A DNA stretch of 64,000 nt from Kaistella carnis (GTDB lineage: Bacteria > Bacteroidota > Bacteroidia > Flavobacteriales > Weeksellaceae): positions 558,001 to 622,000 of the forward strand of contig NZ_CP034159.1 of the NCBI RefSeq assembly GCF_003860585.1, read 5' to 3'. The notes beneath the pieces were generated by a model. That model was not told the origin of the DNA, did not search any database, and saw only the letters and a list, made by a program, of their open reading frames with translations. The translations under genes were made by a program, and so were the position numbers. Position 1 is the stretch's first letter; each line of letters begins with the position of its first letter. Shown here one piece after another: positions 1 through 64,000 of this stretch.

Positions 1-373
1 TAGGTAATGGAAATGGATTTTCTTCGGTGTCGAGGGAAATCCATTCTATTTTCTCGATACACGGGTCCATTATTAGAAGATCATTTTCATCGGCCATTTC
101 CGCTACATAGTAAATGCTCAGTAATTGCTCTCCCGCCCGAAATTTGGAAGCCAAAAAGTCTTCCTGTGTATATAAATGTTCAATATTTTTCACTTTAATA
201 TTGAGTTCCTCTTCAAGTTCCCGCTGCACACACTCCAGAACACCTTCTCCAAGTTCCAGTCCGCCACCTGGGAATTTTAATAACTGCTGCCCAACGTATT
301 CTTCATGGAGTACCATTACTTTACCGTCTTTCAAAATAGCAGCATACACCCGCACGTTCATTTTATCAATCAT
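1..373 (-). CDS. NUDIX hydrolase, 3' end cut by window edge
   Basis: Reading the minus strand from an ATG at 373 gives about 124 residues without a stop up to the window edge, so the C-terminus is missing. A NUDIX box lies at about residues 37-60: GGGLELGEGV followed by QRELEEELNI, fitting GX5EX7REUXEEXGU except that the last Gly is Asn. NUDIX enzymes hydrolyse nucleoside diphosphate-linked compounds with Mg2+ held by the REXXEE glutamates. An alternative start is the in-frame ATG at 361, which gives MNVRVYAAIL, a more usual NUDIX opening. The substrate cannot be told from sequence. The forward-strand reading frames here are shadows. Confidence 0.85.
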   Translation of the reverse strand, partial: MIDKMNVRVYAAILKDGKVMVLHEEYVGQQLLKFPGGGLELGEGVLECVQRELEEELNIKVKNIEHLYTQEDFLASKFRAGEQLLSIYYVAEMADENDLLIMDPCIEKIEWISLDTEENPFPLP

Positions 374-417
374 CTGTAAATTTTTATAGTAGTGATTAAA
401 ACAAAGTTATAAATAAA

Positions 418-1110
418 TTAATCATTTAGGTTTTCCTCCTTTAATATTGCATTGATCATTTCCCTTTTTCCGGGGGGACCTGCTTTTTTCTCAACTTTAA
501 AATTAAGATCCTGCAATATTCTCCTAACGCTTCCTTTGGAGGAGTAGGTTGTTAAAAGGGAGCCGACTTTCATTTTTGAAGTGACCTGCTCAAAAAGGGG
601 CTTCTCCCATAAATCTGGTTGAACTCGCGCTCCAAAACAATCGAAGTAAACGAGGTCAATTTTTGGAAGATCCAGCTTTTCAATTTCAAAAAAATCACAG
701 TTAAATTTGGTAAGAAAGAAATTGGGTACGATTTCGATGCTTTTATTCCATTCAGATTCGTGAATTTTAGCATAACTTTCTTTTACCTGCAAATTATCAA
801 AAAATGATTCGTAGTTTAAATTAATTATCTCATCGCCAGTTACGGGGTATTTTTCAACAGTGAAATAATGAATAATATGATTTTTGTCAGTTTTCAAAAA
901 TTCATCAATAGTGACTAAAACATTAAGACCTGTTCCAAAACCAAGTTCTAAAATATTAATTTCATAATTATATACTAATTTTAATCCATTATCAATAAAG
1001 ACATATTTTGCTTCTGTGAGTGCTCCGTTATGAGAATGGTAGTTTTCATTTAACTCACTAATATATAATGTTTTACTGCCATCTGAAGTGGCCTTTATTT
1101 CCCTTTTCAT
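418..1110 (-). CDS. mnmD: tRNA (mnm5s2U34)-methyltransferase MnmD
   Basis: 230 residues. The stand-alone methyltransferase half of MnmC, it transfers the last methyl group in the synthesis of 5-methylaminomethyl-2-thiouridine at tRNA position 34. The SAM-binding motif ELGFGTGLNVL is at about residues 55-65, and the family motif DLVYFDCFGARVQPDLW is at about 152-168. There is no FAD-dependent oxidase half, as is usual in Bacteroidota. The gene is divergent from ilvE. A minus-strand -7 box (TAATTTTG) at 1123-1130 lies about 13 bases before the start codon, which supports this start. Confidence 0.88.
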   Translation of the reverse strand: MKREIKATSDGSKTLYISELNENYHSHNGALTEAKYVFIDNGLKLVYNYEINILELGFGTGLNVLVTIDEFLKTDKNHIIHYFTVEKYPVTGDEIINLNYESFFDNLQVKESYAKIHESEWNKSIEIVPNFFLTKFNCDFFEIEKLDLPKIDLVYFDCFGARVQPDLWEKPLFEQVTSKMKVGSLLTTYSSKGSVRRILQDLNFKVEKKAGPPGKREMINAILKEENLND

Positions 1111-1122
1111 TCAATTTTTTTT

Positions 1123-1130
1123 CAAAATTA
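1123..1130 (-). promoter_or_regulatory. mnmD promoter -7 box
   Basis: TAATTTTG on the minus strand matches the Bacteroidota consensus TAnnTTTG and lies a short leader upstream of mnmD. Matched by eye only. Confidence 0.5.
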
Positions 1131-1140
1131 ATTTAAAATT

Positions 1141-1169
1141 TTGATATTTGAAAAATTATATTAAATTTG
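1141..1169 (+). promoter_or_regulatory. ilvE promoter (-33 TTG, -7 TAAATTTG)
   Basis: TTG at 1141-1143 and TAAATTTG at 1162-1169 are 18 bases apart, close to the spacing known for Bacteroidota primary sigma promoters. The ilvE ATG follows at 1195. Confidence 0.6.
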
Positions 1170-1194
1170 TAGAACATCAATAAAAAATTAAAAA

Positions 1195-2268
1195 ATGATA
1201 ATTCAAAAATCTACCAATCCGAGAATTTCAAACTTTGATCCCGAGAATTTTTCTTTCGGAAATATGTTTATCGATCACATGATTATCTGTGAGTACGAAA
1301 ATGGAAAATGGGGAGATGTAAAATTGATGCCGTATGGTCCACTTCCTTTTTCTCCTGCCATGATGGGAGTAAACTATGGTCAGGCATGTTTCGAAGGTAT
1401 GAAAGCGTATAAAGATAAAGATGGTCAGGTTTTTATCTTCAGACCGGAAAAGAATTTTGCCAGAATTAATAAATCTGCAAATCGTTTGGCAATGCCGGAA
1501 GTAACGGAGGAAATATTTTTAGGCGGACTAAAAGCTTTAGTTGATTTAGACAGAGACTGGATTCCTTACGGAGAAGGAAATTCATTATATATTCGTCCCT
1601 TAATTTTTGCTACAGAAGAAGCTTTGAAAGCAAGAATCGCTAATAAATTCATGTTTGCCATTGTTGCAACTCCAGCAAAAAGTTATTACTCAGAGCCGGT
1701 AGCCGTAAAAATTTCAGATTATTATTCAAGAGCTGCCAACGGTGGAGTTGGTTCTGCAAAAGCTGCCGGTAATTATGCTGCTTCGTTTTATCCCACTAAG
1801 TTGGCAAATGAAGAAGGTTATGAGCAAATTATCTGGACGGATGATTCTACCCATGAGTATTTTGAAGAAAGTGGAACGATGAATGTTTTTGTTAGAATTA
1901 ATGATACCATTTATACGCCGCCGACATCTGAAAAAATTCTGGATGGAGTAACAAGAGATAGTTTTATTCAATTGGCGAAAAGAAGAGGAATCGATATCCA
2001 GATAGAACCAATATCTGTGAAAAAAGTAATTGAAGCTCATAAGAATGGAACTTTGAAAGAAGTTTGGGGTGTTGGAACGGCCGTGGTAACTACCGTATTT
2101 AAAGCAATCGGATACCAAGGTGAAAGACTTGATTTGCCGCAATTGCCTTTAGAAGAAAGTTTTGCCTTGACCCTTCAGAAAGACTTGGTTGATATTCAAA
2201 CCAATGTTGCTGAAGATCCATTTGGATGGAGAGTTTTGGTAGAGAAAAATATATTGGAAAACGCATAG
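1195..2268 (+). CDS. ilvE: Branched-chain amino acid aminotransferase
   Basis: 357 residues, the usual length of the longer class IV PLP branched-chain transaminase. It interconverts Leu, Ile and Val with their 2-oxo acids using 2-oxoglutarate/glutamate. The PLP-lysine motif GVGSAKAAGNYAAS is at about residues 184-197 (Lys ~189). Other family signatures are YGQACFEGMKAY near the N-terminus and FEESGTMNVFV at about 223-233. It has its own promoter and a strong terminator downstream. The 2-oxo acids it makes are substrates of the fused E1 dehydrogenase at 50.7 kb, the route to iso-branched fatty acids typical of these bacteria (functional link inferred). Confidence 0.93.
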   Translation: MIIQKSTNPRISNFDPENFSFGNMFIDHMIICEYENGKWGDVKLMPYGPLPFSPAMMGVNYGQACFEGMKAYKDKDGQVFIFRPEKNFARINKSANRLAMPEVTEEIFLGGLKALVDLDRDWIPYGEGNSLYIRPLIFATEEALKARIANKFMFAIVATPAKSYYSEPVAVKISDYYSRAANGGVGSAKAAGNYAASFYPTKLANEEGYEQIIWTDDSTHEYFEESGTMNVFVRINDTIYTPPTSEKILDGVTRDSFIQLAKRRGIDIQIEPISVKKVIEAHKNGTLKEVWGVGTAVVTTVFKAIGYQGERLDLPQLPLEESFALTLQKDLVDIQTNVAEDPFGWRVLVEKNILENA

Positions 2269-2294
2269 TTTTTTTTAAACTTCAAGATAATTAA

Positions 2295-2322
2295 GCCGGG
2301 AATAATTTCTTCCCGGTTTTTT
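2295..2322 (+). terminator. Rho-independent terminator of ilvE
   Basis: CCGGGAA and TTCCCGG arms with an 8-base loop are followed by TTTTTTC. Confidence 0.8.
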
Positions 2323-2367
2323 CGTTTTCTCATCTGCCCCGAAATGCTTATTTTCGCAAAAGCTTTT

Positions 2368-2877
2368 ATGAAAAGAATATTTTTATTTTCGATTTTATTA
2401 TTGATGGGTTGCATGCAACAGGCACCGAGTCATCCTCCTGTGGGCGGATTTCTTGGAGAGAAGGAGATGGCGGATTCAAAAAACCGAACAAAAAACCTGA
2501 ATTTGATGGAGCGACAACAGATTCAGGAATGGATAAAAATGCAGGATGAGAAATTTTATCCAATGAATATGAATTATTGGGTCAATGATTCGGAACTTCA
2601 AAATAATTCCCGAAAAGCTAACGGTGAAATGATCTCTTATCAATATGATATTTATGATTTTGACAAGGTTAAATTATATGAAACCCCGAAAGAAAATATC
2701 AATGTAAGTTTTGGTCATTTTGAAGAGTTAAAACCCGTGGAAGATGCGTTGCGGCACATGAATAAAAACCAGGAAGTTACCCTCTTAATTCCTTCCGCAC
2801 TAGGATTTGGGACCTATGGTGATCAGGACAAGATCCCAAATGACATGCCTCTTATCATTAAATTAAAAGTACTTTAA
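2368..2877 (+). CDS. FKBP-type peptidyl-prolyl isomerase lipoprotein, GldI-like
   Basis: 169 residues from the ATG at 2368. An in-frame ATG at 2344 exists, but the later start gives a clean lipoprotein signal peptide (MKRIFLFSILLLMGC, lipobox Cys15). A near-consensus -7 box (TATTTTCG, 2348-2355) also overlaps the early start. The C-terminal half has FKBP signatures: FGHFEELKPVEDAL, then EVTLLIPSALGFGTYGD. The probable site of action is the periplasmic face of a membrane, as a folding helper. It resembles the gliding-motility isomerase GldI of Flavobacterium, but gliding cannot be inferred here. It lies 14 bases upstream of a second immunophilin, so the two are probably co-transcribed. Confidence 0.8.
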   Translation: MKRIFLFSILLLMGCMQQAPSHPPVGGFLGEKEMADSKNRTKNLNLMERQQIQEWIKMQDEKFYPMNMNYWVNDSELQNNSRKANGEMISYQYDIYDFDKVKLYETPKENINVSFGHFEELKPVEDALRHMNKNQEVTLLIPSALGFGTYGDQDKIPNDMPLIIKLKVL

Positions 2878-2891
2878 AAATATTGCTATTT

Positions 2892-4016
2892 ATGTTAAAA
2901 AAAAATTTATTAATCGCGTTAGCAGCGATATCACTAACAAGTTGTACCCCAATTTATAAAAAAATGAACGTAGACAAAGAAACTTACGCAGGTCTTAAAG
3001 ATGGCCTTTACGCTAATTTCCAAACATCAAAAGGAAATATGATCGTTAAATTTGAAGACAAAAAAGCTCCGGTTACCGTTGCAAATTTTGTTGGTTTAGC
3101 AGAAGGTAAAATCGATAATAAATCAAAAGCGAAAGGAGTCCCTTTTTATGATGGAACTATTTTTCACCGAGTTATCAAAGATTTTATGATTCAAGGTGGT
3201 GATCCAAAAGGAACAGGAATGGGTGACCCAGGTTACAAATTTGATGACGAAAGAAATGACTTGACCCACACAGGAAAAGGAATTTTATCGATGGCGAATT
3301 CAGGACCGAATACCAACGGATCTCAATTTTTCATTACTGAAGTTGCAACACCTTGGTTAGATGGAAAACATACCATATTCGGCGAAGTGGTGAATGGTAT
3401 TGAAGTAATTGATACAATTGCAAATGTTGAAAAGGGACCTCAGGACAAACCAAAAACTGATGTGGTTTTAGAAAAAGTAGCCATTTTCTCCAAAGGAGAG
3501 GAGTACAAAGGTTACGATGCTGCCAAGATCTTTAACGAGGGAAAATCTAAAATTAAAGAAAATAACAAAGCCATTTTAGAAAAAATTGAAGCTGATAAAA
3601 AGAAGAAAGAAGAAGAATTTGCGGCGAATCAACAAAAGTTAGTTGATGATTTAAAAGCGACAATGACGCCAACTGCTTCCGGTCTTTATTACAAAATTAC
3701 GCAGACTGCAGAAGGTAAAAAACCAAATGTTGGAGACGTAGTTTCTGTACATTATGCAGGTAAATTAGTTGATGGAACAGAGTTCGATTCCTCTTTCAAA
3801 AGAAATGAACCTATTGAAATTCCAATTGGTGTAGGTCAGGTAATTAAAGGTTGGGATGAAGGAATTCTTCTTCTAAAGGAAGGTGAATCTGCAACACTAT
3901 TGATTCCTTCAGAATTGGGTTATGGTGCAAGAGGAGCTGCAGGAGTTATCCCGCCAAATGCCTGGTTAATTTTTGACGTACAACTCGTTAAAATTAAAAG
4001 CAGTTTAACAAAATAA
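2892..4016 (+). CDS. Dual immunophilin lipoprotein: cyclophilin-FKBP fusion
   Basis: 374 residues from the ATG at 2892 (a TTG at 2883 is less likely). A lipoprotein signal ends at SLTSC. Next comes a cyclophilin domain at about residues 35-195 (FHRVIKDFMIQGGDPKGTGMG, NTNGSQFFIT, WLDGKHTIFGEV). A charged, Lys/Glu-rich helical linker spans about 200-250. A C-terminal FKBP domain covers about 258-370 (VSVHYAGKLVDGTEFDSS, IPSELGYGARGAAGVIPPN, LIFDVQLVKI). Both domains keep their core motifs, so this should be a two-headed prolyl isomerase anchored in a membrane. Such cyclophilin-FKBP fusions are a recognised class in Flavobacterium relatives. It is probably in an operon with the preceding FKBP gene. 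Confidence 0.9.
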   Translation: MLKKNLLIALAAISLTSCTPIYKKMNVDKETYAGLKDGLYANFQTSKGNMIVKFEDKKAPVTVANFVGLAEGKIDNKSKAKGVPFYDGTIFHRVIKDFMIQGGDPKGTGMGDPGYKFDDERNDLTHTGKGILSMANSGPNTNGSQFFITEVATPWLDGKHTIFGEVVNGIEVIDTIANVEKGPQDKPKTDVVLEKVAIFSKGEEYKGYDAAKIFNEGKSKIKENNKAILEKIEADKKKKEEEFAANQQKLVDDLKATMTPTASGLYYKITQTAEGKKPNVGDVVSVHYAGKLVDGTEFDSSFKRNEPIEIPIGVGQVIKGWDEGILLLKEGESATLLIPSELGYGARGAAGVIPPNAWLIFDVQLVKIKSSLTK

Positions 4017-4050
4017 ACCGTAATCTTCTAGATTATATTATTGCTAAAAA

Positions 4051-4086
4051 AGAGCACTTCAATTTCTATTGAAGTGCTCTTTTATT
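4051..4086 (+). terminator. Terminator of the immunophilin pair
   Basis: Perfect 13-bp arms AGAGCACTTCAAT / ATTGAAGTGCTCT with a 4-base loop are followed by TTTTATTTTT. Confidence 0.85.
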
Positions 4087-4477
4087 TTTCAAAGAAATAA
4101 ATAGTAAAATGATAATTAAAAGTAACCGATTGATTATGTTTTTATGAAACTAATCAAAATTCATTATATTTAATTTATTAAAAGGCTGTTTTAACTACGA
4201 CTTATTAAACTTCAATTTGGTATATTTGTTAGACAAAACAAACTAAGCTGAATAGATTTTTATTTTCTACACTTTACATGTAATAAAATTTTTAGCATTT
4301 ACTGGAAATTTATTGCGAGCTCTATAATTTTCTTGTCTATAAAAAGTAGGCAATAGAATTAAAAGACGTGGGGGTAAAAACTAGTAACGAGACCAAACAA
4401 ATGATGATTTAATTTTCAATGCCGATCGGGCAAGCTTAGTTAATGAAAATAAAAATTGTTAATCCGACGGTAAAGTA
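4087..4477. other. Intergenic stretch without a recognisable gene
   Basis: About 390 AT-rich bases between two converging terminators. I see no convincing open frame, repeat or RNA gene. The only short frame (ATG at 4444) encodes 11 residues and is not credible on its own. Confidence 0.6.
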
Positions 4478-4504
4478 AAAAGGTATATCAGCGATATACC
4501 TTTT
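4478..4504 (-). terminator. Terminator of the ion channel gene
   Basis: Arms AAAAGGTATAT / ATATACCTTTT with a 5-base loop. Read on the minus strand the 3' arm runs into T residues directly after the channel stop codon. Confidence 0.75.
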
Positions 4505-4509
4505 TTATT

Positions 4510-5337
4510 TTAAATTACTTTTTCACCGCAAATTTTGCAAAATCTAGCATCATCATCTACGTCATTATTTCCGCAACGATTACAAACCTTGCCTATTTCC
4601 TGACGCTTGTTACGCATCTCTGCCGTCACAATTCCGGTAGGAACTGCAATAATGGAATAACCTGCAAGCATTAAGAGCACAGATAGGAATTTACCCAACG
4701 GCGTTCCCGGCGAAACATCACCATATCCAACGGTTGTTACTGTGACAACAGCCCAATAAACACTTTGGGGAATGCTTTCAAAACCTTCACGATGGCCTTC
4801 CACCATAAACATCATCGAGCCAATAATGACAGAAAAAATAATTAGGAATAAAAGAAAGATATAAATTTTTCGGGAACTGTTTTTCATGGCACGAACAATA
4901 AAATAACCATCGTTCATAAAATCCATCAGATTTAAAATCCGGAAAATTCTTAACATTCTAAGCATTCTTAGAATTAAGAAATATTTTGTAATCGGGAAGA
5001 ACAAACTCAGATAAAAGGGAAGAATCGCAAGAAAGTCGATGATTCCGAAGAAACTGAAAATATATGCTTTCTTATTTTTAATGGTAAGGATCCTCAGCGC
5101 GTATTCTATGGTAAAAAAAGCAGTAATGATAATTTCTAAAATGACGAAAGCATTATGAAATTTAGCGTCGAAAATTTGTACACTTTCCATCATAACGATG
5201 AAGGTGCTTACTAAAATGAGAACCAACAGTAGAAGGTCAAACAGTCGTCCCATTTTAGTGTCAGACTTGAAGATAATACGGAAAAGCTGTCGTTTCCATT
5301 TCGTCCTCTCAGGCAAAAAATTATGTTCTCTTTCCAT
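4510..5337 (-). CDS. Voltage-gated-type potassium channel with C-terminal zinc ribbon
   Basis: 275 residues from the ATG at 5337, which follows a minus-strand -7 box at 5382-5389. The longer frame starting at 5409 begins upstream of that promoter and is rejected. There are six membrane segments. S4 has an Arg every third residue (LRMLRMLRIFRIL, ~123-135), and the pore has the K+ selectivity filter TTVGYGD (~201-207). After S6 come about 15 linker residues and a CXXC...CXXC ribbon (Cys252, 255, 267, 270) ending at residue 275. The ribbon is unusual for this channel family and could be a sensing or assembly domain (inference). The gene is divergent from the Nif3-family gene. Confidence 0.88.
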   Translation of the reverse strand: MEREHNFLPERTKWKRQLFRIIFKSDTKMGRLFDLLLLVLILVSTFIVMMESVQIFDAKFHNAFVILEIIITAFFTIEYALRILTIKNKKAYIFSFFGIIDFLAILPFYLSLFFPITKYFLILRMLRMLRIFRILNLMDFMNDGYFIVRAMKNSSRKIYIFLLFLIIFSVIIGSMMFMVEGHREGFESIPQSVYWAVVTVTTVGYGDVSPGTPLGKFLSVLLMLAGYSIIAVPTGIVTAEMRNKRQEIGKVCNRCGNNDVDDDARFCKICGEKVI

Positions 5338-5381
5338 TGAACTTTGCAGTATAATTAAATAATTAATTCTTAAATTCGTTA

Positions 5382-5389
5382 CAAACATA
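5382..5389 (-). promoter_or_regulatory. Ion channel promoter -7 box
   Basis: TATGTTTG on the minus strand, 45 bases upstream of the chosen start. On the plus strand TAAATTCG (5371-5378) is a possible -7 box for the divergent Nif3-family gene. Confidence 0.45.
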
Positions 5390-5394
5390 ACAAA

Positions 5395-6492
5395 ATGACA
5401 GTAAACCAAGTCATCTCCGACTTAAAAAATGTAATTCCTTTGGCTCAAGCAGAAAATTATGATAATGTAGGATTGCTTTGTGGCGATCCCGAAAGAGCGG
5501 TCACAGGAATTTTGGTTTGTCATGATGCCTTGCATAATGTTGTAGAAGAGGCGATTAGGAAAGACCTGAATTTAATTGTGACTTTTCATCCCATCATCTT
5601 CTCAGGATTAAAATCCATTACGGGTAAAAATTATGTAGAAAAGGTAATCATGAAAGCTATTGAAAATAAAATTGCAATCTACGCGATTCATACGGCTTTT
5701 GATAATGACTATTTTGGAGTGAATTATCGGATCTGCGAAGTACTCGGGTTGAAAAATCAAAAAATTCTGATGCCAAAAGTTCAGGATTTACGAAAACTTG
5801 AAGTCTATGTTCCGCAAGATCATGCTGAAGAAGTTAAAAATGCTTTATTTACAGCCGGCGCCGGAAACATAGGATTTTATGATGAATGTAGTTTTTCCAT
5901 CGAAGGCACGGGAACTTTTCGACCTTTGGAAGGATCAAATCCATTTTCTGGAAGTGAAAATATCAGAGAAAACGCGAGCGAAAAATTGATTTCAGTCATC
6001 TTTGAAAGTTATAAGGAGCATAAGATTTTAGATGCCGTAAAAAATTCACATCCTTATGAGGAAGTAGCCTATCAAATAATAAAATTAGAAAACGAAAACC
6101 AATATCTTGGGTTGGGTAGATTTGGTGAATTTGAAGTGGAAATGGAGGAGGCTGAATTTTTAAATTTCGTGAAAGAAAAATTTAATTTGAAGGTGATCAA
6201 ACACTCAGATTTTACGGGCAAAAAAATTAAGAGAGTAGGCGTTTTGGGCGGAAGTGGAGCAAGCGGAATTTCGGCGGCGATTTCTAAACAATGTGATGCG
6301 TATTTAACCGGGGATTTAAAATATCATGATTATTTTCAAAGTGAAGGTAAAATGTTGATTGGCGACATCGGACATTTTGAATCTGAACAATTTGTTACCC
6401 AGCATTTAGTTGAAATATTATCACAAAAATTCACTACCTTTGCCATCTCAAAATCTACTGAGAAAACCAATCCTGTTAATTATTTTTTATAA
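5395..6492 (+). CDS. Nif3-like dinuclear metal-centre protein
   Basis: 365 residues, the long form of the Nif3/YqfO family with a CutA/PII-like insertion at about residues 125-230. Metal-ligand segments are visible: TFHPIIFSG (~62-70), HTAFDND (~99-105), and near the C-terminus GDIGHFESEQ. Family members form hexameric toroids with a dinuclear metal site. Their reaction is not settled, although some databases call them GTP cyclohydrolase 1 type 2. The next gene starts three bases after the stop, and this Nif3 plus coiled-coil zinc-ribbon pair is widespread in Bacteroidota, so a shared function is likely. Confidence 0.88.
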   Translation: MTVNQVISDLKNVIPLAQAENYDNVGLLCGDPERAVTGILVCHDALHNVVEEAIRKDLNLIVTFHPIIFSGLKSITGKNYVEKVIMKAIENKIAIYAIHTAFDNDYFGVNYRICEVLGLKNQKILMPKVQDLRKLEVYVPQDHAEEVKNALFTAGAGNIGFYDECSFSIEGTGTFRPLEGSNPFSGSENIRENASEKLISVIFESYKEHKILDAVKNSHPYEEVAYQIIKLENENQYLGLGRFGEFEVEMEEAEFLNFVKEKFNLKVIKHSDFTGKKIKRVGVLGGSGASGISAAISKQCDAYLTGDLKYHDYFQSEGKMLIGDIGHFESEQFVTQHLVEILSQKFTTFAISKSTEKTNPVNYFL

Positions 6493-6495
6493 AAT

Positions 6496-7275
6496 ATGGC
6501 TAAGAAAAACGTAGAAATCTCCGTCGAAGACAAACTAAGAGCATTATACGACCTACAAATCATTGATTCTAGGTTAGATGAAATCCGCAGTACAAGAGGT
6601 GAATTGCCAATTGAGGTGGAAGATTTAGAAATTGAGATCGAAGGTCTTGAAAAGAGAGCTGAAAAGTTTCAAAGTGAAATTAAGGCGCAGAATGATGAAA
6701 TCAATACTAAAAATGAAATCATCAATCATGCGAAATCTTTGATTGAAAAATACAAAACTCAGCAAGATAACGTACGAAATAACAAAGAATTCGAATCTTT
6801 GGAAAAAGAAATCGAATATCAAGATCTTGAAATTCAGCTTTCTGAAAAAAGAATTAACGAATTTAGTGCAAAAATCGCTCACAAAAACGAAACACTGGAG
6901 GAGCTTAACAATAAGATTGCAGAATTAAAAAATCACCTTAAATTTAAAAAAGAGGAACTTGAAAATTTAATTTCTGAAACGCAAAAAGAGGAAGATTTCT
7001 TACTCGAAAAATCAAATGAATTTGCGAAGAAAATCGACGAAAGATTATTGGCGTCTTACCAAAGAATCCGTACCAATTCACCAACTGGTTTGGCTGTTGT
7101 AGGTTTAGAAAGAGGAGCTCCAAAAGGATCTTTCTTTACTTTGCCTCCACAGAAACAAATGGAGATTGCGCAGCGTAAAAAGATTATCATTGATGAACAT
7201 TCAGGAAAAATCTTGGTTGATGACGATATGGTAAACGAAGAAAATGAGAAAATGAAAGACATTATTAAATTTTAA
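6496..7275 (+). CDS. Coiled-coil protein of the C4 zinc-ribbon family, zinc ligands lost
   Basis: 259 residues. Residues ~10-180 are a long antiparallel-type coiled coil rich in Glu and Lys. The C-terminal ~60 residues align with the zf-RING_7 zinc ribbon that normally follows this coiled coil (VVGLERGAPKGSFFTLPPQ, RKKIIIDEHSGKILVDD). The four cysteines expected there are replaced by Pro209, Ser212, Asp233 and Ser236, and the protein contains no cysteine at all. The fold signature (LPPQ, basic strand, GKILVD) remains. It probably acts with the Nif3-family protein encoded immediately upstream. Function unknown. Confidence 0.85.
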   Translation: MAKKNVEISVEDKLRALYDLQIIDSRLDEIRSTRGELPIEVEDLEIEIEGLEKRAEKFQSEIKAQNDEINTKNEIINHAKSLIEKYKTQQDNVRNNKEFESLEKEIEYQDLEIQLSEKRINEFSAKIAHKNETLEELNNKIAELKNHLKFKKEELENLISETQKEEDFLLEKSNEFAKKIDERLLASYQRIRTNSPTGLAVVGLERGAPKGSFFTLPPQKQMEIAQRKKIIIDEHSGKILVDDDMVNEENEKMKDIIKF

Positions 7276-7290
7276 TAAAGTTTTCAACAT

Positions 7291-7328
7291 AAAAAAACCG
7301 GTTTGATATTTTTCAAACCGGTTTTTTT
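7291..7328. terminator. Bidirectional terminator
   Basis: Arms AAACCGGTTTGA / TCAAACCGGTTT flanked by A7 and T7 runs, between converging genes. Confidence 0.85.
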
Positions 7329-7339
7329 AGGTGTTAATT

Positions 7340-8539
7340 TTAAGTCATTTTTACTGCAGTTAAAAAGTCTTTTATTCTTTTCATGGCTTCCCGCAACTCA
7401 TGTTCTGAAGCAGCGTATGAAAATCGAATACAATTTGGATTACCAAAAGAAACGCCACCAACGGTTCCTACCTGTGCATGCTCCAACAGAAACATTGAGA
7501 AATCATCTGCATTATTAATTTTAGTTCCATTTAAAGTTTTCCCTTTGTAAAAAGAAATATCAGGAAAGAAGTAAAAAGCAGCTTTCGGATAATTGATATT
7601 AAATCCTGGAATATCCTTCATCAAGTCATAAACAATATCCCTTCTTTTTTTAAATTCTTCCACCATAAATCGATATTCACTTGGGTCAGTCTGCAGAGCA
7701 GTAACCGAGGCTTTTTGCGCCATCGAATTTGCACCACTTGTCATTTGCCCCTGAATCTTCTCACACGCTTTTGCCAGCCATGTTGGACACGCAGAATAAC
7801 CAATGCGCCACCCAGTCATTGCAAAAGCTTTCGACATTCCATTAATCACAGCAGTTTGTTCATACACTTGAGGAAACTCTGCAATGGACGTATGTTGACC
7901 CTCATAATTAATAAATTCATAGATCTCATCGGAGATAATGGTGATCTGAGGATATTTAGCAATTACATTCGCAATCGCTTCTAACTCTGCCCGCGTATAA
8001 TAACTTCCGGAAGGATTGCAGGGGGAACTATAAAGCAAGGCCTTTGTTTTAGGCGTAATTGCTTTTTCTAATTGCGCTGCGGTCATTTTAAACTCGGTGT
8101 CGATGGAAGTTTCAATAAATACGGAAGTTCCATCCATCATTTTTACCATTTCGTCATAACTCACCCAATACGGTGCGGGTAAAATCACCTCGTCGCCTTT
8201 ATTAATAATGGAGGCCAGAACGTTAATGATTGCCTGTTTCGCGCCATTAGAAACACAAATTTGAGACGCATTATATTCAAGATTATTATCTCTTTTTAAT
8301 TTACCACATATTGCTTCCCTTAAATCCAAAAATCCTGGAACAGGAGAGTAGTGACTGAAATTTTTATTGATGGCCTCAAATGCTGCTTCTTTGATATTGT
8401 TGGGCACGTCGAAATCGGGTTCGCCTAGAGTTAAACTGATAACATCGATGCCGGCAGCTTTCATTTCACGCACTTTATTACTCATCACAAAAGTCTGCGA
8501 AAAACTCAGTCTGTTTAACCGATCAGAATATTTTTCCAT
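7340..8539 (-). CDS. Class I PLP aminotransferase (aspartate aminotransferase type)
   Basis: 399 residues from the ATG at 8539. The longer frame to 8593 runs through the -7 box TATCTTTG, so it is not used. Fold type I aminotransferase signatures: SNGAKQAIINVL, APYWVSYDEMVKM, SSPCNPSGSYY, SDEIYEFINY, and the PLP-lysine motif INGMSKAFAMTGWRIGY. This group (AspB-like, subgroup Ib) usually transfers the amino group from aspartate to 2-oxoglutarate, sometimes also accepting prephenate or aromatic substrates. The exact substrate is not decided by sequence. It is divergent from rsmG. Confidence 0.88.
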   Translation of the reverse strand: MEKYSDRLNRLSFSQTFVMSNKVREMKAAGIDVISLTLGEPDFDVPNNIKEAAFEAINKNFSHYSPVPGFLDLREAICGKLKRDNNLEYNASQICVSNGAKQAIINVLASIINKGDEVILPAPYWVSYDEMVKMMDGTSVFIETSIDTEFKMTAAQLEKAITPKTKALLYSSPCNPSGSYYTRAELEAIANVIAKYPQITIISDEIYEFINYEGQHTSIAEFPQVYEQTAVINGMSKAFAMTGWRIGYSACPTWLAKACEKIQGQMTSGANSMAQKASVTALQTDPSEYRFMVEEFKKRRDIVYDLMKDIPGFNINYPKAAFYFFPDISFYKGKTLNGTKINNADDFSMFLLEHAQVGTVGGVSFGNPNCIRFSYAASEHELREAMKRIKDFLTAVKMT

Positions 8540-8615
8540 AATTATTTTTAAGTGAATCAAAGATAATTTTTTACTTTGAACCTGCAAAAACAAATAGGAA
8601 GTGAAATCGTTTCTT

Positions 8616-8623
8616 TACTTTTG
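8616..8623 (+). promoter_or_regulatory. rsmG promoter -7 box
   Basis: TACTTTTG lies nine bases before the ATG at 8632. It overlaps the GTG at 8623, which therefore cannot easily be the start. The mRNA leader must be only a few bases long. Confidence 0.55.
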
Positions 8624-8631
8624 TGAAAAAT

Positions 8632-9276
8632 ATGTCTAAAATGTCTGTTGAATTAATCGAAAAATATTTTCCAAACCTTTCTGACCATCAGAAAAAACAA
8701 TTTGCTGATCTAAATGATTTATATAAAGAGTGGAACGAAAAAATCAATGTGATTTCCCGCAAAGATATGGAGTCCCTATATGAGAAGCACATTCTTCATT
8801 CATTAGGAATCGCAAAGATCATGGAGTTTGCACCAGGAACAAAAGTACTGGATATTGGAACGGGCGGCGGTTTTCCCGGTATTCCTTTAGCAATCTTATT
8901 TCCAGAAGTTCATTTTACATTAGTTGATTCGATCGGTAAAAAAATTTCGGTGGTTAAAGAGGTTTCGGAAGGAATTGGTTTGAAAAATGTAAAGGCCATA
9001 CATGCACGTGCAGAAGACATTAAAGATCAGTTTCACTTTGTCGTAAGTCGTGCTGTGACTCAAATGCCGGTATTTCTTCGTTGGTTACGCGGTAAATTTG
9101 CCAAAGATCAGTTTAATCCAAAACACAATGGCGTTCTCTATTTAAAAGGTGGTGATTTAGCTGAGGAACTTTATGGATTAAAAGCCGAGTTATTTCCCCT
9201 AAAAAATTATTTCGAAAGTGAATTTTTTGAGACCAAAAAAGTAGTATATTTATCTAAAGGAAATTTTAATTCCTAA
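8632..9276 (+). CDS. rsmG: 16S rRNA (guanine527-N7)-methyltransferase
   Basis: 214 residues from the ATG at 8632 (another ATG follows at 8641). It methylates N7 of G527 in the 530 loop of 16S rRNA using SAM. The N-terminal family motif LNDLYKEWNEKINVISRKD is followed by the SAM-binding loop VLDIGTGGGFPGIPLAIL and then by ISVVKEVSEGIGLKNVKAIHARAED. The Arg-containing strand FVVSRAV is present. Loss of this enzyme is known in other bacteria to give low-level streptomycin resistance; here the frame is intact. Confidence 0.92.
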   Translation: MSKMSVELIEKYFPNLSDHQKKQFADLNDLYKEWNEKINVISRKDMESLYEKHILHSLGIAKIMEFAPGTKVLDIGTGGGFPGIPLAILFPEVHFTLVDSIGKKISVVKEVSEGIGLKNVKAIHARAEDIKDQFHFVVSRAVTQMPVFLRWLRGKFAKDQFNPKHNGVLYLKGGDLAEELYGLKAELFPLKNYFESEFFETKKVVYLSKGNFNS

Positions 9277-9328
9277 TTCTTTGTACTAAAGGAATAATTA
9301 ATGTCGTTTTAATAAAAAATAGAGCATT

Positions 9329-9745
9329 ATGAAGAATATTTTAAAATTTTGTCTTTCATTATTAATGACGATGATGATTTTCAGTTGTAACGACCGTGAA
9401 GAAGGTGACCTGATTATTGGTACTGACCGCATAAAAATTGACAGCGTTAAAATTGCGCAAGATTCTATGGACGTGCTAACCACGCAGACTATAAAAACTT
9501 ATTCCAATTACAGTGGCAATTGCGAAGGATTTTACGGCTATGATTATGTTCATAAAAATGACTTGACAAGGGAGGTTACTTCCTATAATTTTAAAACCGA
9601 TGCGGCATGTACCGAAATTGTAACCCGCGCTTCACTCATCAATTTTCGTCCGCAACAAGCTGGTGATTATATTTTTAAATTTTGGAATGGTCTAAATTCC
9701 TCCGGAGAAGATATTTGGATCGAAAAAACAATTAAGGTTCAATAA
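9329..9745 (+). CDS. Small lipoprotein, function unknown
   Basis: 138 residues. MKNILKFCLSLLMTMMIFSC is a lipoprotein signal peptide with the acylated cysteine at about residue 20, followed by an acidic stretch. The mature part of about 118 residues has two further cysteines and aromatic-rich beta-like segments (FYGYDYV, DYIFKFWNGL). I do not recognise a family. It lies 52 bases after rsmG but ends in its own terminator. Probably anchored in the outer membrane. Confidence 0.7.
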   Translation: MKNILKFCLSLLMTMMIFSCNDREEGDLIIGTDRIKIDSVKIAQDSMDVLTTQTIKTYSNYSGNCEGFYGYDYVHKNDLTREVTSYNFKTDAACTEIVTRASLINFRPQQAGDYIFKFWNGLNSSGEDIWIEKTIKVQ

Positions 9746-9775
9746 GCGAACTTCTATATTTTTAAGGGTTTTCAT

Positions 9776-9812
9776 AAAGCATCGAAAAATCGAATTTTTT
9801 TTGATGCTTTTT
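9776..9812 (+). terminator. Terminator after the small lipoprotein gene
   Basis: Outer arms AAGCATC / GATGCTT with an A/T-paired interior, followed by TTTTTC. Confidence 0.7.
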
Positions 9813-9935
9813 CATTTAAAATTTCCTATTTTTCATTTTTAAATATTTTAATGATAATCAAGTGTATGAGCACTTGTTTACCTAATTATTTTCTTTAATA
9901 AAAATCATTAAATTTAAAAAGCAAAATATCGATCG

Positions 9936-12659
9936 ATGAAATTTTTAAATAAAATAGTAACTGAACTTCTTGCACAAAATTCAGATTTAGGAACATTTAA
10001 TATTGTACTTCCGGGAAAAAGGCCCGTCGTTTTTATTAAAAGAATATTGCAGGAGAAAAACTATTCGGGAATGTTGCCCAATTTTTTTACAGTTGAAGAT
10101 TTAATTAAAGATATCTCAGATAAACAGCCGGTTCAGGGAATTGCATTGTGGCTTTTTGCTTTTGAAGTTTATAGGGAAATTCAGCCTTCCGAAGATTTTT
10201 CTAATTTCTTAAAATGGTTCCCAACCTTACTAAAAGATTGGGATGATATCTTGAAATTTTCGGATTCTGACAAAGCTGTTTTAGAGTATATGTTTGATGA
10301 AGAACGCATAAAAAACTGGTCAGAGAATTTAGGCGATGACGAAAAACCTTTAAAGAAATTTCTTAATTTCTGGCAGAAAATGAATTTATTTTTGCCGATC
10401 CTGAAGCAAAAATTAACTGAAAATAATTGGGCTACTTCAGGAATGATTCATGAAGCTGCAAAAAATAAAATTGAAGAATACGCCAAAAACACAACTGGTA
10501 AATTTGTTTTTTGTGGATTTAATGCCTTTACTCCTGTAGAGGAAAAACTGGTAAGAAATCTAATGCAGTGGGATAAAGCGCAATGCTTCTTCCAGGCAGA
10601 CGAATACTACATCAATGATGAAAGACAGGAAGCCGGAAAGTTTTTACGCAGTATAAAAACCTGGAAAGAATTTAATGAAAGCCGAAATTTTAAGTGGATT
10701 GAAGATGATTTTTCCCAACCCAAAAAAATTAAAGTTTACGAAGTTTCCGGAAATATAACCCAGGCAAAAGTTTTACCGGAAATCTTTGACGAAATAAGCG
10801 AAGAAAATCTTTCAAAAACCGCGGTGGTTTTATTAGATGAAAATCTGCTTCCAACTTGCCTGGATTCGATGAGTAGAGTAGAGCATCTTAATATTACCAT
10901 GGGTTTCCCTTTAAAAAATTTGGGTTTCAGTAATGCGATGAAACAGCTTTTCTATCTGCAGAAACAATTAGAGAAGAAAGATTCTTCCTATTATTATAAT
11001 GATGTGCTTTCCGTTTTAGAAGAACTTCCTAATGAGGAAAGTGATCAGAAAATCATTCGGGATTTTAAAGCTAAAATTGAAGAAAGAAATATCGTTTATA
11101 TTTCAAAAAAGCAGTTCAAAGAATTTTTGTGGGAACTTTCTTATTTTAAATTATTTGAAAAGCCCACATCTATTAAGGAATTTATTGATTTGATGATTTC
11201 CTTCTGTTATCAGCTAAAATTCCGGGATCTGGATGATATTTTATATGAAAACATTTCCCATTTCGAGAAGAGTTTTAAAATAATCAAAAATCAGCTTACA
11301 CCTTACACCTTCGAAGTAAAAATGGAAACGCTGGAGGTTTTAATCAATCAACTGGTGAGTTCTGAAACCATTGATTTTCAGGGAGAACCACTTCAGGGTT
11401 TACAAGTGATGGGACTTCTGGAAACTCGATTACTCAACTTTGAGAATATTATTTTACTCTCTGCAAATGAGGGAAAACTTCCGCTCGGAAATTCTCAGAA
11501 TACGTATCTCCCTTTTGATGTACGCCAGCATTTTCACCTTCATACCTTTTTAGAAAATGACAGTATTTATGCCTACCATTTTTACCGTTTAATTCAAGAT
11601 GCGGAAAATGTTCATTTGCTTTTTAACGCTTTAAGTTCCGGTGTGAATACTGGGGAAAAAAGTCGTTTTATCACCCAAATTGAAATTGAGGATCAACATC
11701 ACGAAATCGAACATGTTATTATTGAAAATTCGTCGGAACCCATTAATAAACAGTTAATTCAGATTGAAAAAACGCCTGCAGTTCTGCAAAAACTGGAAGA
11801 CTGGAAAAAAAGAGTTTCTCCATCTCATCTGACTTCATTTATCTACAATCCGATCGATTTCTATTTGACTAAAATTTTAGGAACGAGGGAAACGAGCGAA
11901 ATGGAGGAGGAGCTTTCCCAAAGGAGCTATGGTAATCTTGTTCATTACGCACTTCAAATTATATATGAAAAACATCTTGGTAAAAAATTATCCTGTAATG
12001 ATTTAGAGTTTTCAGATAAAGAATTGATTGAAGTGTTAAATCAGGCAATTGTGAAGCTAAATCATCAAACGGATTTCTATGAAAAAGGGATGAATTACAT
12101 TCATAAATCGATTGCAGAAAGGGTAGTACGTACTATTTTGGAAGTAGATAAACAATTAATTGCGGATGGAAACACATTAGAAATTTTAAGTGTTGAAGGA
12201 AATTTTGAAAACATTGATTATTATTTCAATGAAGACAAAACCGATAAAGTTTCTTTCTATGGATTTATTGATCGAATTGACCGACTGAATGGAAAACTCA
12301 GAATAATTGATTACAAAACCGCAAAGACAAAAAACCTTTCAATTAAAGAAGCTAAAAAAGAAGAGGAAGAAGAAAAACTTGAACAGTTATTTTTTAAAGA
12401 TGATTATAAACAGGCGATGCAACTTTGTGTGTATGCCTATGCCGTTTTAAATGATACAAAATATCCGGATAATTTTGTGCAGTGCGGAATTTGGAGTTTT
12501 GCGGAAGCGAATAAAGGCGTACAGAATCTACAGATTTTTGGAGAGCAAGAAATTTCTAGCCCTTTGCTTAACGATCCTATGAAGTGGATTAAAAATGTTA
12601 TTGAAGAAATTCTAAATCCAGCCAACGATTTTGTGGAAGAAGTGAAACAATCCTGGTAA
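9936..12659 (+). CDS. AddB-like PD-(D/E)XK nuclease with inactive helicase-like body
   Basis: 907 residues. The N-terminal two thirds resemble the helicase-like scaffold of AddB/RexB: the opening FNIVLPGKRPVVFIKRILQE and a later NIILLSANEGKLPL. The C-terminal third carries a RecB-type nuclease with GNLVHYALQIIYEK, then GFIDRIDRLNGKLRIIDYKTAK, which supplies the catalytic Asp, Asp and Lys. AddB works with the UvrD-like helicase-nuclease AddA in processing double-strand breaks; addA is not adjacent here. I see no cysteine cluster flanking the nuclease, so the iron-sulfur pin of classical AddB seems absent. Confidence 0.82.
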   Translation: MKFLNKIVTELLAQNSDLGTFNIVLPGKRPVVFIKRILQEKNYSGMLPNFFTVEDLIKDISDKQPVQGIALWLFAFEVYREIQPSEDFSNFLKWFPTLLKDWDDILKFSDSDKAVLEYMFDEERIKNWSENLGDDEKPLKKFLNFWQKMNLFLPILKQKLTENNWATSGMIHEAAKNKIEEYAKNTTGKFVFCGFNAFTPVEEKLVRNLMQWDKAQCFFQADEYYINDERQEAGKFLRSIKTWKEFNESRNFKWIEDDFSQPKKIKVYEVSGNITQAKVLPEIFDEISEENLSKTAVVLLDENLLPTCLDSMSRVEHLNITMGFPLKNLGFSNAMKQLFYLQKQLEKKDSSYYYNDVLSVLEELPNEESDQKIIRDFKAKIEERNIVYISKKQFKEFLWELSYFKLFEKPTSIKEFIDLMISFCYQLKFRDLDDILYENISHFEKSFKIIKNQLTPYTFEVKMETLEVLINQLVSSETIDFQGEPLQGLQVMGLLETRLLNFENIILLSANEGKLPLGNSQNTYLPFDVRQHFHLHTFLENDSIYAYHFYRLIQDAENVHLLFNALSSGVNTGEKSRFITQIEIEDQHHEIEHVIIENSSEPINKQLIQIEKTPAVLQKLEDWKKRVSPSHLTSFIYNPIDFYLTKILGTRETSEMEEELSQRSYGNLVHYALQIIYEKHLGKKLSCNDLEFSDKELIEVLNQAIVKLNHQTDFYEKGMNYIHKSIAERVVRTILEVDKQLIADGNTLEILSVEGNFENIDYYFNEDKTDKVSFYGFIDRIDRLNGKLRIIDYKTAKTKNLSIKEAKKEEEEEKLEQLFFKDDYKQAMQLCVYAYAVLNDTKYPDNFVQCGIWSFAEANKGVQNLQIFGEQEISSPLLNDPMKWIKNVIEEILNPANDFVEEVKQSW

Positions 12660-12690
12660 AAAATAAGAATGACTCTTTCAATTTATAAAT

Positions 12691-12730
12691 AAAAAACCTT
12701 TAAGATGTTTAAGTCTTAAAGGTTTTTTTT
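12691..12730. terminator. Bidirectional terminator
   Basis: Arms AAACCTTTAAGA / TCTTAAAGGTTT between converging genes, with A and T runs outside. Confidence 0.8.
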
Positions 12731-12754
12731 GATATTTAAAAGTTCTCTCTTCGA

Positions 12755-13936
12755 TTATCCGAAAGCATTAATTCCAGTAATATCCATTCCTGTGATCAAC
12801 AAATGAATGTCATGTGTTCCTTCGTAGGTAATTACGGATTCCAGATTTGCAGCGTGGCGCATCATCGGGAATTCTCCCATAATCCCCATTCCACCTAAGA
12901 TCTGACGTGATTCTCTGGCAATATCAATGGCCATTTTCACATTATTTCTTTTCGCCATAGAAATCTGAGCCGGAGTCGCTTTATGTGCATTCTTTAAATT
13001 TCCTAGTTGAAGACAAAGCAATTGTGCTTTTGTAATTTCTGTTAAGAATTCTGCCAGTTTCTTTTGTTGTAACTGGAAAGAAGCAATTGGTTTTCCGAAC
13101 TGATTTCTTTCTTTTGCATATTGAACCGCGGTACAATAGCAGTCGACAGCCGCACCAATTACGCCCCAGGAAATTCCGTAACGTGCAGAGTTTAAGCAGG
13201 ACAGAGGTCCTTTTAATCCCGTCACTTTTGGTAATAAATTTTCTTTTGGAACTTTTACGTTATCAAAAACAAGTTCTCCCGTTTTTGACGCACGAAGCGA
13301 CCATTTATTATGAGTTGTAGGCGTTGTAAAACCTTCAAAAGCTCTTTCTACAATAAGGCCCTGTACTTTACCTTCTTCATTTTTTGCCCAAACTATAGCG
13401 ATGTCACAAACAGGTGCGTTTGTAATCCACATTTTTGCACCATTCAGTAAATAGTGATCACCTTTGTCTACGAAATAGGTTTCCATAGAACTGGGATCAG
13501 AGCCGTGATTCGGTTCCGTTAACCCAAAAGAACCAATCATTTCACCGCTCGCTAAATGCGGTAGAAATTTTTTCTTTTGCTCTTCGGAGCCATATTCATT
13601 AATTGGAAACATGACCAAAGAACTTTGAACAGAAGCTGCCGAACGAATCGCAGAATCTCCTCTTTCTAATTCCTGCATAATGATTCCGTAAGAAATTTGA
13701 TCAAGACCCGAACCTCCGTATTCTTCCGGAATATAAGGACCAAGCGCTCCAATTTTCCCTAATTCTTTCATCAAATCAGCAATGTCGGTATGATTTTGTG
13801 CGGCATCATCAATTTTAGGCATCACAAAACTTTCAACCCAATCCCGTACCGATTGGCGTATAAGTAGGTGTTCTTCAGTAAGTAAGGAATCAATTCCGTA
13901 GTAATCGGGGATGGAATTTAATGGATAATAAGACAT
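12755..13936 (-). CDS. gcdH: Acyl-CoA dehydrogenase, glutaryl-CoA dehydrogenase type
   Basis: 393 residues, full length for the family. FAD-dependent; glutaryl-CoA dehydrogenases oxidise and decarboxylate glutaryl-CoA to crotonyl-CoA in lysine and tryptophan breakdown. Diagnostic segments are SAASVQSSLVMFPI, FGLTEPNHGSDPSSM, KMWITNAPVCDIAIVWAK, and the C-terminal VITYEGTHDIHLLITGMDITG. In the last of these the Glu of TYEGT corresponds to the catalytic base and the position is that of the glutaryl-CoA group rather than short-chain enzymes. It is a single gene with its own terminator. Confidence 0.87.
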   Translation of the reverse strand: MSYYPLNSIPDYYGIDSLLTEEHLLIRQSVRDWVESFVMPKIDDAAQNHTDIADLMKELGKIGALGPYIPEEYGGSGLDQISYGIIMQELERGDSAIRSAASVQSSLVMFPINEYGSEEQKKKFLPHLASGEMIGSFGLTEPNHGSDPSSMETYFVDKGDHYLLNGAKMWITNAPVCDIAIVWAKNEEGKVQGLIVERAFEGFTTPTTHNKWSLRASKTGELVFDNVKVPKENLLPKVTGLKGPLSCLNSARYGISWGVIGAAVDCYCTAVQYAKERNQFGKPIASFQLQQKKLAEFLTEITKAQLLCLQLGNLKNAHKATPAQISMAKRNNVKMAIDIARESRQILGGMGIMGEFPMMRHAANLESVITYEGTHDIHLLITGMDITGINAFG

Positions 13937-14029
13937 ATTATATAGTTTGCCCTAATGTAGGATTTTTTAAATTTTTAATAAAACATTTCTGGAAAATTTA
14001 TTGCAGTAAGAAAAGAACCGGATTAAATA

Positions 14030-14542
14030 TTATTTTATTTTAAAGTTCTTCTCAAAATTGTTACAATCTGCCTGTTTTAAAACATGTACATCGTATTTTA
14101 AGGCGTTTGGATTTGCATACATTGATTTTATTCCATCTACTTTATATTCTCCGGTGGCTTCCAAAAGGTTACCGTCTTTTTTGAGGAAATAAATTTCGCG
14201 TTCAGAAGTGCTTCCTTCAGATTCAAAAGTGTACATCAATTTTAAAGTATCACCATTTTGGCTTCCCATTAAATCACCATAAGAACTGTCTTTTTCAAAA
14301 TTTTTGTATCTCAATTTGCCCGTAATTGTTCCCAGATTATCATCCAAACTGATAAAGACTGAATCTTTATTTATCGCCTCCATATAGCATGTTTGTAGCG
14401 TGGAAGATTCAATTGGTTCATTGGTTTCGGGAATTACAATGGTGTCCTTCAATGAATTATCAGTGTTCACTATTTCCGTTGATTTTTTTTCACAACTGAA
14501 AGCCAATAAGGCAATACAAGCTGTTAAAACATAACTTTTCAT
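14030..14542 (-). CDS. Lipoprotein of unknown function
   Basis: 170 residues. The signal MKSYVLTACIALLAFSC ends in a lipobox, followed by a Lys/Ser/Asn/Glu-rich tether (residues 18-45). The mature domain has repeated beta-strand patterns (TITGKLRYKNF, DSYGDLMGSQNGDTLKLMYTFESEG, EIYFLKKDGNLLEATGEYK), which suggests a small beta-barrel or sandwich. It contains two cysteines (in QTCYME and QADCNNF) that could form a disulfide. I do not recognise a named family. Confidence 0.72.
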   Translation of the reverse strand: MKSYVLTACIALLAFSCEKKSTEIVNTDNSLKDTIVIPETNEPIESSTLQTCYMEAINKDSVFISLDDNLGTITGKLRYKNFEKDSSYGDLMGSQNGDTLKLMYTFESEGSTSEREIYFLKKDGNLLEATGEYKVDGIKSMYANPNALKYDVHVLKQADCNNFEKNFKIK

Positions 14543-15300
14543 AAACTATTATTAATCTTTTATTGGTGCCTAAATTTAGTAAAATAAAACGGAATCCTTT
14601 AAAGGAATTAAAAATGATGTAATTTTAATGAAGTCAAAAATATCCTAAAAACAAAATTTCAACAGGAAGATTACTTCAAAGAATTTAATGATGCTTTATA
14701 TAATCTGCAGAAAAAAGTAAATCGAAATTTATTAATAACATCTAAATTTTTTTTGAGAACGATTGAAATGAAATCCTAATCGCTGAGAATCGGCTTTAGC
14801 TATTTAAAATGATAATGAGGCGGATTATTTAAAAACTCAGACTTAAAAATTATATTTTTATTTTGAGAACAATTGAAATTAAATCCTAATCGCTGAGAAT
14901 CGGCTTTAGCTTTTTAGAATGATAATGATGCGGATATGTAAAAAATTGAGGTTTAGTTAATATTCAATTTTAATGAACATCTTACCTATAAAAGTTATTC
15001 ATGACAGAATTAGATTATATTTTAAGAATTCTAATGTAAATTACAGAAAAGTATCACAACTCTTCCACTTAATAAAAAGTCTTATAATTTATATTATGTT
15101 AAATTGAAATTGTTTCCAGTTATTGTTTTTGTACTTAAGTCAGAATTATCTTCAATGATCGTTTGATAGTAAATTTAACTTTTTAAATATCTTAGAAGTC
15201 TATTCATTTTGTCTAAACAATTAATCCATTTATTTCAAACATCATTTAAAATACTCCAATCGTAAACTTGGAACACTGTTGATTCTAATGACTTCATAAA
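14543..15300. other. Non-coding stretch of about 760 bases
   Basis: Very AT-rich, with no convincing open frame in six frames. It holds a tandem near-duplication (listed separately) and otherwise nothing I can name. Confidence 0.6.
14751..14936. repeat. Tandem near-duplication, 110-bp period
   Basis: A core of about 75 bases beginning TTTTGAGAAC occurs at 14751-14826 and again at 14861-14936. The shared block includes AATCGCTGAGAATCGGC and GATAATGA, with roughly six differences between the copies. The copies are separated by about 35 unrelated bases. The block is richer in G+C than its surroundings. Both copies are in the same orientation. Confidence 0.75.
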
Positions 15301-15327
15301 AAAAGTCTTCCAATTTGGAAGACTTTT
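15301..15327 (-). terminator. Terminator of the S9 peptidase gene
   Basis: Arms AAAAGTCTTCCAA / TTGGAAGACTTTT. On the minus strand it directly follows the peptidase stop codon. Confidence 0.8.
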
Positions 15328-15331
15328 AAAA

Positions 15332-17736
15332 TTATTTTTTTAAACATTTTTCTAAGAACTGATCTTGTTCCCATAAAGTATGTAAAATGTTTTCTTTGGC
15401 TGCATATCCGTGCGCTTCTTTAGGTAAAAGAACCATTCGCACCGGCGCACCCAAATTTTTCAATGCCTGGAAATATCTTTCCGTCTGCAAAGTAAATGTT
15501 CCGGGATTATTGTCAGCTTCACCATGAATCAACAACATTGGTGTTTTCATCTTATCCGCTTGCATAAACGGCGACATGGTATTGTAGATTTCTGGAACAT
15601 CCCAATAATTTCTCTGTTCACTCTGGAAACCAAATGGCGTCAAAGTTCTGTTATAAGCGCCACTTCTGGCAATTCCGCACGCATAATCCTTTGAATAAGT
15701 CAATAGATTTGCGGTCATAAATGCACCGTAAGAATGTCCGCCAACCGCAACTTTAGTTCGGTCAATGTAGCCTAATTTATCAACGGCGTCGATGGCTGCC
15801 TTTCCGTTCGCAACCAACTGGGTCACAAAAGTATCATTCGGTTGGGCATCACCTTCACCAATAATTGGGAATGAAGCATCATCCAAGACGGCATATCCTT
15901 TTGTCACCCAATAAATAAATGAACCATAACTTGGGAAGGTAAAATCATTCGGATTCTGCGTGTTTTGTCCGGCAGTATCTTTATTCACATACTCTCTCGG
16001 GTACGCCCAAATTAAAAGCGGCAATTTCTCTTTATGATTTTTTCGGTCATAATTTGCGGGTAGATAAAGGGTTCCGGTAAGCTCTACTCCATCATTTCTT
16101 TTATATTTAATGACTTCTTTGTACACATTTTTTATGCTTTCAAAGGGGTTTTCAAAATTCGTCACCGCAGTTGCTTTTCCGTTTTTAATGTTTCTGACAA
16201 AATAATTAGGATATTGACTGGAAGACTGCTCAACGACTAAAACTTTACCACTTTTTGCATCTAAAATATCAACAATGCTTTCTTTGGAGTTTTTGAGGTT
16301 TGATTTATAAATTCTCTTTTTCCCTAATCCATTCAGATCAAGTTCATCAATGAAAGGAAACTGGCCATCTTTTGTAAACCCGTCTCCTATTAAATGTGCT
16401 TTATTGTTATCAATATTAATAACAGATCTTCCGAATTTGTTCTTCGTTTCAACAAAATTTCCGTGATCACTGTAAACGTCCTGATAATTTCTGTCATCAA
16501 TTATTTTGGAAGAATTATCTGTTAAATTCACCAAATATGATTTAGAATTTCGGGTGTCATACCAGCTGTCAGTTATAATCGCAACATTAGAATTTGACCA
16601 TTCGATATTACTAAATCTCTGCTTTGTTTTGAAAAATGACCGAGGTTCTGCATTGAAAGGCGCTTCCCATAAGAAAAGTTCATCACGGTATTCCACTTGT
16701 TTTGCCTGATCTCCCCCCCATCCAAAGCTTCAGCATAAACCAAAGTCGCCGGTTGATCATCTCGCCAGCTCATATTTCTCTTTCCGGCTCTTACAGAAGA
16801 AAAACCTTTCGGCATAATCTCATTTAACGGAGTTTCGTTAACCGTTTTCACTAAATTTAGTTCTTTATCATAAACGGTAGAAGTCATTGGAAATCTATTG
16901 AGCGGAACAATATAAGAATAAGGTTTTTGAATGGTGGTCAGCATCAAATAGTTACCGTCTGGAGAGAAATTTACAGACGTATATAATTCAGCATCTTTAA
17001 ATTTTTGAGCGGTTCCGGAAGTCGATATTTTTACCAGTTCGGACTTTGCCAACGTTTCAAAATTGGCTTCATCCTGAGGATTTTTCAACAAATCCTGATA
17101 GGTTCTGTTTTGGGAAACTTTTCCATCAGAATTAGAAACAATTGGACCTGTAGGAAGATTTTTCTTCTCGTCAATCAATTCTTTTCGGTTTGCCGGAATG
17201 ACCTTAACCAAAAGATTTTCCGAATCTGACATCCAAACAAAAGGGCTTCCTAAATTTGCGTTTAGTGGCTGATTTGAGACCTTTTTTGCAGTATTGGTTG
17301 CTAGATCCAGAATCCACAGCTCCACTGCATTTGAGGTCGTATTTGTAAAAGCCAATTTTTTTTCATCCGGAGAGAAAGACAGATATGCTATCTTAGGATT
17401 ATTGGGCAAACCTTTAACCTGTGCTTCGTTTTTATCGGTTAACTTTCTTGTCTTTAGGTTATTCACATACGTAATGGTACTCGAGATATTGGTAACAGGA
17501 TTCACACGTAAACCCGCAAGTTTCATTTCTTCCTGATTAAGGTCATCTAAGGTTTTATACGTTGACCGGTAAGAGAAAATCATCCAGTCTCGCTTACTGT
17601 TCATAGAAACAGAAGGTGCCCTTTCAAAATCTGCGAGTTGCAAAATTTCAGGCGAAGGCTTTTGATAAGTGATGTTTTCTTGCGCATTTACAAACATCAT
17701 ACAAAGAAGTGCAATCGTCGTGAGTCTTTTTTTCAT
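15332..17736 (-). pseudogene. S9 family (prolyl oligopeptidase type) peptidase, frameshifted at a G run
   Basis: Two overlapping minus-strand frames make one gene. The N-terminal part (start ATG 17736, after a -7 box at 17751-17758) has a signal peptide ending FVNAQ and a beta-propeller. The C-terminal part (15332 to ~16719) has the hydrolase domain with GGHSYGAFM (nucleophile Ser), HGEADNNPG (Asp) and KEAHGYAAKE (His). The frames switch at a run of seven C (plus strand, 16713-16719). Adding one base restores EALDGGGDQAKQVEYRDELF, the expected family sequence, and gives about 801 residues. The closest relatives are the glutamyl-endopeptidase-like S9 peptidases. It may be a real mutation, phase variation or a sequencing error. 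Confidence 0.85.
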
Positions 17737-17750
17737 GAATACTTTTTTCT

Positions 17751-17758
17751 CAAAAGTA
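17751..17758 (-). promoter_or_regulatory. S9 peptidase promoter -7 box
   Basis: TACTTTTG on the minus strand, 14 bases before the ATG at 17736. A second TATTTTTG lies just upstream. Confidence 0.45.
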
Positions 17759-17787
17759 TCAAAAATATATGGCTTTAACAACAAAGA

Positions 17788-17812
17788 AAATCCGCTTGGA
17801 ATGAGCGGATTT
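17788..17812 (-). terminator. Terminator of the DoxX gene
   Basis: Arms AAATCCGCT / AGCGGATTT, with T residues following on the minus strand. Confidence 0.65.
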
Positions 17813-17837
17813 ATAATTTAAAAACATATGAATTACT

Positions 17838-18269
17838 TTACCATTTAGATTCCCGTCTTTTGGTAAGCATATTGTCGATTGAATACTTTCGCGAGCCAAA
17901 GGCAAATATCAGCGTAAAAATACTCAGATAAAGTAAGCTGTTCTCCCTTAAGCTGAATGGATCTGAGTAATGATATCCAAACGCAGCAATTATCATCATC
18001 AACATTAAAATTAAACTGGAAGCTCTCGTAAAAAGTCCGATGATGATAAAGAAAGCGCCAACTATTTCTATAATTGTAGCTATAATCAAAGTCGTTTCCT
18101 CGCTAAGGCTCAGAAAATTGTAAAATTTAATTGGTTCACTACTGAGCAAATTTTCTAATTTTGGGAGTCCATGCAAAAAAATCATTGCAATACCAATAAA
18201 TACCCGAACCAGAAGCATCATTATATCATTGAGGACAGAAGAATCTTTGGTTGAAAAAAAATAATTCAT
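17838..18269 (-). CDS. DoxX family membrane protein
   Basis: 143 residues with four hydrophobic segments (about 15-35, 58-80, 85-103 and 108-128). The family start LVRVFIGIAMIFLHGLPKLENLL and the loop IIGLFTRASSLILMLMMI are typical of DoxX/SURF4-like proteins. Their function is poorly defined; some are subunits linked to quinone chemistry or thiosulfate oxidation, others act in redox stress. A -7 box (TAAATTTG, minus, 18285-18292) precedes it, so it appears to be its own transcription unit. Confidence 0.82.
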   Translation of the reverse strand: MNYFFSTKDSSVLNDIMMLLVRVFIGIAMIFLHGLPKLENLLSSEPIKFYNFLSLSEETTLIIATIIEIVGAFFIIIGLFTRASSLILMLMMIIAAFGYHYSDPFSLRENSLLYLSIFTLIFAFGSRKYSIDNMLTKRRESKW

Positions 18270-18284
18270 GTGAATTTTTAATTA

Positions 18285-18292
18285 CAAATTTA
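18285..18292 (-). promoter_or_regulatory. DoxX promoter -7 box
   Basis: TAAATTTG on the minus strand, 15 bases upstream of the start codon. Confidence 0.5.
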
Positions 18293-18330
18293 GTAAAGGT
18301 CAATACATATAAAACACACGCTGGATTAAT

Positions 18331-19206
18331 TTAACGGTACCCAAAATTTTTCAGATCACGGTCATTTTTGCGCCAGTCCTTTTTCACCTTCACAAATAGA
18401 TTGAGGTGTATTTTTTTGGAAAAGAACTTTTCCAGATCTATTCTAGCCTCCGTTCCTACTTTTTTAATGGCGTCACCTTTATGGCCAATAATAATTCCTT
18501 TCTGCGTATCACGTTCGACATAAATCACCGAATCTATGAAGATAATGCCTTCTTTTTCCTTAAACATTTCAGTAACAACTTCTACAGAATAAGGAATTTC
18601 TTTGTCGTAATTTAAAAGGATTTTCTCCCGAATGGTTTCATTTACAAAGAATCTTTCCGGTTTATCAGTGTATTGATCTTTATCGTAATACGGCGGACTT
18701 TCAGGAAGCATGGATTTTAATTTCGGCAAAATCACCTCCGTATTAAATCCGGTCAATGCTGAAATTGGTAAAATCTCAGCTTTAGGAATCTGTTCATGCC
18801 AAAACTCCATAATCCGCTCTAAATCCGTTTGATTAGACGCATCGATTTTATTGACAAGAATTAAAACAGGAACTGGGATTTTATTCAATTTATCGATCAA
18901 AAACTCACTCGGTTCAGTTTTATCGGTAATATCTACGATGAATAGAAAGACATCTGCATCTTGCAGTGAATCTTTTACAAAATCCATCATTTTTTCCTGA
19001 AGACCATATTTCGGGTCTAAAACTCCCGGCGTGTCAGAAAATACAATCTGTAAATCCTCTTCATTATAAATACCGAAAATTCGGTGTCTGGTAGTCTGTG
19101 CTTTTTGGGTAACAATAGCCAACTTCTCTCCCATCAATTGGTTAAGAAGGGTGGATTTGCCGGCGTTTGGTTTGCCGACAATATTTACGAATCCTGCTTT
19201 ATGCAT
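18331..19206 (-). CDS. era: GTPase Era
   Basis: 291 residues. Essential GTPase that binds the 3' end of 16S rRNA and assists 30S subunit maturation. G1 GKPNAGKSTLLNQL is at residues 11-24; also present are the switch region TTRHRIFG, G3 DTPG, G4 NKID and G5 SAL. A C-terminal KH domain carries VERDTQKGIIIGHKGDAIKKVG. A -7 box TACCTTTG (minus, 19260-19267) lies about 53 bases upstream. Confidence 0.95.
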   Translation of the reverse strand: MHKAGFVNIVGKPNAGKSTLLNQLMGEKLAIVTQKAQTTRHRIFGIYNEEDLQIVFSDTPGVLDPKYGLQEKMMDFVKDSLQDADVFLFIVDITDKTEPSEFLIDKLNKIPVPVLILVNKIDASNQTDLERIMEFWHEQIPKAEILPISALTGFNTEVILPKLKSMLPESPPYYDKDQYTDKPERFFVNETIREKILLNYDKEIPYSVEVVTEMFKEKEGIIFIDSVIYVERDTQKGIIIGHKGDAIKKVGTEARIDLEKFFSKKIHLNLFVKVKKDWRKNDRDLKNFGYR

Positions 19207-19545
19207 TCTTATGTGTTGAAATAGTTAAAATTAAAGATAATGAATTTTCAAAATCATCACAAAGGTAGTGAAACATTGTTGTACGGATAAAATTTGAGCG
19301 GGTATTTTTATATGACCATCAGATGTGTGCGTCTATAACGAATTAAAGAGTTATTTATTTATCTTTATAATACAATGAATAAAAAGTGGTGGTCAGTTCA
19401 ATGTTTAATGAAGGTCACTATTTAAATCTTACTTTTAGTTAATCAGAATAAAAAGTTGATTTGTGACCGAATTATAAGTGATTATAGAGACACTTTTAAA
19501 AGGCACAATTATTTCATTAAACCCACTCATTAAAAACATAAAACT
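19207..19545. other. Intergenic region between era and ku
   Basis: About 340 bases between divergent genes. It holds the minus-strand era -7 box at 19260-19267. I find no perfect TAnnTTTG for ku; TATCTTTA at 19358-19365 is the nearest match, and ku could depend on another sigma factor. Nothing else is recognisable. Confidence 0.5.
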
Positions 19546-20334
19546 ATGAAAGCAATTTGGAATGGAGCAATAGGATTTGGTTTGGTAAATATTCCCATTA
19601 AAATGTATTCTGCGGTCGAAAACAGCAATTTAGATTTGGATATGCTGGATAAAAATGATTTTTCAAATATCAAATTTAAACGGGTTAATGAAAAAACCGG
19701 CAAAGAAGTAAAATGGGAAAATATTGTCAAGGGCTTTTTACTGGATGATAAATATGTTGTTTTAGATGACGAAGATTATGCGGCGGCAAGTCCCGAAAAA
19801 ACCAAAGTATTTTCTATTGAGCACTTTGTGAAAGAAGCTGAAATTGATTCTATTTATTTTGAAGTTCCTTACTTTCTGGAACCCCAGAAAAATGCTGAAA
19901 ATGCCTACAATTTGTTGTTAAAGGCTTTAACCAAAACAAAAATGGCTGGCGTTGGAACATTTGTGATGCGCGATAAGGAAATATTTGGGATGATTCGACC
20001 TTACGATGATAAAATATTAATTGTTAACAGATTAAGATTTGCACAGGAAATTAGGGATTACAAAGATTTGAAAATTCCAGATAGTAAAAGTCCGAAAGCT
20101 GGAGAATTAAAAATGGCGGTTTCCCTTATTGAACAAACCTCGGAGAAATTTGATCCCACAGCTTATAAAGATCATTATGCTGAAGATTTAATGAAGATCA
20201 TCAAGAAAAAAGCAAAAGGTGGAAAGGTTAAAAAAGCCACAGAAACTAAAGAAGATAATGGAAAAGTAGTCGATTTAATGGCGCAGTTAAAAGCCAGTTT
20301 AGAAAGTTCAAAAAAAGATAAAAAAGCCTCCTGA
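19546..20334 (+). CDS. ku: Non-homologous end-joining protein Ku
   Basis: 262 residues, the usual size of bacterial Ku. It forms a homodimeric ring on double-strand DNA ends and recruits LigD. The opening MKAIWNGAIGFGLVNIPIKMYSA is diagnostic. Other family segments are IYFEVPYFLEPQKNAENAYNLL and DKILIVNRLRFAQEIRD. The C-terminal tail (~225-262) is Lys-rich, as expected of the minimal LigD/DNA-binding tail. It is followed after two bases by ligD. Confidence 0.95.
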   Translation: MKAIWNGAIGFGLVNIPIKMYSAVENSNLDLDMLDKNDFSNIKFKRVNEKTGKEVKWENIVKGFLLDDKYVVLDDEDYAAASPEKTKVFSIEHFVKEAEIDSIYFEVPYFLEPQKNAENAYNLLLKALTKTKMAGVGTFVMRDKEIFGMIRPYDDKILIVNRLRFAQEIRDYKDLKIPDSKSPKAGELKMAVSLIEQTSEKFDPTAYKDHYAEDLMKIIKKKAKGGKVKKATETKEDNGKVVDLMAQLKASLESSKKDKKAS

Positions 20335-20336
20335 TT

Positions 20337-22895
20337 ATGTCTTTAGAAGATTATAACAAAAAGAGAAAGTTCGGCGAAACTCCTGAGCCGGAAGGTGAAA
20401 AGGTGGAAAACAGTGGCAAACTTATTTTTGTTATTCAAAGACATTCTGCAACCCGACTACATTATGATTTCCGTTTGGAAATGGATGGTGTTCTTAAAAG
20501 TTGGGCCATCCCCAAAGGTCCGTCACTCGATCCGGCAGATAAAAGGCTTGCCATGATGACGGAAGATCATCCGTATGACTACAAAGATTTTGAAGGTACA
20601 ATTCCGGAAGGAAATTATGGAGGTGGCGAAGTTGAAATTTGGGATTCCGGTACCTATGAGCCTTTAGAAAAGGTGGAGGGAAAAACAGACGATTTAATTA
20701 TGCGACACGAACTGCATAAAGAATCTCTAAAATTTGTGCTTCACGGTAAAAAGCTAAAAGGTGAATTTGCCTTGGTTAAAATCAAAAATTCTAAAGACGG
20801 GAACGCCTGGCTTTTGATAAAACATAAAGATGATTTCGCCCAAAAAAATTATAATTCTGAAGATCATGTTCCGCCAAAATCTAAAGTAACGTTGCGGGAA
20901 GAAGCGAGACCTTCAAAAAAAAGGAGTAAGAAAACTAGCTCCTCAGAAAAGACATTTAAAAATTATGCTCCGGCCCTTTCCGGGGAAAGAAAATTAAAAG
21001 ATTTCATTACACCGATGCTGGCGAAAGTTGGCAAAAAACCTTTTAATGATAAAGAATGGGTTTTCGAAATCAAATGGGACGGCTATCGTGCGATTTCTGA
21101 TTTACGGGAAGATTCGATTAAACTCTATTCCAGAAATGGTCTTAACTATGCTGAAAAATTTTCAAAAATTGTAAAAGCGTTGGAAGATCAAAAGTTTCCT
21201 ATGGTTCTGGACGGCGAAATCGTTGCTTTCAATGCTGACGGAAAACCGGATTTTCAAACTTTACAAAAGATTGATGAAAATCCTGATTTAGCAATGACTT
21301 TTCAGGTTTTTGATTTGTTGTGGCTTAATGGTCATTCGACTGAAAGTTTAACTTTAATTGAAAGAAAGGAATTATTGAAAGAAGCTTTGGTGGAAAATGA
21401 AGTCGTAAAATATTGTGAGCACATTCCCGAACATGGAAAAGATTTTTTTGATCAGATTAAAAAAATGGAGCTCGAAGGAATGATGGCTAAAAAAGCCGAC
21501 AGTAACTATTCAGAAGGCGTTCGATCTTCGGATTGGCTCAAGATAAAATTTCAAAATACGGAAGATGTTTTAATATGCGGCTTTACCGATCCAAAAGGGT
21601 CTCGTAAGAACTTTGGTGCATTAATTCTCGGGACTTTTATTGATGATCAACTCCAGTATTGCGGTCATGCCGGAACGGGTTTTAATGATGAATCTCTAAA
21701 AAAATTACATGAAATTTTTAAACCATTCATTACCGAGAAGTGTCCTTTTGAAGAAATTCCCAAAACAAATGGACCGGCAACCTGGTTAAAACCTGAGCTT
21801 GTTTGTGAAATTAAATACACGGAAAAAACGAAAGATGGTATTTTTCGTCACCCTGTCTTTATGGGCCTTCGCGAAGATAAAGAGGTAGAAAATTTGAAAA
21901 ATGAGGACACGGAGGAATCGGAAAGCGATTCGATTCCGATTAGCAGTGGAAAGAAACAGACTAAAATATCTACAGAAATAATCTCAGGTAAAAAAAAGGG
22001 TGTTGCAAAACCCACCATTAAATTAACAAATCGAGACAAGATTTATTTTCCGGAAAGTGATATTACAAAGGGTGATTTGATCGATTATTATCAATCTGTT
22101 GCGAAATATATTTTGCCTCATTTAAAAAACCGACCACAATCATTGAATAGATTTCCCAATGGAATTAACGGGTTGAGTTTTTATCATAAAGACGCGGGCG
22201 ATGATGCACCCGACTGGATCGATAAAATCGGTATTTTTTCAGAATCAAACGAAAAGGAAATCCACTACTTAATTTGCAATACCGCAAATGATCTGGCTTA
22301 TCTCAATAATTTGGGCTGCATTGATTTAAATCCCTGGAATTCCACGATTCAAAATCTGGATCAGCCTGATTGGCTGGCTTTGGATTTGGATCCTTCAGAC
22401 GATAATACATTTGATCACGTAATTGAAACGGCTTTGGCAGTAAAAGAAGTTTTGGATTCAGCAAAAATCAAAGGATATTGTAAGACCTCCGGCAGCTCTG
22501 GAATTCATATTTACATTCCGATGAACGCCAAATATGAGGTGGAACAGGTAAAGAATTTTGCCCATTTGCTGATGCAAAAAGTACAGAAAAAATTGCCTGA
22601 TCTTACAACTTTAGAAAGAAGTCTAAAAAAACGAAGCAAAGAAAAAATATACCTGGATTATCTGCAAAACCGGTCGGGACAAACCCTCGCGAGTGTTTAC
22701 AGCGTTCGGCCTAAACCATTTGCGCCGGTGTCTATGCCTTTAAATTGGGACGAACTTAAGTTTGGTTTAAAGGCTACAGAATTCAATATTACAAATTCTC
22801 TAGAGCGCATTGAAAAGAAAGGTGATCTGTTTAAACCTGTTTTAGGAAAAGGAATTGATATGCTGAAAAGCTTAGAAAATCTGTCCGAAACCTAA
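20337..22895 (+). CDS. ligD: Multidomain NHEJ ligase LigD
   Basis: 852 residues in three domains. A 3'-phosphoesterase comes first (~28-190; RHSATRLHYDFRLEMDG, EGTIPEGNYGGGEVEIWD). The ATP-dependent ligase follows (~225-510; EIKWDGYRAIS, with the adenylated Lys at ~246, then DGEIVAFNADGKPDF). A primase-type polymerase is last (~560-850; ALDLDPSDDN metal ligands, TSGSSGIHIYIPM). The order PE-LIG-POL differs from the mycobacterial POL-PE-LIG order and is common in Gram-negative bacteria. A low-complexity linker rich in Glu and Ser spans ~515-550. With ku it forms a complete two-gene end-joining system. Its stop overlaps that of the converging hydrolase gene. Confidence 0.95.
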   Translation: MSLEDYNKKRKFGETPEPEGEKVENSGKLIFVIQRHSATRLHYDFRLEMDGVLKSWAIPKGPSLDPADKRLAMMTEDHPYDYKDFEGTIPEGNYGGGEVEIWDSGTYEPLEKVEGKTDDLIMRHELHKESLKFVLHGKKLKGEFALVKIKNSKDGNAWLLIKHKDDFAQKNYNSEDHVPPKSKVTLREEARPSKKRSKKTSSSEKTFKNYAPALSGERKLKDFITPMLAKVGKKPFNDKEWVFEIKWDGYRAISDLREDSIKLYSRNGLNYAEKFSKIVKALEDQKFPMVLDGEIVAFNADGKPDFQTLQKIDENPDLAMTFQVFDLLWLNGHSTESLTLIERKELLKEALVENEVVKYCEHIPEHGKDFFDQIKKMELEGMMAKKADSNYSEGVRSSDWLKIKFQNTEDVLICGFTDPKGSRKNFGALILGTFIDDQLQYCGHAGTGFNDESLKKLHEIFKPFITEKCPFEEIPKTNGPATWLKPELVCEIKYTEKTKDGIFRHPVFMGLREDKEVENLKNEDTEESESDSIPISSGKKQTKISTEIISGKKKGVAKPTIKLTNRDKIYFPESDITKGDLIDYYQSVAKYILPHLKNRPQSLNRFPNGINGLSFYHKDAGDDAPDWIDKIGIFSESNEKEIHYLICNTANDLAYLNNLGCIDLNPWNSTIQNLDQPDWLALDLDPSDDNTFDHVIETALAVKEVLDSAKIKGYCKTSGSSGIHIYIPMNAKYEVEQVKNFAHLLMQKVQKKLPDLTTLERSLKKRSKEKIYLDYLQNRSGQTLASVYSVRPKPFAPVSMPLNWDELKFGLKATEFNITNSLERIEKKGDLFKPVLGKGIDMLKSLENLSET

Positions 22896-23665
22896 TTAAA
22901 TTTAACTGACGACTGATGCAAGAAATCTGCACATTCGTAAGCCCACATCTTATAAGTAAGTTCTGAGGGATGAATACCATCGCTGAAAAATTCTGCAACC
23001 GTTTCACCATCTTTTAGTGTTGCCATCCATTTTTGGATATTAATTTTTTCTGACGGATAAAAGATGTTTTTATTCTTTAAAACCTGCCGATGCAGATAAT
23101 TAGCAAGAATATTTTTATGCCCTGCCAGAACACATTTCATTTCTGCTGTAAATGCTGGGAAAGCTTCAATAGTTGGTAACTGAGCAAATAAAATGGGAGT
23201 ATCAGGAAATTTTTCCCGTAAATCATCAATTAAAACCTGAACACTTCTACTCCATTTTTTGGGATGCGTTAATTCAAAAGTATCATTACCACCAATTCCA
23301 ACCACAATAAGATCGCAGTTTGTCTCCTCAATTTTAGGAATGATCATTCGTTGGATTTGATCAATATTGTAACCAATCTTGGCGTAAACCTTCCAATGGA
23401 TATTAGATTGGAATAATTCACTTATTTTTTCTGCAAAATATCCCGCGAAACTATTTTTGTGGTAATCCGTTCCGACGCCGGCAAAAGAACTTTCGCCAAT
23501 GAAAAGAACTTTTAAATTTCTATTGGAAATGATAATGACGGAACCTTCAGGATTTTTAGCTGCCGGCAAAAGGGGAATTTCTTTCTTGATTTTTTTTCCC
23601 TGAAAATAAATGATCGGCAATAAAGGGAGCGATCTTAACAGATGTAAAAAATATTTTTTTCTCAA
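22892..23665 (-). CDS. SGNH/GDSL-type hydrolase
   Basis: 257 residues. The GDSL block is a GESSFAGVG variant with the catalytic Ser at about residue 56. Further signatures are the oxyanion motif VVGIGGNDTFEL (~122-133) and, near the C-terminus, DGIHPS with the catalytic Asp and His. An uncleaved N-terminal hydrophobic segment (LLRSLPLLPIIYF) suggests membrane attachment. It is probably an esterase or deacylase; the substrate is not evident. Last gene of a run map - methyltransferase - hydrolase, overlapping its predecessor by four bases. Confidence 0.82.
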   Translation of the reverse strand: MRKKYFLHLLRSLPLLPIIYFQGKKIKKEIPLLPAAKNPEGSVIIISNRNLKVLFIGESSFAGVGTDYHKNSFAGYFAEKISELFQSNIHWKVYAKIGYNIDQIQRMIIPKIEETNCDLIVVGIGGNDTFELTHPKKWSRSVQVLIDDLREKFPDTPILFAQLPTIEAFPAFTAEMKCVLAGHKNILANYLHRQVLKNKNIFYPSEKINIQKWMATLKDGETVAEFFSDGIHPSELTYKMWAYECADFLHQSSVKFN

Positions 23666-24441
23666 CCGTTCACGGATCTTTTAAAAACGATGGGTAAAAT
23701 CTCATTTTTATTTAAACCGTATTTTTCAATCATATCCTTAGGATATTTTTGAGAATAAAAATTGATATCCACTTCGAAACCTGCGTTTTCTAATCTTTTA
23801 AAATAGTCCATTCCGTACCAGCGAACGTGATCGTATTGTCCGAAATGTTTCTGCCGTTCCTGTGGATTTTTAATAGAAAAATCTTCATATGTTTTTTCCA
23901 GATCGTTTTTCATAGGAACTTGAAAAATTCCCCAACCCTCTTTTTTCATCACCCTGTAAAGCTCACTCATCGCTTTCTGATCATCCTCAATATGTTCTAA
24001 AACATGATTACAGAAAACAATATCGAAACTTTCATTTTCAAAGGGAAGATCTAAAATATCTGCTTTTACATCAACAATCGGGGAATATAAATCTGCAGAA
24101 ACATAATTAAGATTCTTCATCTTTTTAAATTTCCGCAAAAATTCCTGTTCCGGTGCGATATGCAGAACTTTGTAATTTTTTGTAAAAAAGTCGGTTTCAT
24201 TTTGAAGATAAAGCCACATTTGGCGATGTCTTTCTAAACTTAAAGTTCCCGGAGATAAAGCGTTTTCGCGTTGCTTTCCATAACCATAAGGCAGGAATTT
24301 ACGATAAGACTTCCCATCGATCGGGTCTGTGAATTTGTCTCCTTTAAAAAATAAAACAATTAAAGGTCGTGCAAGAATGCTCGCTTTAATTAGGAATGGA
24401 CGAGGTATTTTGTTGAGAAGGAATTTGGTGATTTTCTTCAT
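23662..24441 (-). CDS. Class I SAM-dependent methyltransferase
   Basis: 259 residues. Methyltransf_11-type core: motif I region KVLHIAPEQEFLRKFKKM (weakly conserved glycine loop), DILDLPFENESFDIVFCNHVLEHIEDD (motif IV and post-motif), and WGIFQVPM. An N-terminal hydrophobic basic helix could associate with the membrane. The substrate is unknown. The start codon overlaps the map stop by one base, indicating translational coupling. Confidence 0.82.
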   Translation of the reverse strand: MKKITKFLLNKIPRPFLIKASILARPLIVLFFKGDKFTDPIDGKSYRKFLPYGYGKQRENALSPGTLSLERHRQMWLYLQNETDFFTKNYKVLHIAPEQEFLRKFKKMKNLNYVSADLYSPIVDVKADILDLPFENESFDIVFCNHVLEHIEDDQKAMSELYRVMKKEGWGIFQVPMKNDLEKTYEDFSIKNPQERQKHFGQYDHVRWYGMDYFKRLENAGFEVDINFYSQKYPKDMIEKYGLNKNEILPIVFKRSVNG

Positions 24442-25250
24442 TAAAAATCCAACGTAAATGGTTTTTCTTCGTCACTTACAATTCCCAGCGCTTCGTAAAT
24501 GTAACGATACGTTGAAAGTAACACGGGTTTTCCATTAATAATACAAACATCGTGTTCGAAATGCGCAGAGGGAGAATTGTCTAAAGAAGTTACAGTCCAG
24601 CCATCATCATGGAATTTTACTTTTTCAGTTCTTAAATTAACCATCGGTTCAATAGCTAGTACGATCCCGTCTTTTAGTACTTTACCACTCCCCTTTCTGC
24701 CGTAATTTGGAACTTGTGGATCTTCGTGCATTTTTCTGCCCAAACCGTGTCCCACTAATTCACGAACAACGCCATATCCATGGGCTTCACAATAGGTCTG
24801 AATGGCATTTGATATATCACCAACTCTTTTACCACGAACACACTGCTCGATTCCTTTGTAAAGGGATTCTTTGGTGACTTGCAGTAATTTTTTAGTTTTA
24901 GGAGCAACTTCACCCACTTCAAAAGAATAGGCATGATCTCCGTAAAAACCATTCATATAAACGCCACAATCAACGGATAAAATATCACCGTCTTCCAGAG
25001 GTTTTTCATTGGGAATACCATGTACAACTTCAGCATTTGGAGAAATACACAGATTTTTTGGGAAACCGTACATTCCCAGAAAAGCGGGCTCGCCGCCATG
25101 ATCGCGAATAAATTCACCACCCAGATTATCGAGATGTAATGTGGTAACGCCAGGCTTAATTTCTTTTGCAAGCATCCCTAAAGTTTTAGAAACCAATTGG
25201 GCACTTTCACGCATTAAGCGAAGTTCTTCTATAGATTTTAACTGTATCAC
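24441..25250 (-). CDS. map: Type I methionine aminopeptidase
   Basis: 269 residues. It removes the initiator Met from nascent proteins. All five metal ligands are visible: the two Asp in DCGVYMNGFYGDHAYSF, His in HGLGRKMHEDPQVPNYG, Glu in LAIEPMV, and Glu in SAHFEHDVCI. The conserved substrate histidine lies in PNAEVVHGIPN. The catalytic domain occupies the entire protein with no N-terminal zinc-finger extension. It is apparently the first gene of a three-gene run. Confidence 0.94.
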   Translation of the reverse strand: MIQLKSIEELRLMRESAQLVSKTLGMLAKEIKPGVTTLHLDNLGGEFIRDHGGEPAFLGMYGFPKNLCISPNAEVVHGIPNEKPLEDGDILSVDCGVYMNGFYGDHAYSFEVGEVAPKTKKLLQVTKESLYKGIEQCVRGKRVGDISNAIQTYCEAHGYGVVRELVGHGLGRKMHEDPQVPNYGRKGSGKVLKDGIVLAIEPMVNLRTEKVKFHDDGWTVTSLDNSPSAHFEHDVCIINGKPVLLSTYRYIYEALGIVSDEEKPFTLDF

Positions 25251-25298
25251 AGGAGTAAGTATATGTTGTATAAAATAGTGGTCATTCGTGGTAAGAAA

Positions 25299-25730
25299 CT
25301 ACCAGAATAACCCTTTTTTCTTGTCTTTCTTCATTTTAGAGTAGGCTAAAACTTCTTTGCCTTCTACCCGAAATTCGATTCTTTCTGTAATAATATTATA
25401 GATTTCTCCCCAACCAGGAAAACCTCCTAAATTGCGGTCATCAATAAATAAGTCTGCATCAATCTTGCGCGATGCCTGACTGTGATCAAAAATCTCACCT
25501 TCAAAACTGGAATTTACAGCATAAAATTCTACGCCGTTTTTTCTACAGAATTCAACAGCTTCGTCCAAAGTTTTTCCATGACGGTAAGTCCACAGGATTA
25601 AGCGATATCCTTCCGACTGCAGTTTGCGTAAAGTTTCAAAAGCAAATGTTTTTGGCTTTCCAATTCCCGGATATGCATCATCAACCACCGTTCCGTCGAA
25701 ATCAATTGCAAGTTTTTTACTGTTCTTCAT
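25299..25730 (-). CDS. HAD superfamily phosphatase, BT0820-like
   Basis: 143 residues. HAD motif I is LAIDFDGTVVDD (nucleophile Asp and acid Asp at ~10 and 12), motif II is LILWTYRHGK, and the acidic motif IV is FIDDRNLGG. There is no large cap domain, which fits the small class 0 HAD proteins of Bacteroidota known from structural genomics. The substrate is unknown. It has a good promoter of its own: -7 box TATCTTTG (minus, 25752-25759) with a TTG about 16 bases further upstream. Confidence 0.82.
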   Translation of the reverse strand: MKNSKKLAIDFDGTVVDDAYPGIGKPKTFAFETLRKLQSEGYRLILWTYRHGKTLDEAVEFCRKNGVEFYAVNSSFEGEIFDHSQASRKIDADLFIDDRNLGGFPGWGEIYNIITERIEFRVEGKEVLAYSKMKKDKKKGLFW

Positions 25731-25751
25731 TAGTTTTAAATTTCAGATGTG

Positions 25752-25759
25752 CAAAGATA
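25752..25759 (-). promoter_or_regulatory. HAD phosphatase promoter -7 box
   Basis: TATCTTTG on the minus strand, with a -33 TTG about 16 bases upstream. Confidence 0.55.
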
Positions 25760-25819
25760 AGAAATTTCAATTCGTCAAAAATTATAGTCCCTATATTTTG
25801 CTTCTCCTATTAAACGAAA

Positions 25820-25856
25820 ATTGCCAAAGTTCACTGATGCAGTGCTCTTTGGCAAT
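25820..25856 (-). terminator. Long terminator hairpin of the desaturase gene
   Basis: Outer arms ATTGCCAAAG / CTTTGGCAAT and inner TCACTG / CAGTG form a 37-base hairpin. On the minus strand it ends in TTTT just after the desaturase gene. Confidence 0.7.
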
Positions 25857-25877
25857 CTCTATATTTTAAAGTGTTTA

Positions 25878-26855
25878 TTAAGATTTAACCCATTTAAACT
25901 GCCATTCTAAATCGGGAGTTGAAATACGGTCTGTAACTCTTTGAAGTCTTGATGGAAGTTTCATTAAATATTCCTGAGCTCTTTCCGCTTTTTCATTTAG
26001 ACCGGTGACATGGTCAATTTTCCAGTCTTCCAGAAGTTCGGAAAGAATATTAATATAATCCTGACCCGTATAAACCATGGCTCGTTGTGCAGCATCACTG
26101 AAATGTCCCCAAAGTTCACCCGCTTTTTGTCCGGATTCACGTAATAAGTGTGCAGGCATCACAATTTTTTTTCTCATCATATCTTCGAATGCCAGAATCA
26201 TCTCCGAAGGATCTAATTCTAAGATTCGAGTTACGAAATGCTTGTAGGCTTTTGCGTGTCTTGCTTCATCTGCAGCGATGACTCCACACATTCTGGAAAG
26301 TTTTGTGTTTCCGGTTTGCTTTGCGAATGTGCCTACTCTACGGTGAGAAATATTGGTTGCGGTTTCCTGAAAACTGGTATATACAAAGTTTCTATATGGA
26401 TCCATTGTAGTGCCGATGTCCAGACCATCTTGAATAAGATACTGTGTCGTCATTTCGATCTCACGCATGTTGACGCGACCGCATAAATAGAGATATTTAT
26501 TTAGAAGATCACCGTGTCTGTTTTCTTCAGCCGTCCAGCTGCGAATCCACTGTGACCAACCTGATTTTTCTTCCTGATCTACTCCGTCAATGCCCATTAA
26601 CCAAGATTCATAACTTGGCAACGCTTCTTCAGTAATACAGTCACCGATTAAGGTTACAAAAAGATCGTAACCCATCTCTTGTGCAAAAGTCTGTAACTCA
26701 TCAACTTCATGTTTAAAGCTATCTGAGGAAGGATCCGGTAAAAAATCGCTGGGTTGCCAAATCTTTTCTACAGGAGTTAAGTAGGAAGAAATGAAATCAT
26801 CGACATCTTTGCCGAGAGTTCGCATTACTTCCATTCTTACTAATTTATTATACAT
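25878..26855 (-). CDS. Acyl-[acyl carrier protein] desaturase
   Basis: 325 residues. Soluble di-iron fatty-acid desaturase of the plant stearoyl-ACP type, which inserts a cis double bond into acyl-ACP. The two di-iron motifs EENRHGDLLNKYLYL and DEARHAKAYKHF have the EXXH spacing, and upstream glutamates lie in GDCITEEALPSYE. The family is common in Flavobacteriia and explains unsaturated membrane lipids. The promoter -7 box TATATTTG is on the minus strand at 26882-26889. Confidence 0.92.
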   Translation of the reverse strand: MYNKLVRMEVMRTLGKDVDDFISSYLTPVEKIWQPSDFLPDPSSDSFKHEVDELQTFAQEMGYDLFVTLIGDCITEEALPSYESWLMGIDGVDQEEKSGWSQWIRSWTAEENRHGDLLNKYLYLCGRVNMREIEMTTQYLIQDGLDIGTTMDPYRNFVYTSFQETATNISHRRVGTFAKQTGNTKLSRMCGVIAADEARHAKAYKHFVTRILELDPSEMILAFEDMMRKKIVMPAHLLRESGQKAGELWGHFSDAAQRAMVYTGQDYINILSELLEDWKIDHVTGLNEKAERAQEYLMKLPSRLQRVTDRISTPDLEWQFKWVKS

Positions 26856-26881
26856 TTTTCTTCTTTTTTTAATTTTGCGTA

Positions 26882-26889
26882 CAAATATA
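26882..26889 (-). promoter_or_regulatory. Desaturase promoter -7 box
   Basis: TATATTTG on the minus strand, 26 bases upstream of the start codon. Confidence 0.5.
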
Positions 26890-27013
26890 ATTTAAAATTA
26901 TTATTTATAGCATAAGTTCTTTGTCGATTTTAAAAGAAGCGATCATCTTAGTTTTCAAATTTATTTAAATTTGAACGATGGTGCAATTCTAAAATCAGTT
27001 TATAAGTAATCAA

Positions 27014-28543
27014 TTATCCAACCAAAACATCTCCTGTCATAATGCTGGGAATTTCAATTCCCATTACTTTAAGGATGGATGGTGCTACATCTCCTAATTT
27101 TCCAGGTTTCAATTTCCAGGTTCGGTCCTTATCCATAACAATTAAAGGAACCAGGTTTGTAGAATGTTGCGTGTTGGGACTTCCATCAGCATTAATCATA
27201 ACATCTGAATTACCGTGATCCGCAAGAATGAAGACTGCGTAATCATGTTCAAAAGCCATTTTAGCGACTTTTTCAATGCATTGATCTACGGTTTCTGCTG
27301 CCTTGACTGCCGCAGAGAAAACTCCGGTGTGACCTACCATATCAGTATTCGCGAAATTTAAACAGATGAAATCTGCGGTTTCATTTTCAATCTCCGGTAA
27401 AATTTTCTCTGTAATATCAAATGCTGACATTTCCGGCTTAAAATCATAAGTTGGAACCTCTTTCGGACTTGGACATAACAAACGGCTTTCTCCGACAAAT
27501 GGCTCCTCCCTTCCACCGGAAAAGAAAAACGTAACGTGAGGATATTTCTCAGTTTCAGCCACTCTTATTTGAGTACGACCATTTCTCTCAAGAATTTCTC
27601 CCATTGTTTCATGCAAAACTTCTTCATCAAAAACGACATGCACATTTGAATATTCTTTATCATAATTGGTCATGGTGACGTAATAAAGATTAAGACGACT
27701 CATGCCAAACTCGGGTAAATCATGTTGAGAAAGAACTTCTGTGATTTCGCGTCCGCGGTCTGTTCTAAAATTGAAACAAAAAACAACGTCATCAGATTCA
27801 ATCTTTGCGACGGGCAAACTGCTTTCTTTCAAACAGATGATAGGTTTCAAAAACTCATCGGTAATATTATTTTTATATGCATTGTCAATGGACGATAAAA
27901 CATTTTGGCTTTGTTCACCGATCCCGTTTACCATTGCGTCATAAGCCAATTTTACGCGTTCCCATCTACGGTCCCGATCCATGGCATAATATCTTCCTAC
28001 AACTGTTGCTAATTTACCGGTCGTTACGGACATATGTTCCAGCAATTCTTCAATAAACCCTTTGCCTGAGTGTGGGTCGCAATCTCTACCGTCAGTAAAT
28101 GCATGAACATAAACATTGTCGTTTAGGCCATATTCTTTTGCAGCGGTAAGCAATCCTTTCAAATGGTTGATGTGTGAATGAACACCTCCATCGGAAACCA
28201 AACCGATAAAATGAACTTTCTTTTTATTTTTTAAGGCATAGTCAAACGCAGCAGTGATCGCATTTTCCTTCCCTAAGGTTGCGTTTTCTACGGCCATGTT
28301 TAACTTGACCAAATTTTGATACACTACTCTACCCGCACCAAGGTTCATATGACCAACTTCCGAGTTGCCCATTTGCCCAAATGGCAAACCTACTGCAATT
28401 CCGCTCGCTTCTAAAGTTGTATGTGGATAATTTTGAAAACACGAATCCATAAAAGGAGTATTGGCCTGAGCAATCGCGGAGACTTTCGGGTCGGTGCCCA
28501 AACCCCAACCGTCCAGTATGGCTAAAATGGCTTTCTTTGACAT
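27014..28543 (-). CDS. gpmI: 2,3-bisphosphoglycerate-independent phosphoglycerate mutase
   Basis: 509 residues, full length. A Mn2+-dependent glycolytic enzyme interconverting 3- and 2-phosphoglycerate. The alkaline-phosphatase-like fold has the metal Asp in LAILDGWGLG, the phosphoserine nucleophile in GQMGNSEVGHMNLGAGR (Ser ~62), substrate residues in TDGRDCDPHSGKGF, and metal ligands in NFANTDMVGHTG and LADHGNSD. The -7 box TAAATTTG (minus, 28570-28577) sits 26 bases upstream. Confidence 0.95.
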   Translation of the reverse strand: MSKKAILAILDGWGLGTDPKVSAIAQANTPFMDSCFQNYPHTTLEASGIAVGLPFGQMGNSEVGHMNLGAGRVVYQNLVKLNMAVENATLGKENAITAAFDYALKNKKKVHFIGLVSDGGVHSHINHLKGLLTAAKEYGLNDNVYVHAFTDGRDCDPHSGKGFIEELLEHMSVTTGKLATVVGRYYAMDRDRRWERVKLAYDAMVNGIGEQSQNVLSSIDNAYKNNITDEFLKPIICLKESSLPVAKIESDDVVFCFNFRTDRGREITEVLSQHDLPEFGMSRLNLYYVTMTNYDKEYSNVHVVFDEEVLHETMGEILERNGRTQIRVAETEKYPHVTFFFSGGREEPFVGESRLLCPSPKEVPTYDFKPEMSAFDITEKILPEIENETADFICLNFANTDMVGHTGVFSAAVKAAETVDQCIEKVAKMAFEHDYAVFILADHGNSDVMINADGSPNTQHSTNLVPLIVMDKDRTWKLKPGKLGDVAPSILKVMGIEIPSIMTGDVLVG

Positions 28544-28569
28544 TTCTATTTTTTATTTTTGATGATATA

Positions 28570-28577
28570 CAAATTTA
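28570..28577 (-). promoter_or_regulatory. gpmI promoter -7 box
   Basis: TAAATTTG on the minus strand. Confidence 0.5.
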
Positions 28578-28645
28578 GTGATTTACCAGTAAATTCACGA
28601 CTAAATACGTGATCTTTTAAAAATATACGTTCCTAAATACTAAAG

Positions 28646-29167
28646 TTATTCAAGTATTTTTTCAAACGCCTTTCTTGACGATCCCCGAAAAAACACTTCT
28701 CCGCAATACGTATATCCAAGTTTATCTAAGATTTTTAGCATTGGAGCATTATCAAAATTAGTATCAACTCTTATATCGTAGACTTTATTTAAAAGGGCAA
28801 CCTCTTCTGTCAGTTCAAATATTTTGGTTGCTAACCCTTTTCCCAGCCAGTTATCATGAACTGCAACACGATGAACTACTACATAATTTTGATCAGAGAG
28901 CCACGAGCCAACAATTTCATTGTAGGCAGGTTCAGGTTCAAAAATAATGGTTGTATAAGCCACGATTTCCGAATTAACTTCCAATACATATCCATTTTTA
29001 TTGTTGATATCATTCAGAATAGTTTCTGGATTAGGGTAACCATCTTGCCATTGGGTGCTGCCATCTTTTTTTCTTCTTAAAATTGCACCTTGAATAATTT
29101 TTCATATTATTTCTTGGTCATCTGTTTGAGCGATCCTCAGCTTAAATTGTAGTGGAGATGGGTGCAT
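28646..29167 (-). pseudogene. GNAT acetyltransferase interrupted by an in-frame TGA
   Basis: Reading from an ATG at 29167 gives an opening MHPSPLQFKLRIAQTDDQ, then EII, then a TGA at 29104-29102 (codon 22). The same frame continues unbroken as KIIQGAILRRKKDGSTQWQDGYPN to the stop at 28646 (174 codons in all). The downstream part is a clear GNAT domain (VVHRVAVHDNWLGKGLATKIFE is the acetyl-CoA loop; LDKLGYTYCGEVFFRG is the C-terminus). The TGA stands where Trp (TGG) would fit. A -7 box (minus, 29187-29194) precedes the ATG, so the promoter is intact. A shorter protein could start at TTG 28984, but it would lack the first GNAT strand and helix. Confidence 0.78.
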
Positions 29168-29186
29168 GTTCGTTTTTTTATTTGTA

Positions 29187-29194
29187 CAAATTTA
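29187..29194 (-). promoter_or_regulatory. Promoter -7 box of the interrupted GNAT gene
   Basis: TAAATTTG on the minus strand, 19 bases before the ATG at 29167. It supports that ATG as the original start. Confidence 0.5.
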
Positions 29195-29259
29195 AAGAAC
29201 ATTATAATTTTAATGACCGCATTTATTAATTTTGAACGTATAATAGTAAAAAAGTAAAC

Positions 29260-29949
29260 ATGAAAAAGAAAATTGTTGTTTTTTCCGGTGCGGGAATTTC
29301 TGCAGAAAGTGGGGTAAAAACCTTTCGGGATCATGATGGCCTCTGGGAAAATCATCGCATTGAAGATGTGGCGAGTCCGGAGGGTTTTCGTAAAAATCCG
29401 CAACTGGTGTTAGATTTTTATAACGCCAGAAGAAGGCAATTAAACGAAGTTGAACCCAATGATGCTCATTTAATTTTAGCAGAATTGCAGGAATTTTATG
29501 ACGTGGAAATTATCACCCAGAACGTAGACGATTTGCATGAAAGGGCCGGTTCTAAAAAAGTTCTTCATCTTCATGGTGAACTTAAAAAAGCAAGACCTAT
29601 AGACTCTGATGTGGATATTGTAGTTTGGGAAAATGATTTAAATGTTGGGGATAAAAATGACAAAGGAGTTCAACTGAGGCCACACATCGTTTGGTTTGGT
29701 GAAACAGTTTCTGAAATGGAAAATGCCATAGAAATTACTTCGACGGCAGATTATTTTATTGTCATTGGTACTTCGATGACGGTTTATCCGGCAGCAGGGT
29801 TAATTCATTATTTACCGGACGATTGTGAAATTTTTGTTATTGACCCTAAATTATCCAATAGTTACACAAAATCAGAACATTATTTTCAAATGTCAGCGAC
29901 GGAGGGAATGAAGATTTTAACAAAGAAATTTTTGAATAATATGAAATGA
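29260..29949 (+). CDS. Sir2-family NAD-dependent protein deacylase without zinc cysteines
   Basis: 229 residues. It removes acyl groups from lysines using NAD+. Motifs are VVFSGAGISAESGVKTFRD (NAD loop), ITQNVDDLHERAGS, catalytic His in LHLHGEL, and VIGTSMTVYPAAG. The small domain that normally carries four zinc cysteines (about residues 110-140) contains none. The region KKARPIDSDVDIVVWENDLN is followed directly by LRPHIVWFGE. I believe cysteine-less versions are common in Bacteroidota. The equivalents of the class III Tyr and Arg (YNARRRQL) are present, so desuccinylase-type activity is possible. Confidence 0.88.
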   Translation: MKKKIVVFSGAGISAESGVKTFRDHDGLWENHRIEDVASPEGFRKNPQLVLDFYNARRRQLNEVEPNDAHLILAELQEFYDVEIITQNVDDLHERAGSKKVLHLHGELKKARPIDSDVDIVVWENDLNVGDKNDKGVQLRPHIVWFGETVSEMENAIEITSTADYFIVIGTSMTVYPAAGLIHYLPDDCEIFVIDPKLSNSYTKSEHYFQMSATEGMKILTKKFLNNMK

Positions 29950-29983
29950 TTCCAGGGTTTCAAATATTTCGTTAGAAAAAAAA

Positions 29984-30006
29984 AGAACCGATTAAAAACC
30001 GGCTCT
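29984..30006. terminator. Terminator between the sirtuin and the response regulator operon
   Basis: Arms AGAACCG / CGGCTCT, perfect with G-U pairs on the minus strand, flanked by A9 on the left and a T run on the right. It serves mainly the minus-strand regulator operon and may stop both directions. Confidence 0.6.
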
Positions 30007-30090
30007 CTTTTTTTTTTCACTATTCGTGCTTCTGTGTTGGTACAAAAGTAAGACAAATGTATAAGCAATAACAGCGTGAAAACACCCTAA

Positions 30091-30735
30091 TTAACACATC
30101 TCATGTTTTATTGCAAACAAGACGATACCGACGCGTGTTTTTACATTAAGTTTAGCAAATACTGAATCCCTGTATCCATCGATCGTACGTGGACTCAGAC
30201 ACATTTTTTCGGCAATTTCTTTGTAGGTAAGTTCGGAACATGCTAATTTGATAAATTCCAGTTCCCTGTCTTTTAGGGATTTATTAATTTCAATTGTTGC
30301 TTTTTCCTCGGTTTTTATTTTAAGCAAACTTTGAGTCACAATATCAGTGTAAAAAATTCCTTTTTGGTGAACGATATTAATGGCACTAAAAAGAATGTCT
30401 GGCGACATATCTTTCAGAAGATATCCTTTCGCACCCGCCTTTAACATATTAATGATTGTAGTTTCATTATCTTCCATGGTTAAAGCTATCACTTTAAGAT
30501 CAGGATATTTCTCCGTTAATTTAGCGGTAGTTTCAATGCCATTTTTTTTTGGCATATTAATATCCATCAGGACAACTTCCGGTAAAATTTTCTGTTGCTC
30601 CAGTTCTTTTAAGAAATCTTCTCCGTTGAAACAGTTCATCACTACTTCGAAATCCGGATTAAAGGAAATCATATTCTCCAACGCTTTCGAAACCAGTTTA
30701 TGGTCATCTACAATCGCAATTTTTATTCTTTCCAT
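30091..30735 (-). CDS. NarL/LuxR-family response regulator
   Basis: 214 residues. Intact receiver domain: acidic pair VDDH (Asp10, Asp11), phosphorylation site VVLMDINMP (Asp58), and Lys in GAKGYLLKDM. A LuxR-type HTH at ~150-210 (LKDRELEFIKLACSELTYKEIAEKMCLSPRTIDGYRDSVFAKLNVKTRVGI, split here by eye) recognises DNA. Its start overlaps the end of the kinase gene by 13 bases, so this is the cognate regulator of that kinase. Confidence 0.9.
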   Translation of the reverse strand: MERIKIAIVDDHKLVSKALENMISFNPDFEVVMNCFNGEDFLKELEQQKILPEVVLMDINMPKKNGIETTAKLTEKYPDLKVIALTMEDNETTIINMLKAGAKGYLLKDMSPDILFSAINIVHQKGIFYTDIVTQSLLKIKTEEKATIEINKSLKDRELEFIKLACSELTYKEIAEKMCLSPRTIDGYRDSVFAKLNVKTRVGIVLFAIKHEMC

Positions 30736-31511
30736 GCCGCACGTTTTTTATAAGTTATGGTGATTTCTGTCCCGCTGTTTTTACCGCTTTTAAGATTAAA
30801 ATCTGCATCGATTATTTTTGCACGGTTGAAAATGTTTTTCAGTCCGCTGCCATCATCGTTGATGTTTCTGTCGAATCCAATTCCGTAGTCATTAATATGA
30901 ATCTCAATAACGTTTAATTTATCTTCAATCTTGACTTCTATTTTATTCGATTTTGCATGTTTAATCACGTTATTTATACATTCCTGAATAATTCTAAATA
31001 AAATAAGGGAGTGATCTGCGTTAATTTCCAAACTGTGATTATTGATGTGATAATCAACTTCTAACAATTCCAGTCGCTCAATTCTAAATATTTCCCTTTC
31101 CAGAGATTCTACAAATCCAAAATGCTTGACCTGCGTACTAATGAAAACTTTTGACAAATTCCTAATATCCTGAATACATTCCCCAATCAACATATTGATC
31201 TCATTTGCAATATTCGTTTTATCCTCCTCTTTCGCCAATGCGATTTTATTAGTCATCAATCGGGCAACGGAAAGTTTTTGACCCAGATCATCGTGTAATT
31301 CCTGCCCAATATAATTTAACGTCTGCTCTTTAATTTCTACCTGGGAGATGGCAAGTTCCTGTTCAAATAAGGCATCCCTTTTCTGTTGCGCCAAAATCAT
31401 TTGAGACTTTTTCTTTATAAAGACTCCGTAAACTAAAACCATCATTAAGATGACAATTAGAATAATGAAGGTTGAAATGCTCAGTAAAAAATCAGTTTCT
31501 GTAAGGTTCAC
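30723..31511 (-). CDS. Histidine kinase, HisKA_3 (NarX-like) type
   Basis: 262 residues. One N-terminal membrane segment (about 10-32) is followed by a short coiled coil. The dimerisation/phosphoacceptor motif GQELHDDLGQKLSVARL has His73. The ATPase domain has the N box FRIIQECINNVIKHAKSN, and DYGIGFD and GSGLKNIFNRAKIIDA. There is no extracellular sensor domain. The gene overlaps the seven-helix protein upstream by 20 bases, which suggests that protein is the sensor. Confidence 0.9.
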   Translation of the reverse strand: MNLTETDFLLSISTFIILIVILMMVLVYGVFIKKKSQMILAQQKRDALFEQELAISQVEIKEQTLNYIGQELHDDLGQKLSVARLMTNKIALAKEEDKTNIANEINMLIGECIQDIRNLSKVFISTQVKHFGFVESLEREIFRIERLELLEVDYHINNHSLEINADHSLILFRIIQECINNVIKHAKSNKIEVKIEDKLNVIEIHINDYGIGFDRNINDDGSGLKNIFNRAKIIDADFNLKSGKNSGTEITITYKKRAAWKE

Positions 31512-32169
31512 CTTTTTTAATATTTTGCGCGAAAAAAATTCCTGTTATGAGTATTGAATAACCTATCATATTTACAACAAATAAAATTATGAAAAATATT
31601 TTGATATTCATTAGTCTTTCAACTGAATTACTGATAATTAGCAAGGGTGTTACTCCAAGATAGAGAGACATGATTCCTACACAAGCCCAAATTGGATAAT
31701 ATCGTTTTATATTTAAAATCTTATCGGAATTAAAGACTTCGTGCATAACAAGATAAATATTCCCCATCAATAAAATGACTTCAACAAAGTAAAAGATAAA
31801 GGGAAATTTACTGTAAAAATCCTCCGAAAATATAGCAAAGAAGATATAAGTGGTGAGAAAAGATCCCAAAAGGAACAAACTTAATTTCTTCGATTTTTTA
31901 AGTTCTAACACATGATAAAAATAAATGAAGAATAAAAGAAACACGAACAAATTTACCGCGATAGAATAAATGGCTATACTGTTGAATGTTGCCGATTTCA
32001 ATCTCATAAAAAAAACAAAACTGTCTGTACCTGCTACAATGGCCGAAGCCAAAATTAAATAGATGATTCCCCTACCCAACCTTTTTCGGAAGATAACGAG
32101 TAAGATAAAAAATAATAAGACCAACAATAGTTGGATCGCACTTGCAACATCTCTGTTCCATTCAATCAT
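31492..32169 (-). CDS. Seven-helix membrane protein, probable sensory partner of the kinase
   Basis: 225 residues with about seven hydrophobic helices and short loops; a basic tail ends at GEPYRN. I do not recognise a named domain, though the layout resembles the 7TM segment of signalling proteins. It is the first gene of a tightly overlapping three-gene operon with a histidine kinase that lacks a sensor, so it probably supplies the input signal (inference from context). A near-consensus TAAATTTC lies just upstream on the minus strand. Confidence 0.65.
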   Translation of the reverse strand: MIEWNRDVASAIQLLLVLLFFILLVIFRKRLGRGIIYLILASAIVAGTDSFVFFMRLKSATFNSIAIYSIAVNLFVFLLFFIYFYHVLELKKSKKLSLFLLGSFLTTYIFFAIFSEDFYSKFPFIFYFVEVILLMGNIYLVMHEVFNSDKILNIKRYYPIWACVGIMSLYLGVTPLLIISNSVERLMNIKIFFIILFVVNMIGYSILITGIFFAQNIKKGEPYRN

Positions 32170-32305
32170 AAGCTTTGAAATTTAAGTTGGCTATATCGCC
32201 TGAGTTGATATTTATTACCGGATATTTAATTCAACGAATTGTTTGTATCAAAGAAAATTCGGATGATTACCCGAATTATCTATTTATTATATTTTCTGTT
32301 AGAAA

Positions 32306-32704
32306 TCAAGGCGGACAAAGCTGCCCAAAATCTAAACCTGGTAATCCCCCGCTTCCTTTCTTTTTATCGGATTCATTTTCCGACTTATCATCTAAATCAA
32401 CTGCAGTAAAGAATACCGTTTGGTAACCTTTATATTTTGGATCTAACCGGTCTGTAAAACCACTTTCAGGATATTTACCGAGCGAAATTTTTATTCCTTT
32501 ATTTTTGACGCCTTGTTTTTCCAATCCATCACGGATTAAATTGATATAATCCTGCAAAACTTCCAGTTCATAAGTGTATGTTTTCGAGTCTGGTTTAGCG
32601 GCAGGTCTGATTTTATTAATTGCGGCATAGTTGCTGGTATCATATTCGCGGGATAAAACCTCGCTTTCACCTTTTGTTATTAAGTGTTTTTGTAAATTAC
32701 TCAT
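32306..32704 (-). CDS. Conserved hypothetical protein with Gly/Cys C-terminal tail
   Basis: 132 residues, with no signal peptide or membrane segment. Residues 1-95 are a mixed alpha/beta hydrophilic region (YELEVLQDYINLIRDGLEKQG, GIKISLGKYPESGF). Residues ~96-132 form an acidic then Lys/Ser/Gly linker ending in GLPGLDFGQLCPP, with a single cysteine three residues from the end. I do not recognise the family. The -7 box TAGATTTG (minus, 32724-32731) makes it a separate transcription unit. Confidence 0.65.
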   Translation of the reverse strand: MSNLQKHLITKGESEVLSREYDTSNYAAINKIRPAAKPDSKTYTYELEVLQDYINLIRDGLEKQGVKNKGIKISLGKYPESGFTDRLDPKYKGYQTVFFTAVDLDDKSENESDKKKGSGGLPGLDFGQLCPP

Positions 32705-32723
32705 GGTTATTTTTTGATTTTAA

Positions 32724-32731
32724 CAAATCTA
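32724..32731 (-). promoter_or_regulatory. Promoter -7 box of the hypothetical gene
   Basis: TAGATTTG on the minus strand, 19 bases before the ATG at 32704. Confidence 0.5.
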
Positions 32732-32889
32732 ACGTTAAATTGCGGAAAAAAATAAGTGAAATCACCCAAAATCAAATTTATTTTAAACGAATTTGTTTTT
32801 TTCCTCTTCTTTTGTAAATAAAAGATTAATTACTTAAATTTCACTTTTGAATTTTATAACACAACTTTAGGTTGCGCTAAGTAGAAACA

Positions 32890-33558
32890 ATGCAAGAAAA
32901 CGCTCATCTCGAAGAAAACTATCGCCAAATTATCAGTGCTTTACCCAAAAATGTAGAATTGGTTGCTGTTTCAAAAACGCATGCTGCGGAAATGATAAAA
33001 ACCGTATATGATCTGGGACAAAGGACTTTTGGAGAAAATAAAGTGCAGGAAATCGTGGAAAAATATCCCCAGTTACCAAAAGATATTAAATGGCACTTGA
33101 TTGGTCACCTGCAAACGAATAAAGTTAAATATATTGCTGAATTTATCGATACCATACAAAGCGTTGATTCTAAAAAACTACTTTTAGAGATAGATAAACA
33201 GGCTGCTAAATTTAATCGAAAAATCAAAGTTCTTTTACAGGTAAAAATCGCTGAGGAAGAGACAAAATATGGTCTTGAAATTTATGAAGCAAAGGAATTA
33301 TTTGTAGAATTCCTAAACAATGAATATCCGAATGTAGATGTTGTGGGATTAATGGGAATGGCCACTTTTACGGAGGATAAAAATCAGATCCGAAAAGAAT
33401 TTACGGTCCTCAAACAGATCTTTGATCAACTTTCTTTAAAACAACAAATGCACACTCTTTCTATGGGAATGAGCAATGATTACCCACTGGCTATAGAATG
33501 CGGTGCTAATTCCGTACGAATTGGTTCTGCAATTTTCGGTCGCAGAGATATCGTATAA
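32890..33558 (+). CDS. yggS: YggS/PLPBP-type PLP homeostasis protein
   Basis: 222 residues, one TIM-barrel-like domain related to alanine racemase. The PLP lysine is in ELVAVSKTHAAEMI (Lys ~29). Other signatures are FGENKVQEIVEKYPQLP, WHLIGHLQTNKVK, LSMGMSNDYPLAIECGANSVRIGSAIFG. Members bind PLP without known catalysis and regulate B6 and amino acid pools. It stands alone between two transcription units. Confidence 0.93.
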   Translation: MQENAHLEENYRQIISALPKNVELVAVSKTHAAEMIKTVYDLGQRTFGENKVQEIVEKYPQLPKDIKWHLIGHLQTNKVKYIAEFIDTIQSVDSKKLLLEIDKQAAKFNRKIKVLLQVKIAEEETKYGLEIYEAKELFVEFLNNEYPNVDVVGLMGMATFTEDKNQIRKEFTVLKQIFDQLSLKQQMHTLSMGMSNDYPLAIECGANSVRIGSAIFGRRDIV

Positions 33559-33638
33559 GAACCTTTTGGGAACGATTATTGCTAATTAGATTCCTACTTT
33601 CACACAAAATTTTTTATTAATTCCATAAATTTTAACTA

Positions 33639-34823
33639 ATGCAAAAAATCTTAATTGTTGAAGATGAAAAAGCTATTTCCGGGGTATTGCAGAGCATTCT
33701 CTCTGATGAACTGTCTGATTATGAATTCATTATTGCCGAAGATGGTTTAGAAGGACTTAAACATATTGAGAAAGATGATTTCGCTTTGGTCGTTTCGGAT
33801 ATTAAAATGCCGAAAGTCTCCGGAACAGAACTTTTAAAACAAGCTTTACAATTAAAACCCGATATCACTTTCGTGATGATTTCTGGTCATGCTGATATTG
33901 ATACTGCCGTAGACTGCCTAAAAGATGGAGCCTACGATTTTATATCCAAGCCTATTGATATTAATCGCTTGATCACCAGTGTTAAAAATGCTTTAGATAA
34001 AAGAAATCTTCAAAAATCAAATCAACATTTAAGTACCGAAAATAAAACCTTGAAAAAGAAGGTTAATAAAAAATATCAGATGATTGGTGAATCTCCTGCG
34101 TTGAAAAAAATTCAGGAAATGATTGAGAAAGTTGCAGCTTCTGATGCCAGAGTTCTTATTACCGGGCCAAACGGTGCCGGCAAAGAATTGGTTGCTCACG
34201 CCATTCACGCGCAAAGTGACCGAAGCAAGGGACCAATGATCGAAGTGAACTGTGCTGCCATTCCTTCAGAATTGATTGAATCTGAACTTTTCGGACATGT
34301 TAAAGGAAGTTTTACGGGCGCGATAAAAGATAAACAAGGTAAATTTGAACTTGCAAACAATGGAACCATTTTTCTGGATGAGATTGGTGATATGTCGTTG
34401 ATTGCTCAGGCTAAAGTACTTCGTGCTCTTCAGGAAAGTAAGGTTTCGCCGGTTGGAAGCGACAAAGAAATCAAAGTTGATGTTAGAGTTTTAGCAGCCA
34501 CGAATAAAAATATGCAGGAAGAAATTAGGTCTGGAAAGTTTCGGGAAGATTTGTATCACAGACTTTCAGTAATTGAAATTTACGTTCCTTCTTTAGATGA
34601 AAGAAAAGATGACATTAAACTTCTGGTAGAGCATTTCGCTAAAATTATTTCTGAAGAACATGGCACAGCATTAAAGAAATTTGATGATAAGGCTATTAAA
34701 GCGTTAGAAAATTTCAGCTGGACCGGAAATATACGGGAACTGAGAAATGTCGTAGAGCGATTAATCATTTTAGGGTCAAACCCAATTAATGAAAATGACG
34801 TGATCAGTTTTGTAAGAAAATAG
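33639..34823 (+). CDS. Sigma-54-interacting AAA+ response regulator lacking the DNA-binding domain
   Basis: 394 residues. The receiver has acidic VEDE and phosphosite VVSDIKMP (Asp54). The AAA+ domain spans ~145-385: Walker A TGPNGAGKE (a variant of GESGTGKE), the sigma-54 contact loop GSFTGA in place of GAFTGA, Walker B GTIFLDEIGDM, and R fingers FREDLYHRLSVIEI. The protein stops about ten residues after the AAA+ lid (NPINENDVISFVRK), where a Fis-type HTH would normally begin. A terminator follows, and I see no HTH downstream. It may activate sigma-54 from solution or use a partner to find DNA. Confidence 0.9.
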   Translation: MQKILIVEDEKAISGVLQSILSDELSDYEFIIAEDGLEGLKHIEKDDFALVVSDIKMPKVSGTELLKQALQLKPDITFVMISGHADIDTAVDCLKDGAYDFISKPIDINRLITSVKNALDKRNLQKSNQHLSTENKTLKKKVNKKYQMIGESPALKKIQEMIEKVAASDARVLITGPNGAGKELVAHAIHAQSDRSKGPMIEVNCAAIPSELIESELFGHVKGSFTGAIKDKQGKFELANNGTIFLDEIGDMSLIAQAKVLRALQESKVSPVGSDKEIKVDVRVLAATNKNMQEEIRSGKFREDLYHRLSVIEIYVPSLDERKDDIKLLVEHFAKIISEEHGTALKKFDDKAIKALENFSWTGNIRELRNVVERLIILGSNPINENDVISFVRK

Positions 34824-34867
34824 ACTTAACACTTAAATGTAATTTCATTTAAACGATAATATAGACT

Positions 34868-34897
34868 AACCAAAGTATTTTTACTTTGGTTTTTTTT
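34868..34897 (+). terminator. Terminator of the AAA+ regulator gene
   Basis: Arms AACCAAAGTA / TACTTTGGTT followed by TTTTTTT. Confidence 0.8.
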
Positions 34898-35077
34898 ATC
34901 TAATTAATAGTACTTTTCTTCTTTTGGCATAGTTGATGTACTTTAAATATAAAGAAATTCCCCCTTTAGTAATAAAAAATGTGATGAAGAAGCGTTTTAT
35001 TTGAAAATGACGTTTTTATATTTACCTAAATGAATTTCTGTTTTTCAATATCCTAATAAACATTAAAAATTTAAATT

Positions 35078-35611
35078 ATGGCAAAGAAAACAGCTCCAAA
35101 AGGAAAAATTGCTCCAAAATCGGATGCAGCTGACAAATTAAAAGATTTTATGATCGACGGAATTAAGGATTTGTATTGGGCAGAAAAAGCCTTAGTGAAA
35201 AATCTTCCGAAAATGTCTAAAAACGCTACATCTCCTCACCTCAAAAAAGCCGTAGACGCACATTTATCTGAAACTAAAACGCAGGTGAAAAGATTAGAAG
35301 ACGCTTTTAAAGCTTTAAAATTGAAACCACAAGCCGTGAAATGTGAAGCAATGGACGGTCTGCTGAAAGAAGCAAAAGGAATAATGGAAGAAACAGAGCC
35401 AGGAGCAGTAAGAGATGCAGGGATTATCGCAGCGGCTCAAAAAGTAGAACATTACGAAATTGCATCGTACGGTACGATGGCGACTTATGCCAAATTACTC
35501 GGCGAAAAAGAAGTTCTAAAACTTCTTCTTGAAACCCTGAAAGAAGAAAAAACATGCGACAAAGACTTAACGAAGCTCGCTAAAACAGAAATTAACATCA
35601 AAGCAAAATGA
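35078..35611 (+). CDS. DUF892 / YciF-like ferritin-fold protein
   Basis: 177 residues. After a Lys-rich N-terminal tail (~1-18) comes a four-helix ferritin-like domain with the family motifs MIDGIKDLYWAEKALVKNLPKMSKNA, HLSETKTQVKRLEDAF, and KVEHYEIASYGTMATYAKLLG. Glu and His residues in these helices would hold a di-metal site. YciF-type proteins are linked to general stress in other bacteria. The next gene is a PfpI-like protein, consistent with a stress cluster. Confidence 0.87.
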   Translation: MAKKTAPKGKIAPKSDAADKLKDFMIDGIKDLYWAEKALVKNLPKMSKNATSPHLKKAVDAHLSETKTQVKRLEDAFKALKLKPQAVKCEAMDGLLKEAKGIMEETEPGAVRDAGIIAAAQKVEHYEIASYGTMATYAKLLGEKEVLKLLLETLKEEKTCDKDLTKLAKTEINIKAK

Positions 35612-35617
35612 TAATTA

Positions 35618-35645
35618 AGGTGGTCGGAATTAGATCACCTTTTTA
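35618..35645 (+). terminator. Terminator of the YciF-like gene
   Basis: Arms AGGTGGTC / GATCACCT (one G-U pair) followed by TTTTT. Confidence 0.6.
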
Positions 35646-35753
35646 AATGATAATTAGGTTATTTAATCTTAAAATATCCTTAAACAATACCAAATAGTAA
35701 TAAATGATAGAACTGCGGCAAAATTTTTGTTGCTTCTAAATTAAATAAATATT

Positions 35754-36290
35754 ATGTCAAACTTAAATAATAAAAAAATAGCGGTTTTAGCTGCTGATGG
35801 TTATGAACAGTCCGAATTAGAAAGTCCCGTAAAAGCACTAAAAGATGCGGGTGCCAAGGTTGAGATCGTATCATTAAAATCAGGTGAAATAAAAGCAATG
35901 AAGGATCATCAATGGAGCAACTCTGTTACCGTTGATCAAACCGTTTCTAATGCAGATTGTAAGGACTATGACGGATTACTTTTGCCTGGAGGCGTTATTA
36001 ATCCAGATGCCTTGCGTGGCGATGAAAAAGCAGTTTCATTTGTTAAAGATTTTTTCTCTGCCAATAAGCCTGTTGCTGCAATTTGCCACGCTCCGCAAAC
36101 ATTAATTAATGCCGGAGTTGTGAAAGACAGAAAAATGACATCTTACAAAACAATTTCCAAAGATTTGGAAAATGCCGGTGCAAACTGGGTTGATGAAGAA
36201 GTGGTAACCGATGGAAATCTTACGACAAGCCGTTCTCCGGAAGATCTGCCCGCTTTTAATAAAAGAATGGTGGAAGAGTTCGGTAAATAA
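35754..36290 (+). CDS. PfpI/DJ-1 family class I glutamine amidotransferase-like protein
   Basis: 178 residues. DJ-1/PfpI fold with the nucleophile elbow AICHAPQTLINAG (Cys ~109, followed by His), the Glu of YEQSELESP and the oxyanion region LLLPGGVINPDAL. Family members include stress-induced proteases, deglycases and chaperones; YhbO-type is the nearest idea. It lies 15 bases upstream of the next gene, so probably co-transcribed with it. Confidence 0.9.
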   Translation: MSNLNNKKIAVLAADGYEQSELESPVKALKDAGAKVEIVSLKSGEIKAMKDHQWSNSVTVDQTVSNADCKDYDGLLLPGGVINPDALRGDEKAVSFVKDFFSANKPVAAICHAPQTLINAGVVKDRKMTSYKTISKDLENAGANWVDEEVVTDGNLTTSRSPEDLPAFNKRMVEEFGK

Positions 36291-36305
36291 ATTCAATATT
36301 TAATC

Positions 36306-36908
36306 ATGAACCATAAAGTCCCTCCACAAATTAAAGGCGCTGAAAGTGACGCGGTTTCAAATATTGAGTTTGAAACTGTCGCTTTAGCTGAGAAACATTT
36401 TGAGACCGTAAAGAAAAGATTTCTGGATATTAATTCGTGGGAACTTTTCGCCGGAAAAGAAAAAGCTGAATTTTCCCTCCGAAACTCAAACGGTAATGTT
36501 ATAGTTGAGTCACCGAAAGTTGGTGATTTAGTTGCCATTAAAATCCCTTTGCTTCCAAATCAAGATCCGGATCATTTAGATTGGGCAAAGGTAGAAGTAG
36601 TTGAAGAGGATAAAAATGATAATTCTGAATCGGTCTATATCAGACTTCGACCGACTTCCAAGCCGAGCGAAAAGGATTCTTCGGTTACTCATTTTTTAGA
36701 TTCAGACTCTACTTCTAATTTTATTATTAAAAGGGAAGGAAAGATGATCAGTGCGCAAGTTCATGCCCGAAATGAAGTTCCAAATACGGAAGATAAAGGT
36801 ATTTCGGAAAAGTTGAGAAATAAAATGGTCGCTTTCGGCGCCATGATGATTGGAAGCACGATTCAGTGGAAAGGTCTAACAAATGGTCTGATCAAAATTG
36901 AAGAATAA
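36306..36908 (+). CDS. Hypothetical protein coupled to a DUF72 gene
   Basis: 200 residues, soluble, with no signal. Central beta-rich part: VIVESPKVGDLVAIKIPLLPNQDPDHLDWAKVEVVEE and SVYIRLRPTSKP; then TSNFIIKREGKMISAQVHARNEVPNT. The C-terminus is hydrophobic (LRNKMVAFGAMMIGSTIQWKGL). I do not recognise a characterised family. It sits between a PfpI-like and a DUF72 gene and overlaps the latter by 11 bases, so the three are probably one operon. Confidence 0.75.
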   Translation: MNHKVPPQIKGAESDAVSNIEFETVALAEKHFETVKKRFLDINSWELFAGKEKAEFSLRNSNGNVIVESPKVGDLVAIKIPLLPNQDPDHLDWAKVEVVEEDKNDNSESVYIRLRPTSKPSEKDSSVTHFLDSDSTSNFIIKREGKMISAQVHARNEVPNTEDKGISEKLRNKMVAFGAMMIGSTIQWKGLTNGLIKIEE

Positions 36909-37629
36909 AAGATACATTGGCTGTTCCGGATTTGCGCAGGGGTATTGGAAAGGTTTTTTCTATCCGGAAGATCTTCCGTCTAAAGACTACCTTGCTTTTT
37001 ATTCTGAGCATTTATCTGCTGTAGAAATTAACTCTACTTTTTATCGCAAACCAATGGTCAAGACATTAGCCAAATGGTATGACTCAACTGGAACGGAATT
37101 TAGATTTTTCATTAAAATTCCAAAAGCAATTACACATCTTAAAAAGTTAACAGAAGTAAAGCAGGAGGTTTCGTTATTTTGCGAATATATTTCCGCAGGC
37201 TTAGAAGAGAAGCTTGCGGGATTTTTATTTCAGCTTCCACCCTCTTTTCAATTTACTCCGGAGAATTTAGAGAAAGTACTGAATGCGGGCGACAGGAATT
37301 ATATGAATGTGTTTGAATTTAGACATGAATCATGGTGGAATTCTGAAGTTCAGGAAGCGTTAAAGAAAAACGCAATCATTTTCGCCGGCGTTTCATTTCC
37401 AAAAAATATTCCCGATGATGTCGTTATAAATAATGATAACACTTTGTACTATCGTTTGCATGGCGTTCCTCAGCTTTTTAAATCGGAATATTCAGAGTCA
37501 GAATTAGAAGATTTAGCAAAAAAAATAGAAAATTTTAAAGGAACATCTTATCTATTTTTCAATAATACCTTTGGAGTTGCCGGCATCAAAAATGCTCTTT
37601 TTCTCGATAAAGCTTTGAATAAGTCTTAA
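36898..37629 (+). CDS. DUF72 (YecE-like) TIM-barrel protein, TTG start
   Basis: 243 residues if read from the TTG at 36898, the only start that keeps the conserved opening KRYIGCSGFAQGYWKGFFYPEDLPS. Other family segments: SAVEINSTFYRKP, FRFFIKIPKAITHLKKL, FLFQLPPSFQFTPENL, VFEFRHESWW, and the C-terminal YLFFNNTFGVAGIKNA. Function unknown; the fold resembles xylose isomerase-type barrels. The 11-base overlap with the preceding gene plus a TTG start suggests translational coupling. Confidence 0.85.
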   Translation: MKNKRYIGCSGFAQGYWKGFFYPEDLPSKDYLAFYSEHLSAVEINSTFYRKPMVKTLAKWYDSTGTEFRFFIKIPKAITHLKKLTEVKQEVSLFCEYISAGLEEKLAGFLFQLPPSFQFTPENLEKVLNAGDRNYMNVFEFRHESWWNSEVQEALKKNAIIFAGVSFPKNIPDDVVINNDNTLYYRLHGVPQLFKSEYSESELEDLAKKIENFKGTSYLFFNNTFGVAGIKNALFLDKALNKS

Positions 37630-37691
37630 ATTCTGAAGATCAATATTGGAATAAAAAATAATCCGATAAAACATATCCAGAAAGTTTGCAG

Positions 37692-37699
37692 TATTTTTG
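37692..37699 (+). promoter_or_regulatory. MATE gene promoter -7 box
   Basis: TATTTTTG ends on the TTG that would be an earlier start, so the ATG at 37718 is preferred. Confidence 0.45.
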
Positions 37700-37717
37700 C
37701 AGGAAATTTTTTATTTC

Positions 37718-39085
37718 ATGGCCTTTCTGAATCCCCAATATACCAAAGCCTGTTTAAAACTAGCATTACCTGTAATGCTGACACAAGTCGGGCAAGTTTC
37801 TGTGAATTTATTCGATAATATTATTGTTGGAAAATTGTTGGGTGCACAGGCGTTGGCTTCTGTATCTCTGGGAAATGCCGTCTTTTTCTCCATTTTTGTT
37901 TTTGCCTTAGGTTTTTCTTTGGCAATTCCTCCTTTGGTTTCTGAAGCTCATTCCAGAAATGATCACAACACCATCAATTCTGTTTTTCGACATGGGTTTA
38001 TCATTAATATGGGAATAGGATTAATCCTCATGATTATTATGTTGGCCGCAATGCCACTACTCTATCATATGGATCAGCCTCAGGAAATAATTCCTGATAC
38101 CATCAGCTTTTTAGGAATTATGACACTGAGTATTGTTCCCTTTATGGCTTTTCAAACTTTAAGGGAATTTAGCGAAGGTTTATCATTTACAATTGGAGTG
38201 ACAAAAGCTACGATTATTGCAAATATCATCAATATCGTTCTTAATTATGTTTTCATTAAAGGTTTATTTGGATTCCCTCCTATGGGGGTAAAAGGATCAG
38301 CCATTGCAAGTCTCATCGCTCGAATTTTTATGATGATATTCCTTTATTATGTACTTTTAAAACAGCCCGGAACCCGAAGATATATCAAACACTTTTCCTT
38401 GAAACTTGCAGGTTTTTCTAAGGTGATGTTTCAGAAAATGTTAAAGATCGGTTTTCCTACAGCGTTGCAGATGTTTTTTGAAGTCACCGCATTTGCAGGT
38501 GCTGCATTTATTTGTGGGCTTATTTCTGCACATGATATTGCTTCTCACCAAATTGCTTTGTCCATGGCGTCTTTCACCTTTAATTTAAGTATAGGATTTA
38601 GTGTCGCGTCGACCGTAATGATTGGGCGCAGATCTGGAGAGCGCGATTTTGTAGGTTTGAAAAAAGTGGGTATTAATAACCTGAAAATTGTATTCATATT
38701 TATGGCTTTCTGTGGGCTATTCTTTATCATTGGTAGAAATATATTACCGACATTCTTCACCCAGAAAGAAGATGTAGATGTTATTGTTCTCGCTTCTAAA
38801 TTATTGATTATTGCCGCTCTATTCCAGTTGTCAGACGGTGTTCAGGTGGTCGCTCTCGGGATTTTACGTGGAATACAGGATGTAAAGATTCCTTCTATGA
38901 TCACTTTTGTTGCGTACTGGATTATCACCATTCCTTTGGGGTATTATTTATGTGTGACTTTAAGAATGGGTGCTTGGGGAATGTGGATCGCCCTTGGATT
39001 AGGATTAACAATATCTGCAATTTTGCTCGTGATGAGGTTTTTAAAGCTTTCCCAGCGAAAGATAGATTTTGCTATTAACCAATAA
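37718..39085 (+). CDS. MATE family efflux transporter
   Basis: 455 residues from the ATG at 37718, with 12 hydrophobic segments. MATE pumps export cationic drugs and metabolites in exchange for H+ or Na+. N-lobe segments are LALPVMLTQVGQVSVNLFDNIIVGKLLGAQALASVSLGNAVFF. C-lobe segments are FPTALQMFFEVTAFAGAAFICGLI and DGVQVVALGILRGIQDVKIP. The NorM-type subgroup is most likely. It ends in a terminator at 39181. Confidence 0.9.
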   Translation: MAFLNPQYTKACLKLALPVMLTQVGQVSVNLFDNIIVGKLLGAQALASVSLGNAVFFSIFVFALGFSLAIPPLVSEAHSRNDHNTINSVFRHGFIINMGIGLILMIIMLAAMPLLYHMDQPQEIIPDTISFLGIMTLSIVPFMAFQTLREFSEGLSFTIGVTKATIIANIINIVLNYVFIKGLFGFPPMGVKGSAIASLIARIFMMIFLYYVLLKQPGTRRYIKHFSLKLAGFSKVMFQKMLKIGFPTALQMFFEVTAFAGAAFICGLISAHDIASHQIALSMASFTFNLSIGFSVASTVMIGRRSGERDFVGLKKVGINNLKIVFIFMAFCGLFFIIGRNILPTFFTQKEDVDVIVLASKLLIIAALFQLSDGVQVVALGILRGIQDVKIPSMITFVAYWIITIPLGYYLCVTLRMGAWGMWIALGLGLTISAILLVMRFLKLSQRKIDFAINQ

Positions 39086-39180
39086 AACGCCAGAAGAAGA
39101 TTAAGAACTTTCAATTTTTTGATCCTTCTTAAATTAAATTGAGACGAACAGTTTATTAATTCGATATCATTTATCTATAT

Positions 39181-39213
39181 AAATCCTGAAGAGTTTGATC
39201 TTTGGGATTTTTT
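39181..39213 (+). terminator. Terminator of the MATE gene
   Basis: AAATCCTGAAG pairs with CTTTGGGATTT (two G-U pairs), followed by TTTTT. Confidence 0.55.
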
Positions 39214-39280
39214 ATGCTTTAAATTTTAGTTTAATAAAGAGGATCTGATCCTTATAAGATGTTTTTATACATTTATTTCA

Positions 39281-39301
39281 TTGTTAATGTTCATTTAACA
39301 A
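39281..39301. promoter_or_regulatory. Inverted repeat upstream of the curlin gene
   Basis: TTGTTAA - 7 bases - TTAACAA, perfect 7-bp arms. It is a possible operator, about 277 bases upstream of the -7 box. Confidence 0.35.
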
Positions 39302-39363
39302 AGCTCCTTCCGACGAAATGGGTATTATAAATTAATTGTAAATACTTTGTCCTTCTATAGAGC

Positions 39364-39401
39364 AGTTAATTAAGTCCTGGTTCTATCAGCTTTAATTAAC
39401 T
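39364..39401. promoter_or_regulatory. Ten-base inverted repeat upstream of the curlin gene
   Basis: AGTTAATTAA - 18 bases - TTAATTAACT, perfect 10-bp arms, about 155 bases upstream of the -7 box. It could be a regulator site or an RNA hairpin. Confidence 0.4.
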
Positions 39402-39557
39402 TTTACATATGTGCTTTAATTCAGTAAAACTCCTTGGTTAAAAGAGTCATTTTTCAGAGTCAAATTTTGAAAAGGTGATTATACCATAGGCTTCACCAAT
39501 TTTATTGATTTTCTAAATTTCACTAATATCTGTGATTTTTCGAGTTGGCAATCAACA

Positions 39558-39565
39558 TACATTTG
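39558..39565 (+). promoter_or_regulatory. Curli operon promoter -7 box
   Basis: TACATTTG, 32 bases upstream of the curlin ATG. Five bases after it starts ACAAACTAAC (39570-39579), a ten-base word also present just downstream of the -7 box of the regulator gene at 45.7 kb. Confidence 0.55.
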
Positions 39566-39597
39566 TATCACAAACTAACCAATAAAATTTTTTAACC

Positions 39598-40416
39598 ATG
39601 AAAAAATTATTTACAAGTGCTTGCGCACTTATGGCAGTAAGTTTCGCTTTTGCACAAGGAAACTTAGATGTAACCACTCAATTGGGAAACCTTAACTACG
39701 CAACAGTGGACCAAACAGGGTACCAAAACGAAAATTACCTGACCCAGGACGGTAATCGTAACACAGCAGATGTTGACCAAACTGGCTGGTGGAATTTAAA
39801 CAATGCCTTAAGTCAAGGAAATAGAAACTCTATTAATGTTGACCAAGTTGGTATTTTAAATGAAAACTCCACAGAGCAGTACGGCAACAGAAACAGTGCT
39901 ACAACTGATCAAGATGGTATTTTTAATTATGTAGAACAACTTCAGCAAGGAAATAGAAATACGACCTATGCGGAGCAAGATGGTTTTGCAAATGAAGCTT
40001 TTCAAACCCAAATCGGAAACAGAAATGACGCGTCTTCTATGCAAGATGGAGCATTCAACTTTGTTAACCAACAACAGTATGGAAACAGAAATGAGGCTAA
40101 CGCTGAACAGATTGGAGATGACAACTACATCCACCAACTTCAAGACGGTAACAGAAATTATGCAGACCATTTACAAATGGGAGATAATAACTCTGCAGAC
40201 TCTCACCAAACTGGAAACGACAATACCACTTTAGGTTTACAAATCGGAGACAATAACGATTTGTATCAATACCAATGGGGTAATGGAAACTTAGCTGATG
40301 ATTGGCAAATTGGTGACGGCAACTATGCTGATACTTGGCAAACAGGTGATGATCATGTTCATATTGGTACTCAAATCGGTAACTCTAACACGATGATTAT
40401 TACACAATCTAACTAG
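39598..40416 (+). CDS. Major curlin-type amyloid subunit (CsgA-like)
   Basis: 272 residues. A signal peptide ends at SFAFAQ. From about residue 30 to the end the protein is 22 consecutive units of exactly 11 residues, each starting Gly-X-X-Asn with Gln near position 10. Odd units are mostly GNRN; even units often start with Gly plus an aromatic or aliphatic residue. This equals 11 curlin repeats of 22 residues, against five in E. coli CsgA. Each unit should form a strand-turn-strand rung of a beta-solenoid that polymerises outside the cell. It is the first gene of the csg operon. Confidence 0.9.
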   Translation: MKKLFTSACALMAVSFAFAQGNLDVTTQLGNLNYATVDQTGYQNENYLTQDGNRNTADVDQTGWWNLNNALSQGNRNSINVDQVGILNENSTEQYGNRNSATTDQDGIFNYVEQLQQGNRNTTYAEQDGFANEAFQTQIGNRNDASSMQDGAFNFVNQQQYGNRNEANAEQIGDDNYIHQLQDGNRNYADHLQMGDNNSADSHQTGNDNTTLGLQIGDNNDLYQYQWGNGNLADDWQIGDGNYADTWQTGDDHVHIGTQIGNSNTMIITQSN

Positions 40417-40477
40417 GTAATATTAAATAATAAATACAGGAGAACTCGTTTTCTCCTGTATTTTAATTCATAACATC

Positions 40478-40885
40478 ATGAAAACGCTATGCACTTTAAT
40501 GCTCTGTTTATGTACTTTTCATTTTATGTCGGCTCAAGATATTTCATTAAATAAAATTAACAGCTCCAATATCTTAGATTATTACATTAGTTCGCAGATA
40601 AGACAATCTGCTATGGAAAATAAAAGTATAGATATTGCGACCCAAATCGGAACCGGTAACTTAATTGAAGTGATTGATAAAACTCCAAGTTATATTGAGC
40701 TATCACAAACAGGAAATTTCAACACCACCTATTTTGTAAATCCAAATAACTACCCTACAAATGCAGAGATCAATGTAAAAGGTTCGGGTAATTATATAGA
40801 CATTACTGGCAGTAACAGCATTTCTGATGGAATGAAAATTAACATTAACGCCAATGACATGACGATCTTTATGAGAAATTACTAA
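40478..40885 (+). CDS. Small curlin-like protein, possible nucleator (CsgB-like)
   Basis: 135 residues with a signal peptide ending MSAQ. The mature part has only three or four degenerate curlin-type units (IDIATQIGTGNLIEVID, IELSQTGNFNTTYFV, INVKGSGNYIDITGSN). It lies 61 bases after the curlin gene in the same direction and precedes csgE, the place where a minor subunit or nucleator would be expected. Assignment as CsgB is from context and weak repeat similarity. Confidence 0.72.
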   Translation: MKTLCTLMLCLCTFHFMSAQDISLNKINSSNILDYYISSQIRQSAMENKSIDIATQIGTGNLIEVIDKTPSYIELSQTGNFNTTYFVNPNNYPTNAEINVKGSGNYIDITGSNSISDGMKININANDMTIFMRNY

Positions 40886-40890
40886 ACCCC

Positions 40891-41613
40891 TTGAAAATGA
40901 AAACTCTCATCGCAATTCTGGTCATGTTTTCTCTGTACAACAAAACATCTGCACAAAAGAATGCAGCAGTTACAGGAAAAATAGTTACCGATAATCACGA
41001 AGGTGGCCTAAAAATAAAAGCCGTCGCAAGCAACAGTTCAGAGATCTATGGTGATCTCAATTACATTATGGTTTCCGTTAAAAAAGGAAAATCAGGAAGT
41101 TCAACTAATAAACAAAGTGGAAAATTTTCAATAAAGCCTAAAGAAACCAAAACTCTTTCCGAAATGAATATTAATCTGTCAAAAAATGATGGATTAAAAG
41201 TGTTTTTATTTTTAAAGGATGAAGAAAGTGATCAGGTTGTTTCGAAAGACAGCCTGGAAATCAACGGCGATCAGTTTGATTCTGAGGTAAGTTATATTCC
41301 GGAAAGTAATTTGGAATTAGCCGGTCTCACCATAGACGATACCAAAACCCGAATTGGACAAAGCTTTTATGATTCTTTTTTTAAGAAATATAATCAGCTC
41401 CAAACAAAATTAGAAGGTACGGTTACCGTTTCAGAAATGCCGACTTTCGGAAGAAACACCCGTATTGTCGTCACAATAGACGATCAGGTGATTCACGCCT
41501 TCCTATCAAAACCTGATGAGGAATCCATAGAAGCAGAAGCCGATAAGGCATTGGCAAGTCTGATCAGTTACAATTCCCGAAACAGCCTTCGGAACAAAGA
41601 ATTCAAATATTAA
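40891..41613 (+). CDS. csgE: CsgE-like curli assembly factor with N-terminal CsgH-like domain
   Basis: 240 residues, about twice the length of E. coli CsgE. A signal peptide ends at KTSAQ. Residues ~25-125 form a beta-rich domain containing LNYIMVSVKKGKSGSSTNKQSGKFSI and a DSLEIN strand, which resembles the CsgH/CsgC-type chaperone fold. Residues ~140-230 match CsgE: LAGLTIDDTKTRIGQSFYDSFFKKY, then EGTVTVSEMPTFGRNTRIVVTIDDQVIHAFLSKP. CsgE caps the CsgG pore and guides substrate. The fusion would join secretion adaptor and amyloid inhibitor in one periplasmic protein. It starts six bases after the preceding stop. Confidence 0.82.
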   Translation: MKMKTLIAILVMFSLYNKTSAQKNAAVTGKIVTDNHEGGLKIKAVASNSSEIYGDLNYIMVSVKKGKSGSSTNKQSGKFSIKPKETKTLSEMNINLSKNDGLKVFLFLKDEESDQVVSKDSLEINGDQFDSEVSYIPESNLELAGLTIDDTKTRIGQSFYDSFFKKYNQLQTKLEGTVTVSEMPTFGRNTRIVVTIDDQVIHAFLSKPDEESIEAEADKALASLISYNSRNSLRNKEFKY

Positions 41614-41622
41614 TATAACATC

Positions 41623-42033
41623 ATGAAAAATTTATTTTTCTTCATATCATTTTTAGGATTTTCATTCCTAAATGCCCAACAGCTCGTCTATAAACCTGTT
41701 AATCCCGCTTTTGGTGGCGATACTTTTAATTATCAGTGGTTAATGAGTTCTGCAAGCGCTCAAAATCAATTTGATGAAGGCAACTCCCGCACCAGTTCAT
41801 TAAAGGATTTAAATTCTTTAAGCAGTTTTACAGATAGTCTGAACCGACAAATCCTCAGCGAATTATCTCGGAAATTATTTGGAGATCAATTTGGGGATGG
41901 TGACTTACAACCTGGAACTTACATTTTCGGTTCTATTTACCTTGAAGTTATACAGACCGGCCAAGGATTATTGATTTCGATCTTGAACACCGACACCGGT
42001 GAACAGTCTCAAATTGTAATTCCGGGCGGCTAA
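41623..42033 (+). CDS. csgF: Curli assembly protein CsgF
   Basis: 136 residues, the typical length. After a signal peptide (cleavage at LNAQ) the mature N-terminus has the family signature LVYKPVNPAFGGDTFNYQWLMSSASAQNQF, the part that inserts into the CsgG channel. The C-terminus GTYIFGSIYLEVIQTGQGLLISILNTDTGEQSQIVIPGG is also typical. It anchors the nucleator at the pore on the cell surface. Nine bases separate it from csgE. Confidence 0.93.
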   Translation: MKNLFFFISFLGFSFLNAQQLVYKPVNPAFGGDTFNYQWLMSSASAQNQFDEGNSRTSSLKDLNSLSSFTDSLNRQILSELSRKLFGDQFGDGDLQPGTYIFGSIYLEVIQTGQGLLISILNTDTGEQSQIVIPGG

Positions 42034-42047
42034 AAAACAAAAAACAC

Positions 42048-43421
42048 ATGAAAACATCTACTCTTATAAAATTAGCATTTCTATCAGTTCTTTTATTTTC
42101 TCTTCAAAATTGTACATTATTTAATTTACCCACTGGCAACGAAAAATCAACTTTAGGAGAAAATACGAATTACACCCCAGAAATAAGAAAACTGCCCGCA
42201 CCAAAAGATAAAATTGTGGTCGGAGTTTACAAATTCCGAGATCAAACAGGACAATACAAAGCAGCAGAAAATGGCGCAAGCTGGAGTACTGCAATTCCGC
42301 AGGGAACGACTTCAATTTTATTAAAAGCATTGGAAGACAGTAAATGGTTTACTCCAATCGAAAGAGAAAATATTGGTAATCTTCTGAACGAAAGACAGAT
42401 TATTCGAAGTACCAGAAAAGAATATTCCGGGAATGATTCAAATGATGTGGCTGCTTTACCACCTCTGCTTTTCGCAGGAGTGTTACTGGAAGGTGGTGTA
42501 ATTTCCTATGATACCAATGTAATGACTGGGGGGATTGGAGCGCGCTATTTTGGACTTGGCGCCGGAGCACAATATAGACAGGATCGAATCACAGTCTATA
42601 TTAGAGCAGTCTCTACCTCTACCGGTGAAATTCTAAAAACTGTTTACACCTCCAAAACAATTTTGTCTACCAGTATCAATGGTAATTTCTTCCGATTTAT
42701 CGATACGGAAAGATTGTTGGAATCTGACATCGGTATAACTCAAAATGAACCCGTACAACTTGCTGTTACGGAGGCGATTGAAAAAGCGGTACTCTCCTTA
42801 ATTATCGAAGGAGTAAAAGATAATTTGTGGGCTAACAAACAGGTAAATCCTCATGACTTCGACAAATTGATTGAAAACTACACTTCAGAAGAAAAGATAA
42901 ATGACTCCAGATTGATTGGTAATAAGTTCCCAGATCAGGAACGGGGGAAAATGTCTGTCTTTGCTAATGTAGAAGCTTTTAAAATTAAAGGAGATTATGT
43001 GAACCCCACAACGACGTTAGGCGGAAAAGTAGGTATAAAATATTTTATAACGGATAACCTAAATGCAGAAGTTAATGTGAGTGCGGTTACCTTAGAAAAT
43101 AAAGATATCTATAAGAAAGAAGTGTTTGGTTCCGAATTAAATCTGGAATATCTCTTTCTTGCCAAATTTAAATTTTCGCCATTTGTTTATGCCGGAGTTG
43201 GAAACTTTTTCCATCCCACCGTTAATCTTTATAAAGCACAGGTCGGTGGTGGATTCGAATATTTAGCCGGTAAAAACTTGGGCGTACGCGCAGTTGCTCA
43301 GTATGATCTTGGTTTTACCGATGATTGGGACAATTTCGTTAACGGTAAGAAAAAAGATATGGGGGTAAGATTTGGGGTCGGCCTTAACTATTATTTCGGT
43401 TCTAAAAAAATTAAAAACTAA
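42048..43421 (+). CDS. csgG: Curli secretion pore lipoprotein CsgG with C-terminal barrel-like extension
   Basis: 457 residues against about 277 in E. coli. Lipobox FSLQNC. Residues ~40-285 are CsgG: IVVGVYKFRDQTGQYK, WFTPIERENIGNLLNERQIIR, LLEGGVISYDTNVMTGGIGARYFGLGA (pore loop and strand), VYIRAVSTSTGEILKTVYTSKTI. Residues ~305-457 are an added beta-strand-rich domain of outer-membrane barrel type (GGKVGIKYFITDNLNAEVNVS, FSPFVYAGVGNFF, GVRFGVGLNYYFG). CsgG forms the nonameric outer-membrane channel for curlin; the extra domain may anchor or shield it (inference). Confidence 0.93.
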   Translation: MKTSTLIKLAFLSVLLFSLQNCTLFNLPTGNEKSTLGENTNYTPEIRKLPAPKDKIVVGVYKFRDQTGQYKAAENGASWSTAIPQGTTSILLKALEDSKWFTPIERENIGNLLNERQIIRSTRKEYSGNDSNDVAALPPLLFAGVLLEGGVISYDTNVMTGGIGARYFGLGAGAQYRQDRITVYIRAVSTSTGEILKTVYTSKTILSTSINGNFFRFIDTERLLESDIGITQNEPVQLAVTEAIEKAVLSLIIEGVKDNLWANKQVNPHDFDKLIENYTSEEKINDSRLIGNKFPDQERGKMSVFANVEAFKIKGDYVNPTTTLGGKVGIKYFITDNLNAEVNVSAVTLENKDIYKKEVFGSELNLEYLFLAKFKFSPFVYAGVGNFFHPTVNLYKAQVGGGFEYLAGKNLGVRAVAQYDLGFTDDWDNFVNGKKKDMGVRFGVGLNYYFGSKKIKN

Positions 43422-43425
43422 GATC

Positions 43426-44923
43426 ATGAAAAATATATTTAACATATTAACATTTTTCCTCTTTATATTTTCACTTTCTTCCTGTAGTGAAGATCTAGTG
43501 GATAAGGTGCAAGTAGCGACCTTAAAAGGAATCGTAATAAAAAAAGGAACAAATCAGCCAATTAAAAATGTAAAATTATTTACTACTCCTTCTACCGAAA
43601 CTGTTTTTACAAAAGATGACGGCAGTTTTATTATAGAAAATATTCCCTTGGGTGATTACTCTGTGCGTGCTGAACTTACCGGGTATCTTACAAGCTTTCA
43701 AGGGGTAAGTTTTAAAAATAATGAGCAGACTGTAAGTGTCGTTTTCGAAATGAGTGATGATGATTCATTAAACAGTTCGCCATCAGTTCCCGTTTTGCTA
43801 AGTCCGGTTGACAATGCAGTTGATCAACCACTAGCTGTTGATTTAACATGGGATTGCAACGATGCGGATTCTCTCGACGTTCTTAAATATAAAGTGGTGG
43901 TTAAAAATGACTTTGATGCAAATGTTATTGAAATTAAAGATTTAACGGATAAACATTATTATCTGGAAAATCTAAAATTTGGAGTGACCTACTATTGGCA
44001 GGTGTCAGTTTCTGATGGAATCAATCCTGAAGTCAACAGTCCCGTTTTCCGTTTCAAAACCAGTACAACTCCTAATAACAGATTTCATTATGTGAAAAAA
44101 ATGAACGGAAGTTATTATATCGTTTCAAGTGATGAAGCAAACGTTAATTTTCAGTTCACACCTTTTGACAAAAACAGTTGGCGACCACGACTTAATCAAA
44201 ATTCGCAAATCATTGCATTTTTAAGAACGGTTGGTGGTAATGCGCAGATTTTCACCGCAAATACCGATGGATCTAATCCTTTCCAAGTGACGGCAGTTCC
44301 GGTTGCAGGTTTTGATAATGCTGAAATTGATTACGCCTGGAGTAAAAACGGAAAAGAATTTCTTTATGCCAACTTTACCAAACTCTATAGAATAAATAAA
44401 GATGGCAGTGGACTCCAACTGGTCTACACAACACCGGATGGTAGTTTTATTTCAGAATGTGACTGGAGTTACGATGGAAGTAAAATCGCTTTAAAGACCA
44501 ATGATGCGAATGGATACAACGTGAAAATTTACATCATTGACTTGGTCGGTAACACCGTGAAAACAGTTTTAGAAAATGTTCCTGGTGCAGCGGGCGGACT
44601 CAACTTTTCAGTTGACGGAAGTAAATTACTCTATACTTACGATATATCCGGACATCAAGAAGCGAATTATCGACAGCTTGATACTCACATGTTCATTTAC
44701 AATTTAGTGACTGATGAGAATATCGACTTATCGGTACTAAGTGAAAAACCAGATGGCAGTAATGATTTGGATCCAAGATTTTCACCAAATGATGCAGACG
44801 TTATTTTTGTGAATACCTCAAACGATGGCATCTCCGCCAAAAAAATAACAAAAGTAATCTTACAAGATAATAGCAGAACAGACTTATTCCCTGACGCAGA
44901 AATGCCGGACTGGGAGTGATGTT
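43426..44923 (+). CDS. Lipoprotein with CarboxypepD-regulatory, Fn3-like and TolB-like propeller domains
   Basis: About 497 residues from the ATG at 43426, four bases after csgG. The signal MKNIFNILTFFLFIFSLSSC has its lipobox Cys at 20. Domains in order are a carboxypeptidase regulatory-like beta sandwich (~30-110; LKGIVIKKGTNQPIKNV, DGSFIIENIPLGDYSVRAE), a fibronectin-like domain (~120-210; LTWDCNDADSLDVLKYKVVV, TYYWQVSVSDG), and TolB/WD40-like repeats (~225-495; QIFTANTDGSNPFQVTAV, CDWSYDGSKIALKT). Being last in the csg operon suggests a surface partner of the fibre or pore. The stop is at about 44917-44919. Confidence 0.82.
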
Positions 44924-44932
44924 TTCAAGGGG

Positions 44933-44967
44933 GTTGAGGAATTTATTCCTCAACTTTCTTCTTTTTT
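44933..44967 (+). terminator. First terminator hairpin of the curli operon
   Basis: Perfect arms GTTGAGGAAT / ATTCCTCAAC with a two-base loop, then TTTCTTCTTTTTTT. Confidence 0.8.
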
Positions 44968-44975
44968 TAAAACAG

Positions 44976-45012
44976 TAAGAGCTGACTATTTTAGTCAGCT
45001 CTTATTTTTATA
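44976..45012. terminator. Second, bidirectional terminator hairpin
   Basis: Perfect arms TAAGAGCTGACTA / TAGTCAGCTCTTA with T-rich tails on both strands, between the curli operon and the converging regulator gene. Confidence 0.8.
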
Positions 45013-45024
45013 TTTTATTGTAAA

Positions 45025-45684
45025 TCAATATTCAACCAAACGATTTTCTAAGGCAAATTTCACCAGTTTAGAAGAATTGTTAGTGTTGAATTTCAACATC
45101 ATATTTCTGCGGTGTGATTCCACCGTATGCGTACTGATAAAAAGCTTTTCAGCAATTTCCTTTGATCGCAAACCATCGCAAATTAGAAGAAGAACATCTT
45201 TCTCTCTCGCGGTCAGATCTTCTACACTATTATGTTTTTTCTCGTAAAGATCATCTACGCTACAAATGAAATTCAACAGGGCATTCTTTGCATTATCATT
45301 TACATAGACTTTGCCGTCCATTACCTGATGAAGTGCTTCTAAAAATTCTTCTTTGCTGGTCGTTCCACCCAAATAGCTTTTTACGCCTTTGTCAAAAAAT
45401 TTCTTAATCATTCTTGCCTCGGGAGTGAGGGAATTGACAATAATCTTCAGGGTGGGATTTATTTCGAGGAATTTTTCAATGTAATCTGTAATATCGAAGG
45501 TATTAATTCCTGTAACATTTAGGAACAAAACAGAATTTTCGGTAGTGATATTCTTTTCAATATCTCCAAATTCGGTAATTCCTACAATCTGGTAGTTTTT
45601 ACTAATAACATTGCTTTGTAGAAAGTAATGTATACAATCTAAGTAAAGCCTCTGACTTTCGTAAAGGATAATTTTTTTTTTCAT
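45025..45684 (-). CDS. LuxR-family regulator with degenerate receiver domain (CsgD-like)
   Basis: 219 residues. The N-terminal ~125 residues have a receiver fold but lack the phosphorylation chemistry. The acidic pair is replaced by YES (Glu9, Ser10), the phosphosite by Asn56 (VLFLNVTG) and the conserved Lys by Gly107 (SYLGGTT). The C-terminal ~150-215 is a good LuxR HTH (LTAREKDVLLLICDGLRSKE, FISTHTVESHRRNMM). E. coli CsgD is likewise a LuxR-type protein with an atypical receiver that turns on curli genes. Position and architecture suggest this is the curli regulator, but orthology is not shown. It converges on the csg operon. Confidence 0.85.
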   Translation of the reverse strand: MKKKIILYESQRLYLDCIHYFLQSNVISKNYQIVGITEFGDIEKNITTENSVLFLNVTGINTFDITDYIEKFLEINPTLKIIVNSLTPEARMIKKFFDKGVKSYLGGTTSKEEFLEALHQVMDGKVYVNDNAKNALLNFICSVDDLYEKKHNSVEDLTAREKDVLLLICDGLRSKEIAEKLFISTHTVESHRRNMMLKFNTNNSSKLVKFALENRLVEY

Positions 45685-45689
45685 GGTGT

Positions 45690-45708
45690 GTTAGTTTGTA
45701 CGAATTTA
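45690..45708 (-). promoter_or_regulatory. Regulator promoter with leader word shared with the curli operon
   Basis: On the minus strand TAAATTCG (45701-45708) resembles the -7 box. ACAAACTAAC (45690-45699) follows in the leader, identical to the word at 39570-39579 before the curlin gene. Confidence 0.4.
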
Positions 45709-45880
45709 GTAAATTTTTCACCATTAACCTAGAAAAGATAGGAAATTCGTAAATAACAACCCCTTATCATGAAAAATATTAGAGATTTACACTTAACGTA
45801 CACAAGTTAATTTAATTATTTCTTATTAATATATCTAATAGATCAACCTCTTTTTTAAGGCTGATTTTTAGAAAAGGACA

Positions 45881-48800
45881 TTAGTTCAGAAATATATCAT
45901 AACGTTGCATCTCATTAAATATCTCGATTAATTCACCATTCACCTGAATCATCGTCTGCATACTCATCACCTCCAGTTGACTCTCATCTGCGGGATTTTT
46001 AATGTAAAAATTAAGTTTCTGGTCCCCCTTATGTTCATCAAACTGATTTCTTAAGAAATCGATATCTTCTTTTCGCAAATGATCAATATCCACAACTACG
46101 GTCATCTTCTTTGCAAATTTTTCAAAAGCTTCTTTAAGATCAATAACTTCCGACACATTTACGAAAACCCGTCCATCATTGGATTGAGAGAATTTAATTT
46201 TAAAGATAACGAATCGCTGAACATCAATTTTATCTCTGAATTTCATATAATCGCGGTCGCCTAAACGGAAAGAATAACTTCCACTATAATCTTCCAACAT
46301 CAAAAACGCCACCTTTTCACCACTATTTTTACCGTCTTTAATGGTGTATTCTGTTACCAAACCAGCGACCATGTATTCGGGTGTGTTATTTTTTAAGGCC
46401 TGTTTTTCTTTCCAGGATAATTTATCATTATTGAATAAATCGGGTTGTTGATTGGCAAAAACGTTATTCTTATAATCTTCAATCTCGTCTAGATTCAAGA
46501 AATTAAAACTTCCTCTTGGTTCCACTATTTTAGCAGGTTCTTCAATCATAACGTCATCATCACCTTCTAAAATTTCAGGCGGCAGATCAACCAGATCATC
46601 ATCAGCGTCTTCCACTTCGGAAACTTCGATTGGTAAAATCACTTTCTCCAGTTCCAACGGTTCTTCCTTCTTGCTTTCCAAAATTTCTTTTTTGCTCAAA
46701 GCTCCCTGTAAAAACTGGAACTGATATTTATATTCATCCAGAGGATGGGCAGAGAGATAGAAGCCAATAATTTCTTTTTCTTTATTAAGTTTGTGCATGC
46801 TTTGCCATTCGGGTGCAGGATTAATTTTGGGCTGTTCAATTTTAACTTCCTCCGCAAAATCTGCAAACAGAGAATTTTCAATCTCATTCTTGCTGTCCTG
46901 AAAACTGTTACCATATCGAAGTAACCTTTCAATGTTTGTTTTTCCAGAGGAATCAATATCGAAATACTGCGCCCGGTGATAAACATCAACTTCATCGAAG
47001 GCGCCTGCAACGACTAAACTTTCCGCTACTCGCTTGTTCATTTGTGAGGTCGGAATCCTTTCGAAAAAATCATAGATATTCTTGAAACGTCCATTTTTTC
47101 TGGTCTCCACAATTGCCTCACTCGGACCTTCGCCAATCCCTTTAATTGCACCTAAACCAAAACGTATTTGCCCCTTCTCATTCACTGCAAAAGCATACTG
47201 CGATTCATTAACATCTGGCCCCAAAACGTCAACACCAATACTTTTACAATCCTCCATAAATAAAGTGATCTGCTTCGTATTATTAATGTTATTAGACATC
47301 ACGCTCGCCATATATTCCGCGGGATAATTCGCTTTTAAATAGGCTGTTTGATAGGCAATTAAAGCATAACACGTGGAGTGCGATTTGTTAAATGCATATT
47401 CAGCAAAAGCTTCCCAGTCTTTCCAAATTTTATTGAGTTTGGTTTCGTCGAGGTTATTGCTTTTTCCACCTTCGATAAATTTAGGATACATTTTATCCAG
47501 TACGTCCCTTTGTTTTTTACCCATTGCTTTACGCAAAGTATCAGCTTCCCCTTTTGTAAAGTTGGCTAATTTCTGAGATAAAAGCATTACCTGCTCCTGA
47601 TAGACGGTAATTCCATAGGTTTCACTTAAATACTCTTCGGTTTCTTCTAAATCGTAAACCGTTTCTTCTACCCCATTTTTTCGATTGATAAATAGTGGGA
47701 TGTATTTAATCGGTCCAGGTCGATACAAAGCGTTCATCGCAATCAAGTCAGCAAACTCCGTTGGTTTAAGTTCACGCATATATTTCTGCATTCCGGGACT
47801 TTCATACTGAAAAATCCCAACAGTGCGACCTTCTTTAAAAAGCTGATAGGTTTTAGCATCATCTAAGGGAATGGTATCCGGATCGATCTCGATGCCGTGT
47901 TTTTCTTTGATAAGTTTGATTGCGTGTTTGATTATGGTCAAAGTCCGCAATCCTAAGAAATCCATTTTCAACAATCCTGCACTTTCAGCCACCGAGTTGT
48001 CAAACTGCGATACCAAAATATCTGCGTCTTTAGATGCAATCGTAATCGGCACCAGATTAGAAATATCTTCGGGCGTTATAATTACTCCACAAGCGTGGAT
48101 ACCAGTATTTCGAATGCAACCTTCCATTTTTTGAGCAGCAGACAGAACTTGGTAACGCTCATCTTTTGGGTTTGCCAGGATATCTTTCATTTCCTGCGCC
48201 AACGCTTTATCTTCCGGGGCAAGTTTATCGAATTTTGCAAAAGCTTTCGCAATATTCATTCCTGGAGAAGGTGGGATTAATTTTGCAATATTATTGGTCT
48301 CGAAAATTGGATAGTCCAAAACTCTTCCGGCATCTTTGATCGCAGATTTTCCTCCTAAAACGGAATAGGTGATAATTTGAGCAACATTTGTTTTACCGTA
48401 TTTCTCAACCACCCATTTAATGATTTTATCGCGACCTTCATCATCAAAATCAATATCGATATCGGGCATTGAAATCCTTTCCGGGTTTAGAAAACGCTCA
48501 AATAGCAAATCATATTTTATAGGATCAACATTGGTAATTCCCGTACAATATGCCACCGCAGAACCCGCGGCCGAACCACGACCGGGACCAACCCAAACAC
48601 CCATTTTTCTGGCTTCATTACAGAAATCCTGTACAATCAAAAAGTATCCGGGATAACCGGTTTTGGCGATAACTTCTAACTCAAAGTCTAATCTTTCTCT
48701 TATTTCGTCGGTGATTTCCTCATACCTTTTGTTGGCACCTTCGTAGGTTAAATGCCTCAAATAAGCGTTCTCTCCTCTTTTTCCGCCGTCTAATTTATCT

Positions 48801-50536
48801 TCTTCACTTAGGAATTCGTCAGGAATACCAAATTCAGGAAGCAGAACATCACGCTTCAATGTGTAAGGTTCAAACTTTTTCACCAACTCGTCATACGCTT
48901 CAAAAGCATCGGGGAATTCACGGAAACTTTGTTTGAGTTCCTCCGTATTTTTAATGTAAAATTCGTGTGAAGGCAATCCTCGTCTTTTACCAAAACCTTT
49001 TCCTACAGGCGAAGATAATTTTTCTCCATCCTTAATACAGTATAAAATATCCTGAATGTGCGCTTCTGATTTTTCGGTGTAAAAAGTCTCATTTTGTGCT
49101 AAAATTTTGACTTCATATTTTTCTGCGAAAGTCAATAAAACATCATTCAAATAATGTTCTTCTTCAATTTCATGGTTTTGCAACTGTACATAAAAATCCT
49201 CGCCGAAGGTGTTTTTCCACCATTGAAAAACCTCTTCTCCTTTTTGTTCTCCAAATTCTAAAATTGTATTGGGAATGTCTCCTATTGTTCCTGCAGTTAC
49301 AGCAATAAGATCCTCTTTCAACTCGGCGATCATCTTTTTTGAGATTCGCGGAACTCCAAAATAAAAACCATTGATATATCCTAAACTCGAGAGTTTTGCC
49401 AAATTTTTATAGCCATTGAAATTCTTTGCCAAAAGAACGATATTTGTTCTTCGGTCGGGATCATCTTTCGTAAACTGTTTCTGCTCTGGGCGGTCGGAAA
49501 GATAAAATTCACATCCAATAATAGGAATTAAGGGTTCTTTTCTCGGTTCAGTTTCGTTAAATGGAAGTGCGTCTTCTTCCGCTTTCTGTTTCCGCTCTAA
49601 ATATTCCTGATGGTTTTTCTTAATCGTTCCATTGGTTTTTTCAACTTCAGAAATGAATTTAAAAGCACCCATCATATTTCCCAAATCCACAATACCAACA
49701 GCTGGAAAATTATTTTCTAGAGCCCGTTTAATTAAATCATTAATATTTGAGGATGCCTGAAGTGACGAATAAATACTGTGATTATGAAAATTAAAATAAC
49801 TTCCTATTTCAATTTCATCCGTATTATTAAAAGATGTTTTCTTTTTCTTTTTCGAATCCGCAACCTGTCTTCGAATGACGATGGGAAATGGTTTTATCGG
49901 ACTCGGATGATTGTTGATATACTGCTGTAATTCCTGAGTCTCAAGCTTCACCTCCTCAGCGGGTACAATTCCGATCCGCATCATTTCAAAGAAGACCTGT
50001 GCCGTTGCATTTACATCGGCTGCAGCATTATGCGCTTCATCAAATTCTTCGTCGTATAACTTTTCGTAAAGCTCGGTGAGTTTCGGAGATTTATATTTTC
50101 CGCTTTTTCCACCACCTAACTGACAAAAATCGGTTCCCAGTTTCATGGTATCAGCAAAAGGGATTTCCTGTAAATTATTGTCAATTTGTTTACGGAAAAA
50201 CTCGGCTCCTACAATATTATAATCAAAAATAATATTGTGGCCAACCACCACTTCCGCTTTCTGCATAGCTTCTCTGAATTCCAATAAAACTTCATTCAGA
50301 TCACGACCTTCTTCGGTGGCCATTTTTGTTGAAATACCGTGGATCCTTTGGGAAGAAAAGGGAATATCATAACCCTCCGGCTTAATGATATAATCCTGAT
50401 TCTCAATTAGATTACCTTCTCTGTCATGAAGTTGCCACGCGATCTGAACCATTCGGGGCCAGTTATCGGAGTCGGTGATGGGAGCATTGAAATTTTTAGG
50501 TAAACCGGTAGTTTCTGTGTCAAAAATAAGATACAT
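45881..50536 (-). CDS. dnaE: DNA polymerase III alpha subunit with fused N-terminal proofreading exonuclease
   Basis: 1551 residues. Residues ~1-190 are a DnaQ-like DEDDh exonuclease with all motifs intact: IFDTETTGL (Asp6, Glu8), VVGHNIIFDYNIVG, and HNAAADVNATAQVF. A PHP domain begins at ~245, but its metal motif is reduced: FHNHSIYSS, and DLGNMMG instead of DHGN. The polymerase core carries GRGSAAGSAVAYCTGITNVDP and the catalytic MPDIDIDFDDEGRDKII, then the fingers segment with KKQRDVLDKMYPKFIEGG and HSTCYALIAYQTAYLKANYP. OB-fold and C-terminal tau-binding regions follow. It is the replicative polymerase; the built-in exonuclease should supply proofreading. Confidence 0.94.
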   Translation of the reverse strand: MYLIFDTETTGLPKNFNAPITDSDNWPRMVQIAWQLHDREGNLIENQDYIIKPEGYDIPFSSQRIHGISTKMATEEGRDLNEVLLEFREAMQKAEVVVGHNIIFDYNIVGAEFFRKQIDNNLQEIPFADTMKLGTDFCQLGGGKSGKYKSPKLTELYEKLYDEEFDEAHNAAADVNATAQVFFEMMRIGIVPAEEVKLETQELQQYINNHPSPIKPFPIVIRRQVADSKKKKKTSFNNTDEIEIGSYFNFHNHSIYSSLQASSNINDLIKRALENNFPAVGIVDLGNMMGAFKFISEVEKTNGTIKKNHQEYLERKQKAEEDALPFNETEPRKEPLIPIIGCEFYLSDRPEQKQFTKDDPDRRTNIVLLAKNFNGYKNLAKLSSLGYINGFYFGVPRISKKMIAELKEDLIAVTAGTIGDIPNTILEFGEQKGEEVFQWWKNTFGEDFYVQLQNHEIEEEHYLNDVLLTFAEKYEVKILAQNETFYTEKSEAHIQDILYCIKDGEKLSSPVGKGFGKRRGLPSHEFYIKNTEELKQSFREFPDAFEAYDELVKKFEPYTLKRDVLLPEFGIPDEFLSEEDKLDGGKRGENAYLRHLTYEGANKRYEEITDEIRERLDFELEVIAKTGYPGYFLIVQDFCNEARKMGVWVGPGRGSAAGSAVAYCTGITNVDPIKYDLLFERFLNPERISMPDIDIDFDDEGRDKIIKWVVEKYGKTNVAQIITYSVLGGKSAIKDAGRVLDYPIFETNNIAKLIPPSPGMNIAKAFAKFDKLAPEDKALAQEMKDILANPKDERYQVLSAAQKMEGCIRNTGIHACGVIITPEDISNLVPITIASKDADILVSQFDNSVAESAGLLKMDFLGLRTLTIIKHAIKLIKEKHGIEIDPDTIPLDDAKTYQLFKEGRTVGIFQYESPGMQKYMRELKPTEFADLIAMNALYRPGPIKYIPLFINRKNGVEETVYDLEETEEYLSETYGITVYQEQVMLLSQKLANFTKGEADTLRKAMGKKQRDVLDKMYPKFIEGGKSNNLDETKLNKIWKDWEAFAEYAFNKSHSTCYALIAYQTAYLKANYPAEYMASVMSNNINNTKQITLFMEDCKSIGVDVLGPDVNESQYAFAVNEKGQIRFGLGAIKGIGEGPSEAIVETRKNGRFKNIYDFFERIPTSQMNKRVAESLVVAGAFDEVDVYHRAQYFDIDSSGKTNIERLLRYGNSFQDSKNEIENSLFADFAEEVKIEQPKINPAPEWQSMHKLNKEKEIIGFYLSAHPLDEYKYQFQFLQGALSKKEILESKKEEPLELEKVILPIEVSEVEDADDDLVDLPPEILEGDDDVMIEEPAKIVEPRGSFNFLNLDEIEDYKNNVFANQQPDLFNNDKLSWKEKQALKNNTPEYMVAGLVTEYTIKDGKNSGEKVAFLMLEDYSGSYSFRLGDRDYMKFRDKIDVQRFVIFKIKFSQSNDGRVFVNVSEVIDLKEAFEKFAKKMTVVVDIDHLRKEDIDFLRNQFDEHKGDQKLNFYIKNPADESQLEVMSMQTMIQVNGELIEIFNEMQRYDIFLN

Positions 50537-50670
50537 GAATATGAAGAATTTTGGTAAAATTAGGCTAAAATTTCTTTAAAAAAAAGTTGCTATTTTCAAA
50601 AAATGAAAATATCTAAAGACATAAAATGGGTCAGAATCCTTTAAAAATTTCTAAAAATGAATAAATGTTT

Positions 50671-50678
50671 TATCTTTG
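50671..50678 (+). promoter_or_regulatory. E1 dehydrogenase promoter -7 box
   Basis: TATCTTTG lies seven bases before the ATG at 50685 and overlaps the TTG at 50676, so the ATG is the start and the leader is only a few bases long. Confidence 0.55.
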
Positions 50679-50684
50679 TTCGAT

Positions 50685-52757
50685 ATGGAAATTGATACAA
50701 AAAAAACCGTTTCACAGGAGATATTGCTGAAAGCGTTCAATCACATGATGATTGCCAAAGCAACAGCCGATGTTTATGAAGAAAACCGAAATATTTGCAA
50801 ATATGTGCACTCTACTTCTCGGGGTCACGAAGCCATACAGTTAGCAACTGCTTATCAATTAACAAAAGAAGATTGGGTTTCCCCATATTATCGTGACGAA
50901 AGTTTATTATTAGGAATAGGTTTCGAGCCTTATCAATTAATGCTTCAGTTACTGGCAAAAGCAGAAGATCCTTTTTCGGGCGGACGTTCATATTATTCGC
51001 ATTCATCAAGTCGGGAAGAAAGTTTACCTAAAATAATTCACCAAAGTTCTGCGACTGGAATGCAGGCTATTCCTACGACGGGAGTTGCGCAGGGAATCAA
51101 ATACATTCAGGAATTTAACTTAAAAGAATACGAAAATAATCCTGTGGTAGTTTGTAGTTTTGGAGATAACTCCATCACAGAAGGTGAAGTTTCGGAAGCA
51201 TTTCAGTTTGCAGCACTTCATCAGTTACCGATTATATTCTTAGTTCAGGATAATGGATGGGGAATTTCTGTAACTAAAGAAGAAGCAAGAACTTCAGATG
51301 CATATGATTTCGCCGCAGGATTTGTCGGTCTTAACCGAATGAAAGTGGATGGAACTGATTTCGAAGCCAGTTTCCAAGCCATGAAGAAAGCCGTTGATTT
51401 CGTAAGAACAGAAAGAAAACCAATGTTGGTTTGTGCAAGTACCGTCTTGATTGGGCATCACACTTCCGGAGTTCGACGAGAATTCTACCGTGATGAAGAT
51501 GATTTGGTAAAACACCGCGCAAAAGATCCGGGCAATATTCTTCGAAAAAGACTCTTAGAAGAAGGTACCGACGAAGATCTTTTAAAACAAATAGAAAAGA
51601 AAGCAAGATTAGAAGTTGAACAAGCTTTCCAGAGAGCAATTGCCGCCGAAGATCCAAAACCACAATCCGTAGAAGATCATGTGTTCGCTCCTACTTCTAT
51701 TACAGAAGAAGTGGGTGAAAGAGAACCGAAAGGTCAGGAGAAAATTGTAATGGTTGATGCCGCGATTCACGCGATTCAGGAAATCATGTGGAAACATCCG
51801 GAAGCATTGCTTTACGGACAGGATGTTGGTGAAAGAATTGGGGGAGTTTTTCGCGAAACTGTCACTTTAGGCAAAAAATTTGGGAACAAAAGGGTTTTCA
51901 ATACGCCTATTCAGGAAGCTTATATCATAGGTTCAACCGTTGGTATGAGTGCAGTTGGTTTAAAACCTATTGTAGAAGTGCAGTTTGCTGATTATATTTA
52001 TCCAGGGATCAATCAATTGATTACAGAGATCTCAAAATCCTGTTATCTGAGCAACGGTAAATTTCCGGTGAGTAACATTATCCGGGTTCCGATTGGTGCT
52101 TATGGTGGTGGCGGACCTTATCACAGCGGAAGTGTAGAAAGTATTCTGGCCAATATTAAAGGAATTAAAGTAGCTTATCCAAGCAATGCTGCCGATTTTA
52201 AAGGTTTACTAAAAGCTGCTTATTACGATCCAAATCCAGTCGTTATGTTGGAGCATAAAGGATTATACTGGAGCAAAGTTCCGGGAACCGAAGATGCAAA
52301 AACTATTGAGCCCGCAGAAGATTATATCCTTCCTTTTGGGAAAGGAAATATCCTTTTAGAAGCTGATCAAGCTGAAACTGAAAAAGGCAGAACAATGCTC
52401 ATAGTCACTTATGGAATGGGTGTTTATTGGGCAAAAGAAGCCGCTAAGAATTTCGAAGGTCGAGTTGAAATTATCGATTTGAGAACTTTAATTCCTTTGG
52501 ATGAAAAGTTAGTTTTTGAACGTACAAAACTCCACGGAAAATGTTTGGTTTTAACGGAAGAGCAAATTCAAAACTCTTTTGCAGAAGCTTTCGCACACCG
52601 AATATCTAAGGAATGTTTCCGATATTTAGATGCTCCTGTTGAAGCCATGGGTTCACTGAATTTACCGGCAGTTCCAATCAATTTAGTGTTGGAAAAAGAA
52701 ATGCTTCCAAACGCGGAAAAACTGACTAAAAAAATTGAAGAAATGTTAAATCATTAA
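50685..52757 (+). CDS. Branched-chain 2-oxo acid dehydrogenase E1, fused alpha and beta
   Basis: 690 residues. The alpha half (~1-330) has the thiamine diphosphate motif GDNSITEGEVSEAFQFAALHQLPIIFLVQDN. The beta half (~355-690) starts KIVMVDAAIHAIQEIMWKHPEALLYGQDVGERIGGVF and contains NTPIQEAYIIGSTVGMSAVGLKPIVEVQFADYI and GAYGGGGPYHSGSVESI. The complex decarboxylates branched 2-oxo acids to acyl-CoA, the primers of iso-fatty acids in this group. E2 and E3 are not encoded here. A terminator follows at 52796. Confidence 0.88.
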   Translation: MEIDTKKTVSQEILLKAFNHMMIAKATADVYEENRNICKYVHSTSRGHEAIQLATAYQLTKEDWVSPYYRDESLLLGIGFEPYQLMLQLLAKAEDPFSGGRSYYSHSSSREESLPKIIHQSSATGMQAIPTTGVAQGIKYIQEFNLKEYENNPVVVCSFGDNSITEGEVSEAFQFAALHQLPIIFLVQDNGWGISVTKEEARTSDAYDFAAGFVGLNRMKVDGTDFEASFQAMKKAVDFVRTERKPMLVCASTVLIGHHTSGVRREFYRDEDDLVKHRAKDPGNILRKRLLEEGTDEDLLKQIEKKARLEVEQAFQRAIAAEDPKPQSVEDHVFAPTSITEEVGEREPKGQEKIVMVDAAIHAIQEIMWKHPEALLYGQDVGERIGGVFRETVTLGKKFGNKRVFNTPIQEAYIIGSTVGMSAVGLKPIVEVQFADYIYPGINQLITEISKSCYLSNGKFPVSNIIRVPIGAYGGGGPYHSGSVESILANIKGIKVAYPSNAADFKGLLKAAYYDPNPVVMLEHKGLYWSKVPGTEDAKTIEPAEDYILPFGKGNILLEADQAETEKGRTMLIVTYGMGVYWAKEAAKNFEGRVEIIDLRTLIPLDEKLVFERTKLHGKCLVLTEEQIQNSFAEAFAHRISKECFRYLDAPVEAMGSLNLPAVPINLVLEKEMLPNAEKLTKKIEEMLNH

Positions 52758-52795
52758 TTTGACTTTTACATAAATTTAAAGTTTCCAATCTCTTA

Positions 52796-52834
52796 AAAAC
52801 TTAATGTTGATATTCTCAACATTAAGTTTTTTTT
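52796..52834 (+). terminator. Terminator of the E1 gene
   Basis: Perfect 13-bp arms AACTTAATGTTGA / TCAACATTAAGTT followed by TTTTTT. Confidence 0.85.
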
Positions 52835-53010
52835 ATGGAAGCAAGAACTATAGCTTCTTGTAGTTGAAGATGGATCATTTTTTTAAACAATAAGATATTA
52901 TTACGCAATGTTAAAGTGAAAAAATCAAAGTTGCAGCCGTGGATGTGATCCTTGTATTTGACCAAAAATCAAAAGTAACAACAGTTTAACTTTTGTCCTT
53001 CAAGTCTTTC

Positions 53011-54069
53011 TTAGCCCCACCAAAAAGCCGTCGCGATAATAATATACAATCCAATTAAAGCAACACCTTCAAGCCAGATACTTTCCCCATCAAAAACGAT
53101 GAAAGCACTGGTTAATACGGCAAGCGCCAAAGCTGCTAATAAAAGCGGACTCAATACAAATGATAAAATAGCACCGCCTAAAAAGAAGGATAGAAGGATT
53201 AACAGCGGATAAATGACCAAAGCGATCTGCAAAGAAGAATTCATAATAACACTCACCGCATAATCTGCTTTATTTTTGAGCGCCAACTGAATTCCTACCA
53301 GATTTTCTATTGCATTTCCCGCAATTGCAACCACAATTAAACCTGCGAAAACATCGTTAATACCCAAAGAATCCATCGCGGGTTTTAAAGCCTGCACAAA
53401 CCAATCTGAAACAAAAGCGGCGCCCACCCCCGACGCTGCCAAAATAATAAGCGTCGTCGGTAACGACCAGGTCGCTTCTTCAGTTTCTCCGTTTTTATCG
53501 GGTATAATTGCTTTGTCTCCTTTGATAGAGAAGGTCAAATACGCGCCAAAAACAATAAGTAAAACAACAGCAACAATAATATCTAATTTATTTAAATGGC
53601 TTTCCGCAGGCGTATGAAGATAAAATGTCAAGGTAGGAACTGCCATGGCGGCAACCGCTAAAATCATCAAAACTGCATTCATCTTCGGAGGTTCGGAATG
53701 AAAATATTGTCTTCCATTTTTTAAGCCACCGAATAAAATAGCCATTCCAAAAACCAAAACAGAATTTCCCAAAATCGATCCGACCAGAGCCGCTTTTACC
53801 ACCATATCCAAACCTGCTCTTAATGCGAAAATACACACAAAAAGTTCGGGCAAATTTCCTAAAGCCGATTGTAAAACCCCCGTTGCTGCCGGTCCCATCC
53901 TACTTCCCAACTGTTCCGTGGCTTTTCCTACGATCATGGCCACCAAAACCAACGAAACTGCTGCCAAAACAAATAATAAAACAGCATTGAGTCCGGCATG
54001 GGTAGCAAAGCCAGTCGCTGCGGCAACAACCGAAGCGGCCGCAATTAATAAGACATCTTTTTTATTCAT
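53011..54069 (-). CDS. Cation/Ca2+ exchanger of the CaCA family (Cax-like)
   Basis: 352 residues from the ATG at 54069; the longer frame to 54138 adds an unlikely tail. About 11 membrane segments in two inverted halves. The alpha repeats are GVLQSALGNLPELFVCIFALRAG and VAIAGNAIENLVGIQLALKNKADYAVSVIMNSSLQIALV, each with the acidic Glu used for Ca2+ binding. A short cytoplasmic acidic loop (PDKNGETEEATW) joins the halves. It probably exports Ca2+ in exchange for H+; Na+ as the counter-ion cannot be ruled out. Confidence 0.86.
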   Translation of the reverse strand: MNKKDVLLIAAASVVAAATGFATHAGLNAVLLFVLAAVSLVLVAMIVGKATEQLGSRMGPAATGVLQSALGNLPELFVCIFALRAGLDMVVKAALVGSILGNSVLVFGMAILFGGLKNGRQYFHSEPPKMNAVLMILAVAAMAVPTLTFYLHTPAESHLNKLDIIVAVVLLIVFGAYLTFSIKGDKAIIPDKNGETEEATWSLPTTLIILAASGVGAAFVSDWFVQALKPAMDSLGINDVFAGLIVVAIAGNAIENLVGIQLALKNKADYAVSVIMNSSLQIALVIYPLLILLSFFLGGAILSFVLSPLLLAALALAVLTSAFIVFDGESIWLEGVALIGLYIIIATAFWWG

Positions 54070-54287
54070 CGTCTGAGATTTATATAATAAAAGTAACAAA
54101 AAATCTACGGTTTTGAAGTAGTTTTTTCGGGCGCACATTTCCGGCTATTCATTACAATCTTTTTTTTCCGTTGCTTGACCCTCCAAAAAAAAGGATTTCC
54201 ATTGCTATCCGGGGCGCGACTCGTTATAAAAACAATAGTTTTTTATAGAAACACGGAAGGTGATTTTTTTAGAAGAAGACAAAATGA

Positions 54288-56444
<2,157 letters not shown>

Positions 56445-56507
56445 ATGTTTGTTTGAATAATTATTAAAAATAAGATTATAATTATTTCAACAATACACGT
56501 AAAATGA

Positions 56508-57140
56508 TTAGTAAAGCTCAATTTTAATAATACTTCTACAGGAACGGCGGGTTACGAAAACTTCACCACTCAAATTGCTAATGTAAATAAAGGAACTGCT
56601 TACACGATTACCATTACTCCAAAATGGACTTCCACTTCCTATAATGAAGGTTACGCCGTTTTCATTGATTATAATCAAGATGGAGATTTCTCTGATGCGG
56701 GCGAAACTGTTTTCACAAAAGCTGCTTCTAAAACAAATCCGGTTTCTGGATCAATCACAATTCCGGCATCTGCACTTTCAGGAAATACCAGAATGAGAGT
56801 TTCCATGAAATACAATGGAATACCAACAGCTTGCGAAACTTTCTCTTATGGACAGGTCGAAGATTACACCTTAAACATTAAAGCTGCAGGAACAGTGACA
56901 GCGTTAGTAAACACGAGTGCAGACACAGTTAATGTTTATCCAAATCCAGTGAAAGATATTTTGAATATTAATGCAAAAGGTGACTATAATTATCAATTGA
57001 TCTCCATCGATGGAAAAATTGTTAAAGATGGCAACCAATCTGAAAACGCTGTCAATGTTCAAAGTTTACCAACCGGAATTTATATAATGAAGATTACTCA
57101 AGACGGAAAAACTTCCAGCCATAAAGTAATCAAAAAATAA
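56508..57140 (+). pseudogene. 5'-truncated GEVED-domain protein with T9SS sorting signal
   Basis: An open frame after a TGA at 56505 begins LVKLNFNNTSTGTAGYENF and has no start codon before the ATG at 56793. It contains a partial GEVED domain (DYNQDGDFSDAGE, TACETFSYGQVEDYTLNI). It ends in a type A C-terminal secretion signal for the type IX system (TVNVYPNPVKDILNI, SLPTGIYIMKITQDGKTSSHKVIKK). Intact relatives are large secreted proteins with a signal peptide. Here only the last ~210 codons remain, and a neighbouring frame reads MISKAQF at the break, suggesting an additional frameshift. A 115-residue product from 56793 would lack a signal peptide. Confidence 0.75.
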
Positions 57141-57168
57141 ATTTGATTTAAATATCGACTTCGGTCAA

Positions 57169-57199
57169 AGTCGGGAGAACTACTCTTCCGGCTTTTTTT
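57169..57199 (+). terminator. Terminator after the truncated T9SS gene
   Basis: AGTCGGGAG pairs imperfectly with CTCTTCCGGCT, followed by T7. Confidence 0.45.
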
Positions 57200-57287
57200 A
57201 TTTAAAAAAATCTGAAATAAATTCCCTGGAACTTTAAAAAACCTTAATTTTAAATAAATTCAAATAATTAATTCATACAAATCTAAA

Positions 57288-58715
57288 ATGACAATTAATC
57301 TTACCAATAGTCCATCAATCGAGACAAATCAAAAATTCACTTTTTTAACCGAAGAACAATGGCAAAAAGAAAAAGCAAACTTCAGCCATAATTTCGACGG
57401 TTTATTTTCCGCAAAAAAAGACGAAACTTTTATTCTTCTTCAAGATGGTTTAGTTCACTTTTTAATAGGTTTAGGAGCGGATCCAAAGAATTTTGAAATT
57501 CGGGAAGCTGCGGAAAAATTCAGTTATGACTTTCGAAAAAAAATTAAAGTAGAAAGTACTTTTATCAAGACCGAAAACTTTAATACTGATCAAATTGAAA
57601 ACTTAGTAAAAGGTTTATATCTTGGAACTTACGAATATCCCTTTAAAGAAGAGCATTCTTTCTTTAATGATAATTTTTCTTTAAAATTGATTTCATTTTC
57701 AGACGAAGATCTAAAGGAATTAGAAATTAAAACTCAAGCAATTTGCGAAGGACAATTTGCCTGCATGGAATGGCTGAACAAACCTCAAAATTTTAAAAGA
57801 GTTCCGCATATTTCTGGATTTTTAAATGAAATTTCCACAAAATATAATTTCAAACAAACTGTTTTCGACCGCAAAAAATCTGAGGAAGTAGGACTTGGAG
57901 CATTTCTTTCTGTAAATCAGGGAAGTTCGCAGGAAGCCGCTTTTACCATTTTAGAATATCATTCTGAAAATCAAAATGCAAAAACCGTTGGTTTGGTTGG
58001 GAAATGTGTTCTTTTTGATACCGGCGGAATTTCAATTAAAGGTTCAGAAAACCTTCATTATATGAAATCCGACATGGGCGGTGCAACAGCGGTTATCGGA
58101 ACTTTAATTGCCGCGGCAGAAATAAAACTTCCTGTAAACATTATTGCTATTTTACCGATTACCGATAACGCAGTTTCAAATACGGCGTATATTCCAAGTG
58201 ATGTTGTAACAGCTTATAATGGGAAAACAATTGAAGTTTTAAATACGGATGCGGAAGGAAGAATGACTTTGGCAGACGGACTCTCCTACCTTTCTAAAAA
58301 CTACAAAACAGAAGTATTGATTGATCTGGCAACCTTAACCGGCAGCTCCGTAAGAACTTTTGGAGATACTTGTGGTGCCTATTTCTCAAACAGTGATGAG
58401 CTGAAGAAATCTTTGGAAAAATCTGCTGATAAAACCAATCAAAGGTTGTGGAATTTGCCGCTTTGGGACATTTGGGAAAAAGATTTCAAGTCTGATGTTG
58501 CAGATTTTAAAAACATATCGTCTAAGCCGGTCGGTGGTTGTATCATCGCCGGAAAATTTCTGGAGCAGTTTATAGAAGGGCATCCTAAATGGGCGCATCT
58601 TGATATCGCAGGAGTTGCCTTTGGAGGTGTTCGCTATATGAAAGGTTATGGCGCAACTGGCTACGGAGTTCAATTATTGATGGATTATCTGGAAACTTTC
58701 TCCGAAGAAAATTAG
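57288..58715 (+). CDS. M17 leucyl aminopeptidase family protein
   Basis: 475 residues. Di-zinc aminopeptidase that releases N-terminal residues from peptides. Signature NTDAEGRMTLADGLSYL near residue 319. Metal/catalytic segments: VLFDTGGISIKGSENLHYMKSDMGGA (Lys and Asp). The C-terminal AHLDIAGVAF is typical. The N-terminal domain (~1-170) is divergent, as usual in this family. Monocistronic by appearance. Confidence 0.92.
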   Translation: MTINLTNSPSIETNQKFTFLTEEQWQKEKANFSHNFDGLFSAKKDETFILLQDGLVHFLIGLGADPKNFEIREAAEKFSYDFRKKIKVESTFIKTENFNTDQIENLVKGLYLGTYEYPFKEEHSFFNDNFSLKLISFSDEDLKELEIKTQAICEGQFACMEWLNKPQNFKRVPHISGFLNEISTKYNFKQTVFDRKKSEEVGLGAFLSVNQGSSQEAAFTILEYHSENQNAKTVGLVGKCVLFDTGGISIKGSENLHYMKSDMGGATAVIGTLIAAAEIKLPVNIIAILPITDNAVSNTAYIPSDVVTAYNGKTIEVLNTDAEGRMTLADGLSYLSKNYKTEVLIDLATLTGSSVRTFGDTCGAYFSNSDELKKSLEKSADKTNQRLWNLPLWDIWEKDFKSDVADFKNISSKPVGGCIIAGKFLEQFIEGHPKWAHLDIAGVAFGGVRYMKGYGATGYGVQLLMDYLETFSEEN

Positions 58716-58848
58716 CATATCTGAAATTTTCTCTGTATAATTGATAGTGGATTTTCATATATTGAATGATTATTAAAAATCAGTGTTGATAATTTAATAA
58801 GAATTTATTTTATTTTTTGATTATTCACTAATTATTAATAATCATTAT

Positions 58849-60060
58849 ATGAAGGAGAAAACGATTGTGTGTATTTCCTGCTATTACAAGGGGTATGATT
58901 TTATGGATGAGATGAAAAAGCTCGGCAATAAAATCATCCTCATTACTTCGGAGAAAATTAAAGATAAAAACTGGCCTTGGCATGCAATTGACGAAGTGTA
59001 TTACATGTCAGAAAAAGAGCCTTCTGTCTGGGATTTAGACCATCTGGTTCAAGGTTTTTCTCATCTGCTGAAAAGGTGTAAAATTGATGTGGTCATTGCT
59101 CTGGATGATTATGATGTTGAAAAAGCCGCTTTAATTCGGGAGACTTTCCGTATTCCCGGAATGGGACAAACTACTCATCGATATTTTCGGGATAAGTTGG
59201 CCATGCGACAAATGGCAAAGGATTCACAAATTGAAGTTCCCGAATACTCCTCAATTTTTAATGATGAAACCGTAGAGGAATTTGCAGATAAAGTTTCGCC
59301 ACCCTGGGTTTTGAAACCACGTTCTGAAGCTTCTGCTACTGGAATTATTAAAATAACATCCAAGGAAGAGCTTTTTAAAGCCATTGATAATTTAGTTGAT
59401 AAAAGACATCATTTTCTTTTAGAAAGTTTTAAACCTGGCGATGTTTTCCATGTGGACAGTTTGGTTTACAACAGTGAAATTGTTTTTGTTTCGGCCTCAC
59501 AATATCTTTCGCCGCCTATGGAAGTTTCGCATGAAGGTGGTGTTTTTCGGTCTAAAACATTAGGCTTTTCCACAGCTGAATTTAAGGCATTGGAACAAGC
59601 AAATCATAAAGTGATGAAAAGTTTCGGCTTAAAAAACGGCGCAACCCACACTGAGTTTATACGCGGTAAAGAAGATGGAAAATGGTATTTTCTGGAAACG
59701 TCTTCACGCGTTGGAGGTGCTCATATCCCTGATTTGGTAGAAGCTTCTACGGGCACCAATTTATGGCGGGAATGGGCAAGAATCGAAAATGCCTGGCTCA
59801 AAAATACTGATTATAAAGTCGCCAAACCTACAGAATTTTTTGCAGGTTTAATTATTTGTCTGTCTAAAAATAAAACGCCGGATTACGCCGAATTTAAACG
59901 GGAAGAAGTCTATAAAATCTTGCCAATGGATTACCACATTGGTCTTGTTTACAAGTCTACGGATGAGGAAGTCATACAACAGCTGTTAGATGAAACCGCA
60001 AACAAAATTAGGGAGCATTATATCAGTATCATGCCGCCCAAGACCAAACCGACTTCTTAA
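58849..60060 (+). CDS. ATP-grasp carboxylate-amine ligase (carbamoyl-phosphate-synthase-like)
   Basis: 403 residues. N-terminal Rossmann-like pre-ATP-grasp domain (~1-115; VCISCYYKGYDFMDEMKKLG, VIALDDYDVEKAALIRE). ATP-grasp domain follows: DKLAMRQMAKDSQIEVPEY, PPWVLKPRSEASATGIIKI (ATP-binding Lys and loop), HFLLESFKPGDVFHVDSLVY, and the metal-binding WYFLETSSRVGGAHIPDLVEASTG. This type joins a carboxylate, activated as acyl phosphate, to an amine. It is the first gene of a run of at least five same-strand genes spaced 38-54 bases. The substrate is unknown. Confidence 0.9.
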   Translation: MKEKTIVCISCYYKGYDFMDEMKKLGNKIILITSEKIKDKNWPWHAIDEVYYMSEKEPSVWDLDHLVQGFSHLLKRCKIDVVIALDDYDVEKAALIRETFRIPGMGQTTHRYFRDKLAMRQMAKDSQIEVPEYSSIFNDETVEEFADKVSPPWVLKPRSEASATGIIKITSKEELFKAIDNLVDKRHHFLLESFKPGDVFHVDSLVYNSEIVFVSASQYLSPPMEVSHEGGVFRSKTLGFSTAEFKALEQANHKVMKSFGLKNGATHTEFIRGKEDGKWYFLETSSRVGGAHIPDLVEASTGTNLWREWARIENAWLKNTDYKVAKPTEFFAGLIICLSKNKTPDYAEFKREEVYKILPMDYHIGLVYKSTDEEVIQQLLDETANKIREHYISIMPPKTKPTS

Positions 60061-60104
60061 AACAAGTTCCATTAAAAACAGAACGAAAACTAATTTACCT
60101 TATT

Positions 60105-60818
60105 ATGCCAAGAATTGAGCACACCGATTATTATTCAAATATATTAGGAACTTCTTTAAAAGTAGAAGTAACTGGACATTACGGACATCCGATCATCATG
60201 TTCCCGACGTCTCAGGGTCAATATACACAGAATCATGATTTTAAATTAAATGAAAGCATTAATCATTTTATTGATGGGGGAAAAGTAAAACTTTATAATG
60301 TGGCGACCATTGATGAATATAGTTTTTATGATAAAAATAGATCTCCTTCAGAAAGGATTAGGAACTACGAAATGTATGTTCAGTTTTTGATTCAGGAATA
60401 TGTACCTTATATTCAAAAGTTGCATGGTGTTCACCGTGTTGCAGTAGCCGGAGCAAGTTTCGGTGGTTATCACGCGTCAAATTTTGCTTTTAGATTTCCT
60501 GATGTGGTGTCGCATCTTTTTTGTCTGTCGGGCGCTTTTTCGATCCGTAATTTCATGGAGGGTTTTAACAGCGAAACCGTTTATTTTAATTGTCCACGCG
60601 AGTTTGTTGTGAATGATGAAGCTTGGAAATATCAACACATGCATATCGTTTTGAGCACTTCTGATCAAGATATCTGTTTGGAGCAGACCAAAGAAATGGC
60701 TGGTATTTTATCCTCGAAAGGAATCAAATATTGGTATGATGAACAAAAATGGATTAATCACGACTGGCCTCTCTGGCGAATGGTTTTCCCTAAATTCATC
60801 GGCCGGTTTTTCTCTTAA
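60105..60818 (+). CDS. Alpha/beta-hydrolase esterase in the ATP-grasp cluster
   Basis: 237 residues, no signal peptide, so cytoplasmic. Esterase D/PHB-esterase-like: nucleophile elbow VAGASFGGYHASNFAF (Ser ~116), acid STSDQDICLEQ, and His in WINHDWPLWRMVFP. All three catalytic residues are present. The opening EHTDYYSNILGTSLKVEVTGHYGHPIIMFPTSQG is typical of this group. Position between two ATP-grasp genes suggests it trims or transfers an ester-linked intermediate or releases the product (inference). Confidence 0.88.
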   Translation: MPRIEHTDYYSNILGTSLKVEVTGHYGHPIIMFPTSQGQYTQNHDFKLNESINHFIDGGKVKLYNVATIDEYSFYDKNRSPSERIRNYEMYVQFLIQEYVPYIQKLHGVHRVAVAGASFGGYHASNFAFRFPDVVSHLFCLSGAFSIRNFMEGFNSETVYFNCPREFVVNDEAWKYQHMHIVLSTSDQDICLEQTKEMAGILSSKGIKYWYDEQKWINHDWPLWRMVFPKFIGRFFS

Positions 60819-60872
60819 TTTTAGAACTAATAAAAAAGTTTTAACCCACTTTAATTTAAAAAAATAAATATT

Positions 60873-61826
60873 ATGGCAAAGAAAGTAGGAATTTTATTCG
60901 GCATGGAAGATACCTTTCCCTGGGCATTTATCGATAAAGTAAATGAAATGGGAAAAGGAGAAATTGTTGCAGAAGCAGTAATGATCGACAAGTTGGAGCA
61001 AGGTGTAGATTACGGTTATGCGGTGATCATTGACCGAATTTCTCAGGACGTTCCCTTTTACAGAGCATATTTAAAAAACGCTGCTTTGAATGGCACGTAT
61101 GTAATTAATAATCCCTTTTGGTGGAGTGCAGATGAGAAGTTCTTCAATAATGCTTTAATGACAAAATTAGGAATTCCACTTCCGAAAACTGTTTTGTTGC
61201 CTTCAAATGACCGCCCGACCAACACCACAGAAACTTCTTTCAGAAACCTCAAATTTCCTCATGACTGGGATTATATTTTTAATTACATCGGATTTCCTGC
61301 ATATATGAAACCGCACGACGGTGGCGGCTGGAAAAATGTTTATCGTGTAGAAAATGCCGAAGATATGTGGAATAAATTAGGAGAAACAGGACAGTTGGTG
61401 ATGATGCTTCAGGAAGAAATATTTTTCGAGGATTACTACAGAGTTTACTGTTTGGGTAAAAAATATGTTCACATTATGCCATATGAACCAAGAAATGCTC
61501 CTCACTTACGATATGAAACTACCCATAAAACTGAAGGTAAAGACCGGGAGAAACTGCTGAAAATTATTCATGATTACACCATTAAAATGAATGAAGCTTT
61601 GGGTTACGACTTCAACACCGTAGAATTTGCGGTAAAAGATGGGATTCCGTACGCCATTGATTTTTGTAATCCGGCGCCTGATGCCGATCGCAATGCAGTG
61701 GGAGAAGAAAATTTCGCTTGGATCGTAGAACATGCTGCGAAACTTGCCATTGAAAAAGCAAAAGAATATGTTCCCGGGAAGCCGAATATTTCTTGGGGAA
61801 AATTTGTTAAAGATTCCTTTAAGTAG
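60873..61826 (+). CDS. Second ATP-grasp ligase (RimK-like architecture)
   Basis: 317 residues, not a close copy of the first ATP-grasp protein. The N-terminal domain (~1-90) opens with KVGILFGMEDTFPWAFIDKV. ATP-grasp core segments: NNALMTKLGIPLPKTVLLPS, IGFPAYMKPHDGGGWKNVYRV (ATP Lys), LVMMLQEEIFFEDYYRVYCLGKK, and the metal-site strand FNTVEFAVKDGIPYAIDFCNPAPDAD with Glu and Asn. Two ATP-grasp enzymes of different type in one operon suggest two successive ligations. Confidence 0.9.
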   Translation: MAKKVGILFGMEDTFPWAFIDKVNEMGKGEIVAEAVMIDKLEQGVDYGYAVIIDRISQDVPFYRAYLKNAALNGTYVINNPFWWSADEKFFNNALMTKLGIPLPKTVLLPSNDRPTNTTETSFRNLKFPHDWDYIFNYIGFPAYMKPHDGGGWKNVYRVENAEDMWNKLGETGQLVMMLQEEIFFEDYYRVYCLGKKYVHIMPYEPRNAPHLRYETTHKTEGKDREKLLKIIHDYTIKMNEALGYDFNTVEFAVKDGIPYAIDFCNPAPDADRNAVGEENFAWIVEHAAKLAIEKAKEYVPGKPNISWGKFVKDSFK

Positions 61827-61880
61827 GTCAGTTATTTCTAGAAAGAAATTCGAAAAATCATAATTTAAAAACACAAAGTA

Positions 61881-62987
61881 ATGCATCAGTTTACCATAGG
61901 AGTTGAAGAAGAATATCAAATTATCGATGCGGAAACCCGCGATTTGGTGTCGCACGTTTCAAAAATCATTGAAGGCGGAAAAGCCACATTGCATGAAAAC
62001 TTAAAACATGAAATGCATGAATCTGTGATTGAGATGGAAACCGGGATCTGTCAAAATATCGCCGGCGTTAGAGCGGAATTAGAGGATCTCCGAAAGCGAC
62101 TGATCAAGGTGGCGCACGAAAATGATTTGCGTGTTTCCGGCGGGGGAACTCATCCTTTTTCGAACTGGAAAGACAATCACATCACGAAAGATGTTCGCTA
62201 TGATAAAATTATAAGTGATTTGGGTGACGCCGCGCGGTCAAATTTAATTTTTGGGCTCCATGTTCATATTGGGATTCCGAATCGCGAAGAAGGCGTACGA
62301 ATTCAAAATGTGATGCGATATTTTCTGCCCCATATTTATGCACTTTCCACAAATTCTCCTTTTTGGGTGGGTCGAAATACAGGTTTTAAATCCTACCGTC
62401 AAGAAGTTTTTGCAAAATTTCCGCGTACCGGAATTCCAAGTTATTTTAGTTGTGCTGCAGAATTTGATGCCTACATCGATCTAATGATCAGGACCGGAAC
62501 CATTGATAATGCAAAGAAAATCTGGTGGGATCTGCGTGTTCATCCCTTCTACCCTACAATCGAGTTTCGAATTTGCGATATGCCTTTAAGAATAGACGAA
62601 ACCGTTTGTCTGGCTGCGATTATGCAAAGTCTTGTTGCAAAAATTTATAAACTCCATGAGCAGAATATGAGTTTTAGAAGCTACCGAAGATTGCTGTTAA
62701 ATGAAAATAAGTGGCGTGCTTCTAAAGACGGAATTCACGCTCACCTGATTGATTTTGGAAAAGAAACTAGCGTTCCTTATGTTGATTTGTTGAAAGAGCT
62801 ATTGGAATTTATTGATGATGTGGTTGATGATCTCGATTGTCGCAGTGAGTTAGAATATGCCTGGGAAATTATGAAAAACGGAACCGGTGCCGACCGACAA
62901 CTCCGAATATTAGAAGAAACAGGTGACCTAAAAGCGGTGGTTGATTATATGATTTCTGAGACCGAATATGGTATCACCTATGAGTAA
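61881..62987 (+). CDS. GCS2-type carboxylate-amine ligase (YbdK/COG2170)
   Basis: 368 residues. Glutamate-cysteine ligase family 2 fold of the glutamine-synthetase superfamily. The opening FTIGVEEEYQIIDAETRDLVSH provides the first metal glutamates. Also present: HEMHESVIEMETGICQNIAGVRAEL, LRVSGGGTHPFSNWKD, IFGLHVHIGIPNREEGVRIQNVM, and FYPTIEFRICDMPLRIDETVCLAAI. Relatives have weak glutamate-cysteine ligase activity in vitro, but the true substrates are mostly unknown. Here it is the third amide-forming enzyme in the cluster. Confidence 0.92.
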   Translation: MHQFTIGVEEEYQIIDAETRDLVSHVSKIIEGGKATLHENLKHEMHESVIEMETGICQNIAGVRAELEDLRKRLIKVAHENDLRVSGGGTHPFSNWKDNHITKDVRYDKIISDLGDAARSNLIFGLHVHIGIPNREEGVRIQNVMRYFLPHIYALSTNSPFWVGRNTGFKSYRQEVFAKFPRTGIPSYFSCAAEFDAYIDLMIRTGTIDNAKKIWWDLRVHPFYPTIEFRICDMPLRIDETVCLAAIMQSLVAKIYKLHEQNMSFRSYRRLLLNENKWRASKDGIHAHLIDFGKETSVPYVDLLKELLEFIDDVVDDLDCRSELEYAWEIMKNGTGADRQLRILEETGDLKAVVDYMISETEYGITYE

Positions 62988-62999
62988 TTGAGATTTCCG

Positions 63000-63007
63000 T
63001 AAATTTG
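63000..63007 (+). promoter_or_regulatory. Possible internal promoter in the ligase cluster
   Basis: TAAATTTG matches the -7 consensus and lies 18 bases before the ATG at 63026. I see no clear -33 TTG at the right distance. Confidence 0.35.
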
Positions 63008-63025
63008 TCCTCAGAAATTAAACGT

Positions 63026-63856
63026 ATGAAAAAGATTAAGATCGCACTGCTGGATATGAATAACAATCATGTAAATCAGGGTATGCGGAATATAAAAGAA
63101 ATAGCACACCATTTTCAGCAAAATTCTGAGGAAGACGTAACTATTTCTGTCTTTGACGTACGTTATAAAGAAGAAATTCCCAACATTGCCGATTTTGATA
63201 TTTTTATTTCATCCGGTGGCCCCGGAAATCCTCACAAAGAAGGTTATGCGTGGGAAAGTAAGTACGCTGATTTTTTGGATCAAATTTGGGAACATAACAA
63301 GAATGCGGAAAATAAAAAATTCGCTTTTCTGATCTGTCACTCCTTCCAGCTTGCAAGTATTCATTGGCGGTTGGGCAATATCTGTAAAAGAAAATCATAT
63401 TCCTTTGGTGTCATGCCTATTCATAAAACCCGACAAGGCAAAGAAGATTTTCTGCTGAAGAATTTGCCGGAACCTTTCTATGCAGTAGATTCCAGAGCGT
63501 ATCAGTTTATAGAACCCAATTACGATAAATTGAAAGAAATGGGAATGTCTGTGGTGGCTTTGGAAAAGGTAAGACCTCACGTTCGACTGGAAAGAGCGGT
63601 GATGGCGATACGGTTTTCAGAGGAGATTTTCGGAACACAGTTTCACCCGGAAGCAAACCCTTATGGAATGCTGGAGAATTTAAAAATTGAAAGTAACCGC
63701 GATGCCATGATCGAAAATTATGGTGTTGAAAAATACCTGGAAACCGTCGACCGGATGGATGATCCAGATAAAATAGTGTTAACGCAGACTCAAATTTTAC
63801 CTCGCTTTTTACAACATGCTTCGGAACAGATTGTTAAGAATTTAATGATGGTTTAG
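63026..63856 (+). CDS. Class I glutamine amidotransferase (GMP-synthase-type GATase)
   Basis: 276 residues from the ATG at 63026 (a TTG at 63005 overlaps a possible -7 box). The class I triad is visible: nucleophile FLICHSFQLASIHW (Cys), and the pair in FGTQFHPEANPYGM (His and Glu). The oxyanion motif is IFISSGGPGNPHKEG. Such domains release ammonia from glutamine for a partner synthetase. A C-terminal extension of ~50 residues goes beyond the core. No separate synthetase of the guaA or pyrG type lies nearby, so the ligases of this cluster are the likely partners. Confidence 0.9.
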   Translation: MKKIKIALLDMNNNHVNQGMRNIKEIAHHFQQNSEEDVTISVFDVRYKEEIPNIADFDIFISSGGPGNPHKEGYAWESKYADFLDQIWEHNKNAENKKFAFLICHSFQLASIHWRLGNICKRKSYSFGVMPIHKTRQGKEDFLLKNLPEPFYAVDSRAYQFIEPNYDKLKEMGMSVVALEKVRPHVRLERAVMAIRFSEEIFGTQFHPEANPYGMLENLKIESNRDAMIENYGVEKYLETVDRMDDPDKIVLTQTQILPRFLQHASEQIVKNLMMV

Positions 63857-63921
63857 AACCCTCTTTTAAATGGTTTCAGTGTACTGTTTTTGCAGAAGTG
63901 TTTTTAACTTTATCAATAATG

Positions 63922-63939
63922 CTGGTTCATGTTAACCAG
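63922..63939. other. Small inverted repeat before the last gene
   Basis: CTGGTT - 6 bases - AACCAG, with a T run from 63945. It is either a weak terminator attenuating the cluster or an operator for the next gene. Confidence 0.35.
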
Positions 63940-63966
63940 TGACTATTTTTCAAAAAAAAAATTAAG

Positions 63967-64000
63967 ATGATTCAAAAATACAGAAAACAGTTTAACGCTG
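63967..64000 (+). CDS. Start of a further gene, cut by window edge
   Basis: ATG at 63967 followed by 11 codons reading MIQKYRKQFNA up to the edge, with a purine-rich stretch (AAAAAAATTAAG) just before it. It lies 110 bases after the amidotransferase in the same direction. The product cannot be named. Confidence 0.5.
   Translation, partial: MIQKYRKQFNA

Follow-up and report, generated by a model that had tools for sequence, protein, structure and literature searches.

Amidoligase and peptidase genes reportedly share neighbourhoods, said to have been described by Iyer et al. in 2009 (Mol Biosyst 5:1636, doi 10.1039/b917682a), in which amide ligases that are non-ribosomal and differ in fold come together and for which peptide synthesis was predicted. 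Small molecules are the substrates of L-amino acid ligases and of GspS-type enzymes; the known members of the RimK/LysX fold work on proteins. In the Puu pathway, and with plant GGP1, gamma-glutamylation is followed by removal of the group by a hydrolase of the class I glutamine amidotransferase (GATase) fold; the usual elbow motif of class I GATases is GxCxGxQ. The PF00756 family includes S-formylglutathione hydrolase. Other related enzymes are Cp1B of E-64 biosynthesis, which makes a pseudodipeptide with ADP release, and YgiC/YjfC, termed peptidylpolyamine synthetases (both PMC12568646), and RimK, which acts on a ribosomal protein (PMC6920838).

The locus analyzed here lies at the right-hand end of the window, the whole stretch of 64,000 nucleotides of Kaistella carnis contig NZ_CP034159.1 that was studied. 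It has in common with the neighbourhoods of Iyer et al. 2009 the reported linkage of ligases of several folds to peptidases, and with the Puu pathway and GGP1 the pairing of a ligase of the GCS/GS type with a protein of the GATase fold. In literature other than Iyer et al. 2009, no description of the gene cluster was found among the papers listed (20 of 33 and 8 of 46 matches for two of the queries).

Gene content and extent of the cluster

The cluster and its upstream neighbour comprise the following genes.

57288..58715, plus strand: M17 leucyl aminopeptidase, 475 aa (PF00883, E 8.3e-101)
58849..60060, plus strand: gene 1, ATP-grasp, L-amino-acid-ligase-like, 403 aa (PF13535 above cut-off)
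60105..60818, plus strand: gene 2, alpha/beta esterase, 237 aa (PF00756, E 3.9e-8)
60873..61826, plus strand: gene 3, RimK/LysX-type ATP-grasp by fold, 317 aa (no Pfam family)
61881..62987, plus strand: gene 4, GCS2/COG2170-type carboxylate-amine ligase, 368 aa (PRK13515)
63005..63856, plus strand: gene 5, class I GATase-fold protein (PF00117; likely start ATG 63026)
63967..65151 (L002:7967-9151), plus strand: gene 6, permuted ATP-grasp, 394 aa (the window holds its first bases only, 63967..64000)

The five plus-strand open reading frames of the first-pass annotation were confirmed in place, with gaps of 44, 54, 54 and 38 bases between genes 1 to 5, and the family call was upheld for each of them (ATP-grasp_4, PF00756 esterase, RimK-type fold, GCS2 and PF00117 GATase). 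For gene 5, a start at the ATG at 63026 is more likely than one at 63005. The unit had been read as five genes with three amide ligases; extension to the right, past 64000, revealed the sixth gene, 110 bases beyond gene 5, and since its product has the predicted fold of a circularly permuted ATP-grasp, the amide ligases number four.

A promoter scan returned 16 promoter-like sites against a mean of 19.4 in shuffled sequence. Terminator-like sites numbered 13, compared with 5.3, and include a stem that separates gene 5 from gene 6; no Rfam match was obtained across L002 1000-10000. Two further possibilities were rejected. On mobility, the plasmid collection gave no match for the RimK-like protein (E 1e-30) or for gene 6 (E 1e-20), and the phage collection gave none for the RimK-like protein (E 1e-20). 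An exporter is not part of the cluster, given that the MFS gene and three neighbours lying 3' of it recur as a set only in locus L003.

Family assignment of the encoded proteins

Gene 1 had been called a CPSase-like ATP-grasp. The ATP-grasp assignment stands; the CPSase_L_D2 match, however, is weak (21.3 bits versus a cut-off of 19.8), and the nearest PDB relatives are the L-amino acid ligases 4wd3 (RizA, E 3.5e-15) and 3vot (BL00235, E 3.1e-9). Gene 1 differs from these nearest solved relatives in falling below the named equivalog cut-offs (BacD and DdaF models, 18.3 versus 850 and 25 versus 840). The probable catalytic triad of gene 2, Ser118, Asp189 and His219, does not vary among the 13 proteins aligned, and no signal peptide was seen by eye. 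Gene 3 has the predicted fold of RimK/LysX/ArgX, scores below the TIGR00768 cut-off (27.8 versus 143.4) and was assigned to no Pfam family. Gene 4 exceeds the NCBIfam PRK13515 cut-off (525.3 bits versus 371) and that of TIGR02050 (301.5 versus 176.4), and lies under the narrower YbdK equivalog NF010040 (262.8 versus 425) and under all glutamate-cysteine ligase (GshA) models matched, of which NF010043 came closest (358.7 versus 409; TIGR02048, 60.6 versus 249). Its PDB relatives are 1tt4 and YbdK 1r8g.

The class I GATase fold of gene 5 is indicated by a PF00117 score of 38.3 bits versus a cut-off of 22.8, and all 13 proteins in the alignment keep Cys111, His214 and Glu216. Its nucleophile elbow, ICHSFQ, lacks the glycines of the usual motif, and the protein falls under the NCBIfam cut-offs PRK07567, PRK09065 and PRK08250. 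A profile search against the PDB gave no match at E 0.001, and a single-sequence search gave only 3l7n, at E 0.011. The genome holds seven GATase-family matches, the cluster copy being one of the two weakest, and other GATases therefore exist in it; it holds a single GCS2 gene.

Gene 6 is predicted to fold, over its whole chain, like glutathione and glutathionylspermidine synthetases, as a circularly permuted ATP-grasp. It reached no Pfam or NCBIfam cut-off, with 12.3 bits versus a gathering threshold of 29.3 for PF03738 (glutathionylspermidine synthase). It shares its fold with Cp1B and YgiC/YjfC (PMC12568646) and differs in that the structure matches show only 11-17% identity and in its partners. 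In view of the fold of gene 6, the earlier remark that nothing in the cluster resembles glutathione-type enzymes closely needs qualifying. The likeness to glutathione and glutathionylspermidine biosynthesis consists of a GCS2-family ligase together with a permuted ATP-grasp of the GS/GspS fold, whereas the GCS2 protein here is of the PRK13515 type, gene 6 falls below PF03738, and two further ligases are present.

Conservation of gene order across phyla

Gene order was compared in 81 loci of a first set, taken as the best 80 of 590 from a GCS2 query and leaning to close relatives, and in 56 loci of a second set, selected for the RimK-like gene or its partners. These counts are not independent, in that some second-set loci may come from first-set genomes (L131 and L132, with 99-100% protein matches). 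The order esterase, RimK-like gene, GCS2, (GATase or M29 aminopeptidase), gene 6 was found in most of the 81 + 56 loci (the first set being the best 80 of 590), in Bacteroidota, Ignavibacteriota, Verrucomicrobiota and Acidobacteriota, so that gene order, on which the case for one pathway had been said to depend, is conserved in relatives and across phyla. Although GCS2 alone served as query, 78 of the 80 loci (best 80 of 590) carry the RimK-like gene; in the remaining two (L055 and L064) the GCS2 gene starts at most 260 bases from the start of the locus. The GCS2/RimK-like linkage is more than chance. In eight loci looked at, a different permuted ATP-grasp (CP_ATPgrasp-type) replaces GCS2 and gene 6, and the chemistry is therefore not fixed. 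Pairwise distances for three proteins across 48 loci are correlated (r 0.59, 0.78 and 0.79), which lends mild support only to the notion of one unit.

Of the 81 loci in the first set (best 80 of 590), 47 have the M17 gene close to the unit, nearly all of them from Weeksellaceae; it is beside the unit in 1 of 56 second-set loci. Because it is the sole M17 gene found in this genome, it may be a housekeeping gene. In locus L148, a second esterase gene, M17 and gene 1 are contiguous and adjoin other cluster genes.

Co-occurrence in 296 genomes

Among 296 genomes of the phylum, searched with E cut-offs that varied by gene from 1e-20 to 1e-60, the RimK-like gene was found in 108 (weak matches, E 8.4e-7 and above, being left out), GCS2 in 103 and gene 6 in 92. 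The RimK-like gene occurs with gene 6 in 89 genomes (Fisher p 3e-52; the p-values for co-occurrence ignore shared ancestry) and with GCS2 in 91. All three are present in 84, and in 23 of these 84 no pair lies within 10 kb. Gene 1 is found in 66 of the 296 genomes, every one of which has the RimK-like gene (66/66, p 1.9e-37), at a distance of 10 kb or less in only 11; it is missing from 42 of the 108 RimK-like genomes. Gene 6 is missing from 19 of the 108, 12 of which also lack GCS2. In a further nine genomes GCS2 occurs by itself (E 1e-89 to 1e-118) and may belong to another clade. In many bacteria, then, the gene set tends to be retained or lost together, even when unlinked.

Alternation of the GATase-fold protein with an M29 aminopeptidase

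In the 137 loci (first set, best 80 of 590), every locus that holds GCS2, gene 6 and the GATase has the GATase between the other two (73 of 73), an M29 aminopeptidase occupies the same slot in 21 of 21 loci that hold it with GCS2 and gene 6, and GATase and M29 occur together in none (0/137); the tally of slots and neighbours excludes L001 and L083 together with 30 short loci, L084-L113. At the genome level, 0 of 6 M29 genomes hold the GATase, six being all in which the M29 gene was found. On the GCS2 tree, built from 48 of the 84 eligible loci after removal of near-copies, two changes suffice to explain the alternation, so the events are few and the pattern partly reflects shared ancestry. The GATase is accompanied by the RimK-like gene in 69 of the 70 genomes that bear it, and all eight variant loci lacking GCS2 and gene 6 have it. 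Neither GATase nor M29 was found in 33 of the 108 RimK-like genomes, and that step is therefore dispensable or performed elsewhere. The presence of an aminopeptidase in the GATase slot of other species speaks for a hydrolytic step, and would fit gene 5 as a candidate hydrolase.

Discussion

That the cluster genes form one pathway is well supported. The first-pass proposal of a single small amide product assembled by successive ligations withstands the refuting conditions set out with it, given the gene order across phyla, the unlinked co-occurrence and the single GCS2 gene. What it missed is the fourth ligase, and the roles of the GATase as a source of ammonia and of the esterase as a releasing enzyme are putative. 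We consider it probable that the genes encode a cytosolic, chromosomal, ribosome-independent pathway to a short peptide or peptide conjugate, proceeding by successive acyl-phosphate ligations with trimming by hydrolases. Gene 1 would couple an amino acid either to a second one or to an acid; gene 3 would append a residue; gene 4 would make an amide on a glutamate-like carboxylate; and gene 6 would attach the last amino acid or an amine, with ATP spent at every ligation to form an acyl phosphate. The hydrolases (gene 5 or M29, the esterases and perhaps M17) may trim, edit or recycle the product in the manner of a gamma-glutamyl cycle. We infer the order of steps, the substrates, the product and the role of gene 5 as a hydrolase and not an ammonia donor.

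This last assignment has its main competitor in gene 5 as a genuine glutaminase subunit, supplying one of the ligases with ammonia, the product then being a carboxamide (peptide amide). The PF00117 score, the conserved Cys, His and Glu, the company of the RimK-like gene (69/70 genomes) and the retention of gene 5 in all eight variant loci agree with such a role, but the M29 aminopeptidase found in the same slot in 21 loci (first set, best 80 of 590) cannot supply ammonia, and the elbow lacks the usual glycines; we regard a glutaminase as rather unlikely. Doubtful to a greater degree is protein tagging, in which amino acids would be attached to a target protein by the RimK-like and other ligases and taken off again by the peptidases. 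It draws on the RimK/LysX fold of gene 3, whose known members, RimK among them, use protein substrates, yet the loci share no gene for a small carrier or target (the commonest other neighbour occurs in 6 of 40 loci and exceeds 1200 residues), and L-amino acid ligases and GspS-type enzymes, like Cp1B and YgiC/YjfC, use small molecules.

Equally improbable is a novel thiol pathway resembling that of glutathione, in which GCS2 would stand for GshA and gene 6 for GshB, while the esterase would be an S-acyl-thiol hydrolase: a GCS2-family protein, a glutathione-synthetase fold, PF00756 and an aminopeptidase do come together here, but GCS2 lies below every glutamate-cysteine ligase cut-off and the scheme leaves genes 1 and 3 without a role. 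Least probable by far is that the cluster belongs to cyanophycin metabolism. First-set loci (best 80 of 590) do carry downstream genes resembling the synthetase (28), cyanophycinase (22) and isoaspartyl peptidase (22), and the GATase is enriched among cyanophycin genomes (11/23, p 0.0097). Against this, the synthetase, which served as a control and was found in 23 genomes out of 213, shows no co-occurrence with the RimK-like gene (11/23 versus 36% of 296, p 0.18, the base rate coming from the 296 genomes and the matches from the draw of 213), nor with GCS2, gene 6 or gene 1, and in this genome it lies 71 kb from gene 1. A general link to cyanophycin, prompted by adjacency in Chryseobacterium-type loci, was rejected on the co-occurrence data, the GATase being the sole enriched gene.

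Returning to the peptide pathway, a wider and more tentative possibility is an unnamed gamma-glutamyl-type peptide cycle, widespread in Bacteroidota, Ignavibacteriota, Verrucomicrobiota and Acidobacteriota, in which the four ligases would make a small metabolite that serves the general physiology of the cell and the GATase-fold protein, interchangeable with M29, would be the peptidase that turns it over and not an amidotransferase. About one in three of the genomes sampled from the phylum has the RimK-like gene (108/296), and a product common to so many bacteria would more likely be physiological than an antibiotic. Co-occurrence supplies a short list of enzymes to make and mix, and the product is therefore within experimental reach; the cluster also offers a place for testing a class I GATase-fold protein as a peptidase.

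Organization of the gene unit in Kaistella carnis

The first-pass annotation had described a cluster of five genes, and all five were borne out: they encode an ATP-grasp protein similar to L-amino-acid ligases (gene 1), a PF00756 esterase, a RimK-like ligase, a COG2170-type GCS2 ligase (gene 4) and a class I GATase-fold protein (gene 5). It had advised looking rightwards for remaining genes, and the right-hand flank holds a sixth, encoding a protein with the predicted permuted ATP-grasp fold of glutathione/glutathionylspermidine synthetases. The window covers bases 558001-622000 of a single 3.23 Mb contig. The features to the right of gene 5 are as follows (window coordinates; L002 denotes the window's own locus).

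63967-65151, strand of genes 1-5: gene 6, 110 bases 3' of gene 5
65161 onwards (L002:9161-13859), opposite strand: MFS gene (Pfam) and three genes judged by eye to be HlyD-, TolC- and TetR-like, directly 3' of gene 6

The MFS, HlyD-, TolC- and TetR-like genes were found again as a set in one other locus only (L003). Upstream, an M17 aminopeptidase gene stops 133 bases before gene 1. The second PF00756 esterase that recurs in the locus sets below is also present in this genome (75% identical), at 94722-95852 of the contig and unlinked to the cluster. Among the matches listed, a Kaistella locus comes closest to that of the window (gene 4, 91%). Elsewhere in the window, a 115-aa frame (56793-57140) resembles by eye the terminal part of a secreted protein that carries a sorting-domain tail; the remainder of the gene is not obvious.

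Recurrence and co-occurrence of the gene set

Gene 4 was used as query with one genome per species, the best 80 of 590 loci were kept together with the window's own, and gene presence was scored by tblastn; a second set comprised 56 loci holding the RimK-like gene or its partners.

Loci carrying each gene in the first set (n=81) and the second set (n=56)
RimK-like: 79; 53
GCS2: query; 38
Gene 6: 75; 34
Gene 1: 47; 3
Esterase: 69; 26
Second PF00756 esterase: 52; 21
GATase: 56; 29
M17 aminopeptidase: 47; 1
M29 aminopeptidase: 19; 4

Judged by record title, first-set loci came from Bacteroidota, Ignavibacteriota, Verrucomicrobiota and Acidobacteriota, and within this set gene 1 and M17 lie near the cluster only in Weeksellaceae-type loci (L002-L048, L062). 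Both, with the second esterase, adjoin the remaining cluster genes in a locus from another family (L148), and gene 1 is also near the cluster in L115 and L155. In one Chryseobacterium locus (L022) several cluster genes are split into short frames, perhaps through sequencing error.

Co-occurrence was assessed across 296 genomes of the phylum in its GTDB sense, which includes Ignavibacteria; all P values ignore ancestry. The RimK-like gene was present in 108 genomes, GCS2 in 103, gene 6 in 92, GATase in 70, gene 1 in 66 and the M29 family in 6. RimK-like and gene 6 occurred jointly in 89 genomes and together with GCS2 in 84, of which 46 had all three pairs less than 10 kb apart and 23 had no pair so close. 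Every genome with gene 1 also encoded the RimK-like protein (66/66), at less than 10 kb in only 11, as did 69 of the 70 with GATase, the remaining one having GCS2 and gene 6. Within the 15 listed genomes of one genus (g3), all five of RimK-like, GCS2, gene 6, GATase and gene 1 were present in 2, three in 1 and none in 12, and none of the five was found in G281, from the window's own genus.

As a control, a cyanophycin synthetase domain was detected in 23 of 213 genomes. These were enriched for GATase (11/23 against 24%, P = 0.0097, ancestry ignored); RimK-like was present in 11/23 against a 36% base rate (P = 0.18, ancestry ignored), and none of the other four of the five genes was enriched among the 23. 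In Chryseobacterium-type loci (e.g. L007:12659-17101) the cluster is followed downstream by cyanophycin synthetase-like genes (28 first-set loci) and by cyanophycinase-like and isoaspartyl-peptidase-like genes (22 each); the window's genome encodes a cyanophycin synthetase ~71 kb upstream.

Alternative occupants of cluster positions

Across 105 loci with GCS2 and gene 6, 73 carried GATase, 21 M29, 11 neither and none both, and whichever was present always lay between GCS2 and gene 6. On the GCS2 tree the alternation requires two changes, that is, few events. Neither gene occupied the slot in nine second-set genomes, seven of which encode a GATase elsewhere (loci L131, L136, L138, L140, L141, L142 and L156; genomes G148, G184, G224, G124, G035, G070 and G116); none was found elsewhere in G001 and G006. 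PuuD and plant GGP1 are GATase-fold proteins that hydrolyse amides. Because an aminopeptidase occupies the same slot in other loci, the GATase-fold protein would be easier to understand as an amide hydrolase than as an ammonia supplier.

Eight loci (L114-L121) combine RimK-like and GATase with a CP_ATPgrasp-type protein and lack GCS2 and gene 6; PF14403 exceeded the cut-off in 2 of 5 such proteins scanned. They also carry the esterase (6/8), the second esterase (4/8) and gene 1 (1/8), and their genomes encode gene 1 anywhere in 6/8, unlinked GCS2 in 3/8 and gene 6 in 0/8. A different permuted ATP-grasp can therefore occupy the place of GCS2 and gene 6.

Proposed function

Every enzyme of the cluster resembles a known kind, and Iyer and colleagues reportedly described many such neighbourhoods in 2009; a literature search, mostly at the level of listed titles, found no description of this gene combination. 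Among 40 loci, no carrier, membrane or target gene recurred: outside the set, the most frequent neighbouring gene was present in 6. Together with this, the four ATP-dependent ligases and the soluble hydrolases point to a small peptide or conjugate that would be built step by step in the cytoplasm; the order of steps, the substrates and the product are inferred. The partnership of GCS2 with a glutathione-synthetase-fold protein suggests that this product may be a gamma-glutamyl peptide.
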